From Pseudoclavibacter triregionum (lineage in GTDB: Bacteria > Actinomycetota > Actinomycetes > Actinomycetales > Microbacteriaceae), in assembly GCA_910822395.1 (NCBI GenBank), contig OU365335.1:1674001-1738000 (forward strand): a stretch of 64,000 bases of DNA, written 5' to 3'. Made by a program: the position numbers and the translations under genes. The stretch's first letter is position 1; the number at the start of each line of letters is the position of its first letter. Below, one piece after another: positions 1-64,000 of the stretch. The notes under the pieces were generated by a model. It had not been told where the DNA came from, ran no database searches, and saw only the letters and a program-made list of their open reading frames with translations.

Positions 1-1529
1 CCACCCTCGTCGACCGCGTCGCCGCCGGTGCGCCGAGCACCGAGCCCGCGGGCGAGCCGACGGACTCCGCCGAGGCCGAGGCGTCGGCCGCGCTCGCTGG
101 CGAGACCGCGGCGCCCCAGACGTCCGCCCCGCTGTCGCCGTCCGCCGGCTCGACGGCCCTGCCCGCGGCCACCGCGCTCGTCACGACCCCTCCCGCGCCG
201 CCCGCAGCCGCCGCGACCGCACCCGCGGCGCCCGCCGCCGCGCCGATCACCTCGATCTTCCCCGCGACGTCGAAGGCGACCGCCACGCCGACTTCACCCG
301 CCGCCTCCACTGCGCCCGCGCCGCTCCCGGCGCCGCAGCCTCGCGCCGCCTCCGAGCGCCCGGGCGGCTTCGGCCTCGGCGCCGTCATCGCGGCCGCCGC
401 CTGCGCCGGCCTCGTCGGCAGCGTCCTCGGCGGCGTCATCACCGGCAATATCCTCGACCAGAGCCGACCGGCCGCGACCGAGCAGACGACGAACGGCACT
501 GGCCTCGCCGGCTCCGCGACCGAGCTCGACGTCTCCGCCGCCATCGCCGCCGCGAGCCCATCGATCGTCCAGCTCGACGTCGCGACGGCCACCCGCAGCG
601 AGGTGGGCTCGGCGATCGTGCTCTCCGCGGACGGCCTCGTCCTCACGAACGCCCACGTCGTCACCCTCGACGGCACCGTGAACGACGCGATCGTCTCCGG
701 CACGACCTCGGACGGCCGCGTCTTCAGCGCGACGCCCGTCGGCATCGACGCCTACGCGGACCTCGCCGTCCTGCGGCTCGAGGGCGCGAGCGGCCTCGTG
801 CCCGCGACGTTCGCCGACTCGAGCCGCATCGAGGCGGGCCAGCCGGCGGTCGCGCTCGGCTCGCCTCTCGGCCTCCACGGCAGCGCCACGAGCGGCGTCA
901 TCTCGACGACGGCGCGCAGCATCGAGGTGAGCTCCTCGGCCGCGCCGCCGTCGGCGGATCCCGCGAACCCCGCGACCTTCGATATCCCGCAGCCGCGGCC
1001 GGCCGAGCCGAACGTGCACCTCGCGGTCATCCAGACCGACGCGGCGATCAACCCCGGCAACTCCGGCGGCGCGCTCGTGAACGACGCGGGCGAGGTCATC
1101 GGCGTGAACGTCGCGATCGCGACGACGAACTCGAACCGCGAGCGGGGGAGCGACTCCTCGGGCTCGATCGGCCTTGGCTTCGCCATCCCCTCGGATGTCG
1201 CGCGCCGCATCGCCGACGAGTTGATCGCGGGCCAGATGCCGAGTCACGGCGCCATCGGCGCGAGCGTCCGGAGCGCCTCGAAGATCGACGTCGGCGGCCA
1301 GCGGCACGCGGGCGCGTGGATCGAGACCGTCGCGCCGGGCGGCCCGGCGGCCACCGCGGGCCTCGCGCCGGGCGACATCATCACCTCGGTCGCGGGCGTC
1401 CCGGTCTCGAGCTCCTCGGACCTCCTCGCGCAGGTGCGCTCGCACGCCGCGGGGGAGCAGGTGTCGGTGGAGGTCATCCGCGCCGGCGCCCCGCTCACGG
1501 TGCAGCTCACGCTCGACGCGCTCGCCTAG
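1..1529 (+). CDS. HtrA/DegP-like trypsin-type serine protease with PDZ domain (5' truncated)
   Basis: The reading frame is open from base 3, so the N-terminus lies outside the window; 508 residues are visible. Order: about 120 residues of Ala/Pro/Thr-rich, probably cytoplasmic linker; one membrane segment (about residues 121-147, Gly/Ala/Val-rich); a trypsin-like protease domain; a C-terminal PDZ domain containing AGLAPGDIITSVAGV. The catalytic triad is visible as His218 (LTNAHVV), Asp253 (YADLAVLRL) and Ser354 (NPGNSGGAL). This is the classic membrane-anchored HtrA layout, with the protease outside the membrane acting on misfolded envelope proteins. An internal GTG at 603 lies inside the protease domain and is not the real start. 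A strong hairpin follows the stop. Family assignment is secure; the substrate is unknown. Confidence 0.93.
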   Translation, partial: TLVDRVAAGAPSTEPAGEPTDSAEAEASAALAGETAAPQTSAPLSPSAGSTALPAATALVTTPPAPPAAAATAPAAPAAAPITSIFPATSKATATPTSPAASTAPAPLPAPQPRAASERPGGFGLGAVIAAAACAGLVGSVLGGVITGNILDQSRPAATEQTTNGTGLAGSATELDVSAAIAAASPSIVQLDVATATRSEVGSAIVLSADGLVLTNAHVVTLDGTVNDAIVSGTTSDGRVFSATPVGIDAYADLAVLRLEGASGLVPATFADSSRIEAGQPAVALGSPLGLHGSATSGVISTTARSIEVSSSAAPPSADPANPATFDIPQPRPAEPNVHLAVIQTDAAINPGNSGGALVNDAGEVIGVNVAIATTNSNRERGSDSSGSIGLGFAIPSDVARRIADELIAGQMPSHGAIGASVRSASKIDVGGQRHAGAWIETVAPGGPAATAGLAPGDIITSVAGVPVSSSSDLLAQVRSHAAGEQVSVEVIRAGAPLTVQLTLDALA

Positions 1530-1574
1530 CGCGTCCGCGCTCTCCACCCAGCGCACGAGGCTCACGCGAACTGA

Positions 1575-1617
1575 GCGCAAGCTGCTGTTCGGGTCTGCCC
1601 GGAACAGCCGCTTGCGC
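1575..1617. terminator. Bidirectional hairpin terminator
   Basis: The arms GCGCAAGC...GCTTGCGC enclose a second paired stretch (GCTGTTCGGG / CCCGGAACAGC), interrupted by one bulge and one mismatch. It sits between two convergent genes (protease and EcsC-like protein), so it can serve both strands. No long T-tract follows, as is usual in high-GC actinobacteria. Confidence 0.7.
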
Positions 1618-1652
1618 CCAGTCGAGGAGGAGAGGGTCGGTGCGAGTCCGCG

Positions 1653-2558
1653 CTAGCGGTCGCCCTCGCCCGCCTCGAGCTCCTTGTGCTTTCGGCCGAG
1701 GATCGGCGCGAAGAAGAGGAAGCCGCCCTTCTCGTCCTTCGGCTTCGCCGTGAGCTGGAGGTCGACGGGGAAGAGCGCCGGAGCCGGGCCGAAGGCCTCG
1801 TGCGAGGCCTCGATGACCTTGCCGGCGAGGATGCGGTTGCCCGCGCCGCCGATGACCGCGCCGATGCCGAAGGGGATGAGGCGGCCGATGGCGCCGGCGC
1901 CCCGGCGCGGGATGAAGCGCTTCACGAAGGCCTTGCGGATGCGCTCCGAGAGCGGGCCCATCATCGCGGCGGGCATGTTCTTCGTGACGATCTCGCCCCA
2001 GAACGCCTCGCGCTTGCCGCCCTTGCCCGTCACCTGGCCGGTGAACTGGCCGATGAGCTGGCGGCCGGTCTCGCCGAGCATGAGCGACATGACGAGCGTG
2101 CGGGCGCGCATCGGGTCGGTCGTGTGGAGGCCGTGGATCTCGGCGATCGACTGCCCGTAGAGGGCCGTCATCTCGAGGAAGCCGACGGTCTCGACGCCCG
2201 TGAGGCCGATCGAGGCGGCCGTGCCGATGCCGGGGACGACGGCGGCCGCGCCGGCCGCGCCGCCCGTCGCGGTGACGGAGTTGAGGTACTGCTTCTCGAT
2301 GATGCGGGCGAGCTCGGCGGGCGTGGCGTCCGGGTGCTTCGCGCGGAGGCCGCGGATCTGACGGACGACGAGCGGGCGCTGGACGGAGAGCACGCGGTTG
2401 AGGATGCGCTCGATGCCCTTCGGGTCGTGGGTGAGCTGCGCCTCGTCGGCGAAGCGAGGGGGCAGGGGCGCGACGGTCTCGTCGCCGGCGTGCTGCGTCT
2501 CGGCGCCCTGGCGCGCGGCCATCTCGGCGCTGCGGTCGTCGCGGTCGTGGTTGAACAT
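1653..2558 (-). CDS. EcsC-like conserved protein of unknown function
   Basis: 301 residues from the ATG at 2558, which has AGGAG eight bases upstream; the frame is open further upstream but without a comparable ribosome-binding site. The middle holds Gly/Ala-rich helices (AAVVPGIGTAASIGLTG, and IGRLIPFGIGAVIGGAGN) that resemble the hydrophobic hairpins of EcsC-family proteins. The charged N-terminus and the C-terminal basic segment look cytoplasmic. I see no catalytic motif. It is monocistronic and divergent from the ABC transporter. The EcsC assignment is from recollection of the sequence pattern and is moderate. Confidence 0.5.
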   Translation of the reverse strand: MFNHDRDDRSAEMAARQGAETQHAGDETVAPLPPRFADEAQLTHDPKGIERILNRVLSVQRPLVVRQIRGLRAKHPDATPAELARIIEKQYLNSVTATGGAAGAAAVVPGIGTAASIGLTGVETVGFLEMTALYGQSIAEIHGLHTTDPMRARTLVMSLMLGETGRQLIGQFTGQVTGKGGKREAFWGEIVTKNMPAAMMGPLSERIRKAFVKRFIPRRGAGAIGRLIPFGIGAVIGGAGNRILAGKVIEASHEAFGPAPALFPVDLQLTAKPKDEKGGFLFFAPILGRKHKELEAGEGDR

Positions 2559-2919
2559 GCGGGTGCTCCTAGCGTGCTCGGGGTCGAGCGTCGGGAAGGC
2601 CCGGCGGCGGGAGGTTCCGCCGGATGGCGTGCGCGCGCCGAGGGTGCCCGGCGCGCACACGCCGGAGGCGATCGTACGGGCGGGCCGTCCGGGCAGCCTG
2701 ACGGGGGCCTGCGGGCGAACTGGGAGTTGATCGGCCCTTTCGCGGGGGCCGAACGCGTGCGGTCGAAGACGCCTCCGGGCGGGCGCTCGAGAGGGCCGGG
2801 TCGGATGACCAGGCCGAGGCCGCGGCGGGACCGCGCCGACGTCATCCGGGGTCATGAGATCGCGTCATCCCGCGGTCCGGAAGGCCGCTCCGGCGGACGC
2901 GCCGAGTCCATCGACTTGG
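2559..2919. other. Intergenic region between divergent genes
   Basis: About 360 bases between the EcsC-like start and the ABC ATPase promoter. It contains several short GC-rich inverted repeats and two copies of CGTCATCC (near 2840 and 2864). A possible minus-strand -10 hexamer (TACGAT on the reverse strand) lies near 2676. I see no gene or RNA here. Confidence 0.4.
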
Positions 2920-2925
2920 TACGGT
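2920..2925 (+). promoter_or_regulatory. -10 hexamer TACGGT of leaderless ABC ATPase gene
   Basis: TACGGT ends 7 nt before the ATG at 2933; no Shine-Dalgarno sequence is present, so transcription probably starts at the start codon. Confidence 0.6.
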
Positions 2926-2932
2926 GGCCCGG

Positions 2933-3924
<992 letters not shown>

Positions 3925-3949
<25 letters not shown>

Positions 3950-5502
3950 GGCGGGACGCGATGCGCGGCTCGATGGATCGGACGAGCCCGAACCGCCCCC
4001 GCCGCATCCGCCTGCTCCTCGGCTGCCTCGCGCTCCTCGTCGTGTGCGGGCTCCTGCTCGCCGCGGCCGATCGCACGGGCATCCGCCAGCTCGCGCCGCT
4101 CGCCGGCACGATCGCGGGCCTCGCGGCGTTCTTCTTCGGCGTCGTCTTCCACGACCTCGACCCGGTGACCCCGCGGCGCCTCGCGCTCGTCGGCTGGTCG
4201 GGCTCGGAGTCGGCCCGCGGCTCGATGCTGCTCGGCTACGTCGGCCTGCCCTTCGCGATGCTCGCCGTCGGCGCGCTCGCGCACGTCGTGCTCGCGGCGC
4301 TCGGCTCGGCCGACCTCCTCGCCGTCGACTGGATCATGGCCCTGGCCGCGTTCCTCGGCGCCATCGTCGGCGTCGACCTCGTCGTCGGGCTCGCGAAGCT
4401 CGGCGGCCTCCTCGGCGCCTCGCTCGACCGCCGGCGCGCCGGCGGCGACTGGAAGAGCGCGGCCGCCCTCGGCGCGGCCCTCGCGCTCTCGCCGGCCCTC
4501 TTCCTCCTCATCGCCCTCCCGCAGGACCACGAGGGCGCGCTGAGCCGCGTGCTCGGGCTCGCCGCCGAGTGGAACCCGCTCGGGGCGCCGTGGGCGGCCG
4601 GCTTCGCGGCGGACCGCCTCACGGCGGGCGTCCTCATCCTCATCGGCGCGCTCACGGCGCGGCTGGTCTGGTTCCTCGCCTTCCGCTCGGCCCGCGGCCA
4701 GCACGCGCGCGCCCTCTACTCCGGCGGCGCGTCCGGCCCGATCCGCCTCGGCGTCTTCGAGCGCTTCGCGGGCACCCCGGCGGGCGCGATCGCCGCGCGC
4801 TCCTGCGCCTACTGGCTCCGCGACCCGCGCTACCGGCTCCTCGCCGCGACGGCCATCGCGGTGCCGGTGCTCGTGCTCGTGCCCCTGTGGATGGTCGGCG
4901 TCCCCGCGACCGTGCTGGCGATGATCCCGGTGCCCGTGCTCGGCTTCCTCCTCGGCTGGATGCTCCACAATGACCTCGCCTACGACGGCTCGGCCGTGTG
5001 GATGCACGTCACCTCGGGCATGTCGGGCGCGAGCGACCGCCTCGGCCGCGCCGCCCCGACGCTCGTCGTGGGCGGGATCGCCGTCGTCCTCGGCTCGCTC
5101 GTGACCGGCCTGTTCACGCTCGACTGGGCCGCGGCCGCCTCGAACCTCGGCATCGCCGCGTGCCTGCTCATGGCCGCGACCGGCTTCTCGAGCATCGTGA
5201 GCGCGATCTCGCCGTATCCGGTCGCGCGCCCGGGCGACTCGCCCTTCTCGCAGCCCGTGCGCTCGTGGGGCTCGGCGGCCGTGCTCATCCCGTTCGCGGG
5301 CCTCGCGGCCGTGCTCTGCGCCGCGCCCGCGATCTCCTGCGCGCTCATCGCCTTCCTCGGCGGCATCTGGTGGTGGCACCTCGTGGCGCTCGGGCTCGGG
5401 CTCCTCATCGGGGCGATCGCGCTCGTCGTCGGCATCCGGCAGGGCGGCCGCGCCTTCGAGCGCCGGACATCCGAGATCATGCAGTTCGCCTCGGCGGCCT
5501 AG
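3925..5502 (+). CDS. ABC-2-type exporter membrane protein
   Basis: 525 residues from a TTG start at 3925, which lies inside the end of the ATPase gene. I chose it because GGAGG sits about nine bases upstream and because the N-terminus then reads (M)AGSLLQLRRDAMRGS, the usual opening of this actinobacterial permease family. At least ten hydrophobic helices are spread along the protein (for example GCLALLVVCGLLLAA near residue 35). The 25-base overlap implies translational coupling to the ATPase. It likely forms the transmembrane half of the exporter; the cargo is unknown. Confidence 0.8.
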
Positions 5503-5527
5503 CGCCGGGGACCCCGCGGCCCCGACG

Positions 5528-5533
5528 TACACT
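5528..5533 (+). promoter_or_regulatory. -10 hexamer TACACT of leaderless DUF3039 gene
   Basis: TACACT is followed by 7 nt and the ATG at 5541, with no ribosome-binding site. Confidence 0.65.
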
Positions 5534-5540
5534 GTCGGCC

Positions 5541-5840
5541 ATGAACGACGCGAGCTCGACCGACCTCCCCGGCGGCGCCCCCGGCCTCGACGAGCCCGGC
5601 GGCGGCACGGCCCTCCTCGACCGCGAGCTCGAGCAGCTCCTCGAGGAGGAGCAGCTCGACGAGGGCGACCACGACAAGTTCTCGCACTACGTGCGCAAGG
5701 AGAAGATCCTCGAGTCGGCCGTGACCGGCAAGCCCGTCCGCGCGCTCTGCGGCAAGAAGTGGCTGCCGAACTCGAACCCGGACCGCTTCCCGGTGTGCCC
5801 GACCTGCAAGGACATCTACGAGAACCTCCTCCGCGACTAG
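5541..5840 (+). CDS. DUF3039 family small protein
   Basis: 99 residues. The N-terminal half is acidic and low complexity. The conserved half runs from KFSHYVRKEKILESAVTGKPVRALCGKKW to PVCPTCKDIYENL, which is the DUF3039 pattern. A single Cys (CGKKW) and a later CPTC pair suggest a small metal- or RNA-binding element. This is an actinobacterial family of unknown function. The next gene starts three bases after its stop, so the two are probably co-transcribed. Confidence 0.85.
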   Translation: MNDASSTDLPGGAPGLDEPGGGTALLDRELEQLLEEEQLDEGDHDKFSHYVRKEKILESAVTGKPVRALCGKKWLPNSNPDRFPVCPTCKDIYENLLRD

Positions 5841-5843
5841 GGG

Positions 5844-6827
5844 ATGAGCGTGCCTCCGCGGCCCGTCCTCGAGGCGCACCTGCCGCTCCCGCGGCCCTAT
5901 GACGCGGACGGGGTCTTCGCATGGCTCGCCGGCCGCGCCGTGCCCGGATGCGAGCTCGCCGAGCTCGAGGGCGGCGAGGGCCTCCGCTACGCCCGCTCGC
6001 TGCGGACGCCCGAGGGGATCGCCTTCCTCGACGTGCGGGCGGCCGGCGGTCACGAGGGAGGGGCCGAGGCGCTCGAGGTGGCCGTCTACGGCGCCAGCGA
6101 GTCGGCGGCGGCGGCGGGGATCGTCGAGACCGTCGCGCGCGTCTTCGACCTCGAGCGCGACCCGGCCGAGGTCGACGCCGCGCTCGCCCGCGACGCGCGG
6201 CTGGCGCCCCGCATCGCGGCCGTGCCCGGGATGCGGCTGCCCGGCTCCTTCGACCCGGCGGAGCTCCTCGTGCAGGTCCTCGTGGGCCAGCAGATCTCGG
6301 TCATCGCGGCGCGCGGGCATGTGGCGCGGATGGCGTCCCTCCTCGGCGAGCTGGTCTCCTCGCCGATCGCGGGCCTCGAGCGCGTCTTCCCGTCGCCGCG
6401 GGCGATCGCGGAGGCGATCGGCGAGCCGGGCGACCCGGCGGATCCCGTGGACCCGGAGCGCATCCTGCGGCTGCCGCGGCGCACGACCGAGGCGATCCGG
6501 CAGGCCATGCTCGACCTCGACGCCGGGACGCTCACGATCGGGAGCGACGCGGCCGCACTCCGCGACACGCTCGTGGCGCGGCCCGGCATCGGGCCGTGGA
6601 CGGCCGGCTACGCCTCGCTCCGGCTCGTCGGCGACCCGGACGCCTGGCCCTCCGGCGACGTCGCCCTGCTCGAGGGCGCGCGGCGGCTCGGCATCGTCGA
6701 CCGCGAGACGCCGAAGGCGCGGGCGCTGCGGGATCTCGACGCGGCGGCCGATGCCTGGCGGCCCTGGCGTGCCTACGCGGCGCTCCACCTCTGGCGCGTC
6801 GCCTCCGGCTCCGCCGGCGCGCCGTAG
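5844..6827 (+). CDS. DNA-3-methyladenine glycosylase (AlkA-like, HhH-GPD fold)
   Basis: 327 residues. The C-terminal part shows the helix-hairpin-helix region LVARPGIGPWTAGYASLRL followed by the GD-containing loop SGDVALLEGARRLG, where the Asp is the catalytic residue position of the HhH-GPD superfamily. ELLVQVLVGQQISVIAARGH is the first conserved block of AlkA relatives. The N-terminal 110 residues match the AlkA N-terminal domain in position and size. It would excise alkylated purines, leaving abasic sites. No Ada domain is fused. It follows the DUF3039 gene by three bases and ends facing pncB. Confidence 0.87.
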   Translation: MSVPPRPVLEAHLPLPRPYDADGVFAWLAGRAVPGCELAELEGGEGLRYARSLRTPEGIAFLDVRAAGGHEGGAEALEVAVYGASESAAAAGIVETVARVFDLERDPAEVDAALARDARLAPRIAAVPGMRLPGSFDPAELLVQVLVGQQISVIAARGHVARMASLLGELVSSPIAGLERVFPSPRAIAEAIGEPGDPADPVDPERILRLPRRTTEAIRQAMLDLDAGTLTIGSDAAALRDTLVARPGIGPWTAGYASLRLVGDPDAWPSGDVALLEGARRLGIVDRETPKARALRDLDAAADAWRPWRAYAALHLWRVASGSAGAP

Positions 6828-6840
6828 GCGCCTGTCCGCC

Positions 6841-6877
6841 GGTGGTTTCCGCGAGCTGCGCTCGCTCCTCAACCACC
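6841..6877. repeat. REP-like palindrome, single unit (copy 1 of 6 loci)
   Basis: Reads GGTGGTTTCC, then GCGAGC/GCTCGC inner arms, then CTCCTCAACCACC: an imperfect hairpin of about 37 bases between convergent genes. The same ends recur at 13072, 26172, 34621, 56442 and 59096. It may also work as a terminator. Confidence 0.8.
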
Positions 6878-6889
6878 TGCAGTCGCGGC

Positions 6890-8248
6890 CTACGCCGTGA
6901 GCTCGATGGGGCGGCCCTCCGCGTCGACGAAGACCGTCTCGAGCGCCGGCTCGCCCTCGCGGAGGCGCATCGCGGTGCGGGGGAGCTCCTTCACCGCCAT
7001 TGCGCAGTGCTCGCGCGCGGCCTTCACGCCCTCCGCGCCCGTCCAGCGCGGGTCGATCTCGCCGTCGACGACGTAGTCGACCCACAGCGGACGGTCGTCC
7101 GCGTCGCCGACCGGGTGCTCGCCGATGCCGACGAGCTCGGCCGTCGCGACGCCCCGCTCCGAGCGGCGGCGCACCGGCACCTTGAGGCCGCCGACGGACG
7201 CCTTGCCCGGCGCCTTCTTCGCCACCGCGACCCACTCGCCCTGCTCGTCCTTGCGCGCGACGAGCTTGTAGACGAGCCCGACCGCGACCGCGCCGGAGCC
7301 GGTCACGACGCTCGTGCCGACGCCGTAGGCATCAACCGGCACGGCCTGCAGGCCCGCGATCGCGTACTCGTCGAGGTCGTTCGTGACCGTGATGCGCGTC
7401 GTCGTCGCGCCGAGCGCGTCGAGCTGCTCGCGCACCTCCTTCACGAGCACCGGCAGGTCGCCAGAGTCGAGGCGGACGCCGCCGAGCTCGGGACCCGCGA
7501 CCTTCACGGCCGTCTCGATCGCCGTGCGCACGTCGTAGGTGTCGACGAGGAGCGTCGTGCCGACGCCCTGCGCCTGGATCTGCGCGCGGAACGCGTCCTC
7601 CTCGGTCTCGTGGAGGAGCGTCCACGAGTGGGCGGCGGTGCCCATCGTCGGCACGCCCCAGGTGCGGCCCGCCTCGAGGTTGCTCGTGGCGCCGAAGCCC
7701 GCGATGTACGCGGCGCGCGCGGCGGCGACGGCCGAGCGCTCGCCCGTGCGGCGCGAGCCCATCTCGGCGAGCGGGCGACCGTCGGCGGCCGAGACCATGC
7801 GCGCCGCCGCCGAGGCGACCGCGCAGTCGTAGTTGAGCACCGAGAGCAGGAGCGTCTCGAGGATGACGCCCTCCGCGAAGCCCGAGCGCACCTCGAGCAG
7901 CGGCGAGTTCGGGAAGTAGAGCTCGCCCTCGCGGTAGCCGCGGATCGAGCCCGAGAAGCGGTAGTCGGCGAGCCAGTCGAGCGCCTTCTGCGAGACGATC
8001 TCGTGCTGCCGGAGGTGCTCGAGCTCCGCGTCGTCGAAGCGGAAGCGGGTGAGGAGCTCCATCGCGCGGCCCGTGCCGGCGACGATGCCGTAGCGGCGGC
8101 CGTTCGGGAGGCGGCGGCCGAAGAGCTCGAAGACGCACTCGCGGTCGGCCGTCCCGTCGTGGAGGGAGGCGTCGAGCATCGTGAGCTCGTACTGATCCGT
8201 GAGGAAGGCGGTCGAACGGGTGTCGATGGAGGCGGTCTGCTCGGTCAC
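6890..8248 (-). CDS. pncB: Nicotinate phosphoribosyltransferase
   Basis: 452 residues from a GTG at 8248. The opening TAFLTDQYELTMLDASL and the block RLPNGRRYGIVAGTGR are typical of PncB, as are RTWGVPTMGTAAHSW (around the reactive His) and GGVRLDSGDL. It makes nicotinate mononucleotide from nicotinate and PRPP with ATP in the Preiss-Handler NAD salvage route. A TAGGCT hexamer 6 nt before the GTG implies a leaderless message. It is divergent from murI. Confidence 0.95.
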   Translation of the reverse strand: MTEQTASIDTRSTAFLTDQYELTMLDASLHDGTADRECVFELFGRRLPNGRRYGIVAGTGRAMELLTRFRFDDAELEHLRQHEIVSQKALDWLADYRFSGSIRGYREGELYFPNSPLLEVRSGFAEGVILETLLLSVLNYDCAVASAAARMVSAADGRPLAEMGSRRTGERSAVAAARAAYIAGFGATSNLEAGRTWGVPTMGTAAHSWTLLHETEEDAFRAQIQAQGVGTTLLVDTYDVRTAIETAVKVAGPELGGVRLDSGDLPVLVKEVREQLDALGATTTRITVTNDLDEYAIAGLQAVPVDAYGVGTSVVTGSGAVAVGLVYKLVARKDEQGEWVAVAKKAPGKASVGGLKVPVRRRSERGVATAELVGIGEHPVGDADDRPLWVDYVVDGEIDPRWTGAEGVKAAREHCAMAVKELPRTAMRLREGEPALETVFVDAEGRPIELTA

Positions 8249-8254
8249 GGCGCC

Positions 8255-8260
8255 AGCCTA
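8255..8260 (-). promoter_or_regulatory. -10 hexamer TAGGCT of leaderless pncB
   Basis: On the reverse strand TAGGCT is followed by GGCGCC and the GTG start of pncB (6-nt spacer). Confidence 0.65.
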
Positions 8261-8341
8261 GGGCGGGCGGCGGGATGGCCGCCTGAACGCCCCGCCGAGC
8301 ACCGCGCCGCCGGGTGCCGGGGCCTCCCGGGCCCGGCCGAG

Positions 8342-8347
8342 TAGGAT
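8342..8347 (+). promoter_or_regulatory. -10 hexamer TAGGAT of murI
   Basis: TAGGAT lies 8 nt before the ATG at 8356 with no ribosome-binding site, giving a leaderless or nearly leaderless message. Confidence 0.6.
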
Positions 8348-8355
8348 CGCCCGCG

Positions 8356-9201
8356 ATGAGCACAGCACCGATCGGCATCTTCGACTCCGGCGTCGGAGGG
8401 CTCACGGTGGCGCGGGAGATCCGCGCGCAGCTGCCCGCCGAGTCGATCACCTACGTCGCCGACACGGCCCACCAGCCCTACGGCCCGAAGCCCATCGCGG
8501 ATGTGCGCCGCTACTCGCTCGAGATCCTCGACGAGCTCGTCGCCGAGGGCGTGAAGCTCCTCGTCATCGCCTGCAACACGGCCTCCGCCTCGGTGCTGCG
8601 CGACGCGCGCGAGCGCTACGAGGTGCCGGTCGTCGAGGTCATCCACCCCGCCGTGCGGGCCGCCGTGAACGCGACCCGCTCGGGCCGGATCGGCGTGCTC
8701 GGCACGCAGACGACGATCGACTCGCGCGCCTACCAGGACGCCTTCATCGCGAATCCGCGCCTCGAGGTGACGGCGAGCGCCTGCCCGCGCTTCGTCGAGT
8801 TCGTCGAGCGCGGCGACACGACGAGCCCCGAGCTCATCCGGGTCGCCGAGGAGTACCTCGCCCCGCTCAAGGAGGCGGACGTCGACACCGTCGTGCTCGG
8901 CTGCACGCACTACCCCTTCCTCAAGGGCGTCATCGGCTACGTCGGCGGCCCTGACGTCACGCTCGTCTCGAGCGACGTCGAGACCGCGCAGGACGTGTAC
9001 CGCACGCTCGCGAGCCGGGGCCTGCTCGCGCCGTCCGGCAGCGTGCCGACCTACACGTACCGCGCGACCGGTGCCGACACCGACGAGTTCCGCCGACTCG
9101 CGAACCGCTTCCTCGGGCCGGACGTCGACCGCGTCGGCCGGCTCATGACCGGGGTCATCGACCTCTCGGGCCTGGCAGACGCCGGGACCCGGGTCTCCTG
9201 A
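8356..9201 (+). CDS. murI: Glutamate racemase
   Basis: 281 residues. The family hallmarks are all present: [13 protein letters not shown] at the N-terminus, the first catalytic Cys in VIACNTASA and the second in LGCTHYPFL. It supplies D-glutamate for peptidoglycan. ATG 8356 is chosen over the upstream in-frame GTG (8314) because the family motif starts six residues in and the promoter hexamer sits just upstream. It is followed by rph, as in many actinobacteria. Confidence 0.96.
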
Positions 9202-9257
9202 TCGCCGCGACGCCTGCCATCCACTCCATCCGCCACACCGCCTCGCAAGGAGCCGAC

Positions 9258-10004
9258 ATGACCGACATCGCCCGCGCCGACGGACGCGCCCTCGACGAGC
9301 TGCGCCCCGTGACCTTCGAGCGAGGCTGGAGCGAGCAGGCCGAGGGCTCGTGCCTGGTCTCCTTCGGCCGCACGCGCGTGCTCTGCACGGCGTCCTTCAC
9401 TCCGGGCGTGCCGCGCTGGCTGACCGGCCAGGGCAAGGGCTGGGTCACGGCCGAGTACGCGATGCTCCCGCGCGCGACGAACGAGCGCTCCTCGCGCGAG
9501 TCGGTGAAGGGCAGGATCGGCGGCCGCACGCACGAGATCTCGCGCCTCATCGGCCGGTCGCTGCGCGCCGTCGTCGACATGTCGGCGCTCGGCGAGAACA
9601 CGATCCAGCTCGACTGCGACGTGCTCCAGGCCGACGGCGGCACCCGCACGGCGTCCATCACCGGCGCCTACCTCGCGCTCGCCGACTCGATCGAGTGGGC
9701 GCGCACGCAGGGCCACGTGAAGCCGAAGGCGAAGGTGCTCGCCGACTCGGTCGCCGCGATCTCGGTCGGCATCATCGACGGGACGCCCATGCTCGACCTC
9801 CCGTACGAGGAGGACTCGCGCGCAGAGACCGACATGAACGTCGTCGCGACCGGCTCCGGCCGCTTCATCGAGGTGCAGGGCACCGCCGAGGGCGCGCCCT
9901 TCGACCGCGCCGAGCTCGACCGCCTCCTCGACCTCGCGCTCGTCGGCACGACCGAGCTCACGCGCCTCCAGCAGGAGGCCCTCGCCGCGGAGCTCGCGCG
10001 ATGA
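9258..10004 (+). CDS. rph: Ribonuclease PH
   Basis: 248 residues with an AAGGAG site eight bases before ATG 9258. [31 protein letters not shown], and the phosphate-binding region [23 protein letters not shown] are characteristic. The enzyme trims tRNA 3' ends phosphorolytically. Its TGA overlaps the ATG of rdgB (ATGA), so the two are translationally coupled. Confidence 0.96.
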
Positions 10005-10618
10005 CCGCCCCGCTGCCGGCCGAACCCGTGCGCGTCGTCCTCGCCTCGCACAACCCGCACAAGCTCGTCGAGCTGCGCCGCGTGCTCGGCGGCGCCCTCG
10101 ACGGCATCGAGCTCGTCTCCTACGACGGTCCCGAGCCCGCCGAGACCGGCACGAGCTTCGAGGAGAACGCCCTCATCAAGGCGCGCGCCGCCGCGGCCCA
10201 CACGGGCCTGCCTGCGATCGCCGACGACTCCGGCATCTGCGTCGACGTCATGGGCGGCGCGCCCGGCATCTTCTCGGCGCGCTGGTCGGGGCCCGCGAAG
10301 GACGCGCGCGAGAACCTCGAGCTCCTCCTCTGGCAGCTCTCGGACGTCGCGCCGGAGCACCGCGGGGCGCACTTCACGGCGTCCGCCGCCTACGCGATGC
10401 CGGATGGCCGCGAGCTCGCGGTGCTCGGCGAGTGGCCGGGCAGCATCCTCGAGGAGCGCCGCGGCGAGCACGGCTTCGGCTACGACCCGATCTTCCGGCC
10501 CGAGGGGGAGGAGCGCTCGGCCGCCGAGCTCTCCGACGCCGAGAAGGACGCCTCGAGCCACCGCCGCCGCGCCTTCGACGCGCTCATGCCGAAGCTCCGC
10601 GAGGCGCTGGGGCTGTAG
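10001..10618 (+). CDS. rdgB: Non-canonical purine NTP pyrophosphatase (RdgB/HAM1 family)
   Basis: 205 residues. [53 protein letters not shown] and GFGYDPIF are the conserved blocks of the HAM1 family. It hydrolyses dITP/XTP to monophosphates and keeps deaminated purines out of nucleic acids. The start codon overlaps the rph stop by ATGA. Confidence 0.95.
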
Positions 10619-10648
10619 CTCCGCCACGCGCTTCGAGCGCACGCCGGC

Positions 10649-11866
10649 TCAGGGGGCGGGCGCGTCCTCGGCGGCGCCTTCGCCTCGCACCCCGAGGTGG
10701 AGCGTCGGCTCGAACCGCGGATCGACGATCGCCGGGCGGTCGAGCCGGAACGGCGCCAGGTCGCGGCTCGATGCGCCCTTGAGGAGGAGCTCGGCGACGA
10801 TCTCCCCGAGCAGCGGCGCGAACTTGCCGGCATGCCCCGCGCCGTTCGCGATCGCGACGTTCGGGTGGCCGGGGATCGCATCGAGGATGAACTCGCGGTC
10901 GGGCGCCATGTCGTAGACGCAGCGCAGATGCCGCAGAGCCGGGCCGTCGACGGCGGGGAGCCGCTCGTCGAGGAAGCGCCGCAGCGGCGCGGCCGTCGCG
11001 TCGTCGCCGAGGTGCGTGCGCTCCTCGCTCGAGATGAGGCGGCCGCCGAGGTCCTGGCCGAGCTTGACGCCCGCCTCGCCGTAGACGGGGAAGCCGTAGT
11101 AGGTTTCGCGGCCGTGCCAGACCCAGACGGGGAAGCGCTCCGGCGCGAAGTCGGCGAGGCGGGTCGAGGTGTAGTAGCTCACCTGCTCCTCGCTCAGGGT
11201 GAGCGGGATGCGCAGCCCGAGCTCCTCGTAGAGCGGCTGCGCCCACGAGGCGGCGGCGATCGCGAGCGATCCGGCCTCGAAGGTCTCGCCGTCCGCCCGC
11301 ACGACGACGCGGCCCTCGCGCAGCTCGATGCCGGTCGCGCGGGTCCGCGGGCGGAACTCGACGCCCGCCGCGAGGGCGAGCGAGACGTGGGCCGACACCG
11401 ACCGCCGGACGTCGACGAAGCCGGCATCGGGCTGCGCGAAGCCCTCCACGTCGTCGTCGATGCGCCACTGCGGGAACCGGGCCCGGATCCCGGCCGCGTC
11501 GAGGTCCTCCGCCTCGAGCCCGGCCACGTCGACGGCGGCCCGGTAGGCGCGCAGCTGACCGAGCGCGTGCGGATCGGAGGCCTGCGCGAGGTCGAGCCCG
11601 CCGATGCGGTGGTAGAGCGGCAGTCCCGTGCGCGCCTCGATCTCGCGCCACGAGCGGAACATCTCGGGCGCGAGGGCGCCGTACTCCGGCCGGTGGTACG
11701 AGGCGCGGATGAGCCGGGAGTGATCCCCCGAGGAGCCGAGCGCGTGCCCGAGCTCGAACTGCTCGAGCACGATGACGCGCTCGGCGCCGGCCTGCGCGAG
11801 GCGGTAGGCGATGGCGGCGCCGATGGCTCCGGCGCCGATGACGAGGTGCGAGCAGACGACGGCCAT
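10649..11866 (-). CDS. FAD-dependent amine oxidase of the monomeric sarcosine oxidase / N-methyltryptophan oxidase family
   Basis: 405 residues with a GGAAGGA site before ATG 11866. The N-terminus SHLVIGAGAIGAAIAYRLAQAG is the Rossmann dinucleotide-binding motif. SSGDHSRLIRASYHRPEY and the C-terminal CVYDMAPDREFILDAIPGHP closely follow monomeric sarcosine oxidase, in which the Cys at the start of the latter block carries the covalent FAD. GAGHAGKFAPLLGEI is the usual end of the flavin-binding domain. It would oxidise a small N-methyl or secondary amine and release H2O2. The substrate is not determined by the sequence; no sarcosine operon surrounds it. Confidence 0.85.
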   Translation of the reverse strand: MAVVCSHLVIGAGAIGAAIAYRLAQAGAERVIVLEQFELGHALGSSGDHSRLIRASYHRPEYGALAPEMFRSWREIEARTGLPLYHRIGGLDLAQASDPHALGQLRAYRAAVDVAGLEAEDLDAAGIRARFPQWRIDDDVEGFAQPDAGFVDVRRSVSAHVSLALAAGVEFRPRTRATGIELREGRVVVRADGETFEAGSLAIAAASWAQPLYEELGLRIPLTLSEEQVSYYTSTRLADFAPERFPVWVWHGRETYYGFPVYGEAGVKLGQDLGGRLISSEERTHLGDDATAAPLRRFLDERLPAVDGPALRHLRCVYDMAPDREFILDAIPGHPNVAIANGAGHAGKFAPLLGEIVAELLLKGASSRDLAPFRLDRPAIVDPRFEPTLHLGVRGEGAAEDAPAP

Positions 11867-12010
11867 GGCGATCCTTCCCGACGGCGGCGCTCGCCGTCCG
11901 AGGCGATGGTCGCTTGAGGGAGCCCGGCGGCGGGAGCGGGGTCGTCACCGGTCGTCACGCGGCGTCGTCATCCGTCATGGCGGCCGAGACGCGGTCGACC
12001 GGGCCCGTCG

Positions 12011-12090
12011 TGCGGGCGGAGGGACTCGAACCCTCACGCCGGAGCACAGGAACCTAAATCCTGCGTGTCTGCCAGTTCCACCACGCCCGC
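12011..12090 (-). tRNA. tRNA-Leu, anticodon UAG
   Basis: On the reverse strand a cloverleaf can be drawn: acceptor GCGGGCG with CGCCCGC plus discriminator A, D-arm GTG...CAC with GG in the loop, anticodon stem CAGGA/TCCTG with loop TTTAGGT (anticodon TAG), a variable arm of about a dozen bases, and T-arm GAGGG-TTCGAGT-CCCTC. The 3' CCA is not encoded. Confidence 0.95.
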
Positions 12091-12106
12091 GCGGGGTCGA
12101 GTCTAA

Positions 12107-12152
12107 GGCGCTGGCGCTGGCGCTGGCGCTGGCGCTGGCGCTGGCGCTGGCG
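12107..12152. repeat. Hexanucleotide tandem repeat (GGCGCT)n
   Basis: Seven perfect copies of GGCGCT plus four further bases, uninterrupted, just upstream of the tRNA-Leu gene (which is on the reverse strand) and downstream of the VIT1-like gene. It encodes nothing obvious. Confidence 0.95.
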
Positions 12153-12166
12153 TGCTCGCGATGGCG

Positions 12167-12198
12167 CAGCGCCCGTCCCCGAGCGGAGACGGGCGCTG
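12167..12198 (-). terminator. Terminator hairpin after VIT1-like gene
   Basis: Perfect 11-bp stem CAGCGCCCGTC/GACGGGCGCTG around a 10-base loop, 25 bases past the stop codon of the VIT1-like gene. Confidence 0.75.
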
Positions 12199-12223
12199 CC
12201 GGCGTGATGCGGTCGTCCGCGCG

Positions 12224-12991
12224 CTAGGCGACGTGCGTGCCCATGAGCGCGCCGATCGCGTACGTGACGGCGAGGGCCGCGGCGCCGCCGAGCACGATGC
12301 GGACCATGGCCTTGGCCTTCGAGGCGCCGCCGAGGTGGGCCGAGAGCCAGCCGGTGAAGGCGAGGGCGATGATGACCGAGATGACGACGGCGGGGATGCG
12401 CCACTCGACCGGCGTGAGGAGGACGGCCAGCGCGGGGAGCACGGCGCCGACCGTGAAGGCGATCGCGGAGGCGATGGCCGCCGCCCACGGGTTCGCCTGC
12501 TCGCCCTCGACCATGTGGAGCTCGGTCTCGAGGTGCGCGGCGATCGCGTCGTGGCGGGTGAGCTCGGCGGCGACGTGCTCGGCCGTCTCGCGGGTGAGGC
12601 CCTTGGCCTGGTAGAGCTGGGTGAGCTCCTCGAGCTCCTGCTCGGGCATGTGCTCGAGCTCCCACCTCTCCTTGGCGATGAGGGCGCGCTCGGTGTCGCG
12701 CTGGCTCGAGACGGAGACGTACTCGCCGAGGCCCATCGAGATCGCGCCGGCGATGACCGAGGCGACGGTGGCGATGAGGATGGCGGCGATGTCGGTGGTC
12801 GCCGCGGCGACGCCGACGACGAGGGCGGCGACGGAGACGATGCCGTCGTTCGCCCCGAGGACGCCCGCGCGGAGCCAGTTGAGGCGGCCGGACATGTCGG
12901 AGGCGTGGGCGTCGGGGGCGCCGTGGGGCGCGGCGGGCCCGGCGGCCGCGATGGGGTCGTTCGCGGGGCCGGCTGCGGGGGAGGTGCTCAT
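12224..12991 (-). CDS. VIT1/CCC1 family iron or manganese transporter
   Basis: 255 residues from ATG 12991, chosen because the longer frame runs into the upstream repeat. After a Pro/Ala-rich start, RAGVLGANDGIVSVAALVVGVAA is the first VIT1 helix, SMGLGEYVSVSSQRDTE the second-helix signature, then a long acidic cytoplasmic loop (about residues 100-165, rich in Glu and His, the metal-gathering region in this family) and three C-terminal helices ending at the stop. The family moves Fe2+ or Mn2+ across membranes, usually out of the cytosol. It is divergent from the tad locus. Confidence 0.88.
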   Translation of the reverse strand: MSTSPAAGPANDPIAAAGPAAPHGAPDAHASDMSGRLNWLRAGVLGANDGIVSVAALVVGVAAATTDIAAILIATVASVIAGAISMGLGEYVSVSSQRDTERALIAKERWELEHMPEQELEELTQLYQAKGLTRETAEHVAAELTRHDAIAAHLETELHMVEGEQANPWAAAIASAIAFTVGAVLPALAVLLTPVEWRIPAVVISVIIALAFTGWLSAHLGGASKAKAMVRIVLGGAAALAVTYAIGALMGTHVA

Positions 12992-13071
12992 GGCATCCAC
13001 TCTCGGTGATGTCGTCGAGGCGCGCCAGCAAGGGCAGGCGTGCCTAAGAACTCCGGGCTGACCTGGGGGTC

Positions 13072-13164
13072 GGTGGTTTCTAGACGTGGCCTGCGGCCGC
13101 TCCTCAACCACCTCAGGACACCCGGTGGTTGAGGAGCGAGCGCAGGCCACGTCTAGAAACCACC
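13072..13164. repeat. REP-like inverted repeat, paired unit (copy 2 of 6 loci)
   Basis: Two near-identical half-units face each other: GGTGGTTTCTAGACGTGGCC...CTCCTCAACCACC, a short spacer, then GGTGGTTGAGGAG...GGCCACGTCTAGAAACCACC. The whole can fold into one long hairpin. This copy has TCTAGA where the others have TCGAGA, changed in both arms, so the pairing is kept. Confidence 0.9.
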
Positions 13165-13335
13165 GCCCCAGACGCTTCCGCTGTCCGGCACACTCTGCAG
13201 GACATCCCCCTCGCGAACGCCGTCCGGCCCCGAGCGATCCGCGCCATCATGCGGATCCTGGCCCGCGTCGCCAGCCCGCGGCCGCAGATTCCCTGCAGAC
13301 AGTGCCACCCCTCCCGGCGCCCGCAGGACAAGGCC

Positions 13336-13344
13336 TGTGGATAA
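13336..13344 (-). promoter_or_regulatory. DnaA-box consensus (TTATCCACA on reverse strand)
   Basis: TGTGGATAA on the forward strand is the complement of the perfect DnaA box TTATCCACA, 40 bases before the cpaF/tadA start. It is a single copy, so it is not an origin; whether DnaA binds is untested. Confidence 0.5.
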
Positions 13345-13383
13345 CTTCCGCGGGGCGTCCGCGGTTTCGGGCATCCTCGTCGC

Positions 13384-14637
13384 GTGCATGCAGCGGGGGT
13401 CATCACGGAGCGGGTGCGCGAGCGGATCGCGCGCGAGGGGATCGACGTCGCGGCCGAGCGCGAGCTCGCCTCGCGGCTCGTCGCCGAGGAGGTGCGCGGC
13501 TACGCGGAGCGCTCGCTCGCGGGCCGCGCGCCCGCGATCGGCGACGAGGACGCCGTGCGCCGCGAGGTGCTCGCGCGCGTGACCGGCTACGGCGCCCTGC
13601 AGCCCTACCTCGACGATCCGGACATCGAGGAGATCTGGGTCAACGCGCCGAACCGCGTGTTCGTCGCGCGCGGCGGGGTCGCCGAGCTCACGCCGACGAC
13701 CCTGCCCGAGGCGGAGCTGCGCGACCTCATCGAGCGGATGCTCCAGTCGACCGGCCGCCGCGTCGACCTCGCCTCGCCCTTCGTCGACGCCTCGCTGCCG
13801 GACGGCTCGCGCCTCCACGTCGTCATCCCGGACGTCGTGCGGCGCTACCCGGCCGTGAACATCCGCAAGTTCGCCCGGCGCCTGCGCGACCTCGGCCAGC
13901 TCGTCGAGCGCGAGTCGCTCACCCACGACGCGGCGCGGTTCCTCCGCGCCATGGTGCGGGCGGGCGCGAGCGTCCTCGTCTCGGGCGCGACGCACACGGG
14001 CAAGACGACGATGGTGAACGCCCTGCTCGCCGCCTGCCCGCCGCACGAGCGGATCGTCACGGTGGAGGAGACCTTCGAGCTCGACCTCGTGGCGCGCGAC
14101 GTCGTCGCGATGCAGTGCCGGCAGCCCTCGCTCGAGGGCACGGGCGAGATCACGCTGCGCCGCCTCGTGAAGGAGGCCCTGCGCATGCGGCCGGATCGCC
14201 TCGTCGTCGGCGAGGTGCGCGAGGCCGAGGCGCTCGACCTGCTCCTCGCGATGAACACGGGCATCCCGGGCATGTGCACGCTCCACGCGAACTCGGCCCG
14301 CGAGGCGCTCGCGAAGCTGTCGACCCTGCCGCTGCTCGCCGGCCGCAACATCGACGCCGACTTCATCGTGCCGACGATCGCCGCGAGCCTCGACCTCGTC
14401 GTCCACCTCGAGCGCCGGGCGGACGGCCGACGCCAGGTCGCCTCGATCATCGCCCCGACCGGCGCCTCGACCGGCCGGATGATCGAGGCCGCCACCATCT
14501 TCGAGCGCCGCGGCGGCGTGCTCGAGGCGACCGGCTCGCATCCGCCGCGCTCGGCGAAGCTCGCCGCGGCGGGGCTCGACGTCGGCGCGCTCCTCGGCGA
14601 AGCGAGCCGCTTCGCGGACGAGGGAGGCGCCGCATGA
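13384..14637 (+). CDS. tadA: Tad/Flp pilus assembly ATPase (CpaF/TadA family)
   Basis: 417 residues from a GTG at 13384. Walker A reads GATHTGKTT, the Asp-box VEETFELDL, Walker B LRMRPDRLVVGEVREAEAL and the His-box GMCTLHANSAREAL: the secretion ATPase (type II/IV) set. The N-terminal VTGYGALQPYLDDPDIEEIWVN is the usual CpaF lead-in. It powers assembly of Flp-type pili or a related secretion pilus at the membrane. tadB starts inside its stop (ATGA). No septum-site-determining/TadZ gene lies upstream, unlike many actinobacterial loci. Confidence 0.92.
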   Translation: MHAAGVITERVRERIAREGIDVAAERELASRLVAEEVRGYAERSLAGRAPAIGDEDAVRREVLARVTGYGALQPYLDDPDIEEIWVNAPNRVFVARGGVAELTPTTLPEAELRDLIERMLQSTGRRVDLASPFVDASLPDGSRLHVVIPDVVRRYPAVNIRKFARRLRDLGQLVERESLTHDAARFLRAMVRAGASVLVSGATHTGKTTMVNALLAACPPHERIVTVEETFELDLVARDVVAMQCRQPSLEGTGEITLRRLVKEALRMRPDRLVVGEVREAEALDLLLAMNTGIPGMCTLHANSAREALAKLSTLPLLAGRNIDADFIVPTIAASLDLVVHLERRADGRRQVASIIAPTGASTGRMIEAATIFERRGGVLEATGSHPPRSAKLAAAGLDVGALLGEASRFADEGGAA

Positions 14638-15512
14638 CCGCGATCGGGATCGCGCTCGCGGCGACGATGGGCGCGGGCGTCTGGCTGCTCGCGGGGCCCC
14701 GCCCTCAGCGCGACGACGCGGCAGACGGCCGCCGCTCGGCGCCGGTGCGCCTCCTCGACCGGGCGCGCGGCGAGCTCACGCGCGCGGGGCTCGATCGCGT
14801 GCCGCCGACGATGATCGTCGTCACCGCGCTGCTCGTCGCCGTCCTCGTCGGGGCGCTCGCGTACGGTGCCACCGGGGTGCCGCTGCTCGCCCTCCTCGCG
14901 GCGGCCGCGGGGCTCGTGGCCCCGGCGCTCCTCATCGGGTGGCGGGCCGCCCAGCGTCGCGCCGCGAACCGGCTCGTGTGGCCGGACGCCGTCGACCACC
15001 TCGTCTCCGCCGTCCGCGCGGGCCTCTCCCTGCCCGAGGCGGTGGCGGCCCTCGCGGAGACCGGCCCCGAGGCGACCCGCCCCGAGTTCGCCGCCTTCGC
15101 CGCCACGTACCGCCGCACGGGCGCCTTCCGCGTCGCCCTCGACGAGCTCAAGGGCCGCCTCGCCGACCCCACCGCCGACCGGATCATCGAGACCCTGCGC
15201 CTCTCGCGCGAGGTCGGCGGCGCGGAGCTCGCGACGATTCTGCGGAGCCTCGCGGTGTACCTGCGCGAGGAGCAGGCCATCCGCCACGAGGTCGAGGCGC
15301 GCCAGTCGTGGGTCATGAACGCCGCCAGGCTCGGCGTCGCGGCGCCGTGGGTCGTGCTCGTGCTCCTCGCCACGCGCCCGGAGGCGGGCCGCGCCTACGA
15401 CACCCCGGAGGGCTCGGCGCTCATCCTCGCCGGCCTCGCCGTGACCGCGCTCGCGTACGCGATCATGCGCCGCATCGGCCGGCTCCGCGATGATCGGCGG
15501 TGGTTCGCGTGA
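14634..15512 (+). CDS. tadB: Tad pilus inner-membrane platform protein TadB
   Basis: 292 residues. Two N-terminal helices, then the type II secretion F-like domain (WPDAVDHLVSAVRAGLSLPEAVAAL ... VGGAELATILRSLAVYLREEQAIR) and two C-terminal helices. It would form the platform that couples ATPase motion to pilin insertion, with TadC as partner. It overlaps tadA by ATGA and tadC by GTGA. Confidence 0.9.
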   Translation: MTAIGIALAATMGAGVWLLAGPRPQRDDAADGRRSAPVRLLDRARGELTRAGLDRVPPTMIVVTALLVAVLVGALAYGATGVPLLALLAAAAGLVAPALLIGWRAAQRRAANRLVWPDAVDHLVSAVRAGLSLPEAVAALAETGPEATRPEFAAFAATYRRTGAFRVALDELKGRLADPTADRIIETLRLSREVGGAELATILRSLAVYLREEQAIRHEVEARQSWVMNAARLGVAAPWVVLVLLATRPEAGRAYDTPEGSALILAGLAVTALAYAIMRRIGRLRDDRRWFA

Positions 15513-16450
15513 GCGCCTCGATGTGGGGATGGGGCGCCGCCTTCGGCATCCTCCTCGGGCTCGGCCTGTGGTCGATGCTCATGGCCGTGCCCGCGCTCTC
15601 GCGGCCGAGGCTCGTCGACCGCGTCGCGCCGCTCGTCGTGGACGTCTCGGAGGCGGCGCGCGAGCAGGTCGCTCGGCGCTCGCGGGATCCGCTGCCGATC
15701 CTCGGCACGCTCCTCGCGCCCCTCGTCGCCGCCGGTCAGCGGCTCATCGGCGAGGTGCTCGGCGGCGAGCAGACGATCGCGCTGCGCCTGCGTCAGGCCG
15801 GGTCCCGGCTCTCGGTCGAGGGCTTCCGCGGCGAGCAGGCGCTCTGGGGCCTCGCGGGGCTCGCGGGCGGGATCGCCGTGAGCGTCGCCGCCGGCGTCTC
15901 GCGGGGATCTGTGGCCCCGGCCCAGCTCGCGCTGCCGATCATCGCGGCGGCGAGCGGGGTGCTCCTGCGCGACTGGCTCCTGAGGGAGGCGGCGCGGGCG
16001 CGGATCCGGCGCATCGCGAGCGAGCTGCCGACCGTGCTCGAGTTCCTCACGCTCTCCCTGTCGGCCGGCGAGGGCATCCACGACTCGCTCCGCCGGGTCG
16101 CGCGGGTGTCGAGCGGCGAGCTCTCCGCTGAGCTCGCGCGGGCCGTGTCGCGAGCCTCCGCGGGCGTGCCGCTCTCGACGGCGCTGGGAGATCTCGGCCG
16201 TGAGCTCGGGCACCTCCCGCTCGAGCGCTGCCTCGATCACCTCATCGCCGCGCTCGATCGGGGCGCGCCGATCGTCGAGGTGCTTCGCGCGCAGGCCCGG
16301 GACGCCCGGGATCTCTCGAAGCGAGAGCTGCTCGAGTCGGCGGGGCGGAAGGAGATCCTCATGATGCTCCCGCTCGTCTTCCTGATCCTGCCGACGACCG
16401 TCGCCTTCGCCGTCTTCCCGGGGGTCTGGGTGCTGCAGACCTCGTTCTGA
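15509..16450 (+). CDS. tadC: Tad pilus inner-membrane platform protein TadC
   Basis: 313 residues from the GTG at 15509, which overlaps the tadB stop as GTGA; an in-frame GTG at 15500 is also possible. The F-like domain ELPTVLEFLTLSLSAGEGIHDSLRRVA is present near the middle and the C-terminus ends with a hydrophobic helix (IPLVFLILPTTVAFAVFPG-like). It pairs with TadB. Confidence 0.9.
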   Translation: MSASMWGWGAAFGILLGLGLWSMLMAVPALSRPRLVDRVAPLVVDVSEAAREQVARRSRDPLPILGTLLAPLVAAGQRLIGEVLGGEQTIALRLRQAGSRLSVEGFRGEQALWGLAGLAGGIAVSVAAGVSRGSVAPAQLALPIIAAASGVLLRDWLLREAARARIRRIASELPTVLEFLTLSLSAGEGIHDSLRRVARVSSGELSAELARAVSRASAGVPLSTALGDLGRELGHLPLERCLDHLIAALDRGAPIVEVLRAQARDARDLSKRELLESAGRKEILMMLPLVFLILPTTVAFAVFPGVWVLQTSF

Positions 16451-16548
16451 GCGCCGCGCCCGACCCGCACTCGACCCTGACCTCACGCCCTCCCGCACCC
16501 AGCCACCAGACCCGCGCCCGAGCGGCGCCCGCCAGACAGGAGACCGCC

Positions 16549-16779
16549 ATGCCCGCCGCCCTCGCCTTCCTCGCCGCCCTGCTCGGCGAGCTCGCCGACC
16601 GCCTCCGCGGCGCCGTCGCGCCGCTCGGCCGCCGCCTCGCATCCGAGCGCGGCGACGTCCCGGGCTGGGTGCTCATCACGATCATGACCGCGGGCCTCGT
16701 CATCCTGCTCTGGACCGTCGCGGGCGACCTCCTCGTGCAGGTCTTCACCGATGCGATCTCGCGCGTCAGCTCGCGCTAG
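16549..16779 (+). CDS. Small Flp-pilin-like membrane protein
   Basis: 76 residues with a CAGGAG site before ATG 16549. A basic N-terminal half precedes SERGDVPGWVLITIMTAGLVILLW, a single hydrophobic segment with a Gly/Asp-rich lead typical of the small actinobacterial Flp-type pilins. It would be the main pilus subunit. No prepilin peptidase is encoded in the window. Confidence 0.7.
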   Translation: MPAALAFLAALLGELADRLRGAVAPLGRRLASERGDVPGWVLITIMTAGLVILLWTVAGDLLVQVFTDAISRVSSR

Positions 16780-17194
16780 CCGGGCCTCGGGCGGCGCGAG
16801 CTCGCGCCTGCGCCGCCTGCTCGCGGATGACCGGGGCTCCGCCGCCGTCGACTGGGCGCTCGTCTCGGGCCTGCTCACGCTGCTCTTCCTCACCGTGCTC
16901 CAGCTCGGCTTCGCGCTCTACGTCCGCAATGTCGCCATCGACGCGGCCGCCGAGGGCGCCCGGCACGCCGGCCTCGCCGGGTCGAGCCTCGCGGCGGGGG
17001 AGGAGCGCGCCCGCGAGATCCTCTCGACCGCGCTCTCGCCCGACTACGCGGGCGGCGTGACGGCCTCGCAGACGAGCTACCTGGGCCGCCCCGCCATCGA
17101 GGTCCGCGTCGTCGCGCCGCTCCCGCTGCTCGGGCTCGCCGGGCTCCCGGATGCCCTGGAGGTGACCGGCCATGCGCCCCTTGAGACGCTCTGA
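16751..17194 (+). CDS. TadE-like minor pilin
   Basis: 147 residues; ATG 16751 overlaps the end of the pilin-like gene by 29 bases. The motif DDRGSAAVDWALVSGLLTLLFLTVLQLGFALYVRN is the TadE helix, followed by the conserved AAEGARHAGLAG. The remainder is an extracytoplasmic beta-rich domain. It would be a pseudopilin that initiates or modifies the pilus. Confidence 0.8.
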   Translation: MRSRASARASRASGGASSRLRRLLADDRGSAAVDWALVSGLLTLLFLTVLQLGFALYVRNVAIDAAAEGARHAGLAGSSLAAGEERAREILSTALSPDYAGGVTASQTSYLGRPAIEVRVVAPLPLLGLAGLPDALEVTGHAPLETL

Positions 17195-17681
17195 GCGGAT
17201 GCTCTCCGCCACCCTCCGCCTCGCCCGTCGGCTCGGGCGCCGGGTGGCCCGGGAGGACGGCTCCGCGAGCCTCGAGTTCCTCACCCTGGGCGTCCTGCTG
17301 CTCGTCCCGCTCGCCTACCTCGCGGTGTGCCTCGCGAGCATCCAGTCGGCGGCGCTCGCGGCCGAGGGCGCCGCCAGGCATGCGGGCCGGATCCTCGCCG
17401 ACGGCGCCGCGAGCGAGGAGGCGATCGTCGAGGCCGAGGCCGCCATCGCCTTCGCGCTCGCCGACCACGGCTTCGGGCTCGAGGACGCCGAGGTCGAGCT
17501 CGGATGCCTGCCCGCCGGCTCCCGCTGCACCGCCGCGAGCGAGCTCGTCGCCGTGGAGGTGACCGTCCACGCGCCGCTCCCGTTCATCCCGGACGGCTTC
17601 GACCTCGCCGGCCGCGCGACGATCCCGGTCTCCGCGACCTCGAGCTTCCCGATGGGCCGCTTCGACGGGGGCGCGCCGTGA
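17172..17681 (+). CDS. TadE/TadF-like minor pilin
   Basis: 169 residues, overlapping the previous gene by 23 bases with GGAGG about ten bases before the ATG. EDGSASLEFLTLGVLLLVPLAYLAVCLASIQ is the N-terminal pseudopilin helix, followed by AAEGAARHAGRI. Two Cys residues (LGCLPAGSRC) could form a disulfide outside the cell. It is the second of two TadE-type proteins in the operon. Confidence 0.78.
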   Translation: MRPLRRSERMLSATLRLARRLGRRVAREDGSASLEFLTLGVLLLVPLAYLAVCLASIQSAALAAEGAARHAGRILADGAASEEAIVEAEAAIAFALADHGFGLEDAEVELGCLPAGSRCTAASELVAVEVTVHAPLPFIPDGFDLAGRATIPVSATSSFPMGRFDGGAP

Positions 17682-18193
17682 TCCGGCTCGGGCGCGCGCG
17701 GCGGGAGGCGTGCGGGCATGAGGCTCGCGAGCCCGAGGGGAACCCTGGGGCGGAGCTCGCCGGTCGTCGCCACCCGGAGGGCGGCTCCGTCATGCTCCTC
17801 ATCCTCGGCTACGCCGTCATCGCGCTCCTCGCGATCACCGTCCTCGCCGGCGCGACCGGCCTCTACCTCGCCGAGCGCCGCCTCGTCGCGATCGCAGACG
17901 CCGCGGCCCTCAGCGCCGCCGAGGCCTACGACCTCCAGGCCGCCGTCCCGAGCGCCGACGGCGTCATCGCCCCGCTCGTCCCGGAGGACGTCGAGGCGAG
18001 CGTCCGGGGCTACGTCGACCGCCTCGGGGACGACCGCTTCGAGCAGCTCGAGGTCGCCGCGGCCACGACCGATGACGGCCGCAGCGTCCGCGTCACGCTC
18101 ATCGCCGTGTGGCAGCCGCCGCTGCTGTCCGAGCTGCTCCCCGCGGGCGTCCGCCTCGAGGCGACGAGCGTGGCCCGCGGCGCGCTCCGGTGA
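17678..18193 (+). CDS. TadG-related / Rv3657-like pilus-locus membrane protein
   Basis: 171 residues from a GTG at 17678 overlapping the previous stop as GTGA. After about 40 residues of hydrophilic sequence comes EGGSVMLLILGYAVIALLAITVLAGATGLYLAERRLVAIADAAALSAAEA, the actinobacterial TadG-like pattern in which the membrane helix is followed by ADAAALSAA. It is the last gene of the tad operon. Confidence 0.75.
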   Translation: MIRLGRARREACGHEAREPEGNPGAELAGRRHPEGGSVMLLILGYAVIALLAITVLAGATGLYLAERRLVAIADAAALSAAEAYDLQAAVPSADGVIAPLVPEDVEASVRGYVDRLGDDRFEQLEVAAATTDDGRSVRVTLIAVWQPPLLSELLPAGVRLEATSVARGALR

Positions 18194-18232
18194 GCGGGGC
18201 CGCGGGCCTCGAGCGGGTCGGGGAAGGACGCC

Positions 18233-18907
18233 CTACAGGTCGACGATCCGGTCCCACACCTTCTGACCGGTGGCGAAGACGGCGCTCGATTCGCCCACCG
18301 AGAGGTGGAGCGTTCCCGTCATGTTCGGGTCGGCGTTCGGCCAGGAGTAGACCGTGCGGCCATCCGACTCGGTCTTCGTGACGCCCGCCTGGCCCTCGGC
18401 CCACGCGCGCAGCGTGTCGGCCTGGCCGGCGCCGTACGTCGCGTAGCCGTACTGCACGGCCCACTCCGACTGCGGCGTGCCGATGAGGCAGGTGACGGGA
18501 TCGCCGCCGACCGCCTCGCGGAAGCCCGATCCGTAGTGGAGGCCGCCCTCGCCGACCGCCGGGCCGTAGTGCGTGGTCACGTTGTCCGGCTGCGGCGACA
18601 GGTCCGTCGCGGGGCGGCCGCCGACGAGGTCGATGCACACCTGGGCCGGGTCGCCCGAGAAGTCGAGGCCCGAGGCGGATGCCGTCGACCCCGTCGCCTC
18701 GGCGGGCGTCTCGCCCGCGGCGGGCGACTCAGACGACGATCCCGACGTGACCGAGGTGGACGTCGCCCCCGAGCCCTCCGTCGACGGCGCGGTCGGGGCC
18801 GCCGTCGGCCCGCCGCTCGCGCAGGAGGCGAGGAACAGCACGCCCGCCGTCGCGCAGAGCGCGCCAGCGAGCCGCGCGGACAGGAAGCCGGAGACGGTCG
18901 AGATCAT
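18233..18907 (-). CDS. Lipoprotein of unknown function
   Basis: 224 residues. ATG 18907 is preferred over ATG 18913 because GAGGGG is six bases before it but directly abuts the other. A signal peptide ends in the lipobox LASC; a Ser/Thr/Glu linker follows; the mature domain (about residues 80-224) has a Cys pair (VCIDL and VTCLIG) and ends VWDRIVDL. I do not recognise the family. It converges with the tad operon and is downstream of the gshB operon on the same strand, but separated by a terminator. Confidence 0.75.
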   Translation of the reverse strand: MISTVSGFLSARLAGALCATAGVLFLASCASGGPTAAPTAPSTEGSGATSTSVTSGSSSESPAAGETPAEATGSTASASGLDFSGDPAQVCIDLVGGRPATDLSPQPDNVTTHYGPAVGEGGLHYGSGFREAVGGDPVTCLIGTPQSEWAVQYGYATYGAGQADTLRAWAEGQAGVTKTESDGRTVYSWPNADPNMTGTLHLSVGESSAVFATGQKVWDRIVDL

Positions 18908-19026
18908 CGTCATCCCCTCATCGTCGGGCCGTCCCCTCGAGGCCCTGCGTCACCTCCACCGTAGAAGTCCCCAGGCTCCGCGGAGCGCTTCGTTGCCTCG
19001 CCGTGACGACGATCATCACGAGGGAG

Positions 19027-19062
19027 CAGAGGCCCCTCATCCCGGGGGATGAGGGGCCTCTG
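19027..19062. terminator. Strong terminator after gshB-type gene
   Basis: Perfect 16-bp stem CAGAGGCCCCTCATCC / GGATGAGGGGCCTCTG with loop CGGG, 45 bases past the stop of the ATP-grasp gene. Confidence 0.85.
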
Positions 19063-19107
19063 ACCAGGGCATCCGCGCGCCGCCGAAGCGCGCCCGGACC
19101 GCCCTCG

Positions 19108-20151
19108 CTACACCGTCGCGAGCGTCGTGTTCGGGATGCCCTCCGGGTAGTGCCTCCGCACGTCGACCTTCCGCTCGAGGTCGCGGATGACGGCCTCCGC
19201 GAAGTTCGCCTCGTAGAGCGTCTGCGCCGAGCCGAGGCCGCCGGGGGAGAAGACGTTCACCTCCATGAGCTTGTCGCCGACGATGTCGAGGCCGACGAGG
19301 AACATGCCGTCCGCGATGAGCTTCGGGCGCACGGCCGCGACGAGCTCGAGCATCTCGTCGGTCACGGTCGCCGGCACGATCTTGCCGCCGGCCGAGACGT
19401 TCGAGCGCATGTCGGAGCCCGAGGACTGGCGGCGGAAGGCCGCGTACTTGCCGTCCACGGCGAGCGGAGTGCCGTTCATGACGAACATTCGCACGTCGCC
19501 GTCCTTCGCGCGCGGCAGGTACTCCTGCGTCACGACGTAGCCGTCGCGGGCGATCGCCTCGACGATCTGCTTGCGGTTCGGCGACTCCTTGTCGTTGACG
19601 AGGAAGACGCCCGAGCCGCCCGAGCCCTGGAGGGGCTTGAGCACGGCCTTGCCGCCGAGCTCGTCGACGAAGTCGGCGATCTGCTGCTCGTCGCGCGAGA
19701 TGAGCGTGCGCGGGCGCACGATCTCCGGGAAGTGCTGGAAGTACGCCTTCGAGAGCGCATTCGAGAGCGTGAACGGGTCGTTCACGACGAGCACGCCCGC
19801 ACGGGCGAAGAGCTGGCCGAAGGCGACGACGGCCTGGTTCGCCCAGGGCGCCTCGGTCGCGTCGTCCGCCGGGTCGGCCCGGAGCATGACGACGTCGAAC
19901 TCGCCGATCGGGATGCGCTGCTCGGCGTCGGGCTTCTGCACGTCGGCGAGGTAGCGATCGAGCGAGCGGTACGTCTTGCCGGACGCCTGGCGCGCGCGGG
20001 CGCTGAGCGAGCCGTCGGCCTCGTAGGCGAAGTCGCCGATGCCCATGAGCCACGCGTCGTGGCCCATCGACTTCGCCTGCATCGCGAGGCGGGTCGTGGT
20101 GTAGCCGGACTGCTCGGTGAGGACGTCGTTGACGACGAATCCGATCTTCAT
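19108..20151 (-). CDS. gshB: Glutathione synthetase-type ATP-grasp ligase
   Basis: 347 residues with AGGAG seven bases before ATG 20151. The sequence follows bacterial GshB throughout: KIGFVVNDVL at the start, FDVVMLRADPADD, AVLKPLQGSGGSGVFLV (ATP-binding loop), YLPRAKDGDVRMFVMNG, SNVSAGGK and FLVGLDIVGDKLMEVNV (metal-binding Asp/Glu/Asn). GshB joins gamma-glutamylcysteine to glycine. Actinobacteria normally use mycothiol, no gshA-like gene is present here, and this gene ends an operon with a DUF1704 peptidase and an amidohydrolase. A different acceptor or amino acid is therefore possible. Confidence 0.85.
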   Translation of the reverse strand: MKIGFVVNDVLTEQSGYTTTRLAMQAKSMGHDAWLMGIGDFAYEADGSLSARARQASGKTYRSLDRYLADVQKPDAEQRIPIGEFDVVMLRADPADDATEAPWANQAVVAFGQLFARAGVLVVNDPFTLSNALSKAYFQHFPEIVRPRTLISRDEQQIADFVDELGGKAVLKPLQGSGGSGVFLVNDKESPNRKQIVEAIARDGYVVTQEYLPRAKDGDVRMFVMNGTPLAVDGKYAAFRRQSSGSDMRSNVSAGGKIVPATVTDEMLELVAAVRPKLIADGMFLVGLDIVGDKLMEVNVFSPGGLGSAQTLYEANFAEAVIRDLERKVDVRRHYPEGIPNTTLATV

Positions 20152-20228
20152 GCGGAGCTCCTGATGTTGGAGAGGGGGAAGGGGAAAGGAAAGCGGTGGG
20201 AAGACTGGGCGGGCCGGCCGGTGCCGGA

Positions 20229-21443
20229 TCACTCCGACTCGGCGGTCTCCGGGGCATCGGGCGCGAGCACCTCGGCGAGGCACTCGGCGCGGGCCGCGTG
20301 GACGAGCCGCTCGGCGGCGTGCTCCTCGTCGAGCCAGCGGGGGCGGAGGAGGACGGGCGCGAGCAGGCCGCGCGACTCGAGCTCGGCGATCCGGCCCTCG
20401 TCGGCGAGCGAGAACTTGCCGCGGAAGAGCAGCTCGAGGCTCTCGCCGGCGCGCACCTTCTCGAGGAGGGCGAGGACGCCTCGCAGGTAGCTGGCGTCCT
20501 TCGGGAGCCCGCCCGAGCGGAAGACGCGCATCGTCGTCGTGAAGGCCGAGCCCACGCCGAAGCCCGCGCTCGTGAGGGCCCCGTAGCACTCGCCGAAGCT
20601 GCGGCCGGCGAGCATCCGGTCGACGGTGAGCACGCGGGCGGCGAGCTGGCGCAGGCGGGATGCCGTGAGCTGGCCGCACGCGATCTCCGCGAGCACGGCG
20701 AGGCCCTCCTGGGTCTCGTCGTAGCCGGCGAGCCCCGCCCCGAGGCACTTCACGGCCTGCGTCGAGCCGTTCACCTGCGTGACGAGGTGGGTGCCGATCT
20801 CGTGCTGGATGAGCGCGTTCGCGCGCGCCTCCTGCACCTGGGCTCTCGGGCCGATGAGGAGGGTGTCGCCGGAGACCATGACGCCGTTCACGCCGTCGCG
20901 GATCTCCGCGTGCATGGCGACGTCGGGCTGCTGCTCCTTGTACGCGTCGATCTCGGCGTTGGCGAGCTCGAGGAAGGCCTGCGCATCGAGCGCGGGGCCG
21001 GACTTCGCGGGCCGCGGGACGCGAGCCATGAGCTCCTCGGCCCGTTCGCGGAGCTCGTCGTCGACGCCGCCGTAGAGCTCGACCGCGAGCTCGCGGAACT
21101 CCTCCGTCTCGCGGCAGCCGAGCATGCGCACCTGCAGGCCGAGCTCGCGGCGCTTCTCCTCGAGGACGGCGCGGAGGGTGTCGTCCTCGACCTGCTCGAC
21201 CGGCACTCGGGCGACGCGGTGGGCGAGGATCTCGGGCGAGGTCTCCGGGTCGCGGTACGCGAAGGCGGGCGGCACGGCGCGGTCGCCGAGGAACCCGTCG
21301 CGGGCGGCCTGCGCGTCGATCGGCGTGACCTCGAGGATGAAGTCGATCCCGCTCGCGAGCTGCATGAGCTCGTGGTCGACGGAGAGGTCGGCCGGGGAGA
21401 GGTGCGGCGCCGCGGCCTCGGCCGCCGCCGCGCCCGGGCTCAT
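20229..21443 (-). CDS. DUF1704 'QEGLA-motif' metallopeptidase-like protein
   Basis: 404 residues; its ATG overlaps the stop of the preceding amidohydrolase gene as ATGA. The zinc motif HEIGTH lies at residues 214-219 and the naming motif QEGLA at 245-249, whose Glu fits the third metal ligand. An LLIGPRAQV segment precedes them. This family has been annotated as flavohemoglobin expression-modulating; its eukaryotic relatives (MATCAP/TMCP) are HExxxH carboxypeptidases that remove the C-terminal Tyr of tubulin. The bacterial substrate is unknown. Its genomic neighbour is an ATP-grasp ligase. Confidence 0.88.
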   Translation of the reverse strand: MSPGAAAAEAAAPHLSPADLSVDHELMQLASGIDFILEVTPIDAQAARDGFLGDRAVPPAFAYRDPETSPEILAHRVARVPVEQVEDDTLRAVLEEKRRELGLQVRMLGCRETEEFRELAVELYGGVDDELRERAEELMARVPRPAKSGPALDAQAFLELANAEIDAYKEQQPDVAMHAEIRDGVNGVMVSGDTLLIGPRAQVQEARANALIQHEIGTHLVTQVNGSTQAVKCLGAGLAGYDETQEGLAVLAEIACGQLTASRLRQLAARVLTVDRMLAGRSFGECYGALTSAGFGVGSAFTTTMRVFRSGGLPKDASYLRGVLALLEKVRAGESLELLFRGKFSLADEGRIAELESRGLLAPVLLRPRWLDEEHAAERLVHAARAECLAEVLAPDAPETAESE

Positions 21444-22324
21444 GCCCCGCGCGCCCGGTCGCGGGCGCGGGCCTGGCGGGCGACGGGCTCGAGCGTCGCC
21501 TCGAGGGCGGCGGCGAGCTCGCCGATCCGCGTCTCGTCGGGCACGCCCGTCCACTCGTCCATGAAGGTCTTCTTGAACTCGAGCGCGAGGCAGCAGCCCG
21601 TGTCGGGGTAGGTCTCGTGCACCCACTTCGCGAGGTTCGCGCCCTGGAAGCGCACGTTCTCGCGCGCGTCGATCGGCTCGCCGGCGACGCGGCCGGACGA
21701 CATCGAGCGGAGGAAGACGTCGACGACGTCGCCCCAGCGCTCGCGGTCGAGGGATCCCGTGCCGACGTTGACGTCCGGGTTCTCGGACTGCGGCGCGGCG
21801 TCGGCCTCGGCGCCGTCGCGGCGGTGGTTGTACGAGTGGAGGTCGTAGAGCACGAAGGGGCCGCGGGCCGCGATCGGGTCGAGAAGCTCCCTGAGCTTCG
21901 CGTAGAAGGCGTCGTGCTCCTCGCGGCTGCGCTCGGCGATCTCGGGGTCGAGGGGCGACTCGTGCCAGACCTCGAGACCCCAGCACTCCTCCGGCGTCCG
22001 GTAGACGGAGCCGTCGCGGTCGCGGTTGAGGTCGACCTCGAAGCGCGACCGGCGGAGGTCGACGCGGTTCGGCACGCGCGCGCCGATGCGCTCGGTGAAG
22101 GGATCCTCCTCGCGGAAGCGCACGTCCTCGTCGAGCGCCATGGCCTCGGCGACCTCCTCGCGGAGCTCGTGGCCCGTGTGGATCGCGGTCGCCACGACGA
22201 CGGCGTCCTCGCCCCACGCGCCCACGACCTCGAAGCACGGCGCGCTCGCCGGGACGACGCCGCCGAGGGAGGGCGCGGGCGTCGCCGCGTCGCCGGAGCG
22301 GCTGGTCTGCTGGTCTTCGGACAT
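21440..22324 (-). CDS. N-formylglutamate amidohydrolase family protein
   Basis: 294 residues from ATG 22324; an in-frame ATG at 22342 is less likely because the -10-like GAGCCT lies just before 22324. HTGHE near residue 48, PNRVDLRRSRFEVDLNRDRDG, FVLYDLHSYNHRR and CCLALEFKKTFMDEW follow the HutG/FGase-like amidohydrolase family. The known reaction is release of formate from N-formylglutamate in histidine breakdown, but no hut genes are present, so the substrate here may differ. It is the first gene of the three-gene operon. Confidence 0.82.
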   Translation of the reverse strand: MSEDQQTSRSGDAATPAPSLGGVVPASAPCFEVVGAWGEDAVVVATAIHTGHELREEVAEAMALDEDVRFREEDPFTERIGARVPNRVDLRRSRFEVDLNRDRDGSVYRTPEECWGLEVWHESPLDPEIAERSREEHDAFYAKLRELLDPIAARGPFVLYDLHSYNHRRDGAEADAAPQSENPDVNVGTGSLDRERWGDVVDVFLRSMSSGRVAGEPIDARENVRFQGANLAKWVHETYPDTGCCLALEFKKTFMDEWTGVPDETRIGELAAALEATLEPVARQARARDRARGA

Positions 22325-22330
22325 GCCCCC

Positions 22331-22336
22331 AGGCTC
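22331..22336 (-). promoter_or_regulatory. -10-like hexamer GAGCCT of amidohydrolase/DUF1704/gshB operon
   Basis: On the reverse strand GAGCCT is followed by six bases and ATG 22324. It differs from the TAGCCT used elsewhere in the window at the first base, so the call is weaker. Confidence 0.4.
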
Positions 22337-22440
22337 GCGCATGCCACCGCCGCGACCGGTGGGGGCCCCTGGGCGGGCGCTGGAGAGGGCCTGGGAGGCG
22401 GTGATCGCCCTGTCGGGGCCGGACGCCGATCTGGGCCGAG

Positions 22441-22446
22441 TACCCT
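22441..22446 (+). promoter_or_regulatory. -10 hexamer TACCCT of prfB
   Basis: TACCCT lies 9 nt before ATG 22456; no ribosome-binding site is present. Confidence 0.55.
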
Positions 22447-22455
22447 GAACGGATC

Positions 22456-23574
22456 ATGATGCCTCTCGACCTCAGCGCCGACATCCAGGCTCTCCGGGCC
22501 ACCTTCGGCGACATCTCGGCCGTGCTCGACCCGGAGAAGCTCCGCGCCGACGTGGAGCGGCTGGAGGCCGAGGCGTCCGCCCCCGACCTCTGGGACGACC
22601 CCGAGCGCGCCCAGGGCGTCACCTCGCGGCTCAGCCATGCGCAGGCGGACCTCAAGCGTCTCGAGTCCGTCGAGTCGCGCCTCGACGACCTCGAGGTGCT
22701 CGTCGACATGGCGAACGAGGGCGACGACGAGGACACCGCCGCCGAGGCGCGCGCCGAGCTCGAGGCCATCCGCAAGGTCATCGGCGACCTCGAGGTGCAG
22801 ACGCTCCTCGACGGCGAGTTCGATCCGCGCCCGGCCGTGGTGACGATCCGCGCCGGCGCCGGCGGCGACGACGCCACCGACTTCGCCGAGATGCTCTTCC
22901 GCATGTACGTGCGGTGGGCCGAGCAGCACGAGTACAAGGTGTCCGTGCTCGACACGAGCTACGCCGACCACGGCGTGAAGTCGGCCTCCTTCGAGGTCGA
23001 CGCGCCCTACGCCTTCGGCACGCTCTCGGTCGAGGCCGGCACGCACCGGCTCGTGCGCATGAGCCCCTTCAACTCGGCCGGATCGCGCGAGACGAGCTTC
23101 GCGGCCGTCGAGGTCGTGCCGCTGCTCGAGCAGACCGAGTCGATCGAGGTGCCGGAGTCGGACATCCGCGTCGACGTCTACCGCTCGTCCGGCCCCGGCG
23201 GGCAGTCGGTGAACACGACCGACTCGGCCGTGCGCATCACGCACCTCCCGACCGGGATCGTCGTGAGCTGCCAGAACGAGAAGTCGCAGATCCAGAACCG
23301 CGCCGCCGCGATGCGCGTCCTCCAGTCGCGCCTGCTCCTGCAGCGCCGCGAGGAGGAGAACGCGAAGAAGAAGGAGCTCGCGGGCAACATCACCGCGAGC
23401 TGGGGCGACCAGATGCGCTCGTACGTGCTCGCGCCGTACAAGATGGTGAAGGACCTCCGCTCGAGCTACGAGACCGGCAACCCGGATCGCGTGTTCGACG
23501 GCGACCTCGACGGCTTCATCGCTGCCGGCATCCGCTGGCGAAAGCAGCAGCAGGCCGAGGCCGCCGCGAGCTAG
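22456..23574 (+). CDS. prfB: Peptide chain release factor 2
   Basis: 372 residues in one uninterrupted frame. The stop-codon-reading tripeptide SPF ([12 protein letters not shown]) marks RF2, and GPGGQSVN is the catalytic GGQ loop. It terminates translation at UGA and UAA. The programmed +1 frameshift found in many bacteria is absent, as in actinobacteria generally. Two ATG codons are adjacent (22456 and 22459). It precedes ftsEX and smpB, the usual actinobacterial order. Confidence 0.97.
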
Positions 23575-23631
23575 GCGCGTCCGGCCCCGCCCAGCGCGGC
23601 GCGCCGCCCCGGGCGCGTCCGCCGCGCCGCT

Positions 23632-23637
23632 TAGCCT
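23632..23637 (+). promoter_or_regulatory. -10 hexamer TAGCCT of ftsEX
   Basis: TAGCCT lies 9 nt before ATG 23647; no ribosome-binding site is present. Confidence 0.55.
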
Positions 23638-23646
23638 GGGCGCGCC

Positions 23647-24606
23647 ATGATTCGATTCGATCACGTCTCCAAGGTGTTCCCGGGCAAGCCGGAACCCGCC
23701 CTCGGCGATATCACGTTCGAGATCCTCCGCGGTGAGTTCGTCTTCCTCGTGGGCCCCTCGGGCTCCGGCAAGTCGAGCATCCTGCGGCTCATCCTCCGCG
23801 AGGATGCCCCGACGACCGGCCAGGTGCACGTGCTCGGCCAGGACCTCGCCGCGATCTCGAACCGGAAGGTCCCGTACTACCGCCGCAACGTCGGCATGGT
23901 GTTCCAGGACTTCCGCCTCCTCCCGAACAAGACCGTCGCCGAGAACGTCGCGTACGCGCTCCAGGTCATCGGCAAGTCGAAGGGCTTCATCGCCGAGGCG
24001 GTGCCGGACGTCCTGGAGACGGTCGGCCTCGACGGCTTCGAGCGCCGCTTCCCGCACGAGCTCTCCGGCGGCGAGCAGCAGCGCGTCGCGATCGCGCGCG
24101 CCGTCGTGAACAAGCCGCCGATCCTCCTCGCCGACGAGCCGACGGGCAACCTCGACCCGGTCACGAGCAAGGAGATCATGCGCCTGCTCAATCGCATCAA
24201 CGCGAACGGCACGACCGTCGTCATGGCCACCCACGACGTCTCGATCGTCGACGAGGCCAAGCGCCGCGTCATCGCGCTCGAGGACGGCGACATCGTCCGC
24301 GACGAGGCCGGCGGCGTCTACGAGCCCGAGGTCATCGCGCTGCCCGCCGAGGAGGCCGTCGAGGCGGATGCCGACGCGACGCCCGTCGAGGACGCCGTCG
24401 ACGATCGCACGCGCAAGACGATCGCCGAGTCGATGGCCGAGCGCGTCGCCGCCGACGACGTCTTCGCCGACGACGCCTTCCTCGACGAGCACGACACGGG
24501 CGTCGACGCCCCGCTCGACGAGGCGCTGCCGAGCTCCGACGACCAGGCCCCGGCCGGCGGCTCGACCGCGGCCGACGCCGACGACCGCAAGGGAGACCGC
24601 GCATGA
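23647..24606 (+). CDS. ftsE: Cell division ATP-binding protein FtsE
   Basis: 319 residues. Walker A GPSGSGKSS, the Q-loop FQDFRLLPNKTVAENVA, signature LSGGEQQRVAIARA and Walker B ILLADEPTGNLDP are all present. FtsE pairs with FtsX to activate peptidoglycan hydrolases during division. The ATPase core ends near residue 225; about 95 further residues form an acidic, Ala/Asp-rich tail, well beyond the usual family length of about 229. Its stop overlaps ftsX as ATGA. Confidence 0.95.
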   Translation: MIRFDHVSKVFPGKPEPALGDITFEILRGEFVFLVGPSGSGKSSILRLILREDAPTTGQVHVLGQDLAAISNRKVPYYRRNVGMVFQDFRLLPNKTVAENVAYALQVIGKSKGFIAEAVPDVLETVGLDGFERRFPHELSGGEQQRVAIARAVVNKPPILLADEPTGNLDPVTSKEIMRLLNRINANGTTVVMATHDVSIVDEAKRRVIALEDGDIVRDEAGGVYEPEVIALPAEEAVEADADATPVEDAVDDRTRKTIAESMAERVAADDVFADDAFLDEHDTGVDAPLDEALPSSDDQAPAGGSTAADADDRKGDRA

Positions 24607-25514
24607 CCGGCTTCGTCCTCTCCGAGATGTGGCAGGGGCTGCGCCGCAACGCGAGCATGGTCATCTCGGTCATCCTCGTGACCTTCCTCTCGCTCACCTT
24701 CGTCGGCGGCGCGATCCTGCTCCAGATGCAGATCCAGTCGATGAAGACGTACTGGTACGACCGCGCCCAGGTCGCCGTCGACATGTGCACCGAGACCTCG
24801 GCCGCGGCGAACTGCTCGGGCGGCAAGGCCACCCCGGAGCAGATCGCGGCCGTCGAGGAGCAGCTCAAGGGGGAGGTGCTGGCCCCGTACATCAACCAGT
24901 ACTACTTCGAAGACCAGAACATGGCCTACGACAACTTCCAGCAGCAGTTCGCGGGCGACCCGATCACGAAGTTCGTGAAGCCGGAGTACCTGAACGAGGC
25001 CTTCTGGGTGAACATGAAGGACCCGACGCAGTCGAGCATCCTCATCGAGCAGCTCTCGAGCATGCCCGGCGTCGAGGCCGTCACCGACCAGCGCCAGTTC
25101 CTCGACGGCATCTTCGAGGCCCTCAACGTCGCGAGCCTCACGGCGATCGGCGTGGCCGCGGTGATGCTCGTCGCGGCGGCGCTGCTCATCGCGACGACGA
25201 TCCGCCTCTCGGCGTTCTCGCGTCGGCGCGAGCTCGGCATCATGCGCCTCGTGGGCGCCTCGAACCGGCTCATCCAGGCCCCGTTCATCCTCGAGGGCGT
25301 CGTCGCGGCGCTCATCGGCGCGGTGCTCGCGAGCGCGGCGATCTTCGCGATCGTGCAGTTCTTCGTGCGCGGCTACCTCGCGCCGAAGATGCCGTTCACG
25401 GCGCTCGTGGGCTTCACGGACGCCGCGATCATCTGCCCGATCCTGCTCGTGCTCGGCGCGCTCCTCGCCGCCGTGGCCGGCTCGGTCGCGATCGGCCGGT
25501 ACCTCCGGGTGTAG
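24603..25514 (+). CDS. ftsX: Cell division protein FtsX
   Basis: 303 residues. One N-terminal helix ([22 protein letters not shown]), an extracellular domain of about 140 residues with a likely disulfide ([11 protein letters not shown]), then three C-terminal helices, with [18 protein letters not shown] in the first cytoplasmic loop. It transmits FtsE ATPase state to hydrolases outside the membrane. Translationally coupled to ftsE. Confidence 0.95.
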
Positions 25515-25567
25515 GACTTCGCGCCGGGGCGGATCGCCTCGGCCGCACCGCGACGGCGGCTCCGCGC

Positions 25568-25573
25568 TAGACT
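25568..25573 (+). promoter_or_regulatory. -10 hexamer TAGACT upstream of smpB
   Basis: TAGACT about 107 bases before ATG 25681 would give a leader of about 100 nt. Unlike most genes here, smpB has a clear ribosome-binding site (GGGAGGA), consistent with a leadered message. Confidence 0.45.
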
Positions 25574-25680
25574 GGCGGGCCGCCGTCGCGGCGTTCCGGG
25601 CGAGGCCGCCCGGGCCGCGAGGCCGCATCCATGACGTCGCTCAGGCGCGTCGAGACCCAGATCCCCGAAGGGAGGACCGC

Positions 25681-26157
25681 ATGCCGAAGGAGCAGGGCCG
25701 CAAGGTCGTCGCCACGAACCGCAAGGCCCGCCACGACTACACGATCGAGGACACGATCGAGGCCGGCATCGTCCTCTCGGGCACCGAGGTGAAGTCGCTG
25801 CGGCAGGGCCGCGCGAGCCTCGTCGACGGCTACGCGTACATCGACCGGGGCGAGGTCTGGCTCGACGCCGTCCACATCCCGGAGTACACCGAGGGCACGT
25901 GGACGAACCACGCGCCCCGACGCAAGCGCAAGCTCCTGCTCCACCGCGAGCAGATCCGCAAGCTCCACATGAAGACGAAGGAGGGCGGGTACACGCTTAT
26001 CCCGCTCTCGCTCTACTTCTCGGATGGCCGGGCGAAGGTCGAGCTCGCCACCGCGAAGGGCAAGAAGGAGTACGACAAGCGGCACGCCCTGCGCGAGAAG
26101 CAGGACCGCCGCGAGGCCGACCGCGCCATCGCGACGCGGAGGCGGCTGGGGGAGTAG
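25681..26157 (+). CDS. smpB: SsrA-binding protein SmpB
   Basis: 158 residues. [44 protein letters not shown] and the basic tail [21 protein letters not shown] are diagnostic. SmpB carries tmRNA to stalled ribosomes. AAGGGAGGA is seven bases before the ATG. The tmRNA gene itself is 4 kb downstream, separated by two genes on the opposite strand. Confidence 0.97.
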
Positions 26158-26171
26158 GCCTCCGAGCTTCC

Positions 26172-26262
26172 GGCGGTTTCGAGACGGGGGCCTGCGGCGC
26201 CTCCTCAACCACCTGCACGCCGGTGGTTGAGGAGACCGCGAAGCGGCCGTCTCGAAACCACC
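26172..26262. repeat. REP-like inverted repeat, paired unit (copy 3 of 6 loci)
   Basis: GGCGGTTTCGAGACG...CTCCTCAACCACC, spacer, GGTGGTTGAGGAG...CGTCTCGAAACCACC, between the convergent ends of smpB and the membrane-protein pair. Confidence 0.9.
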
Positions 26263-26271
26263 CCAACAGGA

Positions 26272-26303
26272 AAGCGCCCCGGACCGTTCGGTCCGGGGCG
26301 CTT
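26272..26303. terminator. Bidirectional terminator between smpB and membrane-protein pair
   Basis: Perfect 14-bp stem AAGCGCCCCGGACC / GGTCCGGGGCGCTT with loop GTTC, placed between convergent genes. Confidence 0.85.
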
Positions 26304-26317
26304 CCACGTCTGCTGGG

Positions 26318-28174
26318 CTAGCCCGCGCGCACGGCCGCGACGAGGTCCTTGAGGGACGTCTCGTGCGCGCCGAGGAGGCGCTTGAGGCTGCGCGACTGCC
26401 ATCCGGGGTTGGCGACGTCGGCGGCGGTCTCCGGGTCGACCTGCTGCCACGCGGCGGCGACGGCCGCGTCACCGGCCTTCACCGACTCCGAGGCGGCCTT
26501 GTTCTCCGAGTCGAAGCCCGGGTAGAGGGCTGAGCCCGCCTGGATCGTCGGCTCGGTCGTCCGGAGCACGTTCGCCGCGGCCGAGTAGTGCTGGCCCGCC
26601 GTCGCCCAGTTCGAGGCGTACGCGTCGCACACGGCCTTGAGCTCGCTGAGGAAGCACTGCTTCAAGGCGAGGTCGGCGAAGGTCGTGTAGAACGTGCCGT
26701 GCGTCTGCTCGTAGGCGTCCGCGTAGGCGAGGCGCGTCGTCTTGTCGTAGAGGTTCGCGCAGCCCTGGGCGGCCGCGCAGGTCCACTTGAGGTTGCCCGA
26801 GAGCGTGATCGAGTCGCCGTTCTTCAGCGTGATCGCAGGCTTGAGGACGTTCGTCTGGTTCGCCGCGTACTCGTTGAAGACGGAGTTGTACTGGGGGAGC
26901 GTGAGGCAGAACTCGCCGAGCTTCGCGAGGTCGTCCGTGCCCGTGGTGATGAGCGCCTGCTCGGCGGCCGTGCGGCCCTCTAGCGAGGCGGCCTGCTGCT
27001 GCGCGGCCTGGTACTTGACCGAGGCCGTCGCGCCGTCCTCGACGGCGAGCACCGGCATCGGGGCGGCGCTGAGCTCCGAGAGGGCCGTCGAGGCCGTCTG
27101 CACCTGCTCGCAGGCGGCCGTGAAGGCCGTCATCGCCGACGCGGTCTGCGAGAAGAAGTCGTGGTTCTCGCCGAGCGTCGAGGCGACCGAGACCGACTCG
27201 ATGGCGGCGAGGCGCTCCTCCGTCCAGACCTCGTCGTGCGAGGCGAGGGCGGCGGTGTAATCGCCCGCGAGCCTGTCGCCCTTCTGGACGTTCATGAGGT
27301 TGAGGACGACCGGGATGGCGATGCCCGCGACGAGCAGGAGCGCGGCGGCCGCCGCGACCCACGGGAACCACTTCTGGCGGTACCAGGGCTTCTTCGCGGT
27401 CGCCACGGCGCCGGTGGCCGGGGCGGGCGCGTCGGCGTCGGTCGCGAGGGGCGCGCCGAGCGTCGAGGTGCCGTCGGCGCCCGCGCTCGTGAGGTCGATG
27501 GGCTCGCCGCCCTCGCTGAGCGCGTCCCCCTCGCCGGGGAGCGAGGCGACGGGGGCGCTGCCGCCGAAGTGGGCGGGGATGCCCTCGTGGGCGGAGAGGC
27601 CCGCGCCGGCGGCGCCGAGGCCCGCGGCGCCGAGGCCCGCGGCCGCGAGGCCGGAGCCCGCGCCGAGGCCGACCTTCGACGGGTCGAAGGCGGTCGAGCC
27701 GGCGGAGCCCGCGGCGGGGTCGCGCGGGCGGAGGTCGAAGACGAGCTCGCTCGCGTCGGCGGCCGGCTGCGCGGGGGCCTCGCCGAAGCGGGGCGCCTCG
27801 GGAGCGCCGAAGCGGGGCGCTTCGGGCCCGCTGGCCTCGGACTCGCCCGGCTCGTCGGCCTCGCCGAGGCCGAGGGCCGAGACACCGTCCACGTCGCCGG
27901 CCTCGCGGGGCGCGTCCGCGTCCTCGGCGATCGGCTGGCGTCCGAAGACCGTGCTGGGAGCCTCGGCGGGGCCGTCCGCGGGCGCCTGCCCGGCCTGCCC
28001 GCCGCGCAGCGCGGCGAGGGCCTCGGGGCTCATCGCTACCGTGTCGTGGCGGTCGTCGCGGGGCGCGTCGGATCCGGCCGGAGGGGCCCAGGGCGAGCCC
28101 TCGGCGGGCGCCTCGGGAGCGCGCCAGGGCTCGGCGGGCTCGCCGAAGGGAGTGGGAGGAGTGGTTCCGCTCAT
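26318..28174 (-). CDS. Single-pass membrane protein of unknown function, paralog A
   Basis: 618 residues from ATG 28174. About 260 residues of Ala/Pro/Glu-rich, probably cytoplasmic sequence; then KKPWYRQKW, a membrane helix (about 268-291) and an extracytoplasmic domain of about 330 residues rich in helices. Conserved Cys residues occur in the outer domain, for example FCLTLPQ, WTCAAAQGCANLYDK and QCFLSELKAVCDAY. The same order and Cys spacing occur in the adjacent gene, so the two arose by tandem duplication. No enzymatic motif is visible. A TACCCT hexamer 6 nt before the ATG implies a leaderless message. Confidence 0.8.
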   Translation of the reverse strand: MSGTTPPTPFGEPAEPWRAPEAPAEGSPWAPPAGSDAPRDDRHDTVAMSPEALAALRGGQAGQAPADGPAEAPSTVFGRQPIAEDADAPREAGDVDGVSALGLGEADEPGESEASGPEAPRFGAPEAPRFGEAPAQPAADASELVFDLRPRDPAAGSAGSTAFDPSKVGLGAGSGLAAAGLGAAGLGAAGAGLSAHEGIPAHFGGSAPVASLPGEGDALSEGGEPIDLTSAGADGTSTLGAPLATDADAPAPATGAVATAKKPWYRQKWFPWVAAAAALLLVAGIAIPVVLNLMNVQKGDRLAGDYTAALASHDEVWTEERLAAIESVSVASTLGENHDFFSQTASAMTAFTAACEQVQTASTALSELSAAPMPVLAVEDGATASVKYQAAQQQAASLEGRTAAEQALITTGTDDLAKLGEFCLTLPQYNSVFNEYAANQTNVLKPAITLKNGDSITLSGNLKWTCAAAQGCANLYDKTTRLAYADAYEQTHGTFYTTFADLALKQCFLSELKAVCDAYASNWATAGQHYSAAANVLRTTEPTIQAGSALYPGFDSENKAASESVKAGDAAVAAAWQQVDPETAADVANPGWQSRSLKRLLGAHETSLKDLVAAVRAG

Positions 28175-28180
28175 GCCCCA

Positions 28181-28186
28181 AGGGTA
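28181..28186 (-). promoter_or_regulatory. -10 hexamer TACCCT of paralog A gene
   Basis: On the reverse strand TACCCT is followed by six bases and ATG 28174. Confidence 0.6.
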
Positions 28187-28200
28187 CGCGGGAGGCCCGC

Positions 28201-29844
28201 TCAGATGCCCGCAGACCCCCGATAGCCGGTCGCGGCCTCGGCGAGATGGGCCTCGAAGGCCGCGAGCATCCGCGTGATCATGCGGGTCTCCCACTCCGGG
28301 CCCTTGTCGGCGAGGACGGCCGGATCGACCCGTCCCGCCTCGAGATAGGCGAGGCGCTCGGCGTCCGCGTACGCCGTCGCGGAGGCCCGCAGCTCGGCGG
28401 TGAGCCTGGGGAGCGCGGGGCCGGCCGGGTCCTGCGAGTCCGGGCGATCCGAGTCGATCGCGGAGGCGATGGGCTGGAGGTGGTCGCGGCGCACCTCCAC
28501 GGCATCCGCCATCTTCACGCAGTACGGCACGAGCGCGCCGAGCCAGCACTCGCCCGTGAGGTGGGCGCCGAGCTTCACGTCGCGCTCGCTCCAGATCTCC
28601 TCCCAGAGGTCGGCGTAGAGCTTGCGGGCGGCCTCGTCGCGGTAGTCCGGGCATCCGGCGGCGACGTCGCAGGTGAAGGAGCGGCCCTGGATGTCGATGG
28701 CCTGGCCGAAGGCGACCGTGCGCAGCGGCTGCAGCTCCGCGTCGTCGCGGGTGCGCGCCTCGTTCTCGATCGCGAGCCCGAGGCGGAAGTTCGTGCAGAA
28801 GGCGCCGAGCTCGGGAAGGGTGGCGCGGATGGCGTCGAGGAGCGTCTGCGCCGAGCGACGCTCGGCCGCGAAGCCGGCGTCGGCCGCGGCCGTCTCCTGG
28901 TAGCGGGTCGAGAAGTCGCTGCCGGCGACGGGGGCGAGGCTCGGCGGGCCGCTCGTCGACAGCTCGCTCGCGGCGCGCGAGGCGGCGTCGAGCTTCGCGC
29001 ACTCGGAGTCGAGGCGCTGCTGGGCGTCGTAGGGCTGGGCGAGCGGCTCGTCGACGGCCGTGAGCGAGGTGCTCGGGAGCGCGGCGACGAGGGCGTCGAG
29101 GTTCTCCTCGCTCCAGGCGAGCTCGTAGGCGGTCATCGCGCGGGCGTACGCGTCGGAGGCGGCGTCGGCCTCCGCCGTGGCGCGCACCTGGAGGTATGCG
29201 GGCCAGCCGAGCCCGAAGCCGAGGCCGGCGACGAGGAGGAGGACGAGGGGGAGGACGATCGCGACGCGGCGGTACCAGGGCTTCGGCGCCGTCGGCGGGC
29301 CGGCCTCGAACGCCTCCTCGCCGGCGACGGGGGCGTAGTCGGGGTTCGAGATGGAGACGCCGCGGGCCCGGGTCGTCCGGTCGGCGAAGCCGGCGACGCC
29401 GCGCGACTCGCGGTCGGCCGCGCGCCGGGCCTCCTCCTCCGCGCGCCGGCGGCGCTCGGCCTGCTCGCGCTCGTACGCGGCGATCGCCTTCTTGCCCTTG
29501 AGCGGCTTCGCCTCCTCGTAGGGGGCGTCGCCGCCGCGCGGCCGCTCGAAGCCGCGCGGCGCGGGCGGCGCCTCGACGGGCGCGGGGGCTGCGGGGGCGC
29601 CCGTCGTGGTGCGGACGAGCTGGGCGCCGACGCTGCGGCGGGCCCAGGGGGCCGCACCGGGCTCGGGCTGCGGGGGATCCGTCGGGGCGGCTGCGGGGTC
29701 GTGCGGGGCCGCGGTGCCTCCGATGCGCCTGCCCGTCCTCGCGCGCGTGCCGCCAGTCGCGCCCGCCCAGTCGCCGGCGCCCGCGTGCGGGTCGATCTCG
29801 GGCAGGCTCCGGTTCGGGTCGAAGCGATCGCGGGCGTTCGTCAC
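28201..29844 (-). CDS. Single-pass membrane protein of unknown function, paralog B
   Basis: 547 residues from a GTG at 29844 with CGGAGAG about ten bases upstream. About 185 cytoplasmic residues include a charged coiled-coil-like stretch (AAYEREQAERRRRAEEEARR); then KPWYRR, a membrane helix (about 195-215) and an outer domain with Cys pattern like paralog A (FCTNFRLG, FTCDVAAGCPDYRDE, ECWLGALVPYCVKM). The stop is 26 bases before paralog A, which also has its own promoter. No known family recognised. Confidence 0.78.
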   Translation of the reverse strand: MTNARDRFDPNRSLPEIDPHAGAGDWAGATGGTRARTGRRIGGTAAPHDPAAAPTDPPQPEPGAAPWARRSVGAQLVRTTTGAPAAPAPVEAPPAPRGFERPRGGDAPYEEAKPLKGKKAIAAYEREQAERRRRAEEEARRAADRESRGVAGFADRTTRARGVSISNPDYAPVAGEEAFEAGPPTAPKPWYRRVAIVLPLVLLLVAGLGFGLGWPAYLQVRATAEADAASDAYARAMTAYELAWSEENLDALVAALPSTSLTAVDEPLAQPYDAQQRLDSECAKLDAASRAASELSTSGPPSLAPVAGSDFSTRYQETAAADAGFAAERRSAQTLLDAIRATLPELGAFCTNFRLGLAIENEARTRDDAELQPLRTVAFGQAIDIQGRSFTCDVAAGCPDYRDEAARKLYADLWEEIWSERDVKLGAHLTGECWLGALVPYCVKMADAVEVRRDHLQPIASAIDSDRPDSQDPAGPALPRLTAELRASATAYADAERLAYLEAGRVDPAVLADKGPEWETRMITRMLAAFEAHLAEAATGYRGSAGI

Positions 29845-30041
29845 GTGGCGGGCTCTCCGGGTGGTCGGCGCTCGAGGCGGTGGGCGCTCCGGCGGCGGGC
29901 GCGTCGGCGGCGGTCCGCCGGGCGCGGCGGCCTGGGCCGGGGGATCCTGCCACGGCCAGGCGACGTCCGGGTGAACGGGCCGGCGCTCATCCGCCCTCCG
30001 CTCACGGCGGACGCGCAGGGACGGAACCCTCGACGCCGGGC

Positions 30042-30047
30042 TAGAAT
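30042..30047 (+). promoter_or_regulatory. -10 hexamer TAGAAT for tmRNA
   Basis: TAGAAT, close to the TANAAT consensus, lies 94 bases before the mature tmRNA 5' end; a processed leader containing small hairpins would lie between. Confidence 0.55.
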
Positions 30048-30140
30048 GGCTCGATCCCCTCGGGGATCAGGCCTCGCGAGAGGCCGGACAACTCAACAGC
30101 GGCTGTGACCGCACGCGCCGGATGCTCGCATCCGGGTCCA

Positions 30141-30506
30141 GGGGATGATCGGTTTCGACATTGCTTGCGACTCTGCGTGAAGCGGGTCGAGGATGCGGGG
30201 TCATCTCGTAAACGCCCCTCGCAACCTATAGGTGCCAACGCTAAGCGCACCGACTTCGCCCTCGCCGCCTAGGCGAGCCCGATAGTCCGTCAGCCCGGGA
30301 GCGCTCTCGTCCCGGATCCTGGCGTCATTGAGAGAGCTTGCCGCGCCGCTGCGTTTCAGGACGGCGCGGGACATGAACTGGAACTGGGCTCGTCGATCAA
30401 CATGCCTGTCTGCATGATCGGAGCCGAGCAGAACGAATGACAGGCTGCACCCGGAGAAGACGCAGGCTCACAGCAGTGGACGGGGGTTCGATTCCCCCCA
30501 TCTCCA
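30141..30506 (+). ncRNA. ssrA: Transfer-messenger RNA (tmRNA)
   Basis: The 5' end GGGGATGATCGGTTTCGAC and the 3' end GGTTCGATTCCCCCCATCTCCA pair into the tRNA-like acceptor (GGGGAUG with CAUCUCC) and T-arm. The tag reading frame begins at 30234 and ends with TAG at 30270-30272, encoding ANAKRTDFALAA, a typical proteolysis tag ending in ALAA. CCA is not encoded after the discriminator A. It rescues stalled ribosomes together with SmpB. Confidence 0.97.
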
Positions 30507-30512
30507 CGTCCA

Positions 30513-30558
30513 GAAGGCCCCCGGCTTCCGCATGACGACGCGGAAGCCGGGGGCCTTC
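30513..30558 (+). terminator. Terminator of tmRNA gene
   Basis: Perfect 18-bp stem GAAGGCCCCCGGCTTCCG / CGGAAGCCGGGGGCCTTC with a 10-base loop, directly after the mature 3' end. Confidence 0.85.
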
Positions 30559-30788
30559 GTCATGCCGTTGCTTCTGTCCGCCCACGTTCCGGCCAGGCTC
30601 TGCGTGAGGCACGCGGGCGAGCCGCATGCGGCCGGGCCGTCGTCTCCTCTTTCCGGCCCGCACCCAGTTCTTCGCGTATGTGATCACGAACGCGCTATGC
30701 GCGTCGGCGATCACGGAGACGTCATTCTGGGGCGGAGCCCGACGTGGACGAGCGCGCCCGCGGCGGGCCGGAGCGGCGATCGGCCCCG

Positions 30789-31610
30789 CTAGCGGGCGGC
30801 GTCGCCCTCGGCGCCGGGCTCCGGCCCATCGGCCCCGAGGTCGAACTCGTAGCGCAGCCCGTCGAGCTTCGCCTCGAGATCGGCGACCTCGGCCTCGAGC
30901 CGGCGCCGCTCGTCGCCGAGGCGCAGCCGCTCCGTCTCGAGCGTCCTCCGCTCCTCGGCGAGGAGCTCCTCCTCCTCGTCGCGCACGCGGCGGACGATCC
31001 ACGAGGCGAGCGCGCCCGCGACGGAGCCGAGGATCGCGATGCCGCCCACCATGAGCGCGACGCCCACCGCGCGCCCCATGAGCGTGACGGGGTAGAAGTC
31101 GCCGTATCCGGTCGACGACATCGTCGCGAACGCCCACCAGAGGGCCTCCTCGAAGTTCACGAGGTTCGCGCCGGGCGCGCCCCGCTCGGCCTCGAGCACG
31201 GCGAGGGCGCCGATCACCGCGATGAGCAGGGCGCCGGAGGTCACGTAGAGGACCATCCGCCCCTGGAACCGGGCGGTCGCGCGTCGGTCGAGGATGCGCG
31301 CGACGGAGAGGAAGCGCAGCACGCGCAGCGGCCGCAGCAGAGGCAGGAGCACGATGAGCACGTCGATCCAGTGGTCGCGCAGATACCCGAAGCTCTTCTC
31401 CGAGAGCACGGCGCGCACGACGAGGTCGATCGCGAAGGCCGCCCAGATGGCCCACATCGCGATCTCGCACCAGAGGACGAGCGTCGCGTCGACCTCCGGC
31501 CAGATGATCGGGATGCCGTAGGCCGGGAGGAAGAGGATCGCGGCGACGAGCAGCGGCGGATCGGTGATCCCGCGCCAGCGCTCGAGGCGCTCGCCGCTCG
31601 ACTGCGTCAT
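30789..31610 (-). CDS. Voltage-gated-type potassium channel subunit
   Basis: 273 residues. Four hydrophobic helices precede an S4-like segment with spaced arginines (LRPLRVLRFLSVARILDRR). The pore loop carries the selectivity filter STGYGD, followed by a final helix. The C-terminus (about residues 205-255) is a charged coiled coil (EEEELLAEERRTLETERLRL) that would set tetramer assembly. It passes K+ across the cytoplasmic membrane. ATG 31610 has TACGCT 6 nt upstream. Confidence 0.9.
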   Translation of the reverse strand: MTQSSGERLERWRGITDPPLLVAAILFLPAYGIPIIWPEVDATLVLWCEIAMWAIWAAFAIDLVVRAVLSEKSFGYLRDHWIDVLIVLLPLLRPLRVLRFLSVARILDRRATARFQGRMVLYVTSGALLIAVIGALAVLEAERGAPGANLVNFEEALWWAFATMSSTGYGDFYPVTLMGRAVGVALMVGGIAILGSVAGALASWIVRRVRDEEEELLAEERRTLETERLRLGDERRRLEAEVADLEAKLDGLRYEFDLGADGPEPGAEGDAAR

Positions 31611-31616
31611 GCCTCG

Positions 31617-31622
31617 AGCGTA
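31617..31622 (-). promoter_or_regulatory. -10 hexamer TACGCT of potassium channel gene
   Basis: On the reverse strand TACGCT is followed by CGAGGC and ATG 31610 (6-nt spacer). Confidence 0.65.
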
Positions 31623-31680
31623 CTCCCGCGGGGCATCCGATCAGGGCGCGGGGGAGTCTCGGCGGACGAGCCGAAGAAGG

Positions 31681-32160
31681 CTACTGCGGCGCCCCGGCGC
31701 TCGCCGTGCGCGGCTGGCCGTCGGCGCTCGCGACGAGGCAGGCGAGCGCGCGATCGCCCGCGGCCCAGCTCTCGGCGCTCGGGCCGAGGTAGCGGGCGAG
31801 CAGCTCGGGGGCGGCGGTCGGGACGCGGCCGGTGAACGCGGCGAAGGCGCTCGTGCACTCGGCGTCCGCCTGCGCGGCGATCGCCTCGTCGCCGGGGAAC
31901 GCGGCGCCGTCGAGCTCGATGATCGAGGCGACCTCGTAGTCGTGGGGCCATCCGCAGTCGGGCATCACGAGGCCCATCGTGCGGTCGGACGTCTGGTCGA
32001 AGCACATGCCCTGCTCGAGCTCGGTGAGCGGGATGGCCCGGGGCTCCGGCCCGCTCGCCGCGCAGCCCGACATCCCGAGCGCCGCGGCGGCCGCGAAGGC
32101 GCCGGCGAGCGCGAGGCGGAGGGCGCGGCGGGGGCGGATCGTGGGGGCGGCATGAGGCAC
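31681..32160 (-). CDS. Septum-formation-family lipoprotein, first copy
   Basis: 159 residues from a GTG at 32160. A signal peptide ends in the lipobox MSGC. The mature part has the pattern of the 'septum formation' domain: GMCFDQ, VMPDCGWPHDYEVAS, FPGDEAIAAQADAEC and a final GDRALACLV, giving four spaced Cys. The domain name derives from an old annotation; the actual function is not established. A paralog follows upstream on the same strand. TAGACT lies 6 nt before the GTG. Confidence 0.78.
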   Translation of the reverse strand: MPHAAPTIRPRRALRLALAGAFAAAAALGMSGCAASGPEPRAIPLTELEQGMCFDQTSDRTMGLVMPDCGWPHDYEVASIIELDGAAFPGDEAIAAQADAECTSAFAAFTGRVPTAAPELLARYLGPSAESWAAGDRALACLVASADGQPRTASAGAPQ

Positions 32161-32166
32161 CCGACG

Positions 32167-32172
32167 AGTCTA
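32167..32172 (-). promoter_or_regulatory. -10 hexamer TAGACT of first septum-formation lipoprotein
   Basis: On the reverse strand TAGACT is followed by CGTCGG and the GTG at 32160 (6-nt spacer), which decides the GTG start. Confidence 0.65.
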
Positions 32173-32207
32173 TGGTCGACCCCCGCGCCGCCCGGCCGGG
32201 CACGCGG

Positions 32208-32238
32208 AAGGGGCGCCCCGCGATGCGGGACGCCCCTT
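32208..32238 (-). terminator. Terminator between the two septum-formation lipoproteins
   Basis: 14-bp stem AAGGGGCGCCCCGC / GCGGGACGCCCCTT with one mismatch and loop GAT, after the stop of the second copy and before the promoter of the first. Confidence 0.75.
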
Positions 32239-32260
32239 GGAGCCTTGCGGCGGCCTGCGG

Positions 32261-32845
32261 CTACTTGCCGGCCGAGCCCGTCGACTCCGAGCCGTTGCGG
32301 GCCTTGACGACGCAGAGGATCTCGCGGTCGTTCGCCTGCTCCCACGACTCCTGCGAGGGGGAGATGTAGAAGTAGTCGTACTTCGAGGAGTCCTTGACCC
32401 ACTTGTCGAACTCCGGCGCGCACTGCTCGTCGGCGAACTTCGAGACGGCCGAGTCGCCCGGGTAGGTCGTGCCGGTCATCGTGGCCGTGAAGTAGGCCTC
32501 GTACTGGTGCGGGGCGTCGCACGACGAGTACATCGTGATCTCGTCGATGAGCGTGGCCGAGGCTGGGACGGTGAAGCAGTCGCCGACCTTGACGTCGTAG
32601 ATCGAGGCCGAGTAGCCCGAGTCGTTCGAGCCCGAGCCGCCGCTCGACGAGCTCGTCGACTCCGTCGTCGAGCCGCCGCCGTTCGACGTGCCCTGCGTGC
32701 TCTCGCCGCCGCTCTGGCTCGTCGTCGAGGTCGGCTTCGAGCCGCCCGTCACGAGCTCGATGAGCGAGCAGCCGGCGAGGCTCGTCGTCGCGATGCCAGC
32801 GACGAGGGCGGCGCCGGCGACGCGAGCGATGCGCTTGTTCACCAT
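32261..32845 (-). CDS. Septum-formation-family lipoprotein, second copy
   Basis: 194 residues with AAGGAG before ATG 32845. Signal peptide ending in lipobox LAGC, then a 50-residue Ser/Thr/Gly linker and the domain VGDCFTVP, YSSCDAPHQYEAYF, YPGDSAVSKFADEQC, ISPSQESWEQANDREILCVV. The four Cys and the PH and YPGD features match the first copy. Each copy has its own expression signals. Confidence 0.8.
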   Translation of the reverse strand: MVNKRIARVAGAALVAGIATTSLAGCSLIELVTGGSKPTSTTSQSGGESTQGTSNGGGSTTESTSSSSGGSGSNDSGYSASIYDVKVGDCFTVPASATLIDEITMYSSCDAPHQYEAYFTATMTGTTYPGDSAVSKFADEQCAPEFDKWVKDSSKYDYFYISPSQESWEQANDREILCVVKARNGSESTGSAGK

Positions 32846-33040
32846 GGTCGTCTCCTTGTGGGGAAAGGTCCTCGCCGCCGGGTGCGGGGGATCGTCGTCA
32901 TGCTAGCCAGAGCGGCGGCGTCGCGGGATGAGCATCCGCCCTGCCGCCGCGCGATTCCATCCAGCGTTCACCGGCGGGTCATCCCGGCGGCGGAGCTTTG
33001 CAACGGCTTCGTCACGGGCCTTGCGCGGGGCGGCCGTCCG

Positions 33041-33046
33041 TAGACT
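33041..33046 (+). promoter_or_regulatory. -10 hexamer TAGACT of MFS exporter gene
   Basis: TAGACT lies 9 nt before ATG 33056; no ribosome-binding site. Confidence 0.55.
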
Positions 33047-33055
33047 GTGCGCGTC

Positions 33056-34606
33056 ATGACCGACGCCTCCCGCCCCGCCGAGCCCGACGACCGCCGCGAC
33101 GCATCCTCCTCCGCCGACCCCGCGCCCGCCGACCCAGCGCCCGGTGCCGTCGGCCCCGACGGCTCCGCCCCCGCCGCGGAGCCGCGCCGCTGGACGGCCT
33201 TCTGGATCTGCGCCGCCGTGGCGATCCTCACGATCCTCGACCTCGCGAAGGTCAACGTCACGCTCGGCCCGATCGAGCACACGCTCGGCGCCTCCACCTC
33301 CGAGGTGCAGCTCATCGTCGCGGGCTACGTCCTCGCCTTCGGCCTCGCGCTCGTGCCCGCCGGGCGCCTCGGCGACCTCCGTAGCCGCAAGGCGCTCTTC
33401 CTCATCGGCCTCGCGGGCTTCGCGCTCGCGAGCACCGTCTGCGCGCTCTCCGCCTCCACGACGATGCTCGTCATCGGCCGCGTGCTCCAGGGCGCCGCCG
33501 CCGGCACGCTCATGCCGCAGGTCATCGGCCTCATCCAGCAGCTCTTCCAGGGCCGCGAGCGCGGCAAGGCCTTCGGCATCTTCGGCGCCTCGATCGGCAT
33601 CGGCACGGCCTTCGGGCCGACCATCGGGGGCCTGCTCATCGGCGCCTTCGGTGAGGAGGGCGGATGGCGGGCGACCTTCGGGATGAACATCCCGCTCGCG
33701 CTCCTGCTCCTCGCCGCGGCGTGGCGCCTCCTGCCGGCCCGCCAGGCCCACGGCGCCGCGCACTCGCTCGACCTCGGCGGCGTCGCGCTCCTCGCGGGCG
33801 CGGTGTGCTCGCTCATGCTCCCGTTCGTGCTCTCGAGCGGTCAGGGCGCGAACCCCGCGATCTGGTGGCTGCTCGCGCTCTCGGCCGCCTTCGCCGTCGC
33901 CTTCGTGCTCTGGGAGCGGCGGGAGCTTCGCGAGGGCCGCGTGCCGCTCATCGACTTCGCGCTCTTCGCGACGCCGTCCTACCGCTACGGCGTGCTCGTG
34001 ACGACGCTGCTCTTCATGGCGATGCCGGCCGGATTCCTCGTCATGACGATGCTCCTCCAGCTCGGGCTCGGCCGGGAGCCGGTCGTCGTCGGCCTCGTCA
34101 CGGTGCCGTACGCGATCGCCTCGGCGATCGTCGCGGCCGTGACCGGCCCGTACACGCACCGCCACGCGCCGAGCTTCGTCGCGCTGGGCATGGGGCTCAT
34201 GGTCGCGGGCTTCCTCGGCGTGCTCCTCGCGACGCCGGTCGTGGCGCCGGAGACCGGGCCGTGGGTCTTCGCCGGCTCGCTCGTCGTCGCGGGCATCGGC
34301 GCGGGCTTCGTCATGGGCGCGAACCAGATGCGGATGCTCTCGCGCGTGCCCGTCACGGAGGCCGGGGTCGCGGGATCCTTCGCCCAGGTCGGGCAGCGCG
34401 TGGGCAACGCGATCGGCGTCTCGATCGGCTCGACGGCGTTCTTCGCGGCGCTCGCGGCCGGCGGCGGCGAGGGCGAGGCGGCGTATCGCGGGGGCGCGAC
34501 GGCGGGCCTCGGCTTCGTCGTCGCGGTGCTCGGGCTCGGGCTCGTCGTGGCGCTGCTCGACCTGGTCGCGTCGCGGCGGGAGCCGCAGGGGCCGGTGCAC
34601 GGGTAG
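33056..34606 (+). CDS. MFS transporter, DHA2-like drug:H+ antiporter
   Basis: 516 residues. A disordered N-terminus of about 45 residues precedes roughly 14 membrane helices. Motif A-like GRLGDLRSRKALFLIG follows helix 2, and the DHA2-type helix pattern IGRVLQGAAAGTLMPQVIGLIQQLF follows. It would export hydrophobic compounds using the proton gradient. ATG 33056 is chosen over the GTG at 33047 because the promoter hexamer abuts the GTG. Substrate unknown. Confidence 0.88.
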   Translation: MTDASRPAEPDDRRDASSSADPAPADPAPGAVGPDGSAPAAEPRRWTAFWICAAVAILTILDLAKVNVTLGPIEHTLGASTSEVQLIVAGYVLAFGLALVPAGRLGDLRSRKALFLIGLAGFALASTVCALSASTTMLVIGRVLQGAAAGTLMPQVIGLIQQLFQGRERGKAFGIFGASIGIGTAFGPTIGGLLIGAFGEEGGWRATFGMNIPLALLLLAAAWRLLPARQAHGAAHSLDLGGVALLAGAVCSLMLPFVLSSGQGANPAIWWLLALSAAFAVAFVLWERRELREGRVPLIDFALFATPSYRYGVLVTTLLFMAMPAGFLVMTMLLQLGLGREPVVVGLVTVPYAIASAIVAAVTGPYTHRHAPSFVALGMGLMVAGFLGVLLATPVVAPETGPWVFAGSLVVAGIGAGFVMGANQMRMLSRVPVTEAGVAGSFAQVGQRVGNAIGVSIGSTAFFAALAAGGGEGEAAYRGGATAGLGFVVAVLGLGLVVALLDLVASRREPQGPVHG

Positions 34607-34620
34607 GTCCTGAGGGGGCC

Positions 34621-34714
34621 GGTGGTTTCGAGACGCGGCCTGCGGGGCGCTCCTCAACCACCTCAGGTGGCTGCAGGTGGGTGAGGAGCGAGCAGCGAGC
34701 GTCTCGAAACCACC
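34621..34714. repeat. REP-like inverted repeat, paired unit (copy 4 of 6 loci)
   Basis: GGTGGTTTCGAGACG...CTCCTCAACCACC then GGTGGGTGAGGAG...GTCTCGAAACCACC, between the convergent MFS and marR genes. One arm has GGTGGG in place of GGTGGT. Confidence 0.9.
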
Positions 34715-34730
34715 GAACGCCACGGCCTGC

Positions 34731-35246
34731 TCAGCCCTGCAGCGGCAGCAGCAGCCTCCTGAGAAGCCCCGCGAGCTGCTCGCGCTCCACGGTGTCGAGC
34801 GGCGCGAGGAGCGCCTCCTCGCGAGCGAGATGCTCCACGACCGCGTCGTCGACGAGCGCGCGCCCCGCCTCCGTGAGCCGGATGCGCCGCACCCGGGCGT
34901 CCGCCTCGTCCGCCATCCGGGTCACGAGCCCCTTCGCCACGAGCCGGTCGATGCGCTTCGAGACGGCCCCCGAGGTGACCATCGTCCGCTCGCCGAGCTC
35001 GCCCGGGGTGCGCTCGTATGGCGCGCCCGCGCGGCGCAGCGTCGCGAGGACGTCGAACTCGCCCTCTCCGAGTCCGCGCGACTCGAAGGTGGGCCGCAGC
35101 GCCTGGTCGCTCGCGAGCGCGAGGCGCGCGATGCGGCCGACGACCCCCATCGGGGCGGCGTCGAGCTCGGGCCGCTCGCGCGCCCACTCGGCGAGGATGG
35201 CGTCGACGCGGTCCGCGACGGGGAGAGGGGGATCCGGCTCGTCCAT
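34731..35246 (-). CDS. MarR family transcriptional regulator
   Basis: 171 residues. The winged-helix region reads FDVLATLRRAGAPYERTPGELGERTMVTSGAVSKRIDRLVAKGLVTRM, with ARVRRIRLTEAGRALVDD as the wing and following helix. It lies divergent from an EamA exporter gene, and a palindrome covers the space between the two promoters, so it very probably represses both itself and the exporter. The ligand is unknown. TAGGAT lies 6 nt before ATG 35246. Confidence 0.9.
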   Translation of the reverse strand: MDEPDPPLPVADRVDAILAEWARERPELDAAPMGVVGRIARLALASDQALRPTFESRGLGEGEFDVLATLRRAGAPYERTPGELGERTMVTSGAVSKRIDRLVAKGLVTRMADEADARVRRIRLTEAGRALVDDAVVEHLAREEALLAPLDTVEREQLAGLLRRLLLPLQG

Positions 35247-35252
35247 ACGCCG

Positions 35253-35258
35253 ATCCTA
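35253..35258 (-). promoter_or_regulatory. -10 hexamer TAGGAT of marR-type gene
   Basis: On the reverse strand TAGGAT is followed by CGGCGT and ATG 35246 (6-nt spacer). Confidence 0.65.
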
Positions 35259-35261
35259 GCA

Positions 35262-35281
35262 ATATCTTACGCGGAAGATAT
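35262..35281. promoter_or_regulatory. Probable MarR operator palindrome
   Basis: ATATCTT-ACGCGG-AAGATAT is a perfect 7-bp inverted repeat with a 6-base spacer, strikingly AT-rich for this genome. It lies between the two divergent -10 hexamers and touches the TATGGT of the EamA gene, so a bound dimer would block both promoters. Confidence 0.8.
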
Positions 35282-35286
35282 ATGGT
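35281..35286 (+). promoter_or_regulatory. -10 hexamer TATGGT of EamA exporter gene
   Basis: TATGGT is followed by 7 nt and ATG 35294; its first base is the last base of the palindrome. Confidence 0.6.
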
Positions 35287-35293
35287 GCCCGGC

Positions 35294-36220
35294 ATGACCT
35301 CCGCCTCCGCACCCGCCTCGACGTCCGAGTCCGGCGCCGCCGCCCGCCTCGCGCCCCTCCTCGCGGCCTACGCGCCGCTCGTCTGGTCGACGACGTACCT
35401 CGTCACGGCGCTCTGGCTGCCGCCGGGGCGGCCGCTGCTCGGCGCCGTCCTGCGCGTGCTGCCCGTCGCGATCCTGCTCCTCGCCTGGAAGCGCACGCTC
35501 CCGAGCGGGGAGTGGTGGTGGAAGTCGGCCGTGCTCGGCCTCCTCAACTTCGGCTTCTTCTTCTCGCTGCTCTACGTCGGCGCCTACCGGCTCCCGGGCG
35601 GGCTCGCGGCGACGCTGCAGTCGATCGGCCCGCTCGCGGTCATCGCCCTCGCGTTCCTCCTGCTCGGGGAGCGCCCGCGGCTCCTCACCGTGCTCGGCGC
35701 AGCGGCCGGCGCGCTCGGCGTCGCGATCATGGTCTGGAGCGGCGGCGGGACGATCGACCCCGTCGGCGTCATGGCCGCGATCGGCTCCGTCCTCTCCGCG
35801 AGCCTCGGGCTCGTCCTCGTGCGCCGCTGGCGGCCGCCGGTCGACCTCGTCACCTTCACGAGCTGGCAGCTCCTGCTCGGCGGGATCGCGCTCCTGCCGC
35901 TCGCGCTCGCGGTCGAGGGGCTCCCGCCCCAGCTCGACCTGCCGGCCTGGCTCGGCTACGCCTACCTCGCGATCTTCGGCACCGCGCTCGCGTACCTCGC
36001 GTGGTTCAACGGCGTCCAGCGCACGCCCGCCGGCGTCATCGCGGTCATCGGGCTGCTCAACCCGGTGAGCGCGACGATCATCGGCATCCTCGTGCGCGGC
36101 GAGCCCTTCGGCTGGCCGCAGGCGCTCGGGATGGCGCTCGTCCTCGGCGGCGTGCTCGCGAGCCAGCTCGGCGCGCGGCATCCCGCGAAGGCCGCGGATC
36201 CCGCCGCTACGCCTCGGTGA
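35294..36220 (+). CDS. EamA/DMT family exporter
   Basis: 308 residues with ten hydrophobic helices in two repeated halves (for example LLAAYAPLVWSTTYLVTALWL at the start of the first, and VGVMAAIGSVLSASLGLVLVRRW at the start of the second). The family exports amino acids, drugs or metabolites. It is controlled by the divergent MarR-type gene by inference. Its last 14 bases overlap the end of hisN on the other strand. Confidence 0.88.
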   Translation: MTSASAPASTSESGAAARLAPLLAAYAPLVWSTTYLVTALWLPPGRPLLGAVLRVLPVAILLLAWKRTLPSGEWWWKSAVLGLLNFGFFFSLLYVGAYRLPGGLAATLQSIGPLAVIALAFLLLGERPRLLTVLGAAAGALGVAIMVWSGGGTIDPVGVMAAIGSVLSASLGLVLVRRWRPPVDLVTFTSWQLLLGGIALLPLALAVEGLPPQLDLPAWLGYAYLAIFGTALAYLAWFNGVQRTPAGVIAVIGLLNPVSATIIGILVRGEPFGWPQALGMALVLGGVLASQLGARHPAKAADPAATPR

Positions 36221-37049
36221 AGTCGGTGGCCCCCGCGCCCGGGCGGATCGCCTCGAGCACCGCGTCGTGGACGAGCCCGTTCGTGGCGAGCGCCGAGCCG
36301 TGCCACGGCCCCTCCTCGCCGTCGAGGCTCGTGAAGCGGCCGCCGGCCTCGGCGACGATCGGCACGATCGCGGCCATGTCGTAGGGCTGGAGATCCCACT
36401 CGCCCGCGATCTCGACGGCGCCCTCGGCGACCATCATGTACGACCAGAACTCGCCGTACGCGCGCGTGCGCCACACCCGGCGCTCGAGGCCGACGAGCTC
36501 GGCGAGGCGGCCCTCCTCGTCCCAGCCCTTGAGCGAGTTGTAGCTCAGCGAGGCGCCCTCGAGGGAGTCGACGCCCGAGACCTCGATGCGGCGGTCGGTC
36601 GCGGTGTTCGAATCCGAGAGGTCGTCGTCGATGTAGGCGCCGTGGCCGGTCGCCGCCCACCAGCGGCGGTCGAGCGCGGGGGCCGAGACGACGCCGACCT
36701 CGGGCACGCCGTCGACGACGAGCGCGATGAGCGTCGCCCAGACGGGGACGCCGCGCATGAAGTTCGCGGTGCCGTCGATCGGGTCGATGATCCACTGGCG
36801 GCGGCTCTCGCCGGAGCGGCCCGACTCCTCGCCGAAGAAGCTGTCGGATGGCCGGGCCTCCGCGAGCCGCTCGCGCAGTGCCTGCTCGACCGCGCGATCT
36901 GCGTCGGTGACGTGCGTGCGGTCCTCCTTGAGGTCCACGCCGAAGTCGCGGCCGCGGAAGCGGGGGAGCGACACCGAGTCCGCGAGGTCCGCGAGCTCGC
37001 GGGCGAGACGGAGGTCGGAGGAGATCGGGTGCAGGAGTTCGGTGGCCAC
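36207..37049 (-). CDS. hisN: Histidinol-phosphatase of the inositol monophosphatase family
   Basis: 280 residues from a GTG at 37049. FGEESG, WIIDPIDGTANFMRGVPVWATLIAL and GEWDLQPYDMAAIVPIVAEAGG are the three metal-binding blocks of the inositol monophosphatase superfamily; the overall sequence is closest to actinobacterial HisN, which makes histidinol. Inositol-1-phosphatase activity cannot be excluded. TAGCCT lies 6 nt before the GTG. Confidence 0.85.
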   Translation of the reverse strand: MATELLHPISSDLRLARELADLADSVSLPRFRGRDFGVDLKEDRTHVTDADRAVEQALRERLAEARPSDSFFGEESGRSGESRRQWIIDPIDGTANFMRGVPVWATLIALVVDGVPEVGVVSAPALDRRWWAATGHGAYIDDDLSDSNTATDRRIEVSGVDSLEGASLSYNSLKGWDEEGRLAELVGLERRVWRTRAYGEFWSYMMVAEGAVEIAGEWDLQPYDMAAIVPIVAEAGGRFTSLDGEEGPWHGSALATNGLVHDAVLEAIRPGAGATDFTEA

Positions 37050-37055
37050 GATCCG

Positions 37056-37061
37056 AGGCTA
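37056..37061 (-). promoter_or_regulatory. -10 hexamer TAGCCT of hisN
   Basis: On the reverse strand TAGCCT is followed by CGGATC and the GTG at 37049 (6-nt spacer). Confidence 0.65.
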
Positions 37062-37077
37062 CCGGCGGCGGCCGCGC

Positions 37078-38133
37078 CTAGCCGCGCGCCGCGCCCTCGG
37101 CGGAGGCGAGGAGGCGCCGGTACGAGTCGACCCGCTCGCGGGCGGACTCGGGCAGCCGGCCGTCCGCGAGGGCCTCGTCGAGCTCGCAGTCGGGGGCGTC
37201 GACGCGATGCGTGCAGCCGCGCGGGCACTCGGCGGCGATCGCGGCGAGGTCGGGGAACCCCTTGAGGAGGCTCCCGAGCTCGACGTGCCCGAGGCCGAAG
37301 GAGCGGACGCCGGGGGTGTCGATGATCCATCCGGTCTCGCCGTCCTCGTCTTCGACCCGCAGTGCATAGGAGGACGAGGAGGTGTGGCGGCCGCGGCCGG
37401 TGACGTCGTTGACGTGGCCCGTCTCGCGCTCGGCGTCCGGCACGAGGGCGTTCACGAGCGTCGACTTGCCGACGCCGGAGTGCCCGACGAGGACGGTCAC
37501 GCGCCCGACGAGCTCGGGGATGAGCCGTGCGATCGGCGGCTCGTCGCGGCGCGACTCGAACACGGGCACGCCGAGCGGCTCGACGAGCGCGCGGAGCTCG
37601 TCGGCGGGCTTGAGGTCGGTCTTCGTGAGGACGAGCGCGGGCTCGATGCCGGCGTCGATCGCGGCGACGATCGTGCGGTCGATGAGGCGCGGGCGCGGCT
37701 CGGGCTGCGTCGTCGCGGCGACGATGAAGAGGCGGTCGGCGTTCGCGACGATGACGCGCTCGAGCTGATCGGTGTCGTCGGCCGAGCGGCGCAGGAGCGT
37801 GCGGCGCTCGCCGATCCGGACGACGCGGGCGAGGGTGCCCTCCTCGCCGGAGAGGTCGCCGACGAGGTCCACCATGTCGCCCGTGACGATCGCGAGCTTG
37901 CCGAGCTCGCGGGCGCGGGCGGCGGTGACGGTGCGCTCGGCGGGGCCGTCCTCGTCGACGAGCACGGTGAAGCGGCCGCGGTCGACCGTGAGCACGCGGC
38001 CCGGCACGGCCGTCTCGTGCGCGGGCCGCTCCTTGGTACGTGGGCGGTTGCCCTTGGGGTTCGGGCGGACGCGGACGGCGTCCTCGTCCCAGTCGCCGTA
38101 CGCGTCGAAGGCGTCGGTGCGCCGCCAGCTCAT
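37078..38133 (-). CDS. rsgA: Ribosome small-subunit-dependent GTPase RsgA
   Basis: 351 residues; ATG 38133 overlaps the aroA stop as ATGA. The circularly permuted GTPase order is visible: TKTDL (G4) comes before GHSGVGKST (G1, about residue 216) and DTPG (G3). The C-terminal zinc knuckle reads CPRGCTHRVDAPDC (Cys, Cys, His, Cys). It helps mature the 30S subunit. A basic N-terminal stretch (NPKGNRPRTKERP) precedes the OB fold. Confidence 0.95.
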   Translation of the reverse strand: MSWRRTDAFDAYGDWDEDAVRVRPNPKGNRPRTKERPAHETAVPGRVLTVDRGRFTVLVDEDGPAERTVTAARARELGKLAIVTGDMVDLVGDLSGEEGTLARVVRIGERRTLLRRSADDTDQLERVIVANADRLFIVAATTQPEPRPRLIDRTIVAAIDAGIEPALVLTKTDLKPADELRALVEPLGVPVFESRRDEPPIARLIPELVGRVTVLVGHSGVGKSTLVNALVPDAERETGHVNDVTGRGRHTSSSSYALRVEDEDGETGWIIDTPGVRSFGLGHVELGSLLKGFPDLAAIAAECPRGCTHRVDAPDCELDEALADGRLPESARERVDSYRRLLASAEGAARG

Positions 38134-39509
38134 GACGCCGCCTCTGGGCCGGGCGCGGCGACCGCGCCGAGCATCTGGGCCCACAGGCGCGGGAACTCGG
38201 GCATCGTCTTCGAGGTGCAGGCGATGTCGTCCACGGCGAGGCCCTCGGCGGCGAGGCCGAGGATCGCGCCGGAGGTGGCCATGCGGTGGTCCTCGTAGCT
38301 CTCCCAGCGCACGCCCTCCGCGAGGCGCTCGGGCGGCTCGATCGCGAGGCCGTCCTCGAGCTCGTCGACGCGGGCGCCGAGCTTCCGCAGCTCCGCGGCG
38401 AGTGCCGCGAGGCGATCGGTCTCGTGGCCGCGGAGGTGGCCGATGCCGACGAGCCGGGAGGGCGATCCCGCGAGGGCGCAGAGCGCGGCGAGGTTCGGGG
38501 CGAGCTCGCCGGCGGGGCCGAGGTCGAGCTCGAGGCCGGGGAAGCGCGCGCCGCCGAGCACGCCCGCGCCGCCGTCGCAGGCGAGCGCGCCGTCGGCCGT
38601 GCGGCGGACGCGGGCGCCGAAGCGGGGCAGGATGCCCTCGAGGAGCGCCCCGGGCTGCGTCGTGCGCTCGGGCCAGCCGGGGATGCGCACCTCGCCGCCC
38701 GCGACGATCGCGGCGATGAGGAAGGGCTCGGCGTTCGAGAGGTCGGGCTCGAGCACGGCATCCTCGGCCGCGATGGGTCCCGGCTCGACGTGCCAGACGC
38801 CCGGACGGGTCGTCTCGGCGTCGACGCCGCGGGCCCGGAGGCACTCGATCGTCATCTCGATGTGGGGGAGACTCGGCAGTCGCTCGCCCGCGTGGCGGAG
38901 CGTGAGGCCGTGCGCGAAGCGCGGGGCGGCGAGGAGGAGCGCGGAGACGAACTGGCTCGAGGCGGAGGCGTCGATCTCGAGCTCGCCGCCCGTGACCGAC
39001 CCCGTGCCGTGGATGGCGAAGGGGAGGCCGCCTGCCGGGGCGCCGTCGACCTCGCCGCGCTCGACCTCGACGCCGAGGCCTTCGAGCGCGTCGAGGACGG
39101 CCGACATCGGGCGCCGGCGGGCCTGGGCGTCGCCGTCGAAGGCGATCCGTCCCGTCGCGAGGGCGGCGACCGCGGGGAGGAAGCGCATGACCGTGCCCGC
39201 GAGCCCGCAGTCGATCGACGCCGGTCCGGTCAGGCGCGCGGGCGGGGTCACCTCGAGCGCGTCGCCGTCGAGCTCTCGGAAGCCGACCCCGAGCGCCTCG
39301 AGGCCCGCCTGCATGAGCGCGGTATCGCGGGCCCGCAGCGGGCGGCGGATGACGGAGGGCCCGTCGGCGAGCGCCGCGAGCACGAGGCCGCGGGCGGCGA
39401 GGCTCTTCGAGCCGGGCACGCGCACCTCGGCGTCGAGCGGGCCGCGGGCGCGCGGCGCGGCCCAGGCGGCCTCGGCCGCGTCGGCGGGGGAATGATCCGG
39501 GCGCTCCAT
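38130..39509 (-). CDS. aroA: 3-phosphoshikimate 1-carboxyvinyltransferase (EPSP synthase)
   Basis: 459 residues. [56 protein letters not shown] and [17 protein letters not shown] are the conserved EPSP synthase blocks. It joins phosphoenolpyruvate to shikimate 3-phosphate in aromatic amino acid synthesis. The pairing aroA-rsgA with an ATGA overlap is the usual actinobacterial arrangement. The start 39509 has TACTCT 9 nt upstream; longer in-frame starts would read into the divergent sigma gene's leader. Confidence 0.95.
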
Positions 39510-39518
39510 CAGTTGTCG

Positions 39519-39524
39519 AGAGTA
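39519..39524 (-). promoter_or_regulatory. -10 hexamer TACTCT of aroA-rsgA
   Basis: On the reverse strand TACTCT lies 9 nt before ATG 39509. Confidence 0.5.
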
Positions 39525-39598
39525 CCGCCCGCTCCGGGCGGCCAGGATCCGAGCCGGAGGAGGGCCCATGACGGCACGATGCGCGGAGCGCCCTGCCG

Positions 39599-39604
39599 TA
39601 GGCT
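39599..39604 (+). promoter_or_regulatory. -10 hexamer TAGGCT of sigma-factor gene
   Basis: TAGGCT lies 8 nt before ATG 39613. No GGAAT...GTT promoter, the usual SigR/SigH autoregulatory site, was found upstream. Confidence 0.55.
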
Positions 39605-39612
39605 TCCCGGCG

Positions 39613-40422
39613 ATGGCCATCCACGACGAACCCCTCGACCGCGACGCGGCGGACCGCGACGACGCGGACGGAAGCGCGGCCGATCGCGAGACGCTCGACG
39701 CCCTTGAGGACGACCTCCGCGAGGAGGCGCTCGCCGAGCTCGAGTCCGCCTTCGGCGACGAGCCGGTCGACCCGCTCACCGAGTCCGACAAGGCCCTCCG
39801 CGCCCGCTTCGAGCGCGACGCGCTCCCGTACCTCGACCAGCTCTACGGCGCCGCGATGCGCATGACGCGCAAGCCCGCCGACGCCGAGGACCTCCTCCAG
39901 GAGGCGTTCGTGAAGGCCTTCGCCGCCTTCCGCTCGTACCGGCCGGGCACGAACCTCAAGGCGTGGCTCTACCGGATCCTCACGAACACGTACATCACCT
40001 CGTACCGGAAGCAGCAGCGCCAGCCGATCGAGAACCCGCTCGACGAGCTCGAGGACTGGCAGCTCGGCGGCGCGGAGTCGCGCACGAGCGCGCAGTCGCA
40101 CCGCTCCGCCGAGGCCGAGGCCATCGACCGCATGCCGGGATCGGCCGTGAAGGACGCCCTCCAGGCCATCCCCGAGGACTTCCGCCTCGCCGTCTACCTC
40201 GCGGACGTCGAGGGATTCGCGTACAAGGAGATCGCGGAGATCATGGGCACGCCGCAGGGGACGGTCATGAGCCGCCTCCACCGCGGCCGGCGCCTGCTCC
40301 GCGAGCGGCTCGCGGGCTACGCCGCGGAGCAGGGCATCGGGATCGAGCCGGGCATCGGGATCGAGCCGGGCGCCGAGGCCGCCGACGGCACGGCATCCCG
40401 CGACGAAGGAGGACGACGATGA
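39613..40422 (+). CDS. sigR: ECF sigma factor of the SigR/SigH type
   Basis: 269 residues. An acidic N-terminus of about 70 residues precedes region 2 ([48 protein letters not shown]) and region 4 ([45 protein letters not shown]). The [10 protein letters not shown] linker is typical of SigR/SigH, which respond to disulfide and heat stress. The next gene is its zinc anti-sigma factor, joined by ATGA. The C-terminal tail contains an 18-base tandem duplication. ATG 39613 is chosen because the promoter lies between it and the earlier in-frame ATG. Confidence 0.92.
40333..40368 (+). repeat. Two 18-base tandem repeats inside the sigma gene
   Basis: GGCATCGGGATCGAGCCG occurs twice head to tail, encoding [12 protein letters not shown] in the C-terminal tail after region 4. 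Confidence 0.95.
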
Positions 40423-40664
40423 GCGCGGACTGCGGCTGCGACGAGGCCCAGGCGGCCATCGAGGAGTACCTGCGCAGCGAGTGCTGCGCCGAGCAGCGCG
40501 AGTCGATCCGCGCGCACCTCGCGAACTGCCCCGACTGCACGCACGAGCTCGAGGTGAGCGAGAAGCTCGTCGCGCTCGTGCGGCGCTCCTGCGCGGAGGC
40601 GGCGCCCCAGGAGGTCCGCTCGAAGGTGCTCGACGCCATCCGCCGCACGCCCTGCCGCGGCTAG
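40419..40664 (+). CDS. rsrA: Zinc-containing anti-sigma factor (RsrA/RshA-like)
   Basis: 81 residues; its ATG overlaps the sigma gene stop and has AAGGAGG upstream. The zinc-anti-sigma motif HLANCPDC (H-x3-C-x2-C) is present, with further Cys residues at the N-terminus (CGC, ECC) and near the C-terminus (RRSC, TPC). By analogy with RsrA, oxidation of the Cys cluster would release zinc and the sigma factor. Confidence 0.92.
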
Positions 40665-40721
40665 CTCGACGCGACGACGGCCGCGGGCTGGCCCGCGCCG
40701 CCGCCATCGTCCCGCCCGAGC

Positions 40722-40765
40722 GACGAGAAGGGCCCCGGATCCTGCGATCCGGGGCCCTTCTCGTC
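40722..40765. terminator. Bidirectional terminator between rsrA and kgd
   Basis: Perfect 20-bp stem with arms GACGAGAAGGGCCCCGGATC and GATCCGGGGCCCTTCTCGTC and loop CTGC, between convergent genes. Confidence 0.92.
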
Positions 40766-40773
40766 TGCGCGTT

Positions 40774-43700
40774 CTACTCGGCGAGCGCGGCCTGGACGAG
40801 CTCCGCGGCCTGCGCCTGGTGCGCCTTCATCGTGCCGACCGAGGGGGCGGCCGACTCGGGGCGCGTCACGGCGCGGATCGTGCGGCCGTGGAGGAGCGGG
40901 GCGAGGTGCGTGCGCATGAACGGCCACGCGCCCTGGTTCTCCGGCTCGTCCTGGGCCCACACGAGCTCCGCGTTCGGGTAGGCGTCGACGACGGCGTTGA
41001 TCTCGTCGGCGGGCAGCGGGTAGTACTGCTCGACCCGCACGAGGGCGATCGACTGGTCATCCCGCTTGTCGAGCTCCTGCTTGAGCTCGTAGTGGAGCTT
41101 GCCCGAGTGGAGGATGACGCGGCGCACGGCGTTCTTGTCCTGGATCCGCGCATCGTCGATGACCGGCTCGAAGCGGCCGTTCGTGAAGTCCTCGACCTGC
41201 GAGACCGCGCCCTTGAGGCGGAGCATCGACTTCGGCGTGAAGATCACGAGGGGCTTCCGCGGGCGGGCGTAGGCCTGGCGGCGGAGGAGGTGGAAGTGGG
41301 ACGCCGGCGTCGACGGCTGCGCGATCGTCATGTTGTCCTCGGCCGCGAGCGTGAGGAAGCGCTCGATGCGGGCGGACGAGTGGTCCGGGCCCTGGCCCTC
41401 GTAGCCGTGGGGGAGCAGCAGCACGACGCTCGAGCGCTGGTTCCACTTCTGCTCGCTCGAGGCGACGAACTCGTCGATGATGATCTGCGCGCCGTTCGCG
41501 AAATCGCCGAACTGCGCCTCCCAGAGGACGAGGGCGTCCGGGCGCTCGACCGAGTAGCCGTACTCGAAGCCCATGACCGCGTACTCCGAGAGGAACGAGT
41601 CGTAGATCGAGAAGCGGGCCTGGTCGTCCGAGAGGTTCGCGAGCGGGAGCCAGATCTGGTCGTTCACGCGGTCGTGGAAGGCCGCGTGGCGCTGCGTGAA
41701 GGTGCCGCGGCGCGAGTCCTGGCCCGACATGCGCACCGGCACGCCCTCCATGAGGAGCGAGCCGAAGGCGAGGAGCTCGCCGTACGCCCAGTCGATGTCG
41801 CCCGAGCGCGACATCTCGGCGCGGCGCTTGAGCACCGACTTGAGCTTCGAGTGCACGGTGAAGCCCTCGGGGAGGTTCTCGTGCGCCTCGCCGATGGTCT
41901 CGAGCACGGCCTTGTCGACGCCGGTCGACTCGGGGGCCTTCTCGGACTCGTCCTCGTCCGAGCCGACGGCCGAGAGCTCCTTGGCCGTGATCGGGGTGGA
42001 CTCCGTCTGGGCCTGGTGCGTCTCCGCGAAGGCCCGCTCGAGGCGGTCCTGGAAGTCGCGCTGCGCCTGGTCGAACTCCTCCTGCGTGATGTCGCCGCGG
42101 CCGACGAGGGCCTCGGTGTACAGCTTGCGGACGGAGCGCTTCGCCTCGATGAGGTTGTACATGAGCGGCTGCGTCATCGACGGGTCGTCGCCCTCGTTGT
42201 GACCGCGGCGGCGGTACGAGATGAGGTCGATGACGACGTCGCGGTGGAAGCGCTGGCGGTATGCGAAGGCGAGCTCCGCGACGTGCGCGACGGCCTCGGG
42301 GTCGTCGCCGTTCACGTGGAAGATCGGGGCCTGGATGGCCTTCGCGACGTCCGTCGAGTACATCGAGGTGCGGCCGTCCTGCGGGCCCGTCGTGAAGCCG
42401 ATCTGGTTGTTGATGTTCACGTGGATCGTGCCGCCGGTGCGGTAGCCGCGCAGCTGCGACATCTGGAGCACCTCGTAGACGATGCCCTGGCCCGACATGG
42501 CCGCGTCGCCGTGGACGAGGATCGGGAGGACGCCGTAGCTCGGCTGCCCCTCCTCGCGGTCGAGCTTGCCGCGGACGATGCCCTCGAGCACGCCGTTGAC
42601 GGCCTCGAGGTGCGAGGGGTTCGCGGCGAGGTAGACGGGGATCTGCGATCCGGAGGCGGCCGTGAAGGTGCCTTCGATGCCGAGGTGGTACTTCACGTCG
42701 CCCGAGCCCGTGCGGCGCTTCGACTGCACGCCCTCGAACTCGCGGAAGATCTGGCCGTACGTCTTGCCGGCGATGTTCGTGAGCACGTTGAGGCGGCCGC
42801 GGTGCGCCATGCCGATGGCGACCGAGTCGAGCTCCTCCTCGGCGGCGCCCTGGATGATCGTGTCGAGCAGCGCGATGACCGACTCGGAGCCCTCGAGCGA
42901 GAAGCGCTTCTGGCCGACGTACTTCGTCTGCAGGAAGGTCTCGAACGCCTCGGCCTCGTTGAGCTTGTTGAGCAGGCGCATCTGCTCCTCGTGCGTCGGC
43001 TTCGTGTACGGGTGCTCGAGCTGCTCCTGGAACCAGAGGCGCTGCTCCGGGTCCTGGATGTGCATGTACTCGATGCCGATCGTGCGGCAGTACGAGTCGC
43101 GCAGGATGCCGAGGATGTCGCGGAGCTTCATCATCCGCTGCTGGCCGCCGAAGCCGGCCGTGACGAACGGGCGCTCGAGGTCCCAGAAGGTGAGGCCGTG
43201 GCTCTCGATCTCGAGGTCCGGGTGCGAGCGCTGGACGTACTCGAGCGGGTCGATGTCCGCCATCATGTGGCCGCGGACGCGGTACATGTTGATCAGCTGG
43301 TGGACGCGCGCCGTCTTGTTCAGCGACGCGGCGACGTCGACGTGGATGTCCTGCGACCAGACGACCGGCTTGTAGGGGATGCGGAGCGAGGCGAAGATCT
43401 CCTCGTAGAAGCCGTGCTGGCCGACGAGGTGCTCGTGCACGATCTTCAGGAACTCGCCCGAGCCCGCGCCCTGGATGACGCGGTGGTCGTACGTCGAGGA
43501 GAGCGTGATCTGCTTCGAGACGGCGAGATTGTCGAGCGCCTCCTGCGACATGCCCTGGAACGCCGCCGGGTAGTCGAGCGCGCCGGCGCCGATGATGCAG
43601 CCCTGGCCCTTCATGAGGCGCGGGACCGATCGTTCGGTGCCGATGCCGCCCGGGTTCGTGAGCGAGATCGTCGTGCCGGCGTAGTCCTCGCCGGTGAGCT

Positions 43701-44547
43701 TGTTGTCGCGGCCGCGCTTGATGAGGTCCTCGTACGCCGCGAGGTACTCGCGGAAGTTCATGTCCTCGGCCTGCTTGATCGAGGGCACGACGAGCGCGCG
43801 GGTGCCGTCGGGCTTCGGCACGTCGATGGCGATGCCGAGGTTGATGTGGGCGGGGGAGACCGCGGCGGGCTTGCCGTCGTTCTCGTCGTAGTAGACGTTC
43901 TGGCTCGGGAACTTGATGAGCGCCTTGATGAGGGCCCAGCCGATGATGTGGGTGAACGACACCTTGCCGCCGCGCGTGCGGCGCAGGTGGTTGTTGATGA
44001 CGATGCGGTTGTCGATCATGAGCTTCGCCGGGATCTCGCGGTAGCTCGTGGCCGTGGGCACCTCGATCGAGATGTCCATGTTCTTCGCGATCGCCTTCGC
44101 CATGCCCTTGAGGATCTGGACGTCGGCCTCCTTCTCGGGGGCCTTCTCCTTCGCCTTCGAGGGGGCGTCGGCGGGGATCGGCTGCGCCTTCGGGGCGACG
44201 GCCGTCGTCTTCGCGGGCTTCTTCGCCGCGCCCTCGGGGCGGGCGGTCGCCTCGGGCTTGTCGTCCTTCGCGGCGGCCGGCTCGGCGGGCGCCGGGGCGG
44301 CGGCGGGCTTCGCGGGGGCCTGCGCGGCGGGCTTCTCGGCCGGAGCGGGCGTCGCCGCCGGCGCGGGCTTCGCCGCCTGCGCGCCGCCGCGGGTCTTCCC
44401 GTACTGCTCGAGCGTGGGCCACCACGCCTCGTCGACGGACGACTTGTCGGCCGTGTACTTCTCGTACATCTCCTCGACGAGCCAGTCGTTGGCTCCGAAA
44501 TCGGCCATCGAATCCTCGGATCCGGTCGTCGTGTTCTGGCTCGACAC
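40774..44547 (-). CDS. kgd: Multifunctional 2-oxoglutarate decarboxylase/dehydrogenase E1-E2 (Kgd)
   Basis: 1257 residues from a GTG at 44547; an ATG 13 codons later (44508) has GAGGA just upstream and may be used instead. Order: short E1 binding segment (ANDWLVEEMYEKY), Ala/Pro/Lys linker, E2-type acyltransferase domain (VPTATSYREIPAKLM; catalytic DHRVIQGAGSGEF), then the thiamine-dependent E1 (HVNGDDPEAVAHVAELAFAYR; LISYRRRGHNEGDDPSMTQPLMY) and the C-terminal transketolase-like domain. It carries 2-oxoglutarate through to succinyl-CoA in the TCA cycle. The fused layout is an actinobacterial trait. Confidence 0.96.
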   Translation of the reverse strand: MSSQNTTTGSEDSMADFGANDWLVEEMYEKYTADKSSVDEAWWPTLEQYGKTRGGAQAAKPAPAATPAPAEKPAAQAPAKPAAAPAPAEPAAAKDDKPEATARPEGAAKKPAKTTAVAPKAQPIPADAPSKAKEKAPEKEADVQILKGMAKAIAKNMDISIEVPTATSYREIPAKLMIDNRIVINNHLRRTRGGKVSFTHIIGWALIKALIKFPSQNVYYDENDGKPAAVSPAHINLGIAIDVPKPDGTRALVVPSIKQAEDMNFREYLAAYEDLIKRGRDNKLTGEDYAGTTISLTNPGGIGTERSVPRLMKGQGCIIGAGALDYPAAFQGMSQEALDNLAVSKQITLSSTYDHRVIQGAGSGEFLKIVHEHLVGQHGFYEEIFASLRIPYKPVVWSQDIHVDVAASLNKTARVHQLINMYRVRGHMMADIDPLEYVQRSHPDLEIESHGLTFWDLERPFVTAGFGGQQRMMKLRDILGILRDSYCRTIGIEYMHIQDPEQRLWFQEQLEHPYTKPTHEEQMRLLNKLNEAEAFETFLQTKYVGQKRFSLEGSESVIALLDTIIQGAAEEELDSVAIGMAHRGRLNVLTNIAGKTYGQIFREFEGVQSKRRTGSGDVKYHLGIEGTFTAASGSQIPVYLAANPSHLEAVNGVLEGIVRGKLDREEGQPSYGVLPILVHGDAAMSGQGIVYEVLQMSQLRGYRTGGTIHVNINNQIGFTTGPQDGRTSMYSTDVAKAIQAPIFHVNGDDPEAVAHVAELAFAYRQRFHRDVVIDLISYRRRGHNEGDDPSMTQPLMYNLIEAKRSVRKLYTEALVGRGDITQEEFDQAQRDFQDRLERAFAETHQAQTESTPITAKELSAVGSDEDESEKAPESTGVDKAVLETIGEAHENLPEGFTVHSKLKSVLKRRAEMSRSGDIDWAYGELLAFGSLLMEGVPVRMSGQDSRRGTFTQRHAAFHDRVNDQIWLPLANLSDDQARFSIYDSFLSEYAVMGFEYGYSVERPDALVLWEAQFGDFANGAQIIIDEFVASSEQKWNQRSSVVLLLPHGYEGQGPDHSSARIERFLTLAAEDNMTIAQPSTPASHFHLLRRQAYARPRKPLVIFTPKSMLRLKGAVSQVEDFTNGRFEPVIDDARIQDKNAVRRVILHSGKLHYELKQELDKRDDQSIALVRVEQYYPLPADEINAVVDAYPNAELVWAQDEPENQGAWPFMRTHLAPLLHGRTIRAVTRPESAAPSVGTMKAHQAQAAELVQAALAE

Positions 44548-44620
44548 TGTCGAATCGCCGCCTTACCTCGTTCGCCTCCGGCTGCGCAGGGTGGGTGTGC
44601 GCGCCGCTCTCCGAGCTCAC

Positions 44621-44626
44621 AGCCTA
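44621..44626 (-). promoter_or_regulatory. Possible -10 hexamer TAGGCT of kgd
   Basis: On the reverse strand TAGGCT lies 73 nt before the kgd GTG, which would give a leader of about 67 nt. Confidence 0.4.
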
Positions 44627-44694
44627 ACGGCTTTCCCGGACCCGATCCGGCGAGCTCAGCCGGGGGCCCGGACGCGGATGTCCGAGGCCCCGCC

Positions 44695-44700
44695 TACGCT
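44695..44700 (+). promoter_or_regulatory. -10 hexamer TACGCT of guaB1
   Basis: TACGCT is followed by GGCCGC and ATG 44707 (6-nt spacer); no ribosome-binding site. Confidence 0.65.
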
Positions 44701-44706
44701 GGCCGC

Positions 44707-46146
44707 ATGCAGTTCTACGGGCACGCGCCGAGCTTCGATCTCACCTACTCCGACGTCTTCCTCGTCCCGAGCCGGTCGGAGGTCGGGTCGCGCCTGTCCG
44801 TCGACCTCTCGACGAGCGACGGCACGGGGATGACCATCCCGATCGTCGCCTCGAACATGAACGCCGTGAGCGGCCCGCGCCTCGCGGCCGCGATGGCCCG
44901 CCGCGGCGGCCTCGCGGTGCTGCCGCAGGACCTCCCGCGCGAGGAGCTCCACGACGCGATCGCCTGGGTGAAGGCGCAGGACGCCCTCTTCGACGCCCCC
45001 TTCGCGCTCTCGGCCGACGCGACCGCCGTCGAGGCGCTCCGCGAGGTGCCGCCGTTCGAGGGGGTCGGCGTGCTCGTCGTCGGCGGCGACGGGGAGCCGC
45101 TCGGGATGCTCGAGGCCTCGCGCCTCGGCAGCGTGGCGGGCGACGCCCGGCTCGGCGACCTCCTCCACGGCGATCCCGCCCGCCTCGACGCGGCCTCGCT
45201 CGCCGACGGCCGCGCCGCCTTCGACGCGCTCGTCGACCTCGGCGCCGAGTTCGCCGAGGTCGTGCGCGACGGCCGGATCGTCGGCGCCATCACCCGCAAG
45301 GGCGCGCTCCGCGCCACGATCGCCGCGCCCGCCCTCGACGACCGCGGCCGCCTGCGCGTCGCCGCCGCCGTCGGCGTCTCGGGCGAGGTCGCGGGCCGCG
45401 CGCGCGACCTCGTCGAGGCCGGCGTCGACGTGCTCGTCCTCGACACGGCCCACGGCCACCAGGGGCAAATGCTCCGCGCCCTCGAGGCGGTCCGCGAGGC
45501 CGGCCACGGCCTGCCGGTCGTCGCCGGCAACGTCGTGAGCGCCGCGGGCGTGCGGGATCTCGTCGCCGCGGGCGCCACGATCGCGAAGGTCGGCGTCGGC
45601 CCCGGCGCCATGTGCACGACGCGCATGATGACGGCGGTCGGCCGCCCGCAGTTCTCGGCCGTGCTCGAGTGCGCCGAGCAGGCGGCGTCCCTCGGCGCCA
45701 GCGTGTGGGCCGATGGCGGCGTGCGGTACCCGCGCGACGTCGCCCTCGCCCTCGCCGCGGGCGCCTCGGCCGTCATGATCGGCTCGTGGTTCGCCGGCAC
45801 CGTCGAGGCGCCGGGCCGCGTCGAGCGCGACGCCGAGGGCCGCTGGTTCAAGGAGAGCTGGGGGATGGCGTCCACGAAGGCCGTCCAGGGCCGCTTCGGC
45901 GGGCTCGACGCCTTCGAGCTCGCGCGGAAGACGCTCTTCGCCGAGGGCATCTCCTCCTCGAAGATCCTCATCGACCCGGCGCGGCCGTCCGTCGAGGACC
46001 TCCTCGACATGATCACGACCGGCGTGCGCTCCTCCTGCACCTACGCGGGCGCCCGCGACCTCGCGGAGTTCCACGCGAAGGCGAAGGTCGGCATCCAGTC
46101 GGCCTCCGGCTACGAGGAGGGCAAGGCGCTGCCGGTGAGCTGGTAG
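44707..46146 (+). CDS. guaB1: GuaB1-type IMP dehydrogenase-family protein, probable GMP reductase
   Basis: 479 residues. The barrel begins LTYSDVFLVPSRSEVGSRLSVDLS and carries VLDTAHGHQGQM, KVGVGPGAMCTTRMM (catalytic Cys) and WADGGVRYPRDVALALAAGASAVMIGSWFAG. A degenerate CBS pair is inserted at about residues 95-210. Actinobacterial GuaB1 proteins look like IMP dehydrogenases, but the mycobacterial one has been shown to act as a GMP reductase controlled through its CBS module. I therefore call GMP to IMP recycling as most likely. Confidence 0.85.
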   Translation: MQFYGHAPSFDLTYSDVFLVPSRSEVGSRLSVDLSTSDGTGMTIPIVASNMNAVSGPRLAAAMARRGGLAVLPQDLPREELHDAIAWVKAQDALFDAPFALSADATAVEALREVPPFEGVGVLVVGGDGEPLGMLEASRLGSVAGDARLGDLLHGDPARLDAASLADGRAAFDALVDLGAEFAEVVRDGRIVGAITRKGALRATIAAPALDDRGRLRVAAAVGVSGEVAGRARDLVEAGVDVLVLDTAHGHQGQMLRALEAVREAGHGLPVVAGNVVSAAGVRDLVAAGATIAKVGVGPGAMCTTRMMTAVGRPQFSAVLECAEQAASLGASVWADGGVRYPRDVALALAAGASAVMIGSWFAGTVEAPGRVERDAEGRWFKESWGMASTKAVQGRFGGLDAFELARKTLFAEGISSSKILIDPARPSVEDLLDMITTGVRSSCTYAGARDLAEFHAKAKVGIQSASGYEEGKALPVSW

Positions 46147-46209
46147 CGGGGCCGGCGCGCCGCCGATGAACCCCGGGCCGACGGCCAGATTCGCGTCGAT
46201 CCGCGTCCG

Positions 46210-46215
46210 TATACT
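46210..46215 (+). promoter_or_regulatory. -10 hexamer TATACT upstream of leader ORF and CNNM genes
   Basis: TATACT is the best -10 hexamer in the window. It lies 10 nt before the ATG of the small leader ORF, so the message would have a leader of only a few bases. Confidence 0.65.
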
Positions 46216-46225
46216 GACGCCGATC

Positions 46226-46342
46226 ATGGACGACGACCATAGGCCCACCTCGCCCATCCTCCCGCGCACTCCCCGCCGTCTGACCGGCAGGCCGGCCCTC
46301 CGCCCCGCCACTGCCCCCGGACGAGTCAGGGCCGCGCGATGA
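46226..46342 (+). CDS. Acidic/proline-rich leader peptide upstream of CNNM transporters
   Basis: 38 codons, too short for routine gene calling. The peptide starts MDDDHRPTSPILPRTP and continues as an Arg/Pro/Ala-rich tail, with seven prolines in all. Its TGA overlaps the ATG of the CNNM gene (ATGA), and a TATACT hexamer is just upstream. An acidic run followed by spaced prolines right after the start recalls the E. coli MgtL leader (MEPDPTPLPRRR...), which controls an Mg2+ transporter gene by ribosome destabilisation at low Mg2+. Function here is inferred; a non-translated 5' leader is the alternative. Confidence 0.5.
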   Translation: MDDDHRPTSPILPRTPRRLTGRPALRPATAPGRVRAAR

Positions 46343-47736
46343 CCGAGTGGATCCTCCTCGGCGTCGGCCTCCTCCTCACGCTCGGCACCGGCGTCTTCGT
46401 CGCGGCCGAGTTCTCGATGGTGAACCTCGACCGCGCCGAGCTCGAGCAGCGCCAGGCGAAGGGCGAGGCGGGCCTCGGCACGGTCATCTCCGCCCTCCGC
46501 CGCACGGCCACCCACCTCTCGAGCGCGCAGCTCGGCATCACGCTCACGACCCTCCTCACGGGCTTCACGATGGAGCCCGCGATCACCGAGCTCCTCTCGG
46601 GCTCGCTGCGGAGCTGGGGCGTCGCCCCCGAGCTCGAGAAGCCCATCGGCACGACCGTCGCCATGGTGCTCGCGACGCTCCTCTCGATGGTGCTCGGCGA
46701 GCTCATCCCGAAGAACCTCGCCCTCGCCGTCCCGCTCGCGGTCGCGAAGGTCATCGTGCCGCTCCAGGTGGCCTTCACCTGGGTGTTCCGGCCCTTCGTG
46801 TTGCTGCTCAACTCCTCCGCGAACGCGCTCATCCGCGCCGTGGGCATCGAGCCGAAGGAGGAGCTCTCGGGCGCCCGCACGGCCGAGGAGCTCTCGAGCC
46901 TCGTGCGCCGCTCGGCGCTCGTCGGCGCGCTCGACACCGAGCACGCCGTCCTCCTCGCCCGCACGCTCCGCTTCTCCGACCACACGGCTGCGGATGTCAT
47001 GACCCCGCGCGGCCGCGTTCAGGCGATCGGCGCCGGGGAGCCCGTCCAGGCCCTCCTCGACCTCGCCCGCGCCACCGGCCACTCGCGCTTCCCCGTCACC
47101 GGCGAGGACATCGACGACGTCGAGGGCGTCGCGCACCTCAAGGCCGCGGCGGCGATCCCGCTCGAGCGGCGGAGCCAGGTGCCCGTCGGCGCGATCCGCG
47201 AGGAGGCGCTCTTCGTGCCCGAGACGGTCACCCTCGACGCGCTCCTCGCCGACCTCCGCGGCGGCGGCTTCCAGCTCGCGATCGTGCTCGACGAGTACGG
47301 CGGCACCGCGGGAGTGGCGACCATGGAGGACCTCGTCGAGGAGATCGTCGGCGAGCTCGCCGACGAGCACGACCGCACCCACGTCGCCGTGACGCGGGGC
47401 AGCGGGCGCCTCGCCTTCGACGGCCTCCTCCGCCCCGACGAGGTGCGCGAGCAGCTCAACCTCGAGCTCGAGGAAGACGGCCCCTACGAGACCGCGGGCG
47501 GGTTCATGATGCACCGGCTCGCGCGCATCCCGGCCGTCGGCGACGAGGTCGAGGTCGAGACGGGCACGCTCGTCGTCGAGCGGATGGACGGCCGCCGCGT
47601 CGACCGCATCCGCTTCGAGCCCAACGAGCGCTACGTCTCCCGCGAGCAGCTCCTCGCCGAGTACGAGGCGCGCCGCGAGGCCGAGGGACGCGATGACGAC
47701 GACGAGGACCGCCGATCGAAGGGAGGCGAGCGATGA
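46339..47736 (+). CDS. CNNM/CorC (DUF21-CBS-CorC_HlyC) transporter, probable Mg2+/Co2+ transport
   Basis: 465 residues. The DUF21/CNNM membrane domain spans about residues 1-190 (FVAAEFSMVNLDRAELEQR; SMVLGELIPKNLALAVP), then a CBS pair (DVMTPRGRVQAI; IVLDEYGGTAGVATMEDLVEEIVGEL) and a C-terminal CorC_HlyC domain (GGFMMHRLARIPAVGDEVEVE). Members such as staphylococcal MpfA move Mg2+ out of the cell. No ribosome-binding site is seen; the start overlaps the end of the leader ORF, so translation is probably coupled to it. The next gene is a shorter paralog. Confidence 0.9.
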   Translation: MTEWILLGVGLLLTLGTGVFVAAEFSMVNLDRAELEQRQAKGEAGLGTVISALRRTATHLSSAQLGITLTTLLTGFTMEPAITELLSGSLRSWGVAPELEKPIGTTVAMVLATLLSMVLGELIPKNLALAVPLAVAKVIVPLQVAFTWVFRPFVLLLNSSANALIRAVGIEPKEELSGARTAEELSSLVRRSALVGALDTEHAVLLARTLRFSDHTAADVMTPRGRVQAIGAGEPVQALLDLARATGHSRFPVTGEDIDDVEGVAHLKAAAAIPLERRSQVPVGAIREEALFVPETVTLDALLADLRGGGFQLAIVLDEYGGTAGVATMEDLVEEIVGELADEHDRTHVAVTRGSGRLAFDGLLRPDEVREQLNLELEEDGPYETAGGFMMHRLARIPAVGDEVEVETGTLVVERMDGRRVDRIRFEPNERYVSREQLLAEYEARREAEGRDDDDEDRRSKGGER

Positions 47737-48773
47737 GCGACTGGATGGGCATCGTCTGGCTCGTCGTGCTCCTGCTCGGCAACGCCTTCTTCGTCGGCGC
47801 CGAGTTCGCGGTCATCTCCGCGCGCCGCTCGCAGATCGAGCCGCGCGCCGAGGCGGGCAGCCGAGCCGCCGCGCAGGCGCTCTACGCCATGGAGCATGCG
47901 ACCTCCATGCTCGCGACCTGCCAGCTCGGCGTGACGATCTGCTCGCTCCTCATCCTCAACGTCTCGGAGCCGGCGATCCACCACCTGCTCGAGCCGGTGC
48001 TCCACGCCACGGGCATCCCGGCCGAGGCCATCGGCGGCGTGGGCTTCGGCATCACGCTCGCGCTCGTCTCGTACCTCCACGTCGTGTTCGGCGAGATGGT
48101 GCCGAAGAACCTCTCCTTCTCGCTGCCCGACCGCGCCGTGCTCCTCCTCGCGCCGCCGCTCGTGTTCTTCTCGAAGCTCTTCGGCCCGATCGTCGCGCTC
48201 CTCAACGGGCTCGCGAACCTCGTCGTCCGCCTCTTCGGCGTGACGCCGCGCAGCGAGGCGAACTCGGCGTACACCTTCGACGAGGTGGCCGGCATCGTCG
48301 AGCAGTCGAAGCGCGAGGGCGTGCTCGACGACCCGAGCGGCACGCTCTCGAAGGCCTTCGAGTTCACGGCGAAGCAGGTCGCGGAGATCGCGGTGCCGGT
48401 CGACAAGATCGTGGCCCTCCGGGAGGGCGCCACGCCGCACGAGCTCCAGCGGGCGCTCGGCCAGTACGGCTTCTCGCGCTACCTCCTCCGGGGCGAGGAC
48501 GGCGAGCTCGCGGGCTACGTGCACGTGAAGGACGTCCTCGATCTCGACGACCAGCGGACCTTCAACCTGCCGATCCCCGCGAAGCGCATCCGCACGCTCA
48601 TGACCGTCGTCGACGACCTCGAGCTCGAGGACGCCCTCGCCGGGATGCGGCGCTCCGGCAGCCACGTCGCGCAGGTCCGCGACCGCGAGGGGACGCTCCG
48701 CGGCGTGCTCTTCCTCGAGGACATCATCGAGGAGCTCGTCGGCGAGATCCGCGACGCGACGCGGAAGCGATGA
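47733..48773 (+). CDS. CNNM family protein (DUF21-CBS), lacking CorC_HlyC domain
   Basis: 346 residues; ATG overlaps the previous stop as ATGA. DUF21 domain (NAFFVGAEFAVISARRSQIEPR; LHVVFGEMVPKNLSFSLPD) and a CBS pair ending RGVLFLEDIIEELVGEIRD. It stops there, without the C-terminal CorC_HlyC domain of its neighbour. CNNM proteins dimerise, so a heteromeric pair with the longer protein is plausible. Confidence 0.88.
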   Translation: MSDWMGIVWLVVLLLGNAFFVGAEFAVISARRSQIEPRAEAGSRAAAQALYAMEHATSMLATCQLGVTICSLLILNVSEPAIHHLLEPVLHATGIPAEAIGGVGFGITLALVSYLHVVFGEMVPKNLSFSLPDRAVLLLAPPLVFFSKLFGPIVALLNGLANLVVRLFGVTPRSEANSAYTFDEVAGIVEQSKREGVLDDPSGTLSKAFEFTAKQVAEIAVPVDKIVALREGATPHELQRALGQYGFSRYLLRGEDGELAGYVHVKDVLDLDDQRTFNLPIPAKRIRTLMTVVDDLELEDALAGMRRSGSHVAQVRDREGTLRGVLFLEDIIEELVGEIRDATRKR

Positions 48774-48793
48774 GCCCCGCTCGGCGCCGCCGG

Positions 48794-48799
48794 TAGCCT
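48794..48799 (+). promoter_or_regulatory. -10 hexamer TAGCCT of nnrD
   Basis: TAGCCT is followed by GGCCGC and ATG 48806 (6-nt spacer). Confidence 0.6.
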
Positions 48800-48805
48800 G
48801 GCCGC

Positions 48806-49747
48806 ATGACCGCCACCGGAGCGAGCTCGGCGAGGGCCCTCGAGATCGACGACGCCCGGCGCCTCCTGCGCGCCCCCGGGGCGGAGGACCACAAGCGCAC
48901 CCGCGGCGTGCTCCTGCTCGCGACCGGCTCGGAGCGCTATCCGGGCGCGGCCGTGCTCGGCGCGGCGGGCGCGCTCGGCGTCGGCCTCGGGATGGCCCGC
49001 CACCTCGGCCCGGCCTCGGTCGGGCAGCTCGTGCTCGGCGCGCGACCCGAGGTCGTCCTCGGCGACGGGGAGGCGGACGCCTCCGTCCTCGGCAGCGGCA
49101 TCGCCGACGCGAGCGAGGACGAGCGGGCGCAGCGGATGCTCGAGCTGCTCGAGTCCGAGGCCCCGGTCGTCGTCGACGCGGGGGCGCTCGAGCTCGTCGA
49201 CGGGGAGCGCGAGCTCGCCTCGGCCGTCCTCACGCCGCACGCGGGGGAGCTCGGGCGGGCGCTCGAGCGGCTCGGCCTCGCGGCCCCGGATGGCGAGGCG
49301 GACGCGGACGGCGCGAGGCGCCTCGCCGACGAGAGCGGCGCGGTCGTCCTCCTCAAGGGCGCGGCGACGCGCATCGCCCGGCCCGGCTCGACGGAGCTCC
49401 TGGAGGTCGAGGCGCCGCTGCACTGGTCGGCGACGGCCGGCACGGGCGACGTCCTCGGCGGCGCGATCGGCGCCGTGTGCGCGCAGGCGGCGGCCGAGGC
49501 GCGACGCGAGGGCCGACCGGCGCCCGACGCCGCGGAGCTCGCCGAGCTCGCCGCGTGCGGGGCCTGGCTCCACGCGTGGGCGTCATGGGCCGCCGCGCGC
49601 CGCGCCGCAGGCGACCCCATCGGCGTCGAGGAGCTCCTCGACGCGCAGGCGCACCCGGCCATGGCCGAGGGCCCGAGCGGGCCGATCACGGCGCTCGGCC
49701 TCGCCGAGGCGCTCCCGCTCGCCGTCGCCGCGGCGCTCGCCGCATGA
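48806..49747 (+). CDS. nnrD: ADP-dependent NAD(P)H-hydrate dehydratase
   Basis: 313 residues. GVLLLATGSERYPGAAVLGAAGALGVGLGM, VVDAGALEL, LTPHAGELGRAL and GTGDVLGGAIGAV are the ribokinase-fold blocks of the NnrD/CARKD family. It dehydrates S-NAD(P)HX to restore NAD(P)H. The NnrE epimerase domain usually fused in other bacteria is absent here. Its stop overlaps the next gene by ATGA. Confidence 0.92.
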   Translation: MTATGASSARALEIDDARRLLRAPGAEDHKRTRGVLLLATGSERYPGAAVLGAAGALGVGLGMARHLGPASVGQLVLGARPEVVLGDGEADASVLGSGIADASEDERAQRMLELLESEAPVVVDAGALELVDGERELASAVLTPHAGELGRALERLGLAAPDGEADADGARRLADESGAVVLLKGAATRIARPGSTELLEVEAPLHWSATAGTGDVLGGAIGAVCAQAAAEARREGRPAPDAAELAELAACGAWLHAWASWAAARRAAGDPIGVEELLDAQAHPAMAEGPSGPITALGLAEALPLAVAAALAA

Positions 49748-51396
49748 GCGCCTCAGGAGCCGGGCGCGACGCCGACGGCGGCACGGGCGCGACGGCCGAC
49801 CCCACGACGACGGCGAAGACGATCAGCGAGACGACGGAAGAGCGCGTGACGACGGACGAGAGCATGACGACGAGCGAGCGCGAGACGCGGGCCCACGGCG
49901 GCGCGACGGCCCAGCGCGACGCGACGGCCGACGCCCCGCGAGCCGACCGGCTCGGCGACAGCCCCGCGATCTTCCCCGGCCCGCCCACCGGCCTCGAGAT
50001 CATCGCCCTCTGGACGCTCTTCGCGATCGTCATGACGCTGCTCTCGCTCGAGAACCTCCACTCGGGCAGCAACCCTTTCGGCGACGTCTACCAGGTGTAC
50101 CGCGGCTGGGCCAACCAGGCCGCGGGCGGCTCCGTCCCCGGCATCCACGAGCCCTTCGTGTACCCGATCCTCGCGCTCGTCCCCATGTGGCTCGCGCGCG
50201 TGCTCGGCGGCCCCGAGCGGGAGGGCTACGGGATGGCCTGGCTCTGGATCGTCATCGCCGCCTCGGCGATCGGGCTCGCCTGGCTCACCATCCGCCCCCA
50301 CCTCGCCGCCGGGCGCGTCTCCGACCCGGCCCGCGCCGCCGGCTCCGCGAGCCTCGAGCGCGCCGAGCGCCGCGGCGCCGACGCCGGATGGTGGTGGCTC
50401 GCGTACCTCATCGCGCTCGGGCCCATCGCGATCGGCCGCATCGACGGCTTCACCGCGCCGCTCGCGATCATCGGCATCATGCTCGTGCGCTCGAGCCCGC
50501 TCCTCTCGGGCGCGCTCCTCGCGCTGCTGGCCTGGTGCAAGATCTGGACGGTCGCGCCCTTCGCCGCGGCCGTGGCCCTCTTCACGCGCCAGCGAGGGAT
50601 GCTCCTCGTCGGCGGCCTCGCGGTGACGGCGGTCGTCATCCTCGTCGGCCTCATGGCCGGATCCGGCGCGAACGTCCTGAGCTTCGTCACCGAGCAGACA
50701 GGCCGCGGCCTGCAGGTCGAGTCGACGGCCGCGACGCCCTTCACCTGGCTCGCGGCGGCGCAGACGCCCGGCTACCAAGTGGCCTACGACACCGACATCC
50801 TCTCGGTGCAGGTCTCGGGCCCGGGCACGGAGATCGCCTCCTCGCTCACGACGCCCGCCATGGCGCTCGGCGTCGGCGCGCTTCTCGCGATCGCCATGCT
50901 CAGCCACCGCCGGGGCGCCCGCCCGGAGCGGCTCGTGCTGCCGCTCGCGCTCGGCCTCGTGCTCGTGCTCATCCTCTTCAACAAGGTCGGCTCGCCGCAG
51001 TTCGCGACCTGGATCGGCGCGGTCATGGCCGCCGCCATCGCGATCGAGGGCCGCCGCTGGCTGCTGCCCGGCGGCCTCGCGCTCGTCGCCGCATGGGCGA
51101 CGCAGCTCATCTACCCGTGGAGCTACGACCGGGTGATGTACATGTCGACGACCGGCGCGGCGCTGCTCACCGTGCGGAACGGGCTCTACGTCGCGCTCTT
51201 CGTGTGGTGCGTGCGCGAGCTGCTGCGCCGTGCCAAGACCGGTGGTGAGGAGGCGGCCGTGGCCGAGGTCGACGGCGTGGACGAGGAAGCGCCCGAGGAG
51301 GCGCCCGTCGAGGACGGCGCGATCGCCGAGCCGGCAGCCGAGGCCGAGCCGGCCCTCGAGGCCGCGTCGGCCTCCGAGCCCGCGTCGACCGCCTAG
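49744..51396 (+). CDS. GT87-like polyprenol-dependent glycosyltransferase, integral membrane
   Basis: 550 residues. A Thr/Asp/Glu-rich N-terminus of about 80 residues, then ten or so membrane helices. After the first helix the loop GDVYQVYRGWANQAAGGSVPGIHEPFVYP has the acidic site expected of GT-C glycosyltransferases. Related actinobacterial proteins add mannose from polyprenol phosphate to lipids or wall glycans. The C-terminus is an acidic Glu/Ala tail. Its TAG overlaps the metX TAG on the other strand through the palindrome CTAG. Confidence 0.72.
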   Translation: MSASGAGRDADGGTGATADPTTTAKTISETTEERVTTDESMTTSERETRAHGGATAQRDATADAPRADRLGDSPAIFPGPPTGLEIIALWTLFAIVMTLLSLENLHSGSNPFGDVYQVYRGWANQAAGGSVPGIHEPFVYPILALVPMWLARVLGGPEREGYGMAWLWIVIAASAIGLAWLTIRPHLAAGRVSDPARAAGSASLERAERRGADAGWWWLAYLIALGPIAIGRIDGFTAPLAIIGIMLVRSSPLLSGALLALLAWCKIWTVAPFAAAVALFTRQRGMLLVGGLAVTAVVILVGLMAGSGANVLSFVTEQTGRGLQVESTAATPFTWLAAAQTPGYQVAYDTDILSVQVSGPGTEIASSLTTPAMALGVGALLAIAMLSHRRGARPERLVLPLALGLVLVLILFNKVGSPQFATWIGAVMAAAIAIEGRRWLLPGGLALVAAWATQLIYPWSYDRVMYMSTTGAALLTVRNGLYVALFVWCVRELLRRAKTGGEEAAVAEVDGVDEEAPEEAPVEDGAIAEPAAEAEPALEAASASEPASTA

Positions 51397-52607
51397 GCCG
51401 CGTCGACCGCGAGCAGCCGCTCGATCGCCTCGCCCACCTCGGCGATCTCGATGAGGAAGCCGTCGTGCCCGAAGGGCGAGTCGAGCGTCATCGCCTCGTC
51501 GCCCGTGATCGAGCCCGGCACGGCGCGGGCGATCCGGTGCTGCGTCTCGAGCGGGAAGAGGAGGTCCGTCGTCACGCCGAGCGCGAGCGTCGGGCAGGCG
51601 ATCGAGGCGAGCGCCGTGTCGACGTCGCCGCGTCCGCGGCCCACGTCGTGCGAGCTCATCGCCTCGACGAGCGCGATGTAGCTGTTCGCGTCGAAGCGGC
51701 GCGTGAAGCGGTTGCCGTGGAAGTCGAGGTACGACTCGACCGAGTATCGGCCGTCGTCGACGGCGGGGGAGCGGCTCGACTGCCAGGAGCGGCCGAAGCG
51801 GTCCTCGAGCTCCGAGTGCGAGCGGTAGTTGAGCATCGCGAGGCGCCGGGCGAGGGCGAGGCCGCGCCACGGCCCGCCGCCGGTCGGCTCGTCGTAATAG
51901 TCGCCGTCCTGCCAGGCCGGGTCGAGGCGGATGGCGTCCGCCTGCAGCGTGTTCTCGGCGATGTTCCGGGCGTCGAGCACGGGCGGGGCTGCGAGCACCG
52001 CGAGGCGCGCGACGCGCTCGGGCCGCGAGATCGCCCACTCGAGGGCGTGCATGCCGCCCATGGAGCCGCCGATGACCGCCGCGAAGCGCTCGATGCCGAG
52101 GTGGTCGGCGAGCTTCGCCTGCGCGGCGACCTGGTCGCGGATCGTCGTCGCCGGCCAGCTCGCGCCGTACTCGCGGCCGCGGCGGTCGAGGCTCGCGGGG
52201 CCGGAGGATCCCTGGCATCCGCCGAGCATGTTGCTCGCGACGACGAACCAGCGGCCGGTGTCGAGCGGGCGTCCGGGGCCGATGAGCCCGGGCCACCAGC
52301 CGGCGGTGGGCTGGCCGGGGCCGGCGTCGCCCTCGACGTGCGCGTCGCCCGTGAGCGCGTGGCAGATGAGGATCGCGTTGTCGCGCTCGGGCGAGAGCTC
52401 GCCCCAGGTCTCGTAGGCGAGGCGCAGCACGGGGATCGAGCCGCCCTGCTCGAAGCCGAACTCGCCGAGGAAGGCGAACTTCCGGCCCGCGACGGGATCG
52501 CCGTCGCGCCAGGCGCCAGTGGCGGGCGGGCGCAGGACGGCCGCGCGCGGATCCCCGGCCAGGTGGTCGGGGATCCGCGCATCGTCGGGCTCGGTCGTCC
52601 AGCGCAT
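51393..52607 (-). CDS. metX: Homoserine O-acetyltransferase
   Basis: 404 residues. ICHALTGDAHVEGDAG, NMLGGCQGSSGP, VIGGSMGGMHALEWA (nucleophile Ser in GGSMGG), GVTTDLLFPLE and the final DSPFGHDGFLIE (catalytic Asp and His) are all present. It acetylates homoserine at the first committed step of methionine synthesis. It lies 10 bases after metY on the same strand but has its own TAGCCT 7 nt before ATG 52607. Confidence 0.95.
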   Translation of the reverse strand: MRWTTEPDDARIPDHLAGDPRAAVLRPPATGAWRDGDPVAGRKFAFLGEFGFEQGGSIPVLRLAYETWGELSPERDNAILICHALTGDAHVEGDAGPGQPTAGWWPGLIGPGRPLDTGRWFVVASNMLGGCQGSSGPASLDRRGREYGASWPATTIRDQVAAQAKLADHLGIERFAAVIGGSMGGMHALEWAISRPERVARLAVLAAPPVLDARNIAENTLQADAIRLDPAWQDGDYYDEPTGGGPWRGLALARRLAMLNYRSHSELEDRFGRSWQSSRSPAVDDGRYSVESYLDFHGNRFTRRFDANSYIALVEAMSSHDVGRGRGDVDTALASIACPTLALGVTTDLLFPLETQHRIARAVPGSITGDEAMTLDSPFGHDGFLIEIAEVGEAIERLLAVDAA

Positions 52608-52614
52608 GCCGTCG

Positions 52615-52620
52615 AGGCTA
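52615..52620 (-). promoter_or_regulatory. -10 hexamer TAGCCT of metX
   Basis: On the reverse strand TAGCCT overlaps the metY stop codon (TAG) and is followed by 7 nt and ATG 52607. The metY end and the metX promoter therefore share bases. Confidence 0.6.
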
Positions 52621-53961
52621 GCGGGCCGCGGACCCCGTCGCCGTCGCGATGGCCTGCGCGAGGTCGGCCTTGAGGTCGTCGATGTGCTCCAGGCCGACCG
52701 AGAGGCGCACGAGGCCCGGCGTGATGCCGCCCGCGAGCTGCTGCTCGGGGGTGAGCTGCGCGTGGGTCGTGGAGGCCGGGTGGCAGGCGAGCGAGCGCAC
52801 GTCGCCGATGTTCACGAGGTGCGTGAAGAGCTCGAGCGACTCGACGAGGCGGCGGCCCGCGTCGGCGCCGCCCTTGAGCTCGAAGGAGACGACGGCGCCC
52901 GCGCCGTTCGGCGCGTACTTGCCGGCGAGCTCGTGCCACTCGCTCGAGGGGAGGCCCGCGTAGTTCACGCACGCGACCTCGGGGAGCGTCTCGAGCCACT
53001 CGGCAAGCGCCTGGGAGTTCTGCACGTGGCGCTCGACGCGGAGCGAGAGCGTCTCGATGCCCTGGAGGATCTGCCACGCCGAGGCGGGCGCGAGCGAGGA
53101 GCCGAGGTCGCGGAGCAGCTGCACGCGCGCCTTCGTGATGAACGCGATCGCGTCTCCCAGGGCGCCCGTGTAGCTGAGGCCGTCGTACGAGGGGTCCGGC
53201 TCGGTGAGGCCCGGGTGGCGGTCGGCGTGCTGCGACCACGGGAAGCGGCCGCCGTCGACGATGACGCCGGCCACGACGGAGCCGTGGCCGCCGAGGAACT
53301 TCGTCGCCGAATGGACGACGATGTCGGCGCCGTGCTCGATCGGGCGGATGAGCACCGGGGTGGCGACCGTGTTGTCGACGATGAGCGGGATGCCCGCCTC
53401 GTGCGCGACCTCGGCGACGGCCTCGATGTCGAGGAGGTTCACGGCCGGGTTGCCGATCGTCTCGCCGAAGAACGCCTTCGTCTCGGGACGGATGGCGGCG
53501 CGCCACGCCTCCGGGTCGTTCTGGTCCTCGATGAAGGTGACCTCGATGCCGAGGCGGCCGAGGGTGTGCTGGAAGAGGTTGACGGTGCCGCCGTAGATGG
53601 AGGCGGAGGAGACGACGTGGTCGCCGGCCTTCGCGAGGTTGAGGATCGCGAAGGTCGTCGCGGCCTGGCCGGAGGAGAGGGCGAGCGCGCCGGAGCCGCC
53701 CTCGAGCGCGGCGACGCGCTCCTCGAGCACGGCCGTCGTCGGGTTCATGATGCGCGTGTAGATGTTGCCGGGCTCCGCGAGCGAGAAGAGCTTCGCGGCG
53801 TGGTCGGCCGAGTCGAAGGCGTACGCGGTCGTCTGGTAGATCGGCGTGACGACGGCCTTGGTGACGGGGTCGGGGCGGGCGCCGGCGTGGATCTGCAGCG
53901 TCTCGAAGCGGGGCGTCGCGGGCTGCTGGGCGGCCTGGCCGGCGCTGGGCTGATCGGTCAT
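52618..53961 (-). CDS. metY: O-acetylhomoserine sulfhydrylase
   Basis: 447 residues with GAAGGAG before ATG 53961. [67 protein letters not shown] and the PLP lysine in [13 protein letters not shown] identify the Cys/Met metabolism PLP family; length and the [15 protein letters not shown] segment favour the O-acetylhomoserine branch over cystathionine synthase. It makes homocysteine from the MetX product and sulfide. No SAM riboswitch was seen in the 165 bases upstream. Confidence 0.93.
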
Positions 53962-54126
53962 GAGGGGAGCTCCTTCGGTCGTGGCCCCAGTCTCGCGGGG
54001 CGGGCGGGGAGCTGTCACGGGCGAGGCGTCACACTCCGTGAGAAACCGTGGGCGATGCGGTGCCCATGTCGCGGCTCGACGGGGTTCGCGGCGAGCGTGT
54101 CCGCGGTCCGTGCCAGCATGGACGCC

Positions 54127-54999
54127 ATGAGCGACACGAGCCCCGCCGAGCACGTCCCGGCCCCCGCCATCCGCACCGCCGTCGTGACCGGCGCCTCGAG
54201 CGGCATCGGCCGCACGACCGCCGCCCTCCTCGCCTCGCGCGGATGGCGCGTGCTCGCGGTCGCCCGCCGCGCCGAGCGCCTCGAGGCCCTCGCCGCCGAG
54301 ACCGGCTGCCTCGCGCACGCCGCCGACCTCACCTCCGACGAGGACGTCGCGGCGCTCGCGGCCGCCGTCCGCGAGCTCGGCGGCGCCCACGCGCTCGTCA
54401 ACGTCGCGGGCGGCGCGATCGGCGCGGAGTCCGTGGAGGCCGGCTCGATCGACGACTGGCGCCGGATGTTCGAGATGAACGTCATCGCGACGAAGCGCGT
54501 CGTCACCGCGCTCCTGCCCGAGCTGCGCCGCGCCGCGGCCGCCGAGGCCGAGGACGGCGCCGAGTTCGCCCACGCCGACGTTCTCACCGTCACCTCGACC
54601 GCCGCCACCACGCCCTACGAGGGCGGCGCCGGCTACAACGCGGCGAAGGCCGCGGAGCGGATGCTCGTGCGCGTGCTCCGCCTCGAGCTCGCGGGCGAGC
54701 CGATCCGCGTGCTCGAGATCGCGCCCGGGATGGTCATGACCGAGGAGTTCTCCACCGTCCGCTACCGCGGCGACGAGCAGGCCGCGGCGAAGGTGTACGC
54801 GGGCGTCGACCACCCCCTCACGGCGGAGGACGTCGCCGCCTCGATCGTCGGCGCCCTCGAGCTGCCGGGCTACGTGAACATCGACGAGCTCGTCGTGCGG
54901 CCGGTCGCGCAGGCGGCGCAGCACAAGGTCGTGCGCGAGCCGCTCGCGGTGAAGGACGCGCCCACGACGGACGCTGCCTCGCAGGGGCCCGGTCGATGA
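54127..54999 (+). CDS. Short-chain dehydrogenase/reductase
   Basis: 290 residues from ATG 54127; an ATG three codons earlier (54118) is equally possible. TGASSGIGRTTAALLASRGWRVL is the NADP-binding motif, LVNVAGG replaces the usual NNAG, and the catalytic Tyr-Lys pair is in GYNAAKAAE. VLEIAPGMVMTEEF and the C-terminal YVNIDELVVRPVAQ resemble the YdfG-like serine/3-hydroxy acid dehydrogenase subgroup. The substrate is uncertain. Its stop overlaps the next gene as ATGA. Confidence 0.88.
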   Translation: MSDTSPAEHVPAPAIRTAVVTGASSGIGRTTAALLASRGWRVLAVARRAERLEALAAETGCLAHAADLTSDEDVAALAAAVRELGGAHALVNVAGGAIGAESVEAGSIDDWRRMFEMNVIATKRVVTALLPELRRAAAAEAEDGAEFAHADVLTVTSTAATTPYEGGAGYNAAKAAERMLVRVLRLELAGEPIRVLEIAPGMVMTEEFSTVRYRGDEQAAAKVYAGVDHPLTAEDVAASIVGALELPGYVNIDELVVRPVAQAAQHKVVREPLAVKDAPTTDAASQGPGR

Positions 55000-55727
55000 G
55001 CGTCATCCTCCACGGCGGCGGCTCCGGCGCGGCGCTCTCGGCCTCGCTCGAGAGGCTCGTCCGCGAGGCCGCGGCCCGCTCGCGCCGCGAGGGCGCGCCC
55101 CTCCTCGCCTGCGTCGTCGCGGCCGAGGGCGGCACGCTCGCCTCGTACCAGCGCGGCTGGGAGAAGGCCATCCGCGAGGCCGGCGGCGAGGCGCGCATGC
55201 TCGTCGTCCCGCTCGACGCGAGCGGGACCCCCGAGCGCGAGATCGACCTCGCCGAACTCACGACCGCCGACGCCCTCGTCGTCGCGGGCGGGCTCACGCC
55301 CGGCTACCTCGAGGCGCTCGCGCCGCTCTCGACCGACATCCGCCGCCTCGTGAGCGAGGGGATGCCCTACCTCGGCTCCTCGGCCGGCGCCATGATCGCC
55401 GCGACGAGCGCGCTCGTCGGCGGCTGGCGCATCGGCGGCGTGCCCGTCGCGCGCGAGGAGTGGTCGGAGGGCCTCGACGAGGTCGAGCTGCGCGAGGGAC
55501 TCGGGCTCATCGACGTGACGATCGACGTCCACGCGGTCGAGCAGGGCCTCCTCACGCGCGCCATCGCGGCCGTCGAGGCGGGCCTCGCCGACGCCGTGCT
55601 CGCGATCGACGAGGGGGCCTCGCTCGTCGTCGCCGAGGGCGCGCTCGAGATCCTCGGCGCGGGCAGCGTCTGGCGCGCGGTCGCGACCGAGGACGGCGTC
55701 GCCGTCCGCTCCGACCGGGCCGCGTAG
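54996..55727 (+). CDS. Peptidase S51-like / class I glutamine amidotransferase-like protein
   Basis: 243 residues. [10 protein letters not shown] at the start, [15 protein letters not shown] in the middle and the nucleophile elbow [12 protein letters not shown] are the pattern of the S51 (dipeptidase E/cyanophycinase) superfamily, with the Ser of SSAGAM as nucleophile. It is shorter than cyanophycinase and no cyanophycin synthetase is nearby. Function unknown; coupled by ATGA to the SDR gene. Confidence 0.78.
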
Positions 55728-55731
55728 GGGG

Positions 55732-56427
55732 ATGCCCGGCCGCACGCTCGCCGAGCTCGTCGAGGCGGGCCAGATGGATGCCGGATGGGCCGAGGCGCTC
55801 GAGCCCGTGCAGCCCCAGGTCTCGGCCATGGGGGAGTTCCTCCGCGCCGAGCTCGCCGCCGGGCGCGGCTATCTGCCCGCCGGCGAGCACGTGCTGCGGG
55901 CGTTCCGGCAGCCGTTCGCGGACGTCCGCGTGCTCATCCTCGGCCAGGATCCGTACCCGACCCCCGGGCACCCGATCGGCCTGAGCTTCGCGGTGGCGGA
56001 GGACGTGCGGCCGCTGCCGCGGAGCCTCCAGAACATCTATCGGGAGCTGCAGGACGACCTCGGCATCCCGCCCGCGCCGCACGGCGACCTCACGCGCTGG
56101 ACCGAGCAGGGCGTGCTCCTGCTCAACCGCTGCCTCACGGTGCGTCCGGGGGAGCCGGCCTCGCATCGCGGCAAGGGCTGGGAGGCCGTGACGGCGCGGG
56201 CCGTCGAGGCGCTCGCGGAGCGCGGCGGGCCGCTCGTCGCGATCCTCTGGGGGCGGGATGCCCAGGGCGCCGCGGCGCTGCTCGGCGGCGCGCCTTCGAT
56301 CGCGACGGCGCACCCGAGCCCGCTCTCGGCGAGTCGCGGCTTCTTCGGATCGCGGCCTTTCTCGCGCGCGAACGCCGCCCTCGAGGCGCAGGGCGCGGCC
56401 CCCGTCGACTGGCGCGTCGTCGGCTGA
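55732..56427 (+). CDS. ung: Uracil-DNA glycosylase
   Basis: 231 residues. [22 protein letters not shown] contains the water-activating Asp73 in [23 protein letters not shown] and [21 protein letters not shown] give the remaining family-1 motifs, the latter with the active-site His. It removes uracil from DNA. It starts four bases after the S51-like gene and is probably in the same transcript. Confidence 0.96.
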
Positions 56428-56441
56428 GGCCTCTGGGGGCC

Positions 56442-56536
56442 GGTGGTTTCGAGACGGCGGCTGCGCCGCCTCCTCAACCACCTCAGGCGACCCGAGGTGG
56501 TTGAGGAGCGGCCGCAGGCCGCGTCTCGGAACCACC
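56442..56536. repeat. REP-like inverted repeat, paired unit (copy 5 of 6 loci)
   Basis: GGTGGTTTCGAGACGGCGGC...CTCCTCAACCACC, spacer, GGTTGAGGAGCGGCCGC...GTCTCGGAACCACC. This copy lies between co-directional genes (ung and amidase). The first arm also forms its own hairpin (GGCGGCTGCGCCGCC). Confidence 0.9.
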
Positions 56537-56556
56537 GGCCCCGCATGAACCCTCGC

Positions 56557-56562
56557 TAGGGT
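56557..56562 (+). promoter_or_regulatory. -10 hexamer TAGGGT upstream of amidase
   Basis: TAGGGT lies 41 nt before ATG 56604, which has a GAGAGGA site, so this would be a leadered message. Confidence 0.5.
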
Positions 56563-56603
56563 CGAGGCGCCGGCGCCGCCGCCGGGCCGACGAGAGGATC
56601 CCC

Positions 56604-58073
56604 ATGACCGAGCTCCGCCGTCTCACCGCCGTCGAGCAGCGCCGCCGCATCGCGAGCGGCGAGCTCACGGCCTCCGAGCTCGCCGAGGCCTACCTCGAGC
56701 CCATCGAGCGGGCGAACGACGAGCTGCGCGCCTTCGCGACCGTGACCCCCGAGTTCGCCCGCGCCCGCGCCGCGGCCCTCGACGAGGCGCGCGCGGCCGG
56801 CACGGCCCCCGAGGCCGCCGACCTCGTCGCCGCGCCGCTCTGGGGCGTCCCCTTCGGCGACAAGGACCTCACCGACCGCGCCGGGGTCGTCACGACCTGG
56901 GGCTCCGTCGTCGGCCTCGGCCACGTCGCCGAGGAGGACGCCCGCCTCGTCCGCGACATGGACGCCTCCGGCGGCGTCTCCCTCGGCAAGACGAACTGCC
57001 CCGAGTTCGGCTTCCCCGCCTACACGGAGAACCGCATCGGCGCCCCCGCCCGCAACCCCTGGGGCCTCGACCGCACCCCGGGCGGCTCCTCGGGCGGTGC
57101 CGCCGTCGCCGTCGCCGCGGGCCTCCTGCCCTTCGCGCCCGGCTCCGACGGCGGCGGCTCGGTCCGCATCCCCGCTGCCGCCTGCGGCCTCGTGGGCCTC
57201 AAGACCTCCCGCGGCCGCGTCCCCGGCGGAACCGGCCTCGACTCGCTCGCCGGCCTCCCCGTCGCGGGCCCCCTCGCCCGCACCGTCCACGACGCGGCGC
57301 TCCTCCTCGACGGCATGCTCGGCCCGCGCGACGCCGAGGGCCGCATCGCCGACCCCTTCGCGACCGCCGCCGCGCCCGGCCCGCGCTCCTACCTCCGCGC
57401 GCTCGACGAGGCCGAGGGCCCCGGCCGCCGCCGAATCGCCGTCTCGCGCTGGTCGCCGTGGTCGGAGCGCATGGACATCGCCGTCTCCGAGCGCGCCGAG
57501 CGCGCCCTCCAGCTCGCGATCGACGCCTACGAGCACGCCGGCCACGAGATCGTCGAGGCGCCGGAGCCGAAGGCCTGGCAGGGCTACTCCGAGGCCTTCC
57601 GCACCGTGTGGCAGGCCGGCGCCGCAGCGCTGCCCCTGCCCGAGGAGGCCCTCGCGCACGTCGAGCCGCTCACGCGCTGGCTCGTCGGCGTCGGCCGCGG
57701 CCGCACGGCCGGCGAGCTCGGGCGGGCGCTCTCGTGGCTCGCGGGCTTCGAGTCGCGCGTCATCGAGGCGTACGCCCGCTTCGACGCCGTCCTCACCCCG
57801 ATGCTCGCCGACGAGCCGCCGCTCATCGGCTCCTTCGACCAGGAGGACGGCGAGCGGAACTTCGAGCAGCAGTGCCGGTTCACGCCCTTCACGTCGTACG
57901 TCAACGTCGCGGGCCTGCCGGCCATCTCGATGCCGGTGCTGCAGGACGGCTTCCCCTTCGGCGTCCAGGCCATCGGCCGGCCCGGCGAGGAGCTCACGCT
58001 CCTCTCGCTCGCGCGCCAGCTCGAGGTCGAGCTCGAGTGGGATCGCCGGACGGTGCCCGGCTGGGTCGCCTAG
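56604..58073 (+). CDS. Amidase signature family hydrolase
   Basis: 489 residues. The Ser-Ser-Lys triad is visible: Lys in PFGDKDL, Ser in the signature GGSSGGAAVAVAAGLLPFAPGSDGGGSVRIPAAACG (both Ser positions). The C-terminal VAGLPAISMPVLQDGFPFGVQAIGRPGEE is also conserved. It hydrolyses a carboxamide; no gatB or gatC neighbour is present, so it is not the GatA of a tRNA amidotransferase by context. Its TAG overlaps the next gene's TAG on the other strand as CTAG. Confidence 0.88.
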   Translation: MTELRRLTAVEQRRRIASGELTASELAEAYLEPIERANDELRAFATVTPEFARARAAALDEARAAGTAPEAADLVAAPLWGVPFGDKDLTDRAGVVTTWGSVVGLGHVAEEDARLVRDMDASGGVSLGKTNCPEFGFPAYTENRIGAPARNPWGLDRTPGGSSGGAAVAVAAGLLPFAPGSDGGGSVRIPAAACGLVGLKTSRGRVPGGTGLDSLAGLPVAGPLARTVHDAALLLDGMLGPRDAEGRIADPFATAAAPGPRSYLRALDEAEGPGRRRIAVSRWSPWSERMDIAVSERAERALQLAIDAYEHAGHEIVEAPEPKAWQGYSEAFRTVWQAGAAALPLPEEALAHVEPLTRWLVGVGRGRTAGELGRALSWLAGFESRVIEAYARFDAVLTPMLADEPPLIGSFDQEDGERNFEQQCRFTPFTSYVNVAGLPAISMPVLQDGFPFGVQAIGRPGEELTLLSLARQLEVELEWDRRTVPGWVA

Positions 58074-58606
58074 CGGCGCGGTCCGAGCTTGCCGGGCCGC
58101 GGGGAAGCGCCGGCGGAGGCCGCGTCCTCGCGGCGGGGCGCGCGCACGTAGCCGCCGTCCTCGAGGCCGGCCTCGATCTCGAAGCGGTTCCGCAGCGGGT
58201 TCAGCCCCGCGGCCCAGTAGAGCGCCGGGAAGAGGAACCCGTAGCGCCTCCACTGCCGCACGTGCACGCGCTCGTGCTTGAGGATGCGCGGGCTCACGTT
58301 GTCGCGCGTGAGGTACGCCGAGCCGACGCACGTGCCGCCGCGGCCGAAGGCCCATCCGGGCATCCCACGGAAGACGATGAGGCCCTCGTCGACCTCGACG
58401 CGACCGGTCGAGAGGATGCCGCCGACGACGCAGCCGACGAGCGTCGCCGTGCGGTGCCCGAGGTGCGAGAACGGCGAGTCGAGCAGGTGCCACTCGACGA
58501 AGCCGCGCGCGGGGGCGAGCAGGCGCGTCGCGAGGCCGGGGCGGCGGAGATGGGCTGATGGGGCGGCGGATCCGCCGGCGGGCGCGGTGCGGGTGCTCTC
58601 GTCCAT
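58070..58606 (-). CDS. Uncharacterised protein with HExxH motif
   Basis: 178 residues. The centre reads SPRILKHERVHVRQWRRYGFLFPALYW, with HERVH matching the zinc-peptidase HExxH pattern, followed 26 residues later by NRFEIEAG that could give a third ligand. A weak hydrophobic stretch (TLVGCVVGGILSTG) precedes it. I do not know a characterised family; metal binding is inference. TAGGCT lies 9 nt before ATG 58606. Confidence 0.6.
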   Translation of the reverse strand: MDESTRTAPAGGSAAPSAHLRRPGLATRLLAPARGFVEWHLLDSPFSHLGHRTATLVGCVVGGILSTGRVEVDEGLIVFRGMPGWAFGRGGTCVGSAYLTRDNVSPRILKHERVHVRQWRRYGFLFPALYWAAGLNPLRNRFEIEAGLEDGGYVRAPRREDAASAGASPRPGKLGPRR

Positions 58607-58615
58607 GGGATCCCA

Positions 58616-58621
58616 AGCCTA
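58616..58621 (-). promoter_or_regulatory. -10 hexamer TAGGCT of HExxH gene
   Basis: On the reverse strand TAGGCT lies 9 nt before ATG 58606. Confidence 0.5.
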
Positions 58622-58649
58622 TGCACGACGCGCGTCCAGCGCGGGGCTC

Positions 58650-58655
58650 TAGGTT
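58650..58655 (+). promoter_or_regulatory. Possible -10 hexamer TAGGTT for CsbD gene
   Basis: TAGGTT lies 146 nt before ATG 58802; the leader would be long. Weak call. Confidence 0.3.
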
Positions 58656-58801
58656 CGACGGACCGCCAGCGGAAGCGACCGGACCGGCCCCCGGCATCGG
58701 ACGACCGGCCCGGACGCGACCAGGCGGCTCCGATGTCCTTTCCGCATCGGTTCCGAGCTTTCGGCGCACGGCGCCGGCGGCACGAACGAAGGAGCACGCA
58801 T

Positions 58802-58999
58802 ATGGGTCTCGACGACAAGATCGGCAACGCCGCCAAGGAAGCCGTCGGCAACGCGAAGGAGGGCCTCGGCAAGGCCACCGGCAACGAGCGCCTCCAGGCC
58901 GAGGGCATGAAGGACGAGGCCGTCGCGAACGCCGGCCAGGCCGCGGAGCACGTCAAGGACGCCGCGAACGACGCCGGCAAGGCGCTCGGCGGCCACTAG
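58802..58999 (+). CDS. CsbD-family stress protein
   Basis: 65 residues with GAAGGAG before ATG 58802. GLDDKIGNAAKEAVGNAKEG followed by GNERLQAEGMKDEAVANAGQAAEHVKDAANDA is the CsbD repeat of Ala/Lys/Glu-rich amphipathic helices. Such proteins accumulate under general stress; the mechanism is unknown. Confidence 0.92.
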   Translation: MGLDDKIGNAAKEAVGNAKEGLGKATGNERLQAEGMKDEAVANAGQAAEHVKDAANDAGKALGGH

Positions 59000-59041
59000 G
59001 CCTCACGACCACGTCGCCCGCCTGGCGCCGGCGACGCACCT

Positions 59042-59076
59042 CGAAGGGGCGGGATCCCGGTGATCCCGCCCCTTCG
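59042..59076 (+). terminator. Terminator of CsbD gene
   Basis: Perfect 15-bp stem CGAAGGGGCGGGATC / GATCCCGCCCCTTCG with loop CCGGT. Confidence 0.88.
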
Positions 59077-59095
59077 CCGTGCCCGGACGCCTGGA

Positions 59096-59198
59096 GGTGG
59101 TTGAGGAGGCCCCGCAGGCGCCGTCTCGAAACCACCGACCCGCAGGTCCGCTCCTCCGATGGATTCGAGGTGGGCGCTGGGCGCCCTCCTCAACCACC
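59096..59198. repeat. REP-like repeat, units in reversed order (copy 6 of 6 loci)
   Basis: GGTGGTTGAGGAG...CGTCTCGAAACCACC comes first (59096-59136), followed by a degenerate unit ending CCTCCTCAACCACC (to 59198). The order of the two half-units is opposite to that of the other paired copies. Confidence 0.8.
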
Positions 59199-59215
59199 TG
59201 AACTCGGGGCAGACA

Positions 59216-59249
59216 GAAGGGGGCGGAGCCGGTCGGCTTCGCCCCCTTC
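59216..59249 (-). terminator. Terminator of PspA-like gene
   Basis: 15-bp stem GAAGGGGGCGGAGCC / GGCTTCGCCCCCTTC (one G-U pair) with loop GGTC, 14 bases past the stop of the PspA gene. Confidence 0.85.
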
Positions 59250-59262
59250 GTCGTGCGTGCGG

Positions 59263-60072
59263 CTAGTGCTGCGAGCCGTGCGCCTCGGGCTGGGCCTGGG
59301 CCTCGCCCTGGGCGGCCGGGGCCGAACCCGAGCCGATGGCGCCCTGGGCCTGGCCGCCGTGCTTGAGCGCGGCGAGGCGGGCCTCGACCTCGGTCATCTC
59401 GCCGAGGTCGTCGAGCTGCTCGAACTGGGCGTCGAGGCTCGAGGCCGCGAGCTCCTGCTGGCCGCGGACGCGGGCCTCCTCGCGGCGGATCTTCTCCTCG
59501 AAGCGGCCGATCTCGGTCGTCGGGTCCATGACGTTGATCGACGAGATCGCGTCGTTGACGCGGCCCTGCGCCTCGGCCGTCTTCGCGCGCGCCGAGAGCT
59601 CGTCGCGCTTGCGGATGAGCTCGTTGAGCTTGCCGCGCATCTGCTCGAGGCCCGACTTGAGCTTCTCGACGACCTCGGTCTGCGAGGCGATCTGCGGCTC
59701 GGCGGCCTTCATCTCGCCCTCGGATTGAAGCTGGCGCTGGATGGCGACCTTGGCGAGGTTGTCGAACTTGTCGGCGTCCTTCGCGGCGTCGCCTCCGCCG
59801 GCGCGAAGCTCGTCGGCCTTGCGGCTCGCGGCGAGCGCCTTCTGACCCCACTCCTGCGCGGCCTGCTGGTCCTCGCGGTAGTCGTCCTCCATCATGCGGA
59901 GGTTGCCGATGGTCTGGGCGACCGCGGCCTCGGCCTCGTTGATGTTGTTCGTGAAGTCGCGGATGAGCTGGTCGATCATGAGGGCCGGGTCCTCGGCCTG
60001 GTCGATCATCGCGTTGATGTTGGCGCGGACGAGCTGCGAGATCCGGCCGAAGATGGACTGCTTCTCGGGCAT
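59263..60072 (-). CDS. PspA/IM30 family membrane-stress protein
   Basis: 269 residues with AGGAGG five bases before ATG 60072. FGRISQLVRANINAMIDQAEDPALMIDQLIRDFTNNINEAEAAVAQTI is the N-terminal PspA signature (amphipathic helix then coiled coil). Coiled-coil helices run to about residue 230; the last 35 residues are Gly/Ala/Gln-rich. It would assemble on the inner face of the membrane and guard against leakage. It is downstream of a TPM-domain gene on the same strand. Confidence 0.92.
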   Translation of the reverse strand: MPEKQSIFGRISQLVRANINAMIDQAEDPALMIDQLIRDFTNNINEAEAAVAQTIGNLRMMEDDYREDQQAAQEWGQKALAASRKADELRAGGGDAAKDADKFDNLAKVAIQRQLQSEGEMKAAEPQIASQTEVVEKLKSGLEQMRGKLNELIRKRDELSARAKTAEAQGRVNDAISSINVMDPTTEIGRFEEKIRREEARVRGQQELAASSLDAQFEQLDDLGEMTEVEARLAALKHGGQAQGAIGSGSAPAAQGEAQAQPEAHGSQH

Positions 60073-60131
60073 TGGTGCCTCCTAGTGGGTGGGTGCCCGG
60101 GTCGGGCTGGTCGATCGGTGCGGACAGGGAC

Positions 60132-60202
60132 TGGTCGTGCGAGTCAGGCAAGTCGTGCGAGTCAGGGAAGCCGTGCGAGCCGGGGGCAGTCGTGCGAGCC
60201 GG
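60132..60202. repeat. Degenerate short tandem repeats between TPM and pspA genes
   Basis: Four copies of a unit close to TCGTGCGAGTCAGGCAAG; the third and fourth are diverged (CCGTGCGAGCCGGG, TCGTGCGAGCCGG). They fill the gap between the two genes. Confidence 0.75.
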
Positions 60203-60231
60203 CGGACGCGCGGCGATCTGCCGCCGCGGCG

Positions 60232-62331
60232 CTAGCGGCGTCGTCCGCCGCCGGAGGAGCCGAAGCCGCCGCCGAGGCCGCCCGAGCGGAAGCCGCCCGA
60301 GGAGGAGAACCCGCCGCCGCCGAAGCCGCCGCCGAACCCTCCGCCGTAGCCGCCGCCGCGGCGCGAGGAGCCGCCGCCGGTGAGCATGCCGCCGATGATG
60401 CCGCCGATGATCGCGTCGCCGAGACCCGAGCTCGAGCCGCCGTAGTAGCCGCCGTACGGGCTGCGGTAGCCGGCGCCGTAGCCGCCCTGCTGGACGATGC
60501 TCGTCGCCGAGTCGACGTCCGACTGGGCGAGCTGCAAGGCGCGCGTGGCGATCGTCACGGCCTGGTCGGCGTGGGCGAGGGCCTGTTCCGGATCGCTCTG
60601 GGCGAGCTGCTCGGCCGTCGCGAGCTCCGACTCGGCCTGCGTGAGACGGGCGCGGGCGTTCGCGCCGACGCCGCCGCGGTTCGCGGTCATGTAGGACAGG
60701 CCCGACTGCACCTGCGAGCGCGCCTGCGCGAGCGAGCGCTCGAGGCGCTGGCGGATCTGGCCGAGGCGCTGCTCGGCGTCGACGACGGCCTTCACGGCGC
60801 CGTCGAGCTGGCGGTTCGCCTCGCGGAGCGACGCGAGCGCGGCGAGCGGATCGCGAGTGAGCGCCTCCGGCGCCTGCGCCTGCTGGATGGCGGCGCGGGC
60901 GCGGGCGACGGCATCCGCCGAGCCCTGCGCGTCGGCCGCCTCGAGGCGGGCGAGGTCCTGCTCCATGTCGGAGATCTCCGCGCGCACCATCTCGGGGGCG
61001 CCGGCGAGGTCCTTCTGCGCCTGGTCGACGCCGCCGAGGAGCTGGTCGATCTGGGCGAGCGCGGTCTGCGCGTCGCGCGCGTAGACCGCGGCCTCGCCCG
61101 AGCGGCCCGCGCTCGAGGCCTTCGCGCCGTCCTGGGCGCGGTCGACGGCGAAGGCGAGGCGGTCGCGCGCCTGCTTCGGGGCGTCTGCGATGGTGCGGAC
61201 GGCTTCGGCCGAGTAGGTGCTCGAGAGCGAGGCGACCGTGCGCTCGGCCGCGTCGATGCGGGGGCCCGCCTGCTCGGCGGCCGCGGTGATCTGCATGAGC
61301 GTCTGCGGGACGTCCTTCGAGAGGGCGCGGAGGCGGTCGAAGTCGGCGCCGGCGGTCTTGATGCCCTGCGTCGCCTCGCCCGTGAGGCGGAGGATCTGCT
61401 GGTTCCAGTCCCACTGCTGCTCGGGGGTGTCCGGGATGTGGTCGAGCAGCTGCGCCTGGAGCCCGAAGGCCTCCTTCGACTTGCCCTTCGCCGACTCGAT
61501 CGCGGTGCGGAACGCGGCGATCGGCTCATCGCCGAACTCCGCCGAGGCGAAGCCGAGCTCCTGCTCCGCGGAGCCGATCGTGTCGTCGAGCTGCACGAGG
61601 CTCTGCGAGGCCTGCGTGCTGAGGGCGGCGAGCTCCTGCTTCTTCCGGAGCTCGAGCGCCTGCTGCTCCTCGCGGGCTCGCTTGCGCTTGCGGCCGCCCA
61701 TCATCGCGCTCGCGCCGACGAGGCCGACGACGCCCAGGCCGACGACGCCGAGGGCGATCGGCCCCGCGGCGCTCGAGCCCGCGGTGGAGGAGGAGGTCGT
61801 CGAGGTGCCCGAGGAGCCGCCGGAGCCGGCCGGTCCGGGGAGGCCGGCCGAGGTGCCGGTGAGCGCGCCGCGGAGGGCGTCGGCGGCGTTGATCGCGGCC
61901 TGCGCGACGTTGCCCGAGTCGAGCTGGGGCTTGATCTGCTTCGTCTCGATGTCGCGGAGCGTCGCGTCCGAGAGGTCGAGGCTGGAGGCGGCGTTGAGGC
62001 CGAAGTCGCGGGCCTGCATGCCGATGTAGAGGATGACGTCCTGGTCGGTGAGGCGAGAGGTCTCGGCGACCTTCGTCGCCCAGTCGAAGCCGTTCGAGGG
62101 GTTCTCGAAGGTGTCGACGACGACGACGTAGAGCGTGACGCCGGTCTCCTGCTCGAGCACCTTGATGGCCTGGCGGACGTCGCCGACCTTGGTCGAGGAG
62201 ATGTCGCCCGTGCGGTCGGTCACGACGTCGGTGACGGAGAAGGGCGAGTCGGCGATCGCCGCGCTCGGGGCGAGGGCCACGCCGAGCAGGGCCGCGAGGC
62301 CGACGGCGATGGCGGTGAGGACCCTGCGCAC
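60232..62331 (-). CDS. TPM-domain membrane protein with coiled coil and Gly-rich tail
   Basis: 699 residues from the GTG at 62331, chosen because GAAGGAG is five bases upstream and because the signal peptide RRVLTAIAVGLAALLGVALAPSAAIA then starts at once. Order: signal peptide; extracytoplasmic TPM domain (VTDRTGDIS...VYVVVVDTF-like, residues about 30-165); Ser/Gly linker; membrane helix near residue 200; basic RKRKRAREEQQ; a long cytoplasmic helical region; and a Gly/Ser/Phe tail (GGYGGGFGGGFGGG) from about 640. The TPM fold was first seen in photosystem repair proteins. Pairing with PspA suggests envelope stress; exact role unknown. Confidence 0.82.
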   Translation of the reverse strand: MRRVLTAIAVGLAALLGVALAPSAAIADSPFSVTDVVTDRTGDISSTKVGDVRQAIKVLEQETGVTLYVVVVDTFENPSNGFDWATKVAETSRLTDQDVILYIGMQARDFGLNAASSLDLSDATLRDIETKQIKPQLDSGNVAQAAINAADALRGALTGTSAGLPGPAGSGGSSGTSTTSSSTAGSSAAGPIALGVVGLGVVGLVGASAMMGGRKRKRAREEQQALELRKKQELAALSTQASQSLVQLDDTIGSAEQELGFASAEFGDEPIAAFRTAIESAKGKSKEAFGLQAQLLDHIPDTPEQQWDWNQQILRLTGEATQGIKTAGADFDRLRALSKDVPQTLMQITAAAEQAGPRIDAAERTVASLSSTYSAEAVRTIADAPKQARDRLAFAVDRAQDGAKASSAGRSGEAAVYARDAQTALAQIDQLLGGVDQAQKDLAGAPEMVRAEISDMEQDLARLEAADAQGSADAVARARAAIQQAQAPEALTRDPLAALASLREANRQLDGAVKAVVDAEQRLGQIRQRLERSLAQARSQVQSGLSYMTANRGGVGANARARLTQAESELATAEQLAQSDPEQALAHADQAVTIATRALQLAQSDVDSATSIVQQGGYGAGYRSPYGGYYGGSSSGLGDAIIGGIIGGMLTGGGSSRRGGGYGGGFGGGFGGGGFSSSGGFRSGGLGGGFGSSGGGRRR

Positions 62332-62497
62332 GGGAGCTCCTTCAGCTTCGGTGGACGCGTGAAGCACACGCTAGCCACGGCTTCCCGGGGATTCCCCGAG
62401 CGCGGCTGGCGGGCGCCCGCAGCCGTCCGGCAGGCGAATCCCGGGCGAACTCGCGGTGACGACTCGCCGCCTCCCGCGCGCCGGACGGGGCGCGGGC

Positions 62498-62503
62498 TAG
62501 GGT
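62498..62503 (+). promoter_or_regulatory. -10 hexamer TAGGGT upstream of DivIVA-like gene
   Basis: TAGGGT lies 38 nt before ATG 62542, which has an AAGGGAGGAG site: a leadered gene. Confidence 0.55.
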
Positions 62504-62541
62504 TGGTGCCGGCAGCCACAAAGACCGAAGGGAGGAGCCCC

Positions 62542-62832
62542 ATGCGCAGCGATGACGTCATGAACGAGCGGTTCCGCGCCACGAAGTTCGATGTCGGCTA
62601 CGACCAGGCGGAGGTCGATCGCTTCCTCGACCGCGTCCACGAGTCGCTCCGGAAGCTCGAGGAGGGGAGCCCGATCCACGAGGCCCCCGTCTCGGCGCAG
62701 GCCGTCGAGGAGGTCCGCTTCACGCAGACCCGCTTCCGCGAGGGCTACGACCCGCGCGACGTCGACGCCTTTCTCGACCGGCTCCAGTCGGCGTTCCAGG
62801 AGCACGAGCGCCGCTCGACCGAGGGCCGCTAG
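62542..62832 (+). CDS. Small protein with two DivIVA-type motifs
   Basis: 96 residues. Two similar segments, FRATKFDVGYDQAEVDRFLD and FTQTRFREGYDPRDVDAFLD, each match the DivIVA N-terminal motif (F-x-GY-x2-x-VD-x-FLD) that senses negatively curved membrane. There is no long coiled coil, unlike true DivIVA/Wag31. It may bind cell poles or septa; function unknown. Confidence 0.85.
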   Translation: MRSDDVMNERFRATKFDVGYDQAEVDRFLDRVHESLRKLEEGSPIHEAPVSAQAVEEVRFTQTRFREGYDPRDVDAFLDRLQSAFQEHERRSTEGR

Positions 62833-62949
62833 CCCGCATCGGCGGGCGCGGGGGACGGCCCGTCCTCCCGGCGTCCGGCCCGTTTCGCTGATCCCATCTG
62901 GGTCACGAGCGCGGCCCGGCCTCGACGCGGGCCGAAGGTTCCTCATGCG

Positions 62950-63552
62950 ATGGACGCTCCCCCCCCGCGAATGGAGCGTCGTGACCGATCGCACCGCCGG
63001 CCCGGCCGGCTCTCCGACGAGCCCGAGTGGATGACGTCCGTCTCCGCCGGCAGCGCCTCGCCGAGCGCGCTCGACCCCGTGCTCGCCTCCTCCGACCTGC
63101 TCGACGGACCGCCCACGACCGAGCTGCCCGTCGCCGCCCCGAGCGCCGAGGCCGAGCCCGAGCTCGCCGCCGCTTCCGTCGAGGCCGCGCCGAGCTCCGC
63201 CTCGATCTCGGGGATCGCCTGCTCGGCCGCGATCGAGGACGACGAGGGCGACCCGCGCCCGGCCGACCTCGCGAGCCGCCGCGAGCTTCGCGAGTCCCGC
63301 GGCCGCCGCCTGCTCTGGATCGCCCTCGGCGCCGCCGCCGCGATCGCCGCGCTCGGCGGGGGAGCGGCGCTCCTCATGGGCCAGCACGGCAGCGACCAGG
63401 CGGCCGTCCCGGCCGTCGCCCCGAGCGCGACGACGGCCCAGCGCCTGGCCCCGGCCCCCGCGCCGACGCAGGCGCCCGCGACGACCGCCGCCGCCCCCGC
63501 TCTGGCCGCGACGCAGGCTCCGGCCGTCGCGCCAACCCAGACCCCGCCCTAG
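62950..63552 (+). CDS. Single-pass membrane protein of unknown function
   Basis: 200 residues; start uncertain, since no clear ribosome-binding site or -10 was found for ATG 62950 (an ATG at 63031 is possible). An Ala/Ser/Pro-rich acidic cytoplasmic part, basic RRELRESRGRR, one helix (LLWIALGAAAAIAALGGGAALLM, about residues 120-142) and a Pro/Thr/Ala outer tail of about 55 residues. Similar in layout to many actinobacterial hypotheticals. Confidence 0.65.
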   Translation: MDAPPPRMERRDRSHRRPGRLSDEPEWMTSVSAGSASPSALDPVLASSDLLDGPPTTELPVAAPSAEAEPELAAASVEAAPSSASISGIACSAAIEDDEGDPRPADLASRRELRESRGRRLLWIALGAAAAIAALGGGAALLMGQHGSDQAAVPAVAPSATTAQRLAPAPAPTQAPATTAAAPALAATQAPAVAPTQTPP

Positions 63553-63585
63553 CGGCAGCGCCGCGCCCGACCTGATGGCGGGAAC

Positions 63586-63621
63586 GTCGAAGGCCCTCCC
63601 CGAGCGGGGAGGGCCTTCGAC
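63586..63621. terminator. Terminator hairpin
   Basis: 17-bp complementary arms GTCGAAGGCCCTCCCCG / CGGGGAGGGCCTTCGAC around a very short centre, so the true loop is probably six bases. It lies between the membrane-protein gene and tRNA-Arg and can serve both strands. Confidence 0.85.
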
Positions 63622-63635
63622 ATGCCATGCGGTCG

Positions 63636-63708
63636 TGCCCCCGACAGGAGTCGAACCTGCGACCTACGGTACCGGAAACCGGCGCTCTATCCACTGAGCT
63701 ACGGAGGC
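63636..63708 (-). tRNA. tRNA-Arg, anticodon CCG
   Basis: On the reverse strand: acceptor GCCTCCG with CGGGGGC plus discriminator A, D-arm GCTC...GAGC, anticodon loop TTCCGGT (CCG, reading CGG), T-arm with GTTCGACTC. 73 bases; CCA not encoded. The first pair of the anticodon stem is a mismatch. Confidence 0.93.
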
Positions 63709-63799
63709 GAACGAGGACCGAGCCTAGCAGGCGAGGCCGCGCGAAAGGCGCACCGACGGGGAGGCATCCGCGACCTCGTTCGCGGTCGCCGCGCCGTGC

Positions 63800-63805
63800 C
63801 ACACT
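63800..63805 (+). promoter_or_regulatory. -10-like hexamer CACACT of transglutaminase-like gene
   Basis: CACACT lies 8 nt before the GTG at 63814; one base off the TANNNT pattern seen elsewhere. Confidence 0.4.
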
Positions 63806-63813
63806 TGTCCACC

Positions 63814-64000
63814 GTGCAGCGCCATGTCACCTCGACCATCGAATTCACGCTCGGCAGCCCGGCGGACGTCGTCTACTCCGTCGCCGCCCACCAGCTCGCG
63901 ACGCTCGCGAGCGAGGAGCTCACGATCCTCGCCGACGGCGAGCCGATCGAGGTCGTCGAGGCGATCGACCGCGCCGAGTGCCGCCTGCACCGCATCTCCA
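63814..64000 (+). CDS. Transglutaminase-like protein, N-terminal part (3' truncated)
   Basis: 62 residues are visible from the GTG at 63814 to the window end. The start MQRHVTSTIEFTLGSPADVV and the segment LTILADGEPIEVVEAID, followed by a Cys and LHRIS, resemble the N-terminal domain of actinobacterial transglutaminase-family proteins. The catalytic part is outside the window, so the call is tentative. Confidence 0.45.
   Translation, partial: MQRHVTSTIEFTLGSPADVVYSVAAHQLATLASEELTILADGEPIEVVEAIDRAECRLHRIS

Follow-up and report, generated by a model that had tools for sequence, protein, structure and literature searches.

The three adjacent genes analysed here form a real and widely conserved bacterial operon, beyond a chance neighbourhood. 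They encode an FGase-fold amidohydrolase, a DUF1704/MATCAP-type metallocarboxypeptidase and an ATP-grasp ligase, and the data support their inheritance as one module, in which the linkage between the DUF1704 and ligase genes is old and tight. Judged by family, the module combines one predicted ligase, of a sort that attaches amino acids to peptides, and two predicted peptide-cutting enzymes. We see an even chance that it makes and trims a peptide, probably a small free one, whose level would be adjusted to ionic or osmotic conditions.

Organization of the operon in Pseudoclavibacter triregionum

In the window, i.e. the whole 64,000-nucleotide stretch of DNA that was analysed, the operon has the following features.

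21440..22342, minus strand: FGase-fold amidohydrolase gene (PF05013), 300 aa, first gene of the operon
20229..21443, minus strand: DUF1704/MATCAP-type metallocarboxypeptidase gene (PF08014), 404 aa, second gene
20697..20804, minus strand: zinc-site codons from HEIGTH (20787-20804) to QEGLA (20697-20711), aligned with human MATCAP 7z5g
20152..20228, minus strand: peptidase-ligase spacer of 77 nt between the DUF1704 and ATP-grasp genes
19108..20151, minus strand: ATP-grasp amide ligase gene (NF009110/PRK12458 clade, GshB fold family), 347 aa, third gene
19027..19062, minus strand: GC-rich inverted repeat of 16 pairs, a terminator-like hairpin without a T-run, 3' of the ligase gene

The preliminary description had proposed three co-directional genes, the first two joined by ATGA. 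The ORF coordinates agree: all three lie on the minus strand, and the FGase and DUF1704 genes share a 4-nt overlap (ATGA). The gene families it named are likewise recovered by profile matches to PF05013, PF08014 and PF02955/PF02951. Its promoter-like hexamer found no counterpart, as the promoter scan returned 0 sigma-70-type sites in 18900-22600. What stands of its strong terminator is the hairpin 3' of the ligase gene (-37.3 kcal/mol, z -3.76, equalled by 0 of 200 shuffles), which has no T-run; the terminator scan listed no terminator at the window operon. The genes beside the operon are prfB, ftsE, ftsX and smpB.

Conservation of the three-gene module

At least 525 stretches were found in one scan to encode relatives of the window peptidase. 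To assess linkage, we used 79 loci that had been fetched by the peptidase alone and were then checked for ligase and FGase neighbours (the same contig was counted twice for L024/L066 and L025/L074). In 75 of the 79, the peptidase gene is followed on its strand by an ATP-grasp gene no more than 1 kb away. Locus L103 carries two peptidase copies, of which this count used the second; with its own, ligase-bearing copy the number becomes 76. The linkage that a neighbourhood search was expected to reveal is thus present. An FGase gene is found upstream within 1.9 kb in 70 of the 79 loci, and both genes flank the peptidase in 68. The ligase and peptidase genes overlap in 56 of 75 relatives, as opposed to the spacer seen in the window. 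Sinorhizobium meliloti ml59 carries the complete operon on pSymB, and in S. meliloti 2011 the peptidase lies on record NC_020560.1. HExxxH peptidases without a nearby ligase occur at L093, L023 and L220. Viewed from the ligase side, seven of nine PF02955 matches of 140-190 bits in Pseudomonadota adjoin an operon-type peptidase, the other two being G553:C443 (one TAG) and G633:C6. Two or three distinct ligases may be present at one locus; one tandem ligase matches TIGR03103 weakly (E 0.005). Neither a transporter nor a third-party protein gene turned up regularly among the operon genes.

Within the module the FGase ranks equal with the other two enzymes: four records encode it and the peptidase as a single fused protein. 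In addition, a second FGase-like domain was found on the peptidase. The window protein belongs to the FGase superfamily by both profile score (PF05013, 79.9 bits) and fold, and scores only 19.1 bits against TIGR02017 (N-formylglutamate deformylase HutG; cut-off 278.75). The preliminary description had assigned it no role.

The peptidase retains the MATCAP zinc site

The window peptidase matches PF08014, now named MATCAP, with 250.5 bits (cut-off 27). Against TIGR02421, the NCBIfam model of the QEGLA protein, it scores 273.2 bits, below the cut-off of 338.65, as does L092 (336.9 bits), while Photobacterium L109 reaches 448 bits. The HEIGTH and QEGLA motifs reported earlier are indeed present, at residues 214-219 and 245-249. 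Residues H214, E215, H219, E246, R306, K315, D316 and Y319 are kept in 107 of 107 aligned rows (105 distinct, the window included, covering both bacterial types) and are identical in human MATCAP. The suggested comparison with MATCAP thus holds for the zinc site; the fold, too, is predicted to be shared, as judged from a modelled relative. We also compared human MATCAP with two profiles of 12 sequences each, and its stretch scored 46.5 bits with the operon-type profile vs 27.1 with that of stand-alone bacterial peptidases. The human row forms a long branch (length 3.47) in the tree, and support for its placement is weak (54/38). According to PMC10499314, MATCAP trims protein C-termini and requires E281 and E316, and human TMCP1/2 and a Tetrahymena enzyme remove glutamates too. 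Tyrosine is therefore not implied as the residue removed.

The ligase differs from standard glutathione synthetases

The window ligase matches the Pfam GshB domains (PF02955/PF02951) and passes the cut-off of NF009110, the PRK12458 'glutathione synthetase' subfamily (442.9 bits vs 408), under which L021 (349.8) and L022 (363.4) fall. It fails both GshB equivalog cut-offs (TIGR01380, 178.4 bits vs 299.05; PRK05246, 195.8 vs 272). The ATP-grasp catalytic residues that serve ATP and metal are kept in the ligase clade, and T288, T285, R120 and P90, all invariant in GshBs, are replaced, as are some further conserved residues. Relative to 30 top-scoring pseudomonadote GshBs, the invariant T288 is G in 36 of 36 clade rows and the invariant T285 is F in 32; A23 (90% in GshBs) is R in 33 and D19 (93%) is Y in 32. 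The earlier assignment as a GshB-type ligase stands for the fold family; by cut-offs as well as by conserved residues, the enzyme is not a standard GshB.

Apart from the ligase, the window genome (90% complete) gave no PF02955 match (E <= 0.001). It encodes one YbdK-type PF04107 protein (TIGR02050, 271 bits) and yielded no PF04262 match. No gamma-glutamylcysteine ligase (PF04107/PF04262) was matched in 13 of the 30 peptidase-bearing genomes searched, two of them isolates by title and the rest MAGs, possibly incomplete; the count is 12 of 29 when G550, whose locus L093 has no ligase, is dropped. Given the failed cut-offs, the changed GshB-invariant residues and these 13 genomes, the general name 'glutathione synthetase' is doubtful for the ligase.

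Possible link to osmotic and ion balance

In Photobacterium damselae, adjacent genes with the annotations of the module are up 27-38-fold at low salt, their identity being inferred from consecutive locus tags and two other Photobacterium records. The ligases of these two records share about 30% identity with the window ligase; in the tree, drawn by midpoint, they sit apart from it together with GshB on a long branch. The main text of a salinity proteome paper on three other marine bacteria mentions no formylglutamate, QEGLA, flavohemoglobin or ATP-grasp (PMC8775919).

MscS, MgtE or SLC12 genes adjoin 4 of 13 unseen loci, as opposed to 0 of 32 control regions. This neighbourhood was noticed first and tested afterwards; an initial count of 5 of 18 included already inspected loci (L104 among them), which the 13-locus count excludes, and L084 and L090 were left out as near-copies of L083. 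For 22 loci, 97 of 116 flanking ORFs were passed to Pfam, ORFs longer than 1400 aa being skipped; the 19 dropped came from L093 (all 9), L104 (3), L094 (2), L096 (its only one) and L087, L097, L099 and L101 (one each). The control regions are contig starts, many of them short, and 191 of 223 ORFs from 32 of 40 regions were passed (29 pieces with an open end and three complete but short ORFs were dropped). Because the control Pfam tables are restricted to the 25 most frequent families, phmmer with six flank proteins is the basis for calling MscS, MgtE and SLC12 absent there. No ion genes of these types were found beside the window operon or the S. meliloti operon, and a Na/H exchanger and a diadenylate cyclase, seen initially beside loci, did not recur in the tallies. 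Overall, a connection of the operon with salt and ion balance is possible.

Proposed mechanism and alternative readings

The module is presumably cytoplasmic. From its family and kept residues, the ATP-grasp enzyme would use ATP to activate the carboxylate of an amino-acid derivative or small peptide and then couple it to an amino acid through an amide bond, like GshB and RimK. The DUF1704 enzyme, with its MATCAP active site kept, would cut the C-terminal residue off the ligase product or a related peptide. More tentatively, the FGase-fold enzyme, which shares its fold with M14 carboxypeptidases, might cleave this compound at an N-acyl bond or another amide bond. The fusions and the second FGase-like domain point to joint action of the two hydrolases in a single complex. 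Since the characterised relatives of FGase and GshB use small molecules, the most likely substrate is a small free peptide and not a protein tail, and the module would probably set the level of this peptide by ionic or osmotic conditions.

The preliminary description had envisaged that the ligase adds an amino acid and the peptidase removes it. This idea gains from the old, tight linkage, the MATCAP zinc site, the fold predicted in a relative and the non-standard GshB; it leaves the FGase roleless. Enzymes of one operon can also share a pathway without opposing each other. A fuller version, in which the GshB-like ligase lengthens a peptide and a complex of MATCAP-type carboxypeptidase and FGase shortens it, the peptide level reporting or counteracting ionic and osmotic change, perhaps through gating of neighbouring channels and transporters in the way that glutathione gates Kef channels in E. 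coli, is a tentative proposal, rather unlikely in all its parts.

It is unlikely that the ligase is a real glutathione synthetase (or makes another gamma-glutamyl thiol) and that the two hydrolases turn the tripeptide over. The NCBIfam name of the ligase clade speaks for this, as do two Photobacterium members that pass PRK05246 (284.6 and 291.7 vs 272) and four pseudomonadote genomes with TIGR01436 GshA and no PF02955 match stronger than the operon copies. However, the window genome has only the YbdK-type enzyme, 13 of 30 genomes (mostly MAGs) had no gamma-glutamylcysteine ligase match, the four GshB-conserved positions tallied above are changed, and two or three distinct ligases per locus misfit one tripeptide. 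The argument from a GshB gap is weak: canonical GshB is missing in 67 of 110 gshA genomes, with the operon in 4 of 67 vs 0 of 43 (p 0.15).

We consider it slightly less likely again that the ligase adds an amino acid to a protein C-terminus and the DUF1704 enzyme removes it in the style of the tyrosination cycle. Such a scheme has no role for the FGase and no third-party protein gene to act on as a regular operon member, and the ligase is GshB-like, while TTL sits on a different ATP-grasp branch. The better fit of human MATCAP to the operon-type profile favours it, although the human row is weakly placed. The closest characterised relative, MATCAP, acts on protein tails using the same two glutamates (PMC10499314), and RimK modifies a ribosomal protein tail (PMC12239564). 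Least probable is scavenging, with the ligase salvaging a product of the breakdown of N-acyl amino acids or peptides by the FGase and DUF1704 enzymes, without a cycle. Hydrolases do make up two of the three genes, and the FGase family is familiar from histidine breakdown (HutG); yet the ligase is kept as tightly as the hydrolases, down to the frequent overlapping start, and the operon has no regular transporter.

Comparison with known systems

The tubulin tyrosination cycle (MATCAP/TMCP and TTL) has the same peptidase family, fold and zinc site and likewise an ATP-grasp partner, but here there is no tubulin, the ligase is of the GshB branch and the FGase is a regular third member. The NAGGN peptide-osmolyte trio (TIGR03103/03104/03106) is likewise a small operon with an ATP-grasp ligase and a hydrolase, although from other protein families; it yields an osmolyte dipeptide, whose synthesis takes place at high rather than low osmolarity. 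Canonical GshB has in common with the window ligase the fold family and ATP/metal residues; the window ligase differs in failing both cut-offs, in uniform residue changes and in its fixed peptidase and FGase partners. One of these cut-offs is passed by the Photobacterium members. RimK-RimB and RloC-RloA are bacterial operons that similarly pair an ATP-grasp protein with a peptidase, but that peptidase is retropepsin-like aspartic (secreted in Rlo), whereas the module has two predicted metallo-hydrolases, and the window ligase is under the RimK family cut-off (TIGR00768, 86.3 bits vs 143.4). In Rlo, a peptidase deletion is rescued when the ATP-grasp gene is deleted too, and the phenotype is sensitivity to low osmolarity (PMC12239564).

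Implications

Annotated records name genes of the module 'flavohemoglobin expression-modulating QEGLA motif protein' and 'N-formylglutamate amidohydrolase'. As the preliminary description said of the flavohemoglobin label, the current labels, including the 'glutathione synthetase' model name of the ligase, leave the joint inheritance of the three genes unexplained. The glutathione labels, if wrong, would mislead studies of thiol metabolism. Since bacterial relatives of the human tubulin-tail enzyme come with a ligase, a bacterium can serve to test which chemistry the family originally performed. If the peptide-cycle reading is true, the animal and alveolate tubulin detyrosinase family would trace back to the peptidase of a module of this kind.

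Organization of the operon

In the Pseudoclavibacter triregionum genome (a single contig of 2.36 Mb, estimated to be 90% complete; the window covers 1674001-1738000), the three genes that the preliminary description grouped into an operon do all lie on the minus strand. The first two share an ATGA overlap, and the second and third are separated by a 77-nt spacer.

21440-22342, minus strand: first gene, FGase (N-formylglutamate-amidohydrolase fold, PF05013)
20229-21443, minus strand: second gene, DUF1704 metallocarboxypeptidase (PF08014, renamed MATCAP by Pfam)
19108-20151, minus strand: third gene, GshB-like ATP-grasp ligase
19027-19062: 16-pair hairpin, 3' of the last operon gene

The promoter-like hexamer described previously was not recovered, as a consensus scan around the operon gave no sigma-70-like site. 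Of the strong terminator, the hairpin stands, but it lacks a T-run and the scan lists no terminator. Opposite-strand neighbours, recognized by eye from translations, are prfB, ftsE, ftsX and smpB. Three plus-strand ORFs at 15500-17681 resemble, also by eye, a Flp/Tad pilus set. No description of the operon was found in the literature searched.

Linkage of the three genes

The association of DUF1704 with ATP-grasp genes extends across genomes. An alignment of seven operon-type peptidases, used to scan genome contigs, matched at least 525 stretches encoding a relative; the best 79 loci, selected by the peptidase alone, were read. By script, the ligase lies within 1 kb downstream on the same strand in 75 of these 79 loci (76 counting the own copy of locus L103), and its start overlaps the peptidase stop in 56 of the 75. 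The FGase is upstream in 70 loci and both partners are present in 68. Among ligase misses, L079 has a broken frame, L101 reaches a contig end, and at L093 no ligase was found. FGase misses comprise L061 and L102 (near contig starts), L103 (the script picked the second peptidase copy), L083, L084 and L090 (the counted copy sits behind another having an FGase upstream), L104 (divergent FGase-ligase pair), L091 and L093. In a phylum sample of 246 genomes, six encode an HExGxH-type peptidase. Five of these, and no other genome of the sample, also have a ligase match above 300 bits, with the genes adjacent; in the sixth (G154, locus L023), neither partner was found within the 12 kb read. Among 150 pseudomonadote genomes, the ligase adjoins seven of eight operon-type peptidase copies, the eighth being L220. 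Distances of the three proteins correlate (r about 0.91; 74 loci, each having one ligase and one peptidase). We conclude that the operon is real and old.

Fusions also occur, with FGase and DUF1704 joined in one protein (L109:7050-9047, L235:5995-7983, L108:7125-9116, L075:5161-7149). The L108 fusion (Vibrio sp. HDW18) has DMYAYN versus D-H-S/T-Y in the others, so that the FGase His is absent, nor did the 17 kb read yield a ligase; it may be a decayed or changed form. Long DUF1704 proteins carry an extra N-terminal FGase-fold domain (L092:5242-5961 and 17 relatives) whose catalytic residues are not conserved, perhaps a pseudoenzyme.

Distribution and transfer

As labelled, the best 79 loci belong to Actinomycetota, Planctomycetota, Poribacteria, Calditrichota, Bacteroidota, Verrucomicrobiota, Chloroflexota, Acidobacteriota, Pseudomonadota and Campylobacterota; the majority outside Actinomycetota are MAGs. 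L070, labelled Acidobacteria, encodes a peptidase 53% identical to that of the window, a level typical of Actinomycetota, and is possibly a misbinned contig. Near the window's taxon PF08014 is scarce, being matched in 4 of the 299 family genomes and 10 of the 246 phylum genomes sampled, and in none of the five other genomes of the genus within the family sample. Because the peptidase is absent from these five and the window ligase groups with Tessaracoccus (98/97), apart from other family members, the operon was probably acquired by horizontal transfer.

Peptidase

H214, E215, H219, E246, R306, K315, D316 and Y319 are identical in all 107 peptidase rows (105 distinct, the window counted in) and in human MATCAP (TMCP1). 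Human activity requires E281 and E316 (PMC10499314), which here align with E215 and E246 of the window. In a tree, 12 operon-type and 12 stand-alone peptidases form separate clades (100/100). The human stretch reaches 46.5 bits with the operon-type profile and 27.1 with the stand-alone one; its branch is long and its placement weak. The second clade has HE-[AGV]-x-x-H and TQEGLA (L015, L016, L017, L019, L224-L230), and neither ligase nor FGase was found at these loci. By score, 10 of the 15 PF08014 genomes of one search appear to be of this type, six of the ten having been read as regions. The peptidase of L023, a locus without detected partner genes, has HEVGTH and ETEEGLA replacing QEGLA, possibly a third type.

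Ligase and the question of glutathione

The window ligase belongs to the NF009110 (PRK12458) clade, labelled glutathione synthetase, and in 36 clade members (35 distinct), compared with 30 top-scoring pseudomonadote GshBs, the ATP and metal residues are retained. However, T288, T285 and P90 (E. coli numbering; invariant in the 30 GshBs) as well as D19, A23 and D9 (90-93%) are substituted nearly throughout, and the window ligase falls below both GshB equivalog cut-offs. Gamma-glutamylcysteine ligase (two Pfam families) was not found in 13 of 30 peptidase genomes (12 of 29 with a ligase at the locus), most of these 13 being MAGs and two being isolates. The only GCS2 match in the window's genome (L014:1261-2520) is YbdK-type (271 bits to TIGR02050). 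Four pseudomonadote genomes have GshA and solely the operon-type ligase, but canonical GshB is in any case absent in 67 of 110 pseudomonadote gshA genomes. Photobacterium ligases exceed one GshB cut-off. Given the scores below the cut-offs, the substituted residues and the 13 genomes in which no gamma-glutamylcysteine ligase was found, the operon-type ligase is unlikely to make glutathione in general, although in some lineages it may.

Two or three ATP-grasp genes from separate supported clades occur together at planctomycete loci and at a few others (L082:7146-10387, L083:3112-8219, L084, L088, L090, L094, L100, L103, L104), pointing to multiple ligation steps or substrates. At L021/L136 (G032:C3), one ligase copy has a TAG inside the matched stretch.

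Physiological context

In Photobacterium damselae at 1% versus 3% NaCl, RS17020 (GshB), RS17025 (QEGLA protein) and RimK are up 38.42-, 27.51- and 52.24-fold, respectively (PMC10308900); the first two are presumed to match the operon because their tags are consecutive and two further Photobacterium records show this gene order. Genes near the first-viewed loci include SLC12, MscS, MgtE, a Na/H exchanger and diadenylate cyclase. MscS, MgtE or SLC12 also lie beside 4 of 13 further non-actinobacterial loci (L081, L088, L095, L106; 6 genes in 58 ORFs), versus 0 of 191 ORFs in 32 control regions of the same genome set; the p values (0.005 by locus, 0.0001 by ORF) are optimistic because controls were unmatched and some loci are related to earlier-viewed ones. 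A diadenylate-cyclase-domain protein (L082:10384-11343) directly follows three ligases in a Phycisphaerae MAG. Rlo of P. aeruginosa, another system in which an ATP-grasp protein is combined with peptidases, guards against low osmolarity; here the peptidase deletion is rescued by ATP-grasp deletion (PMC12239564). Among precedents for an add/remove pair, Rlo is the best.

Of the tyrosination-like cycle proposed initially, tyrosine as the residue and a protein tail as the substrate are speculative possibilities. An osmotic or ionic role is a lead, and the operon most likely represents a peptide-making and peptide-trimming module.
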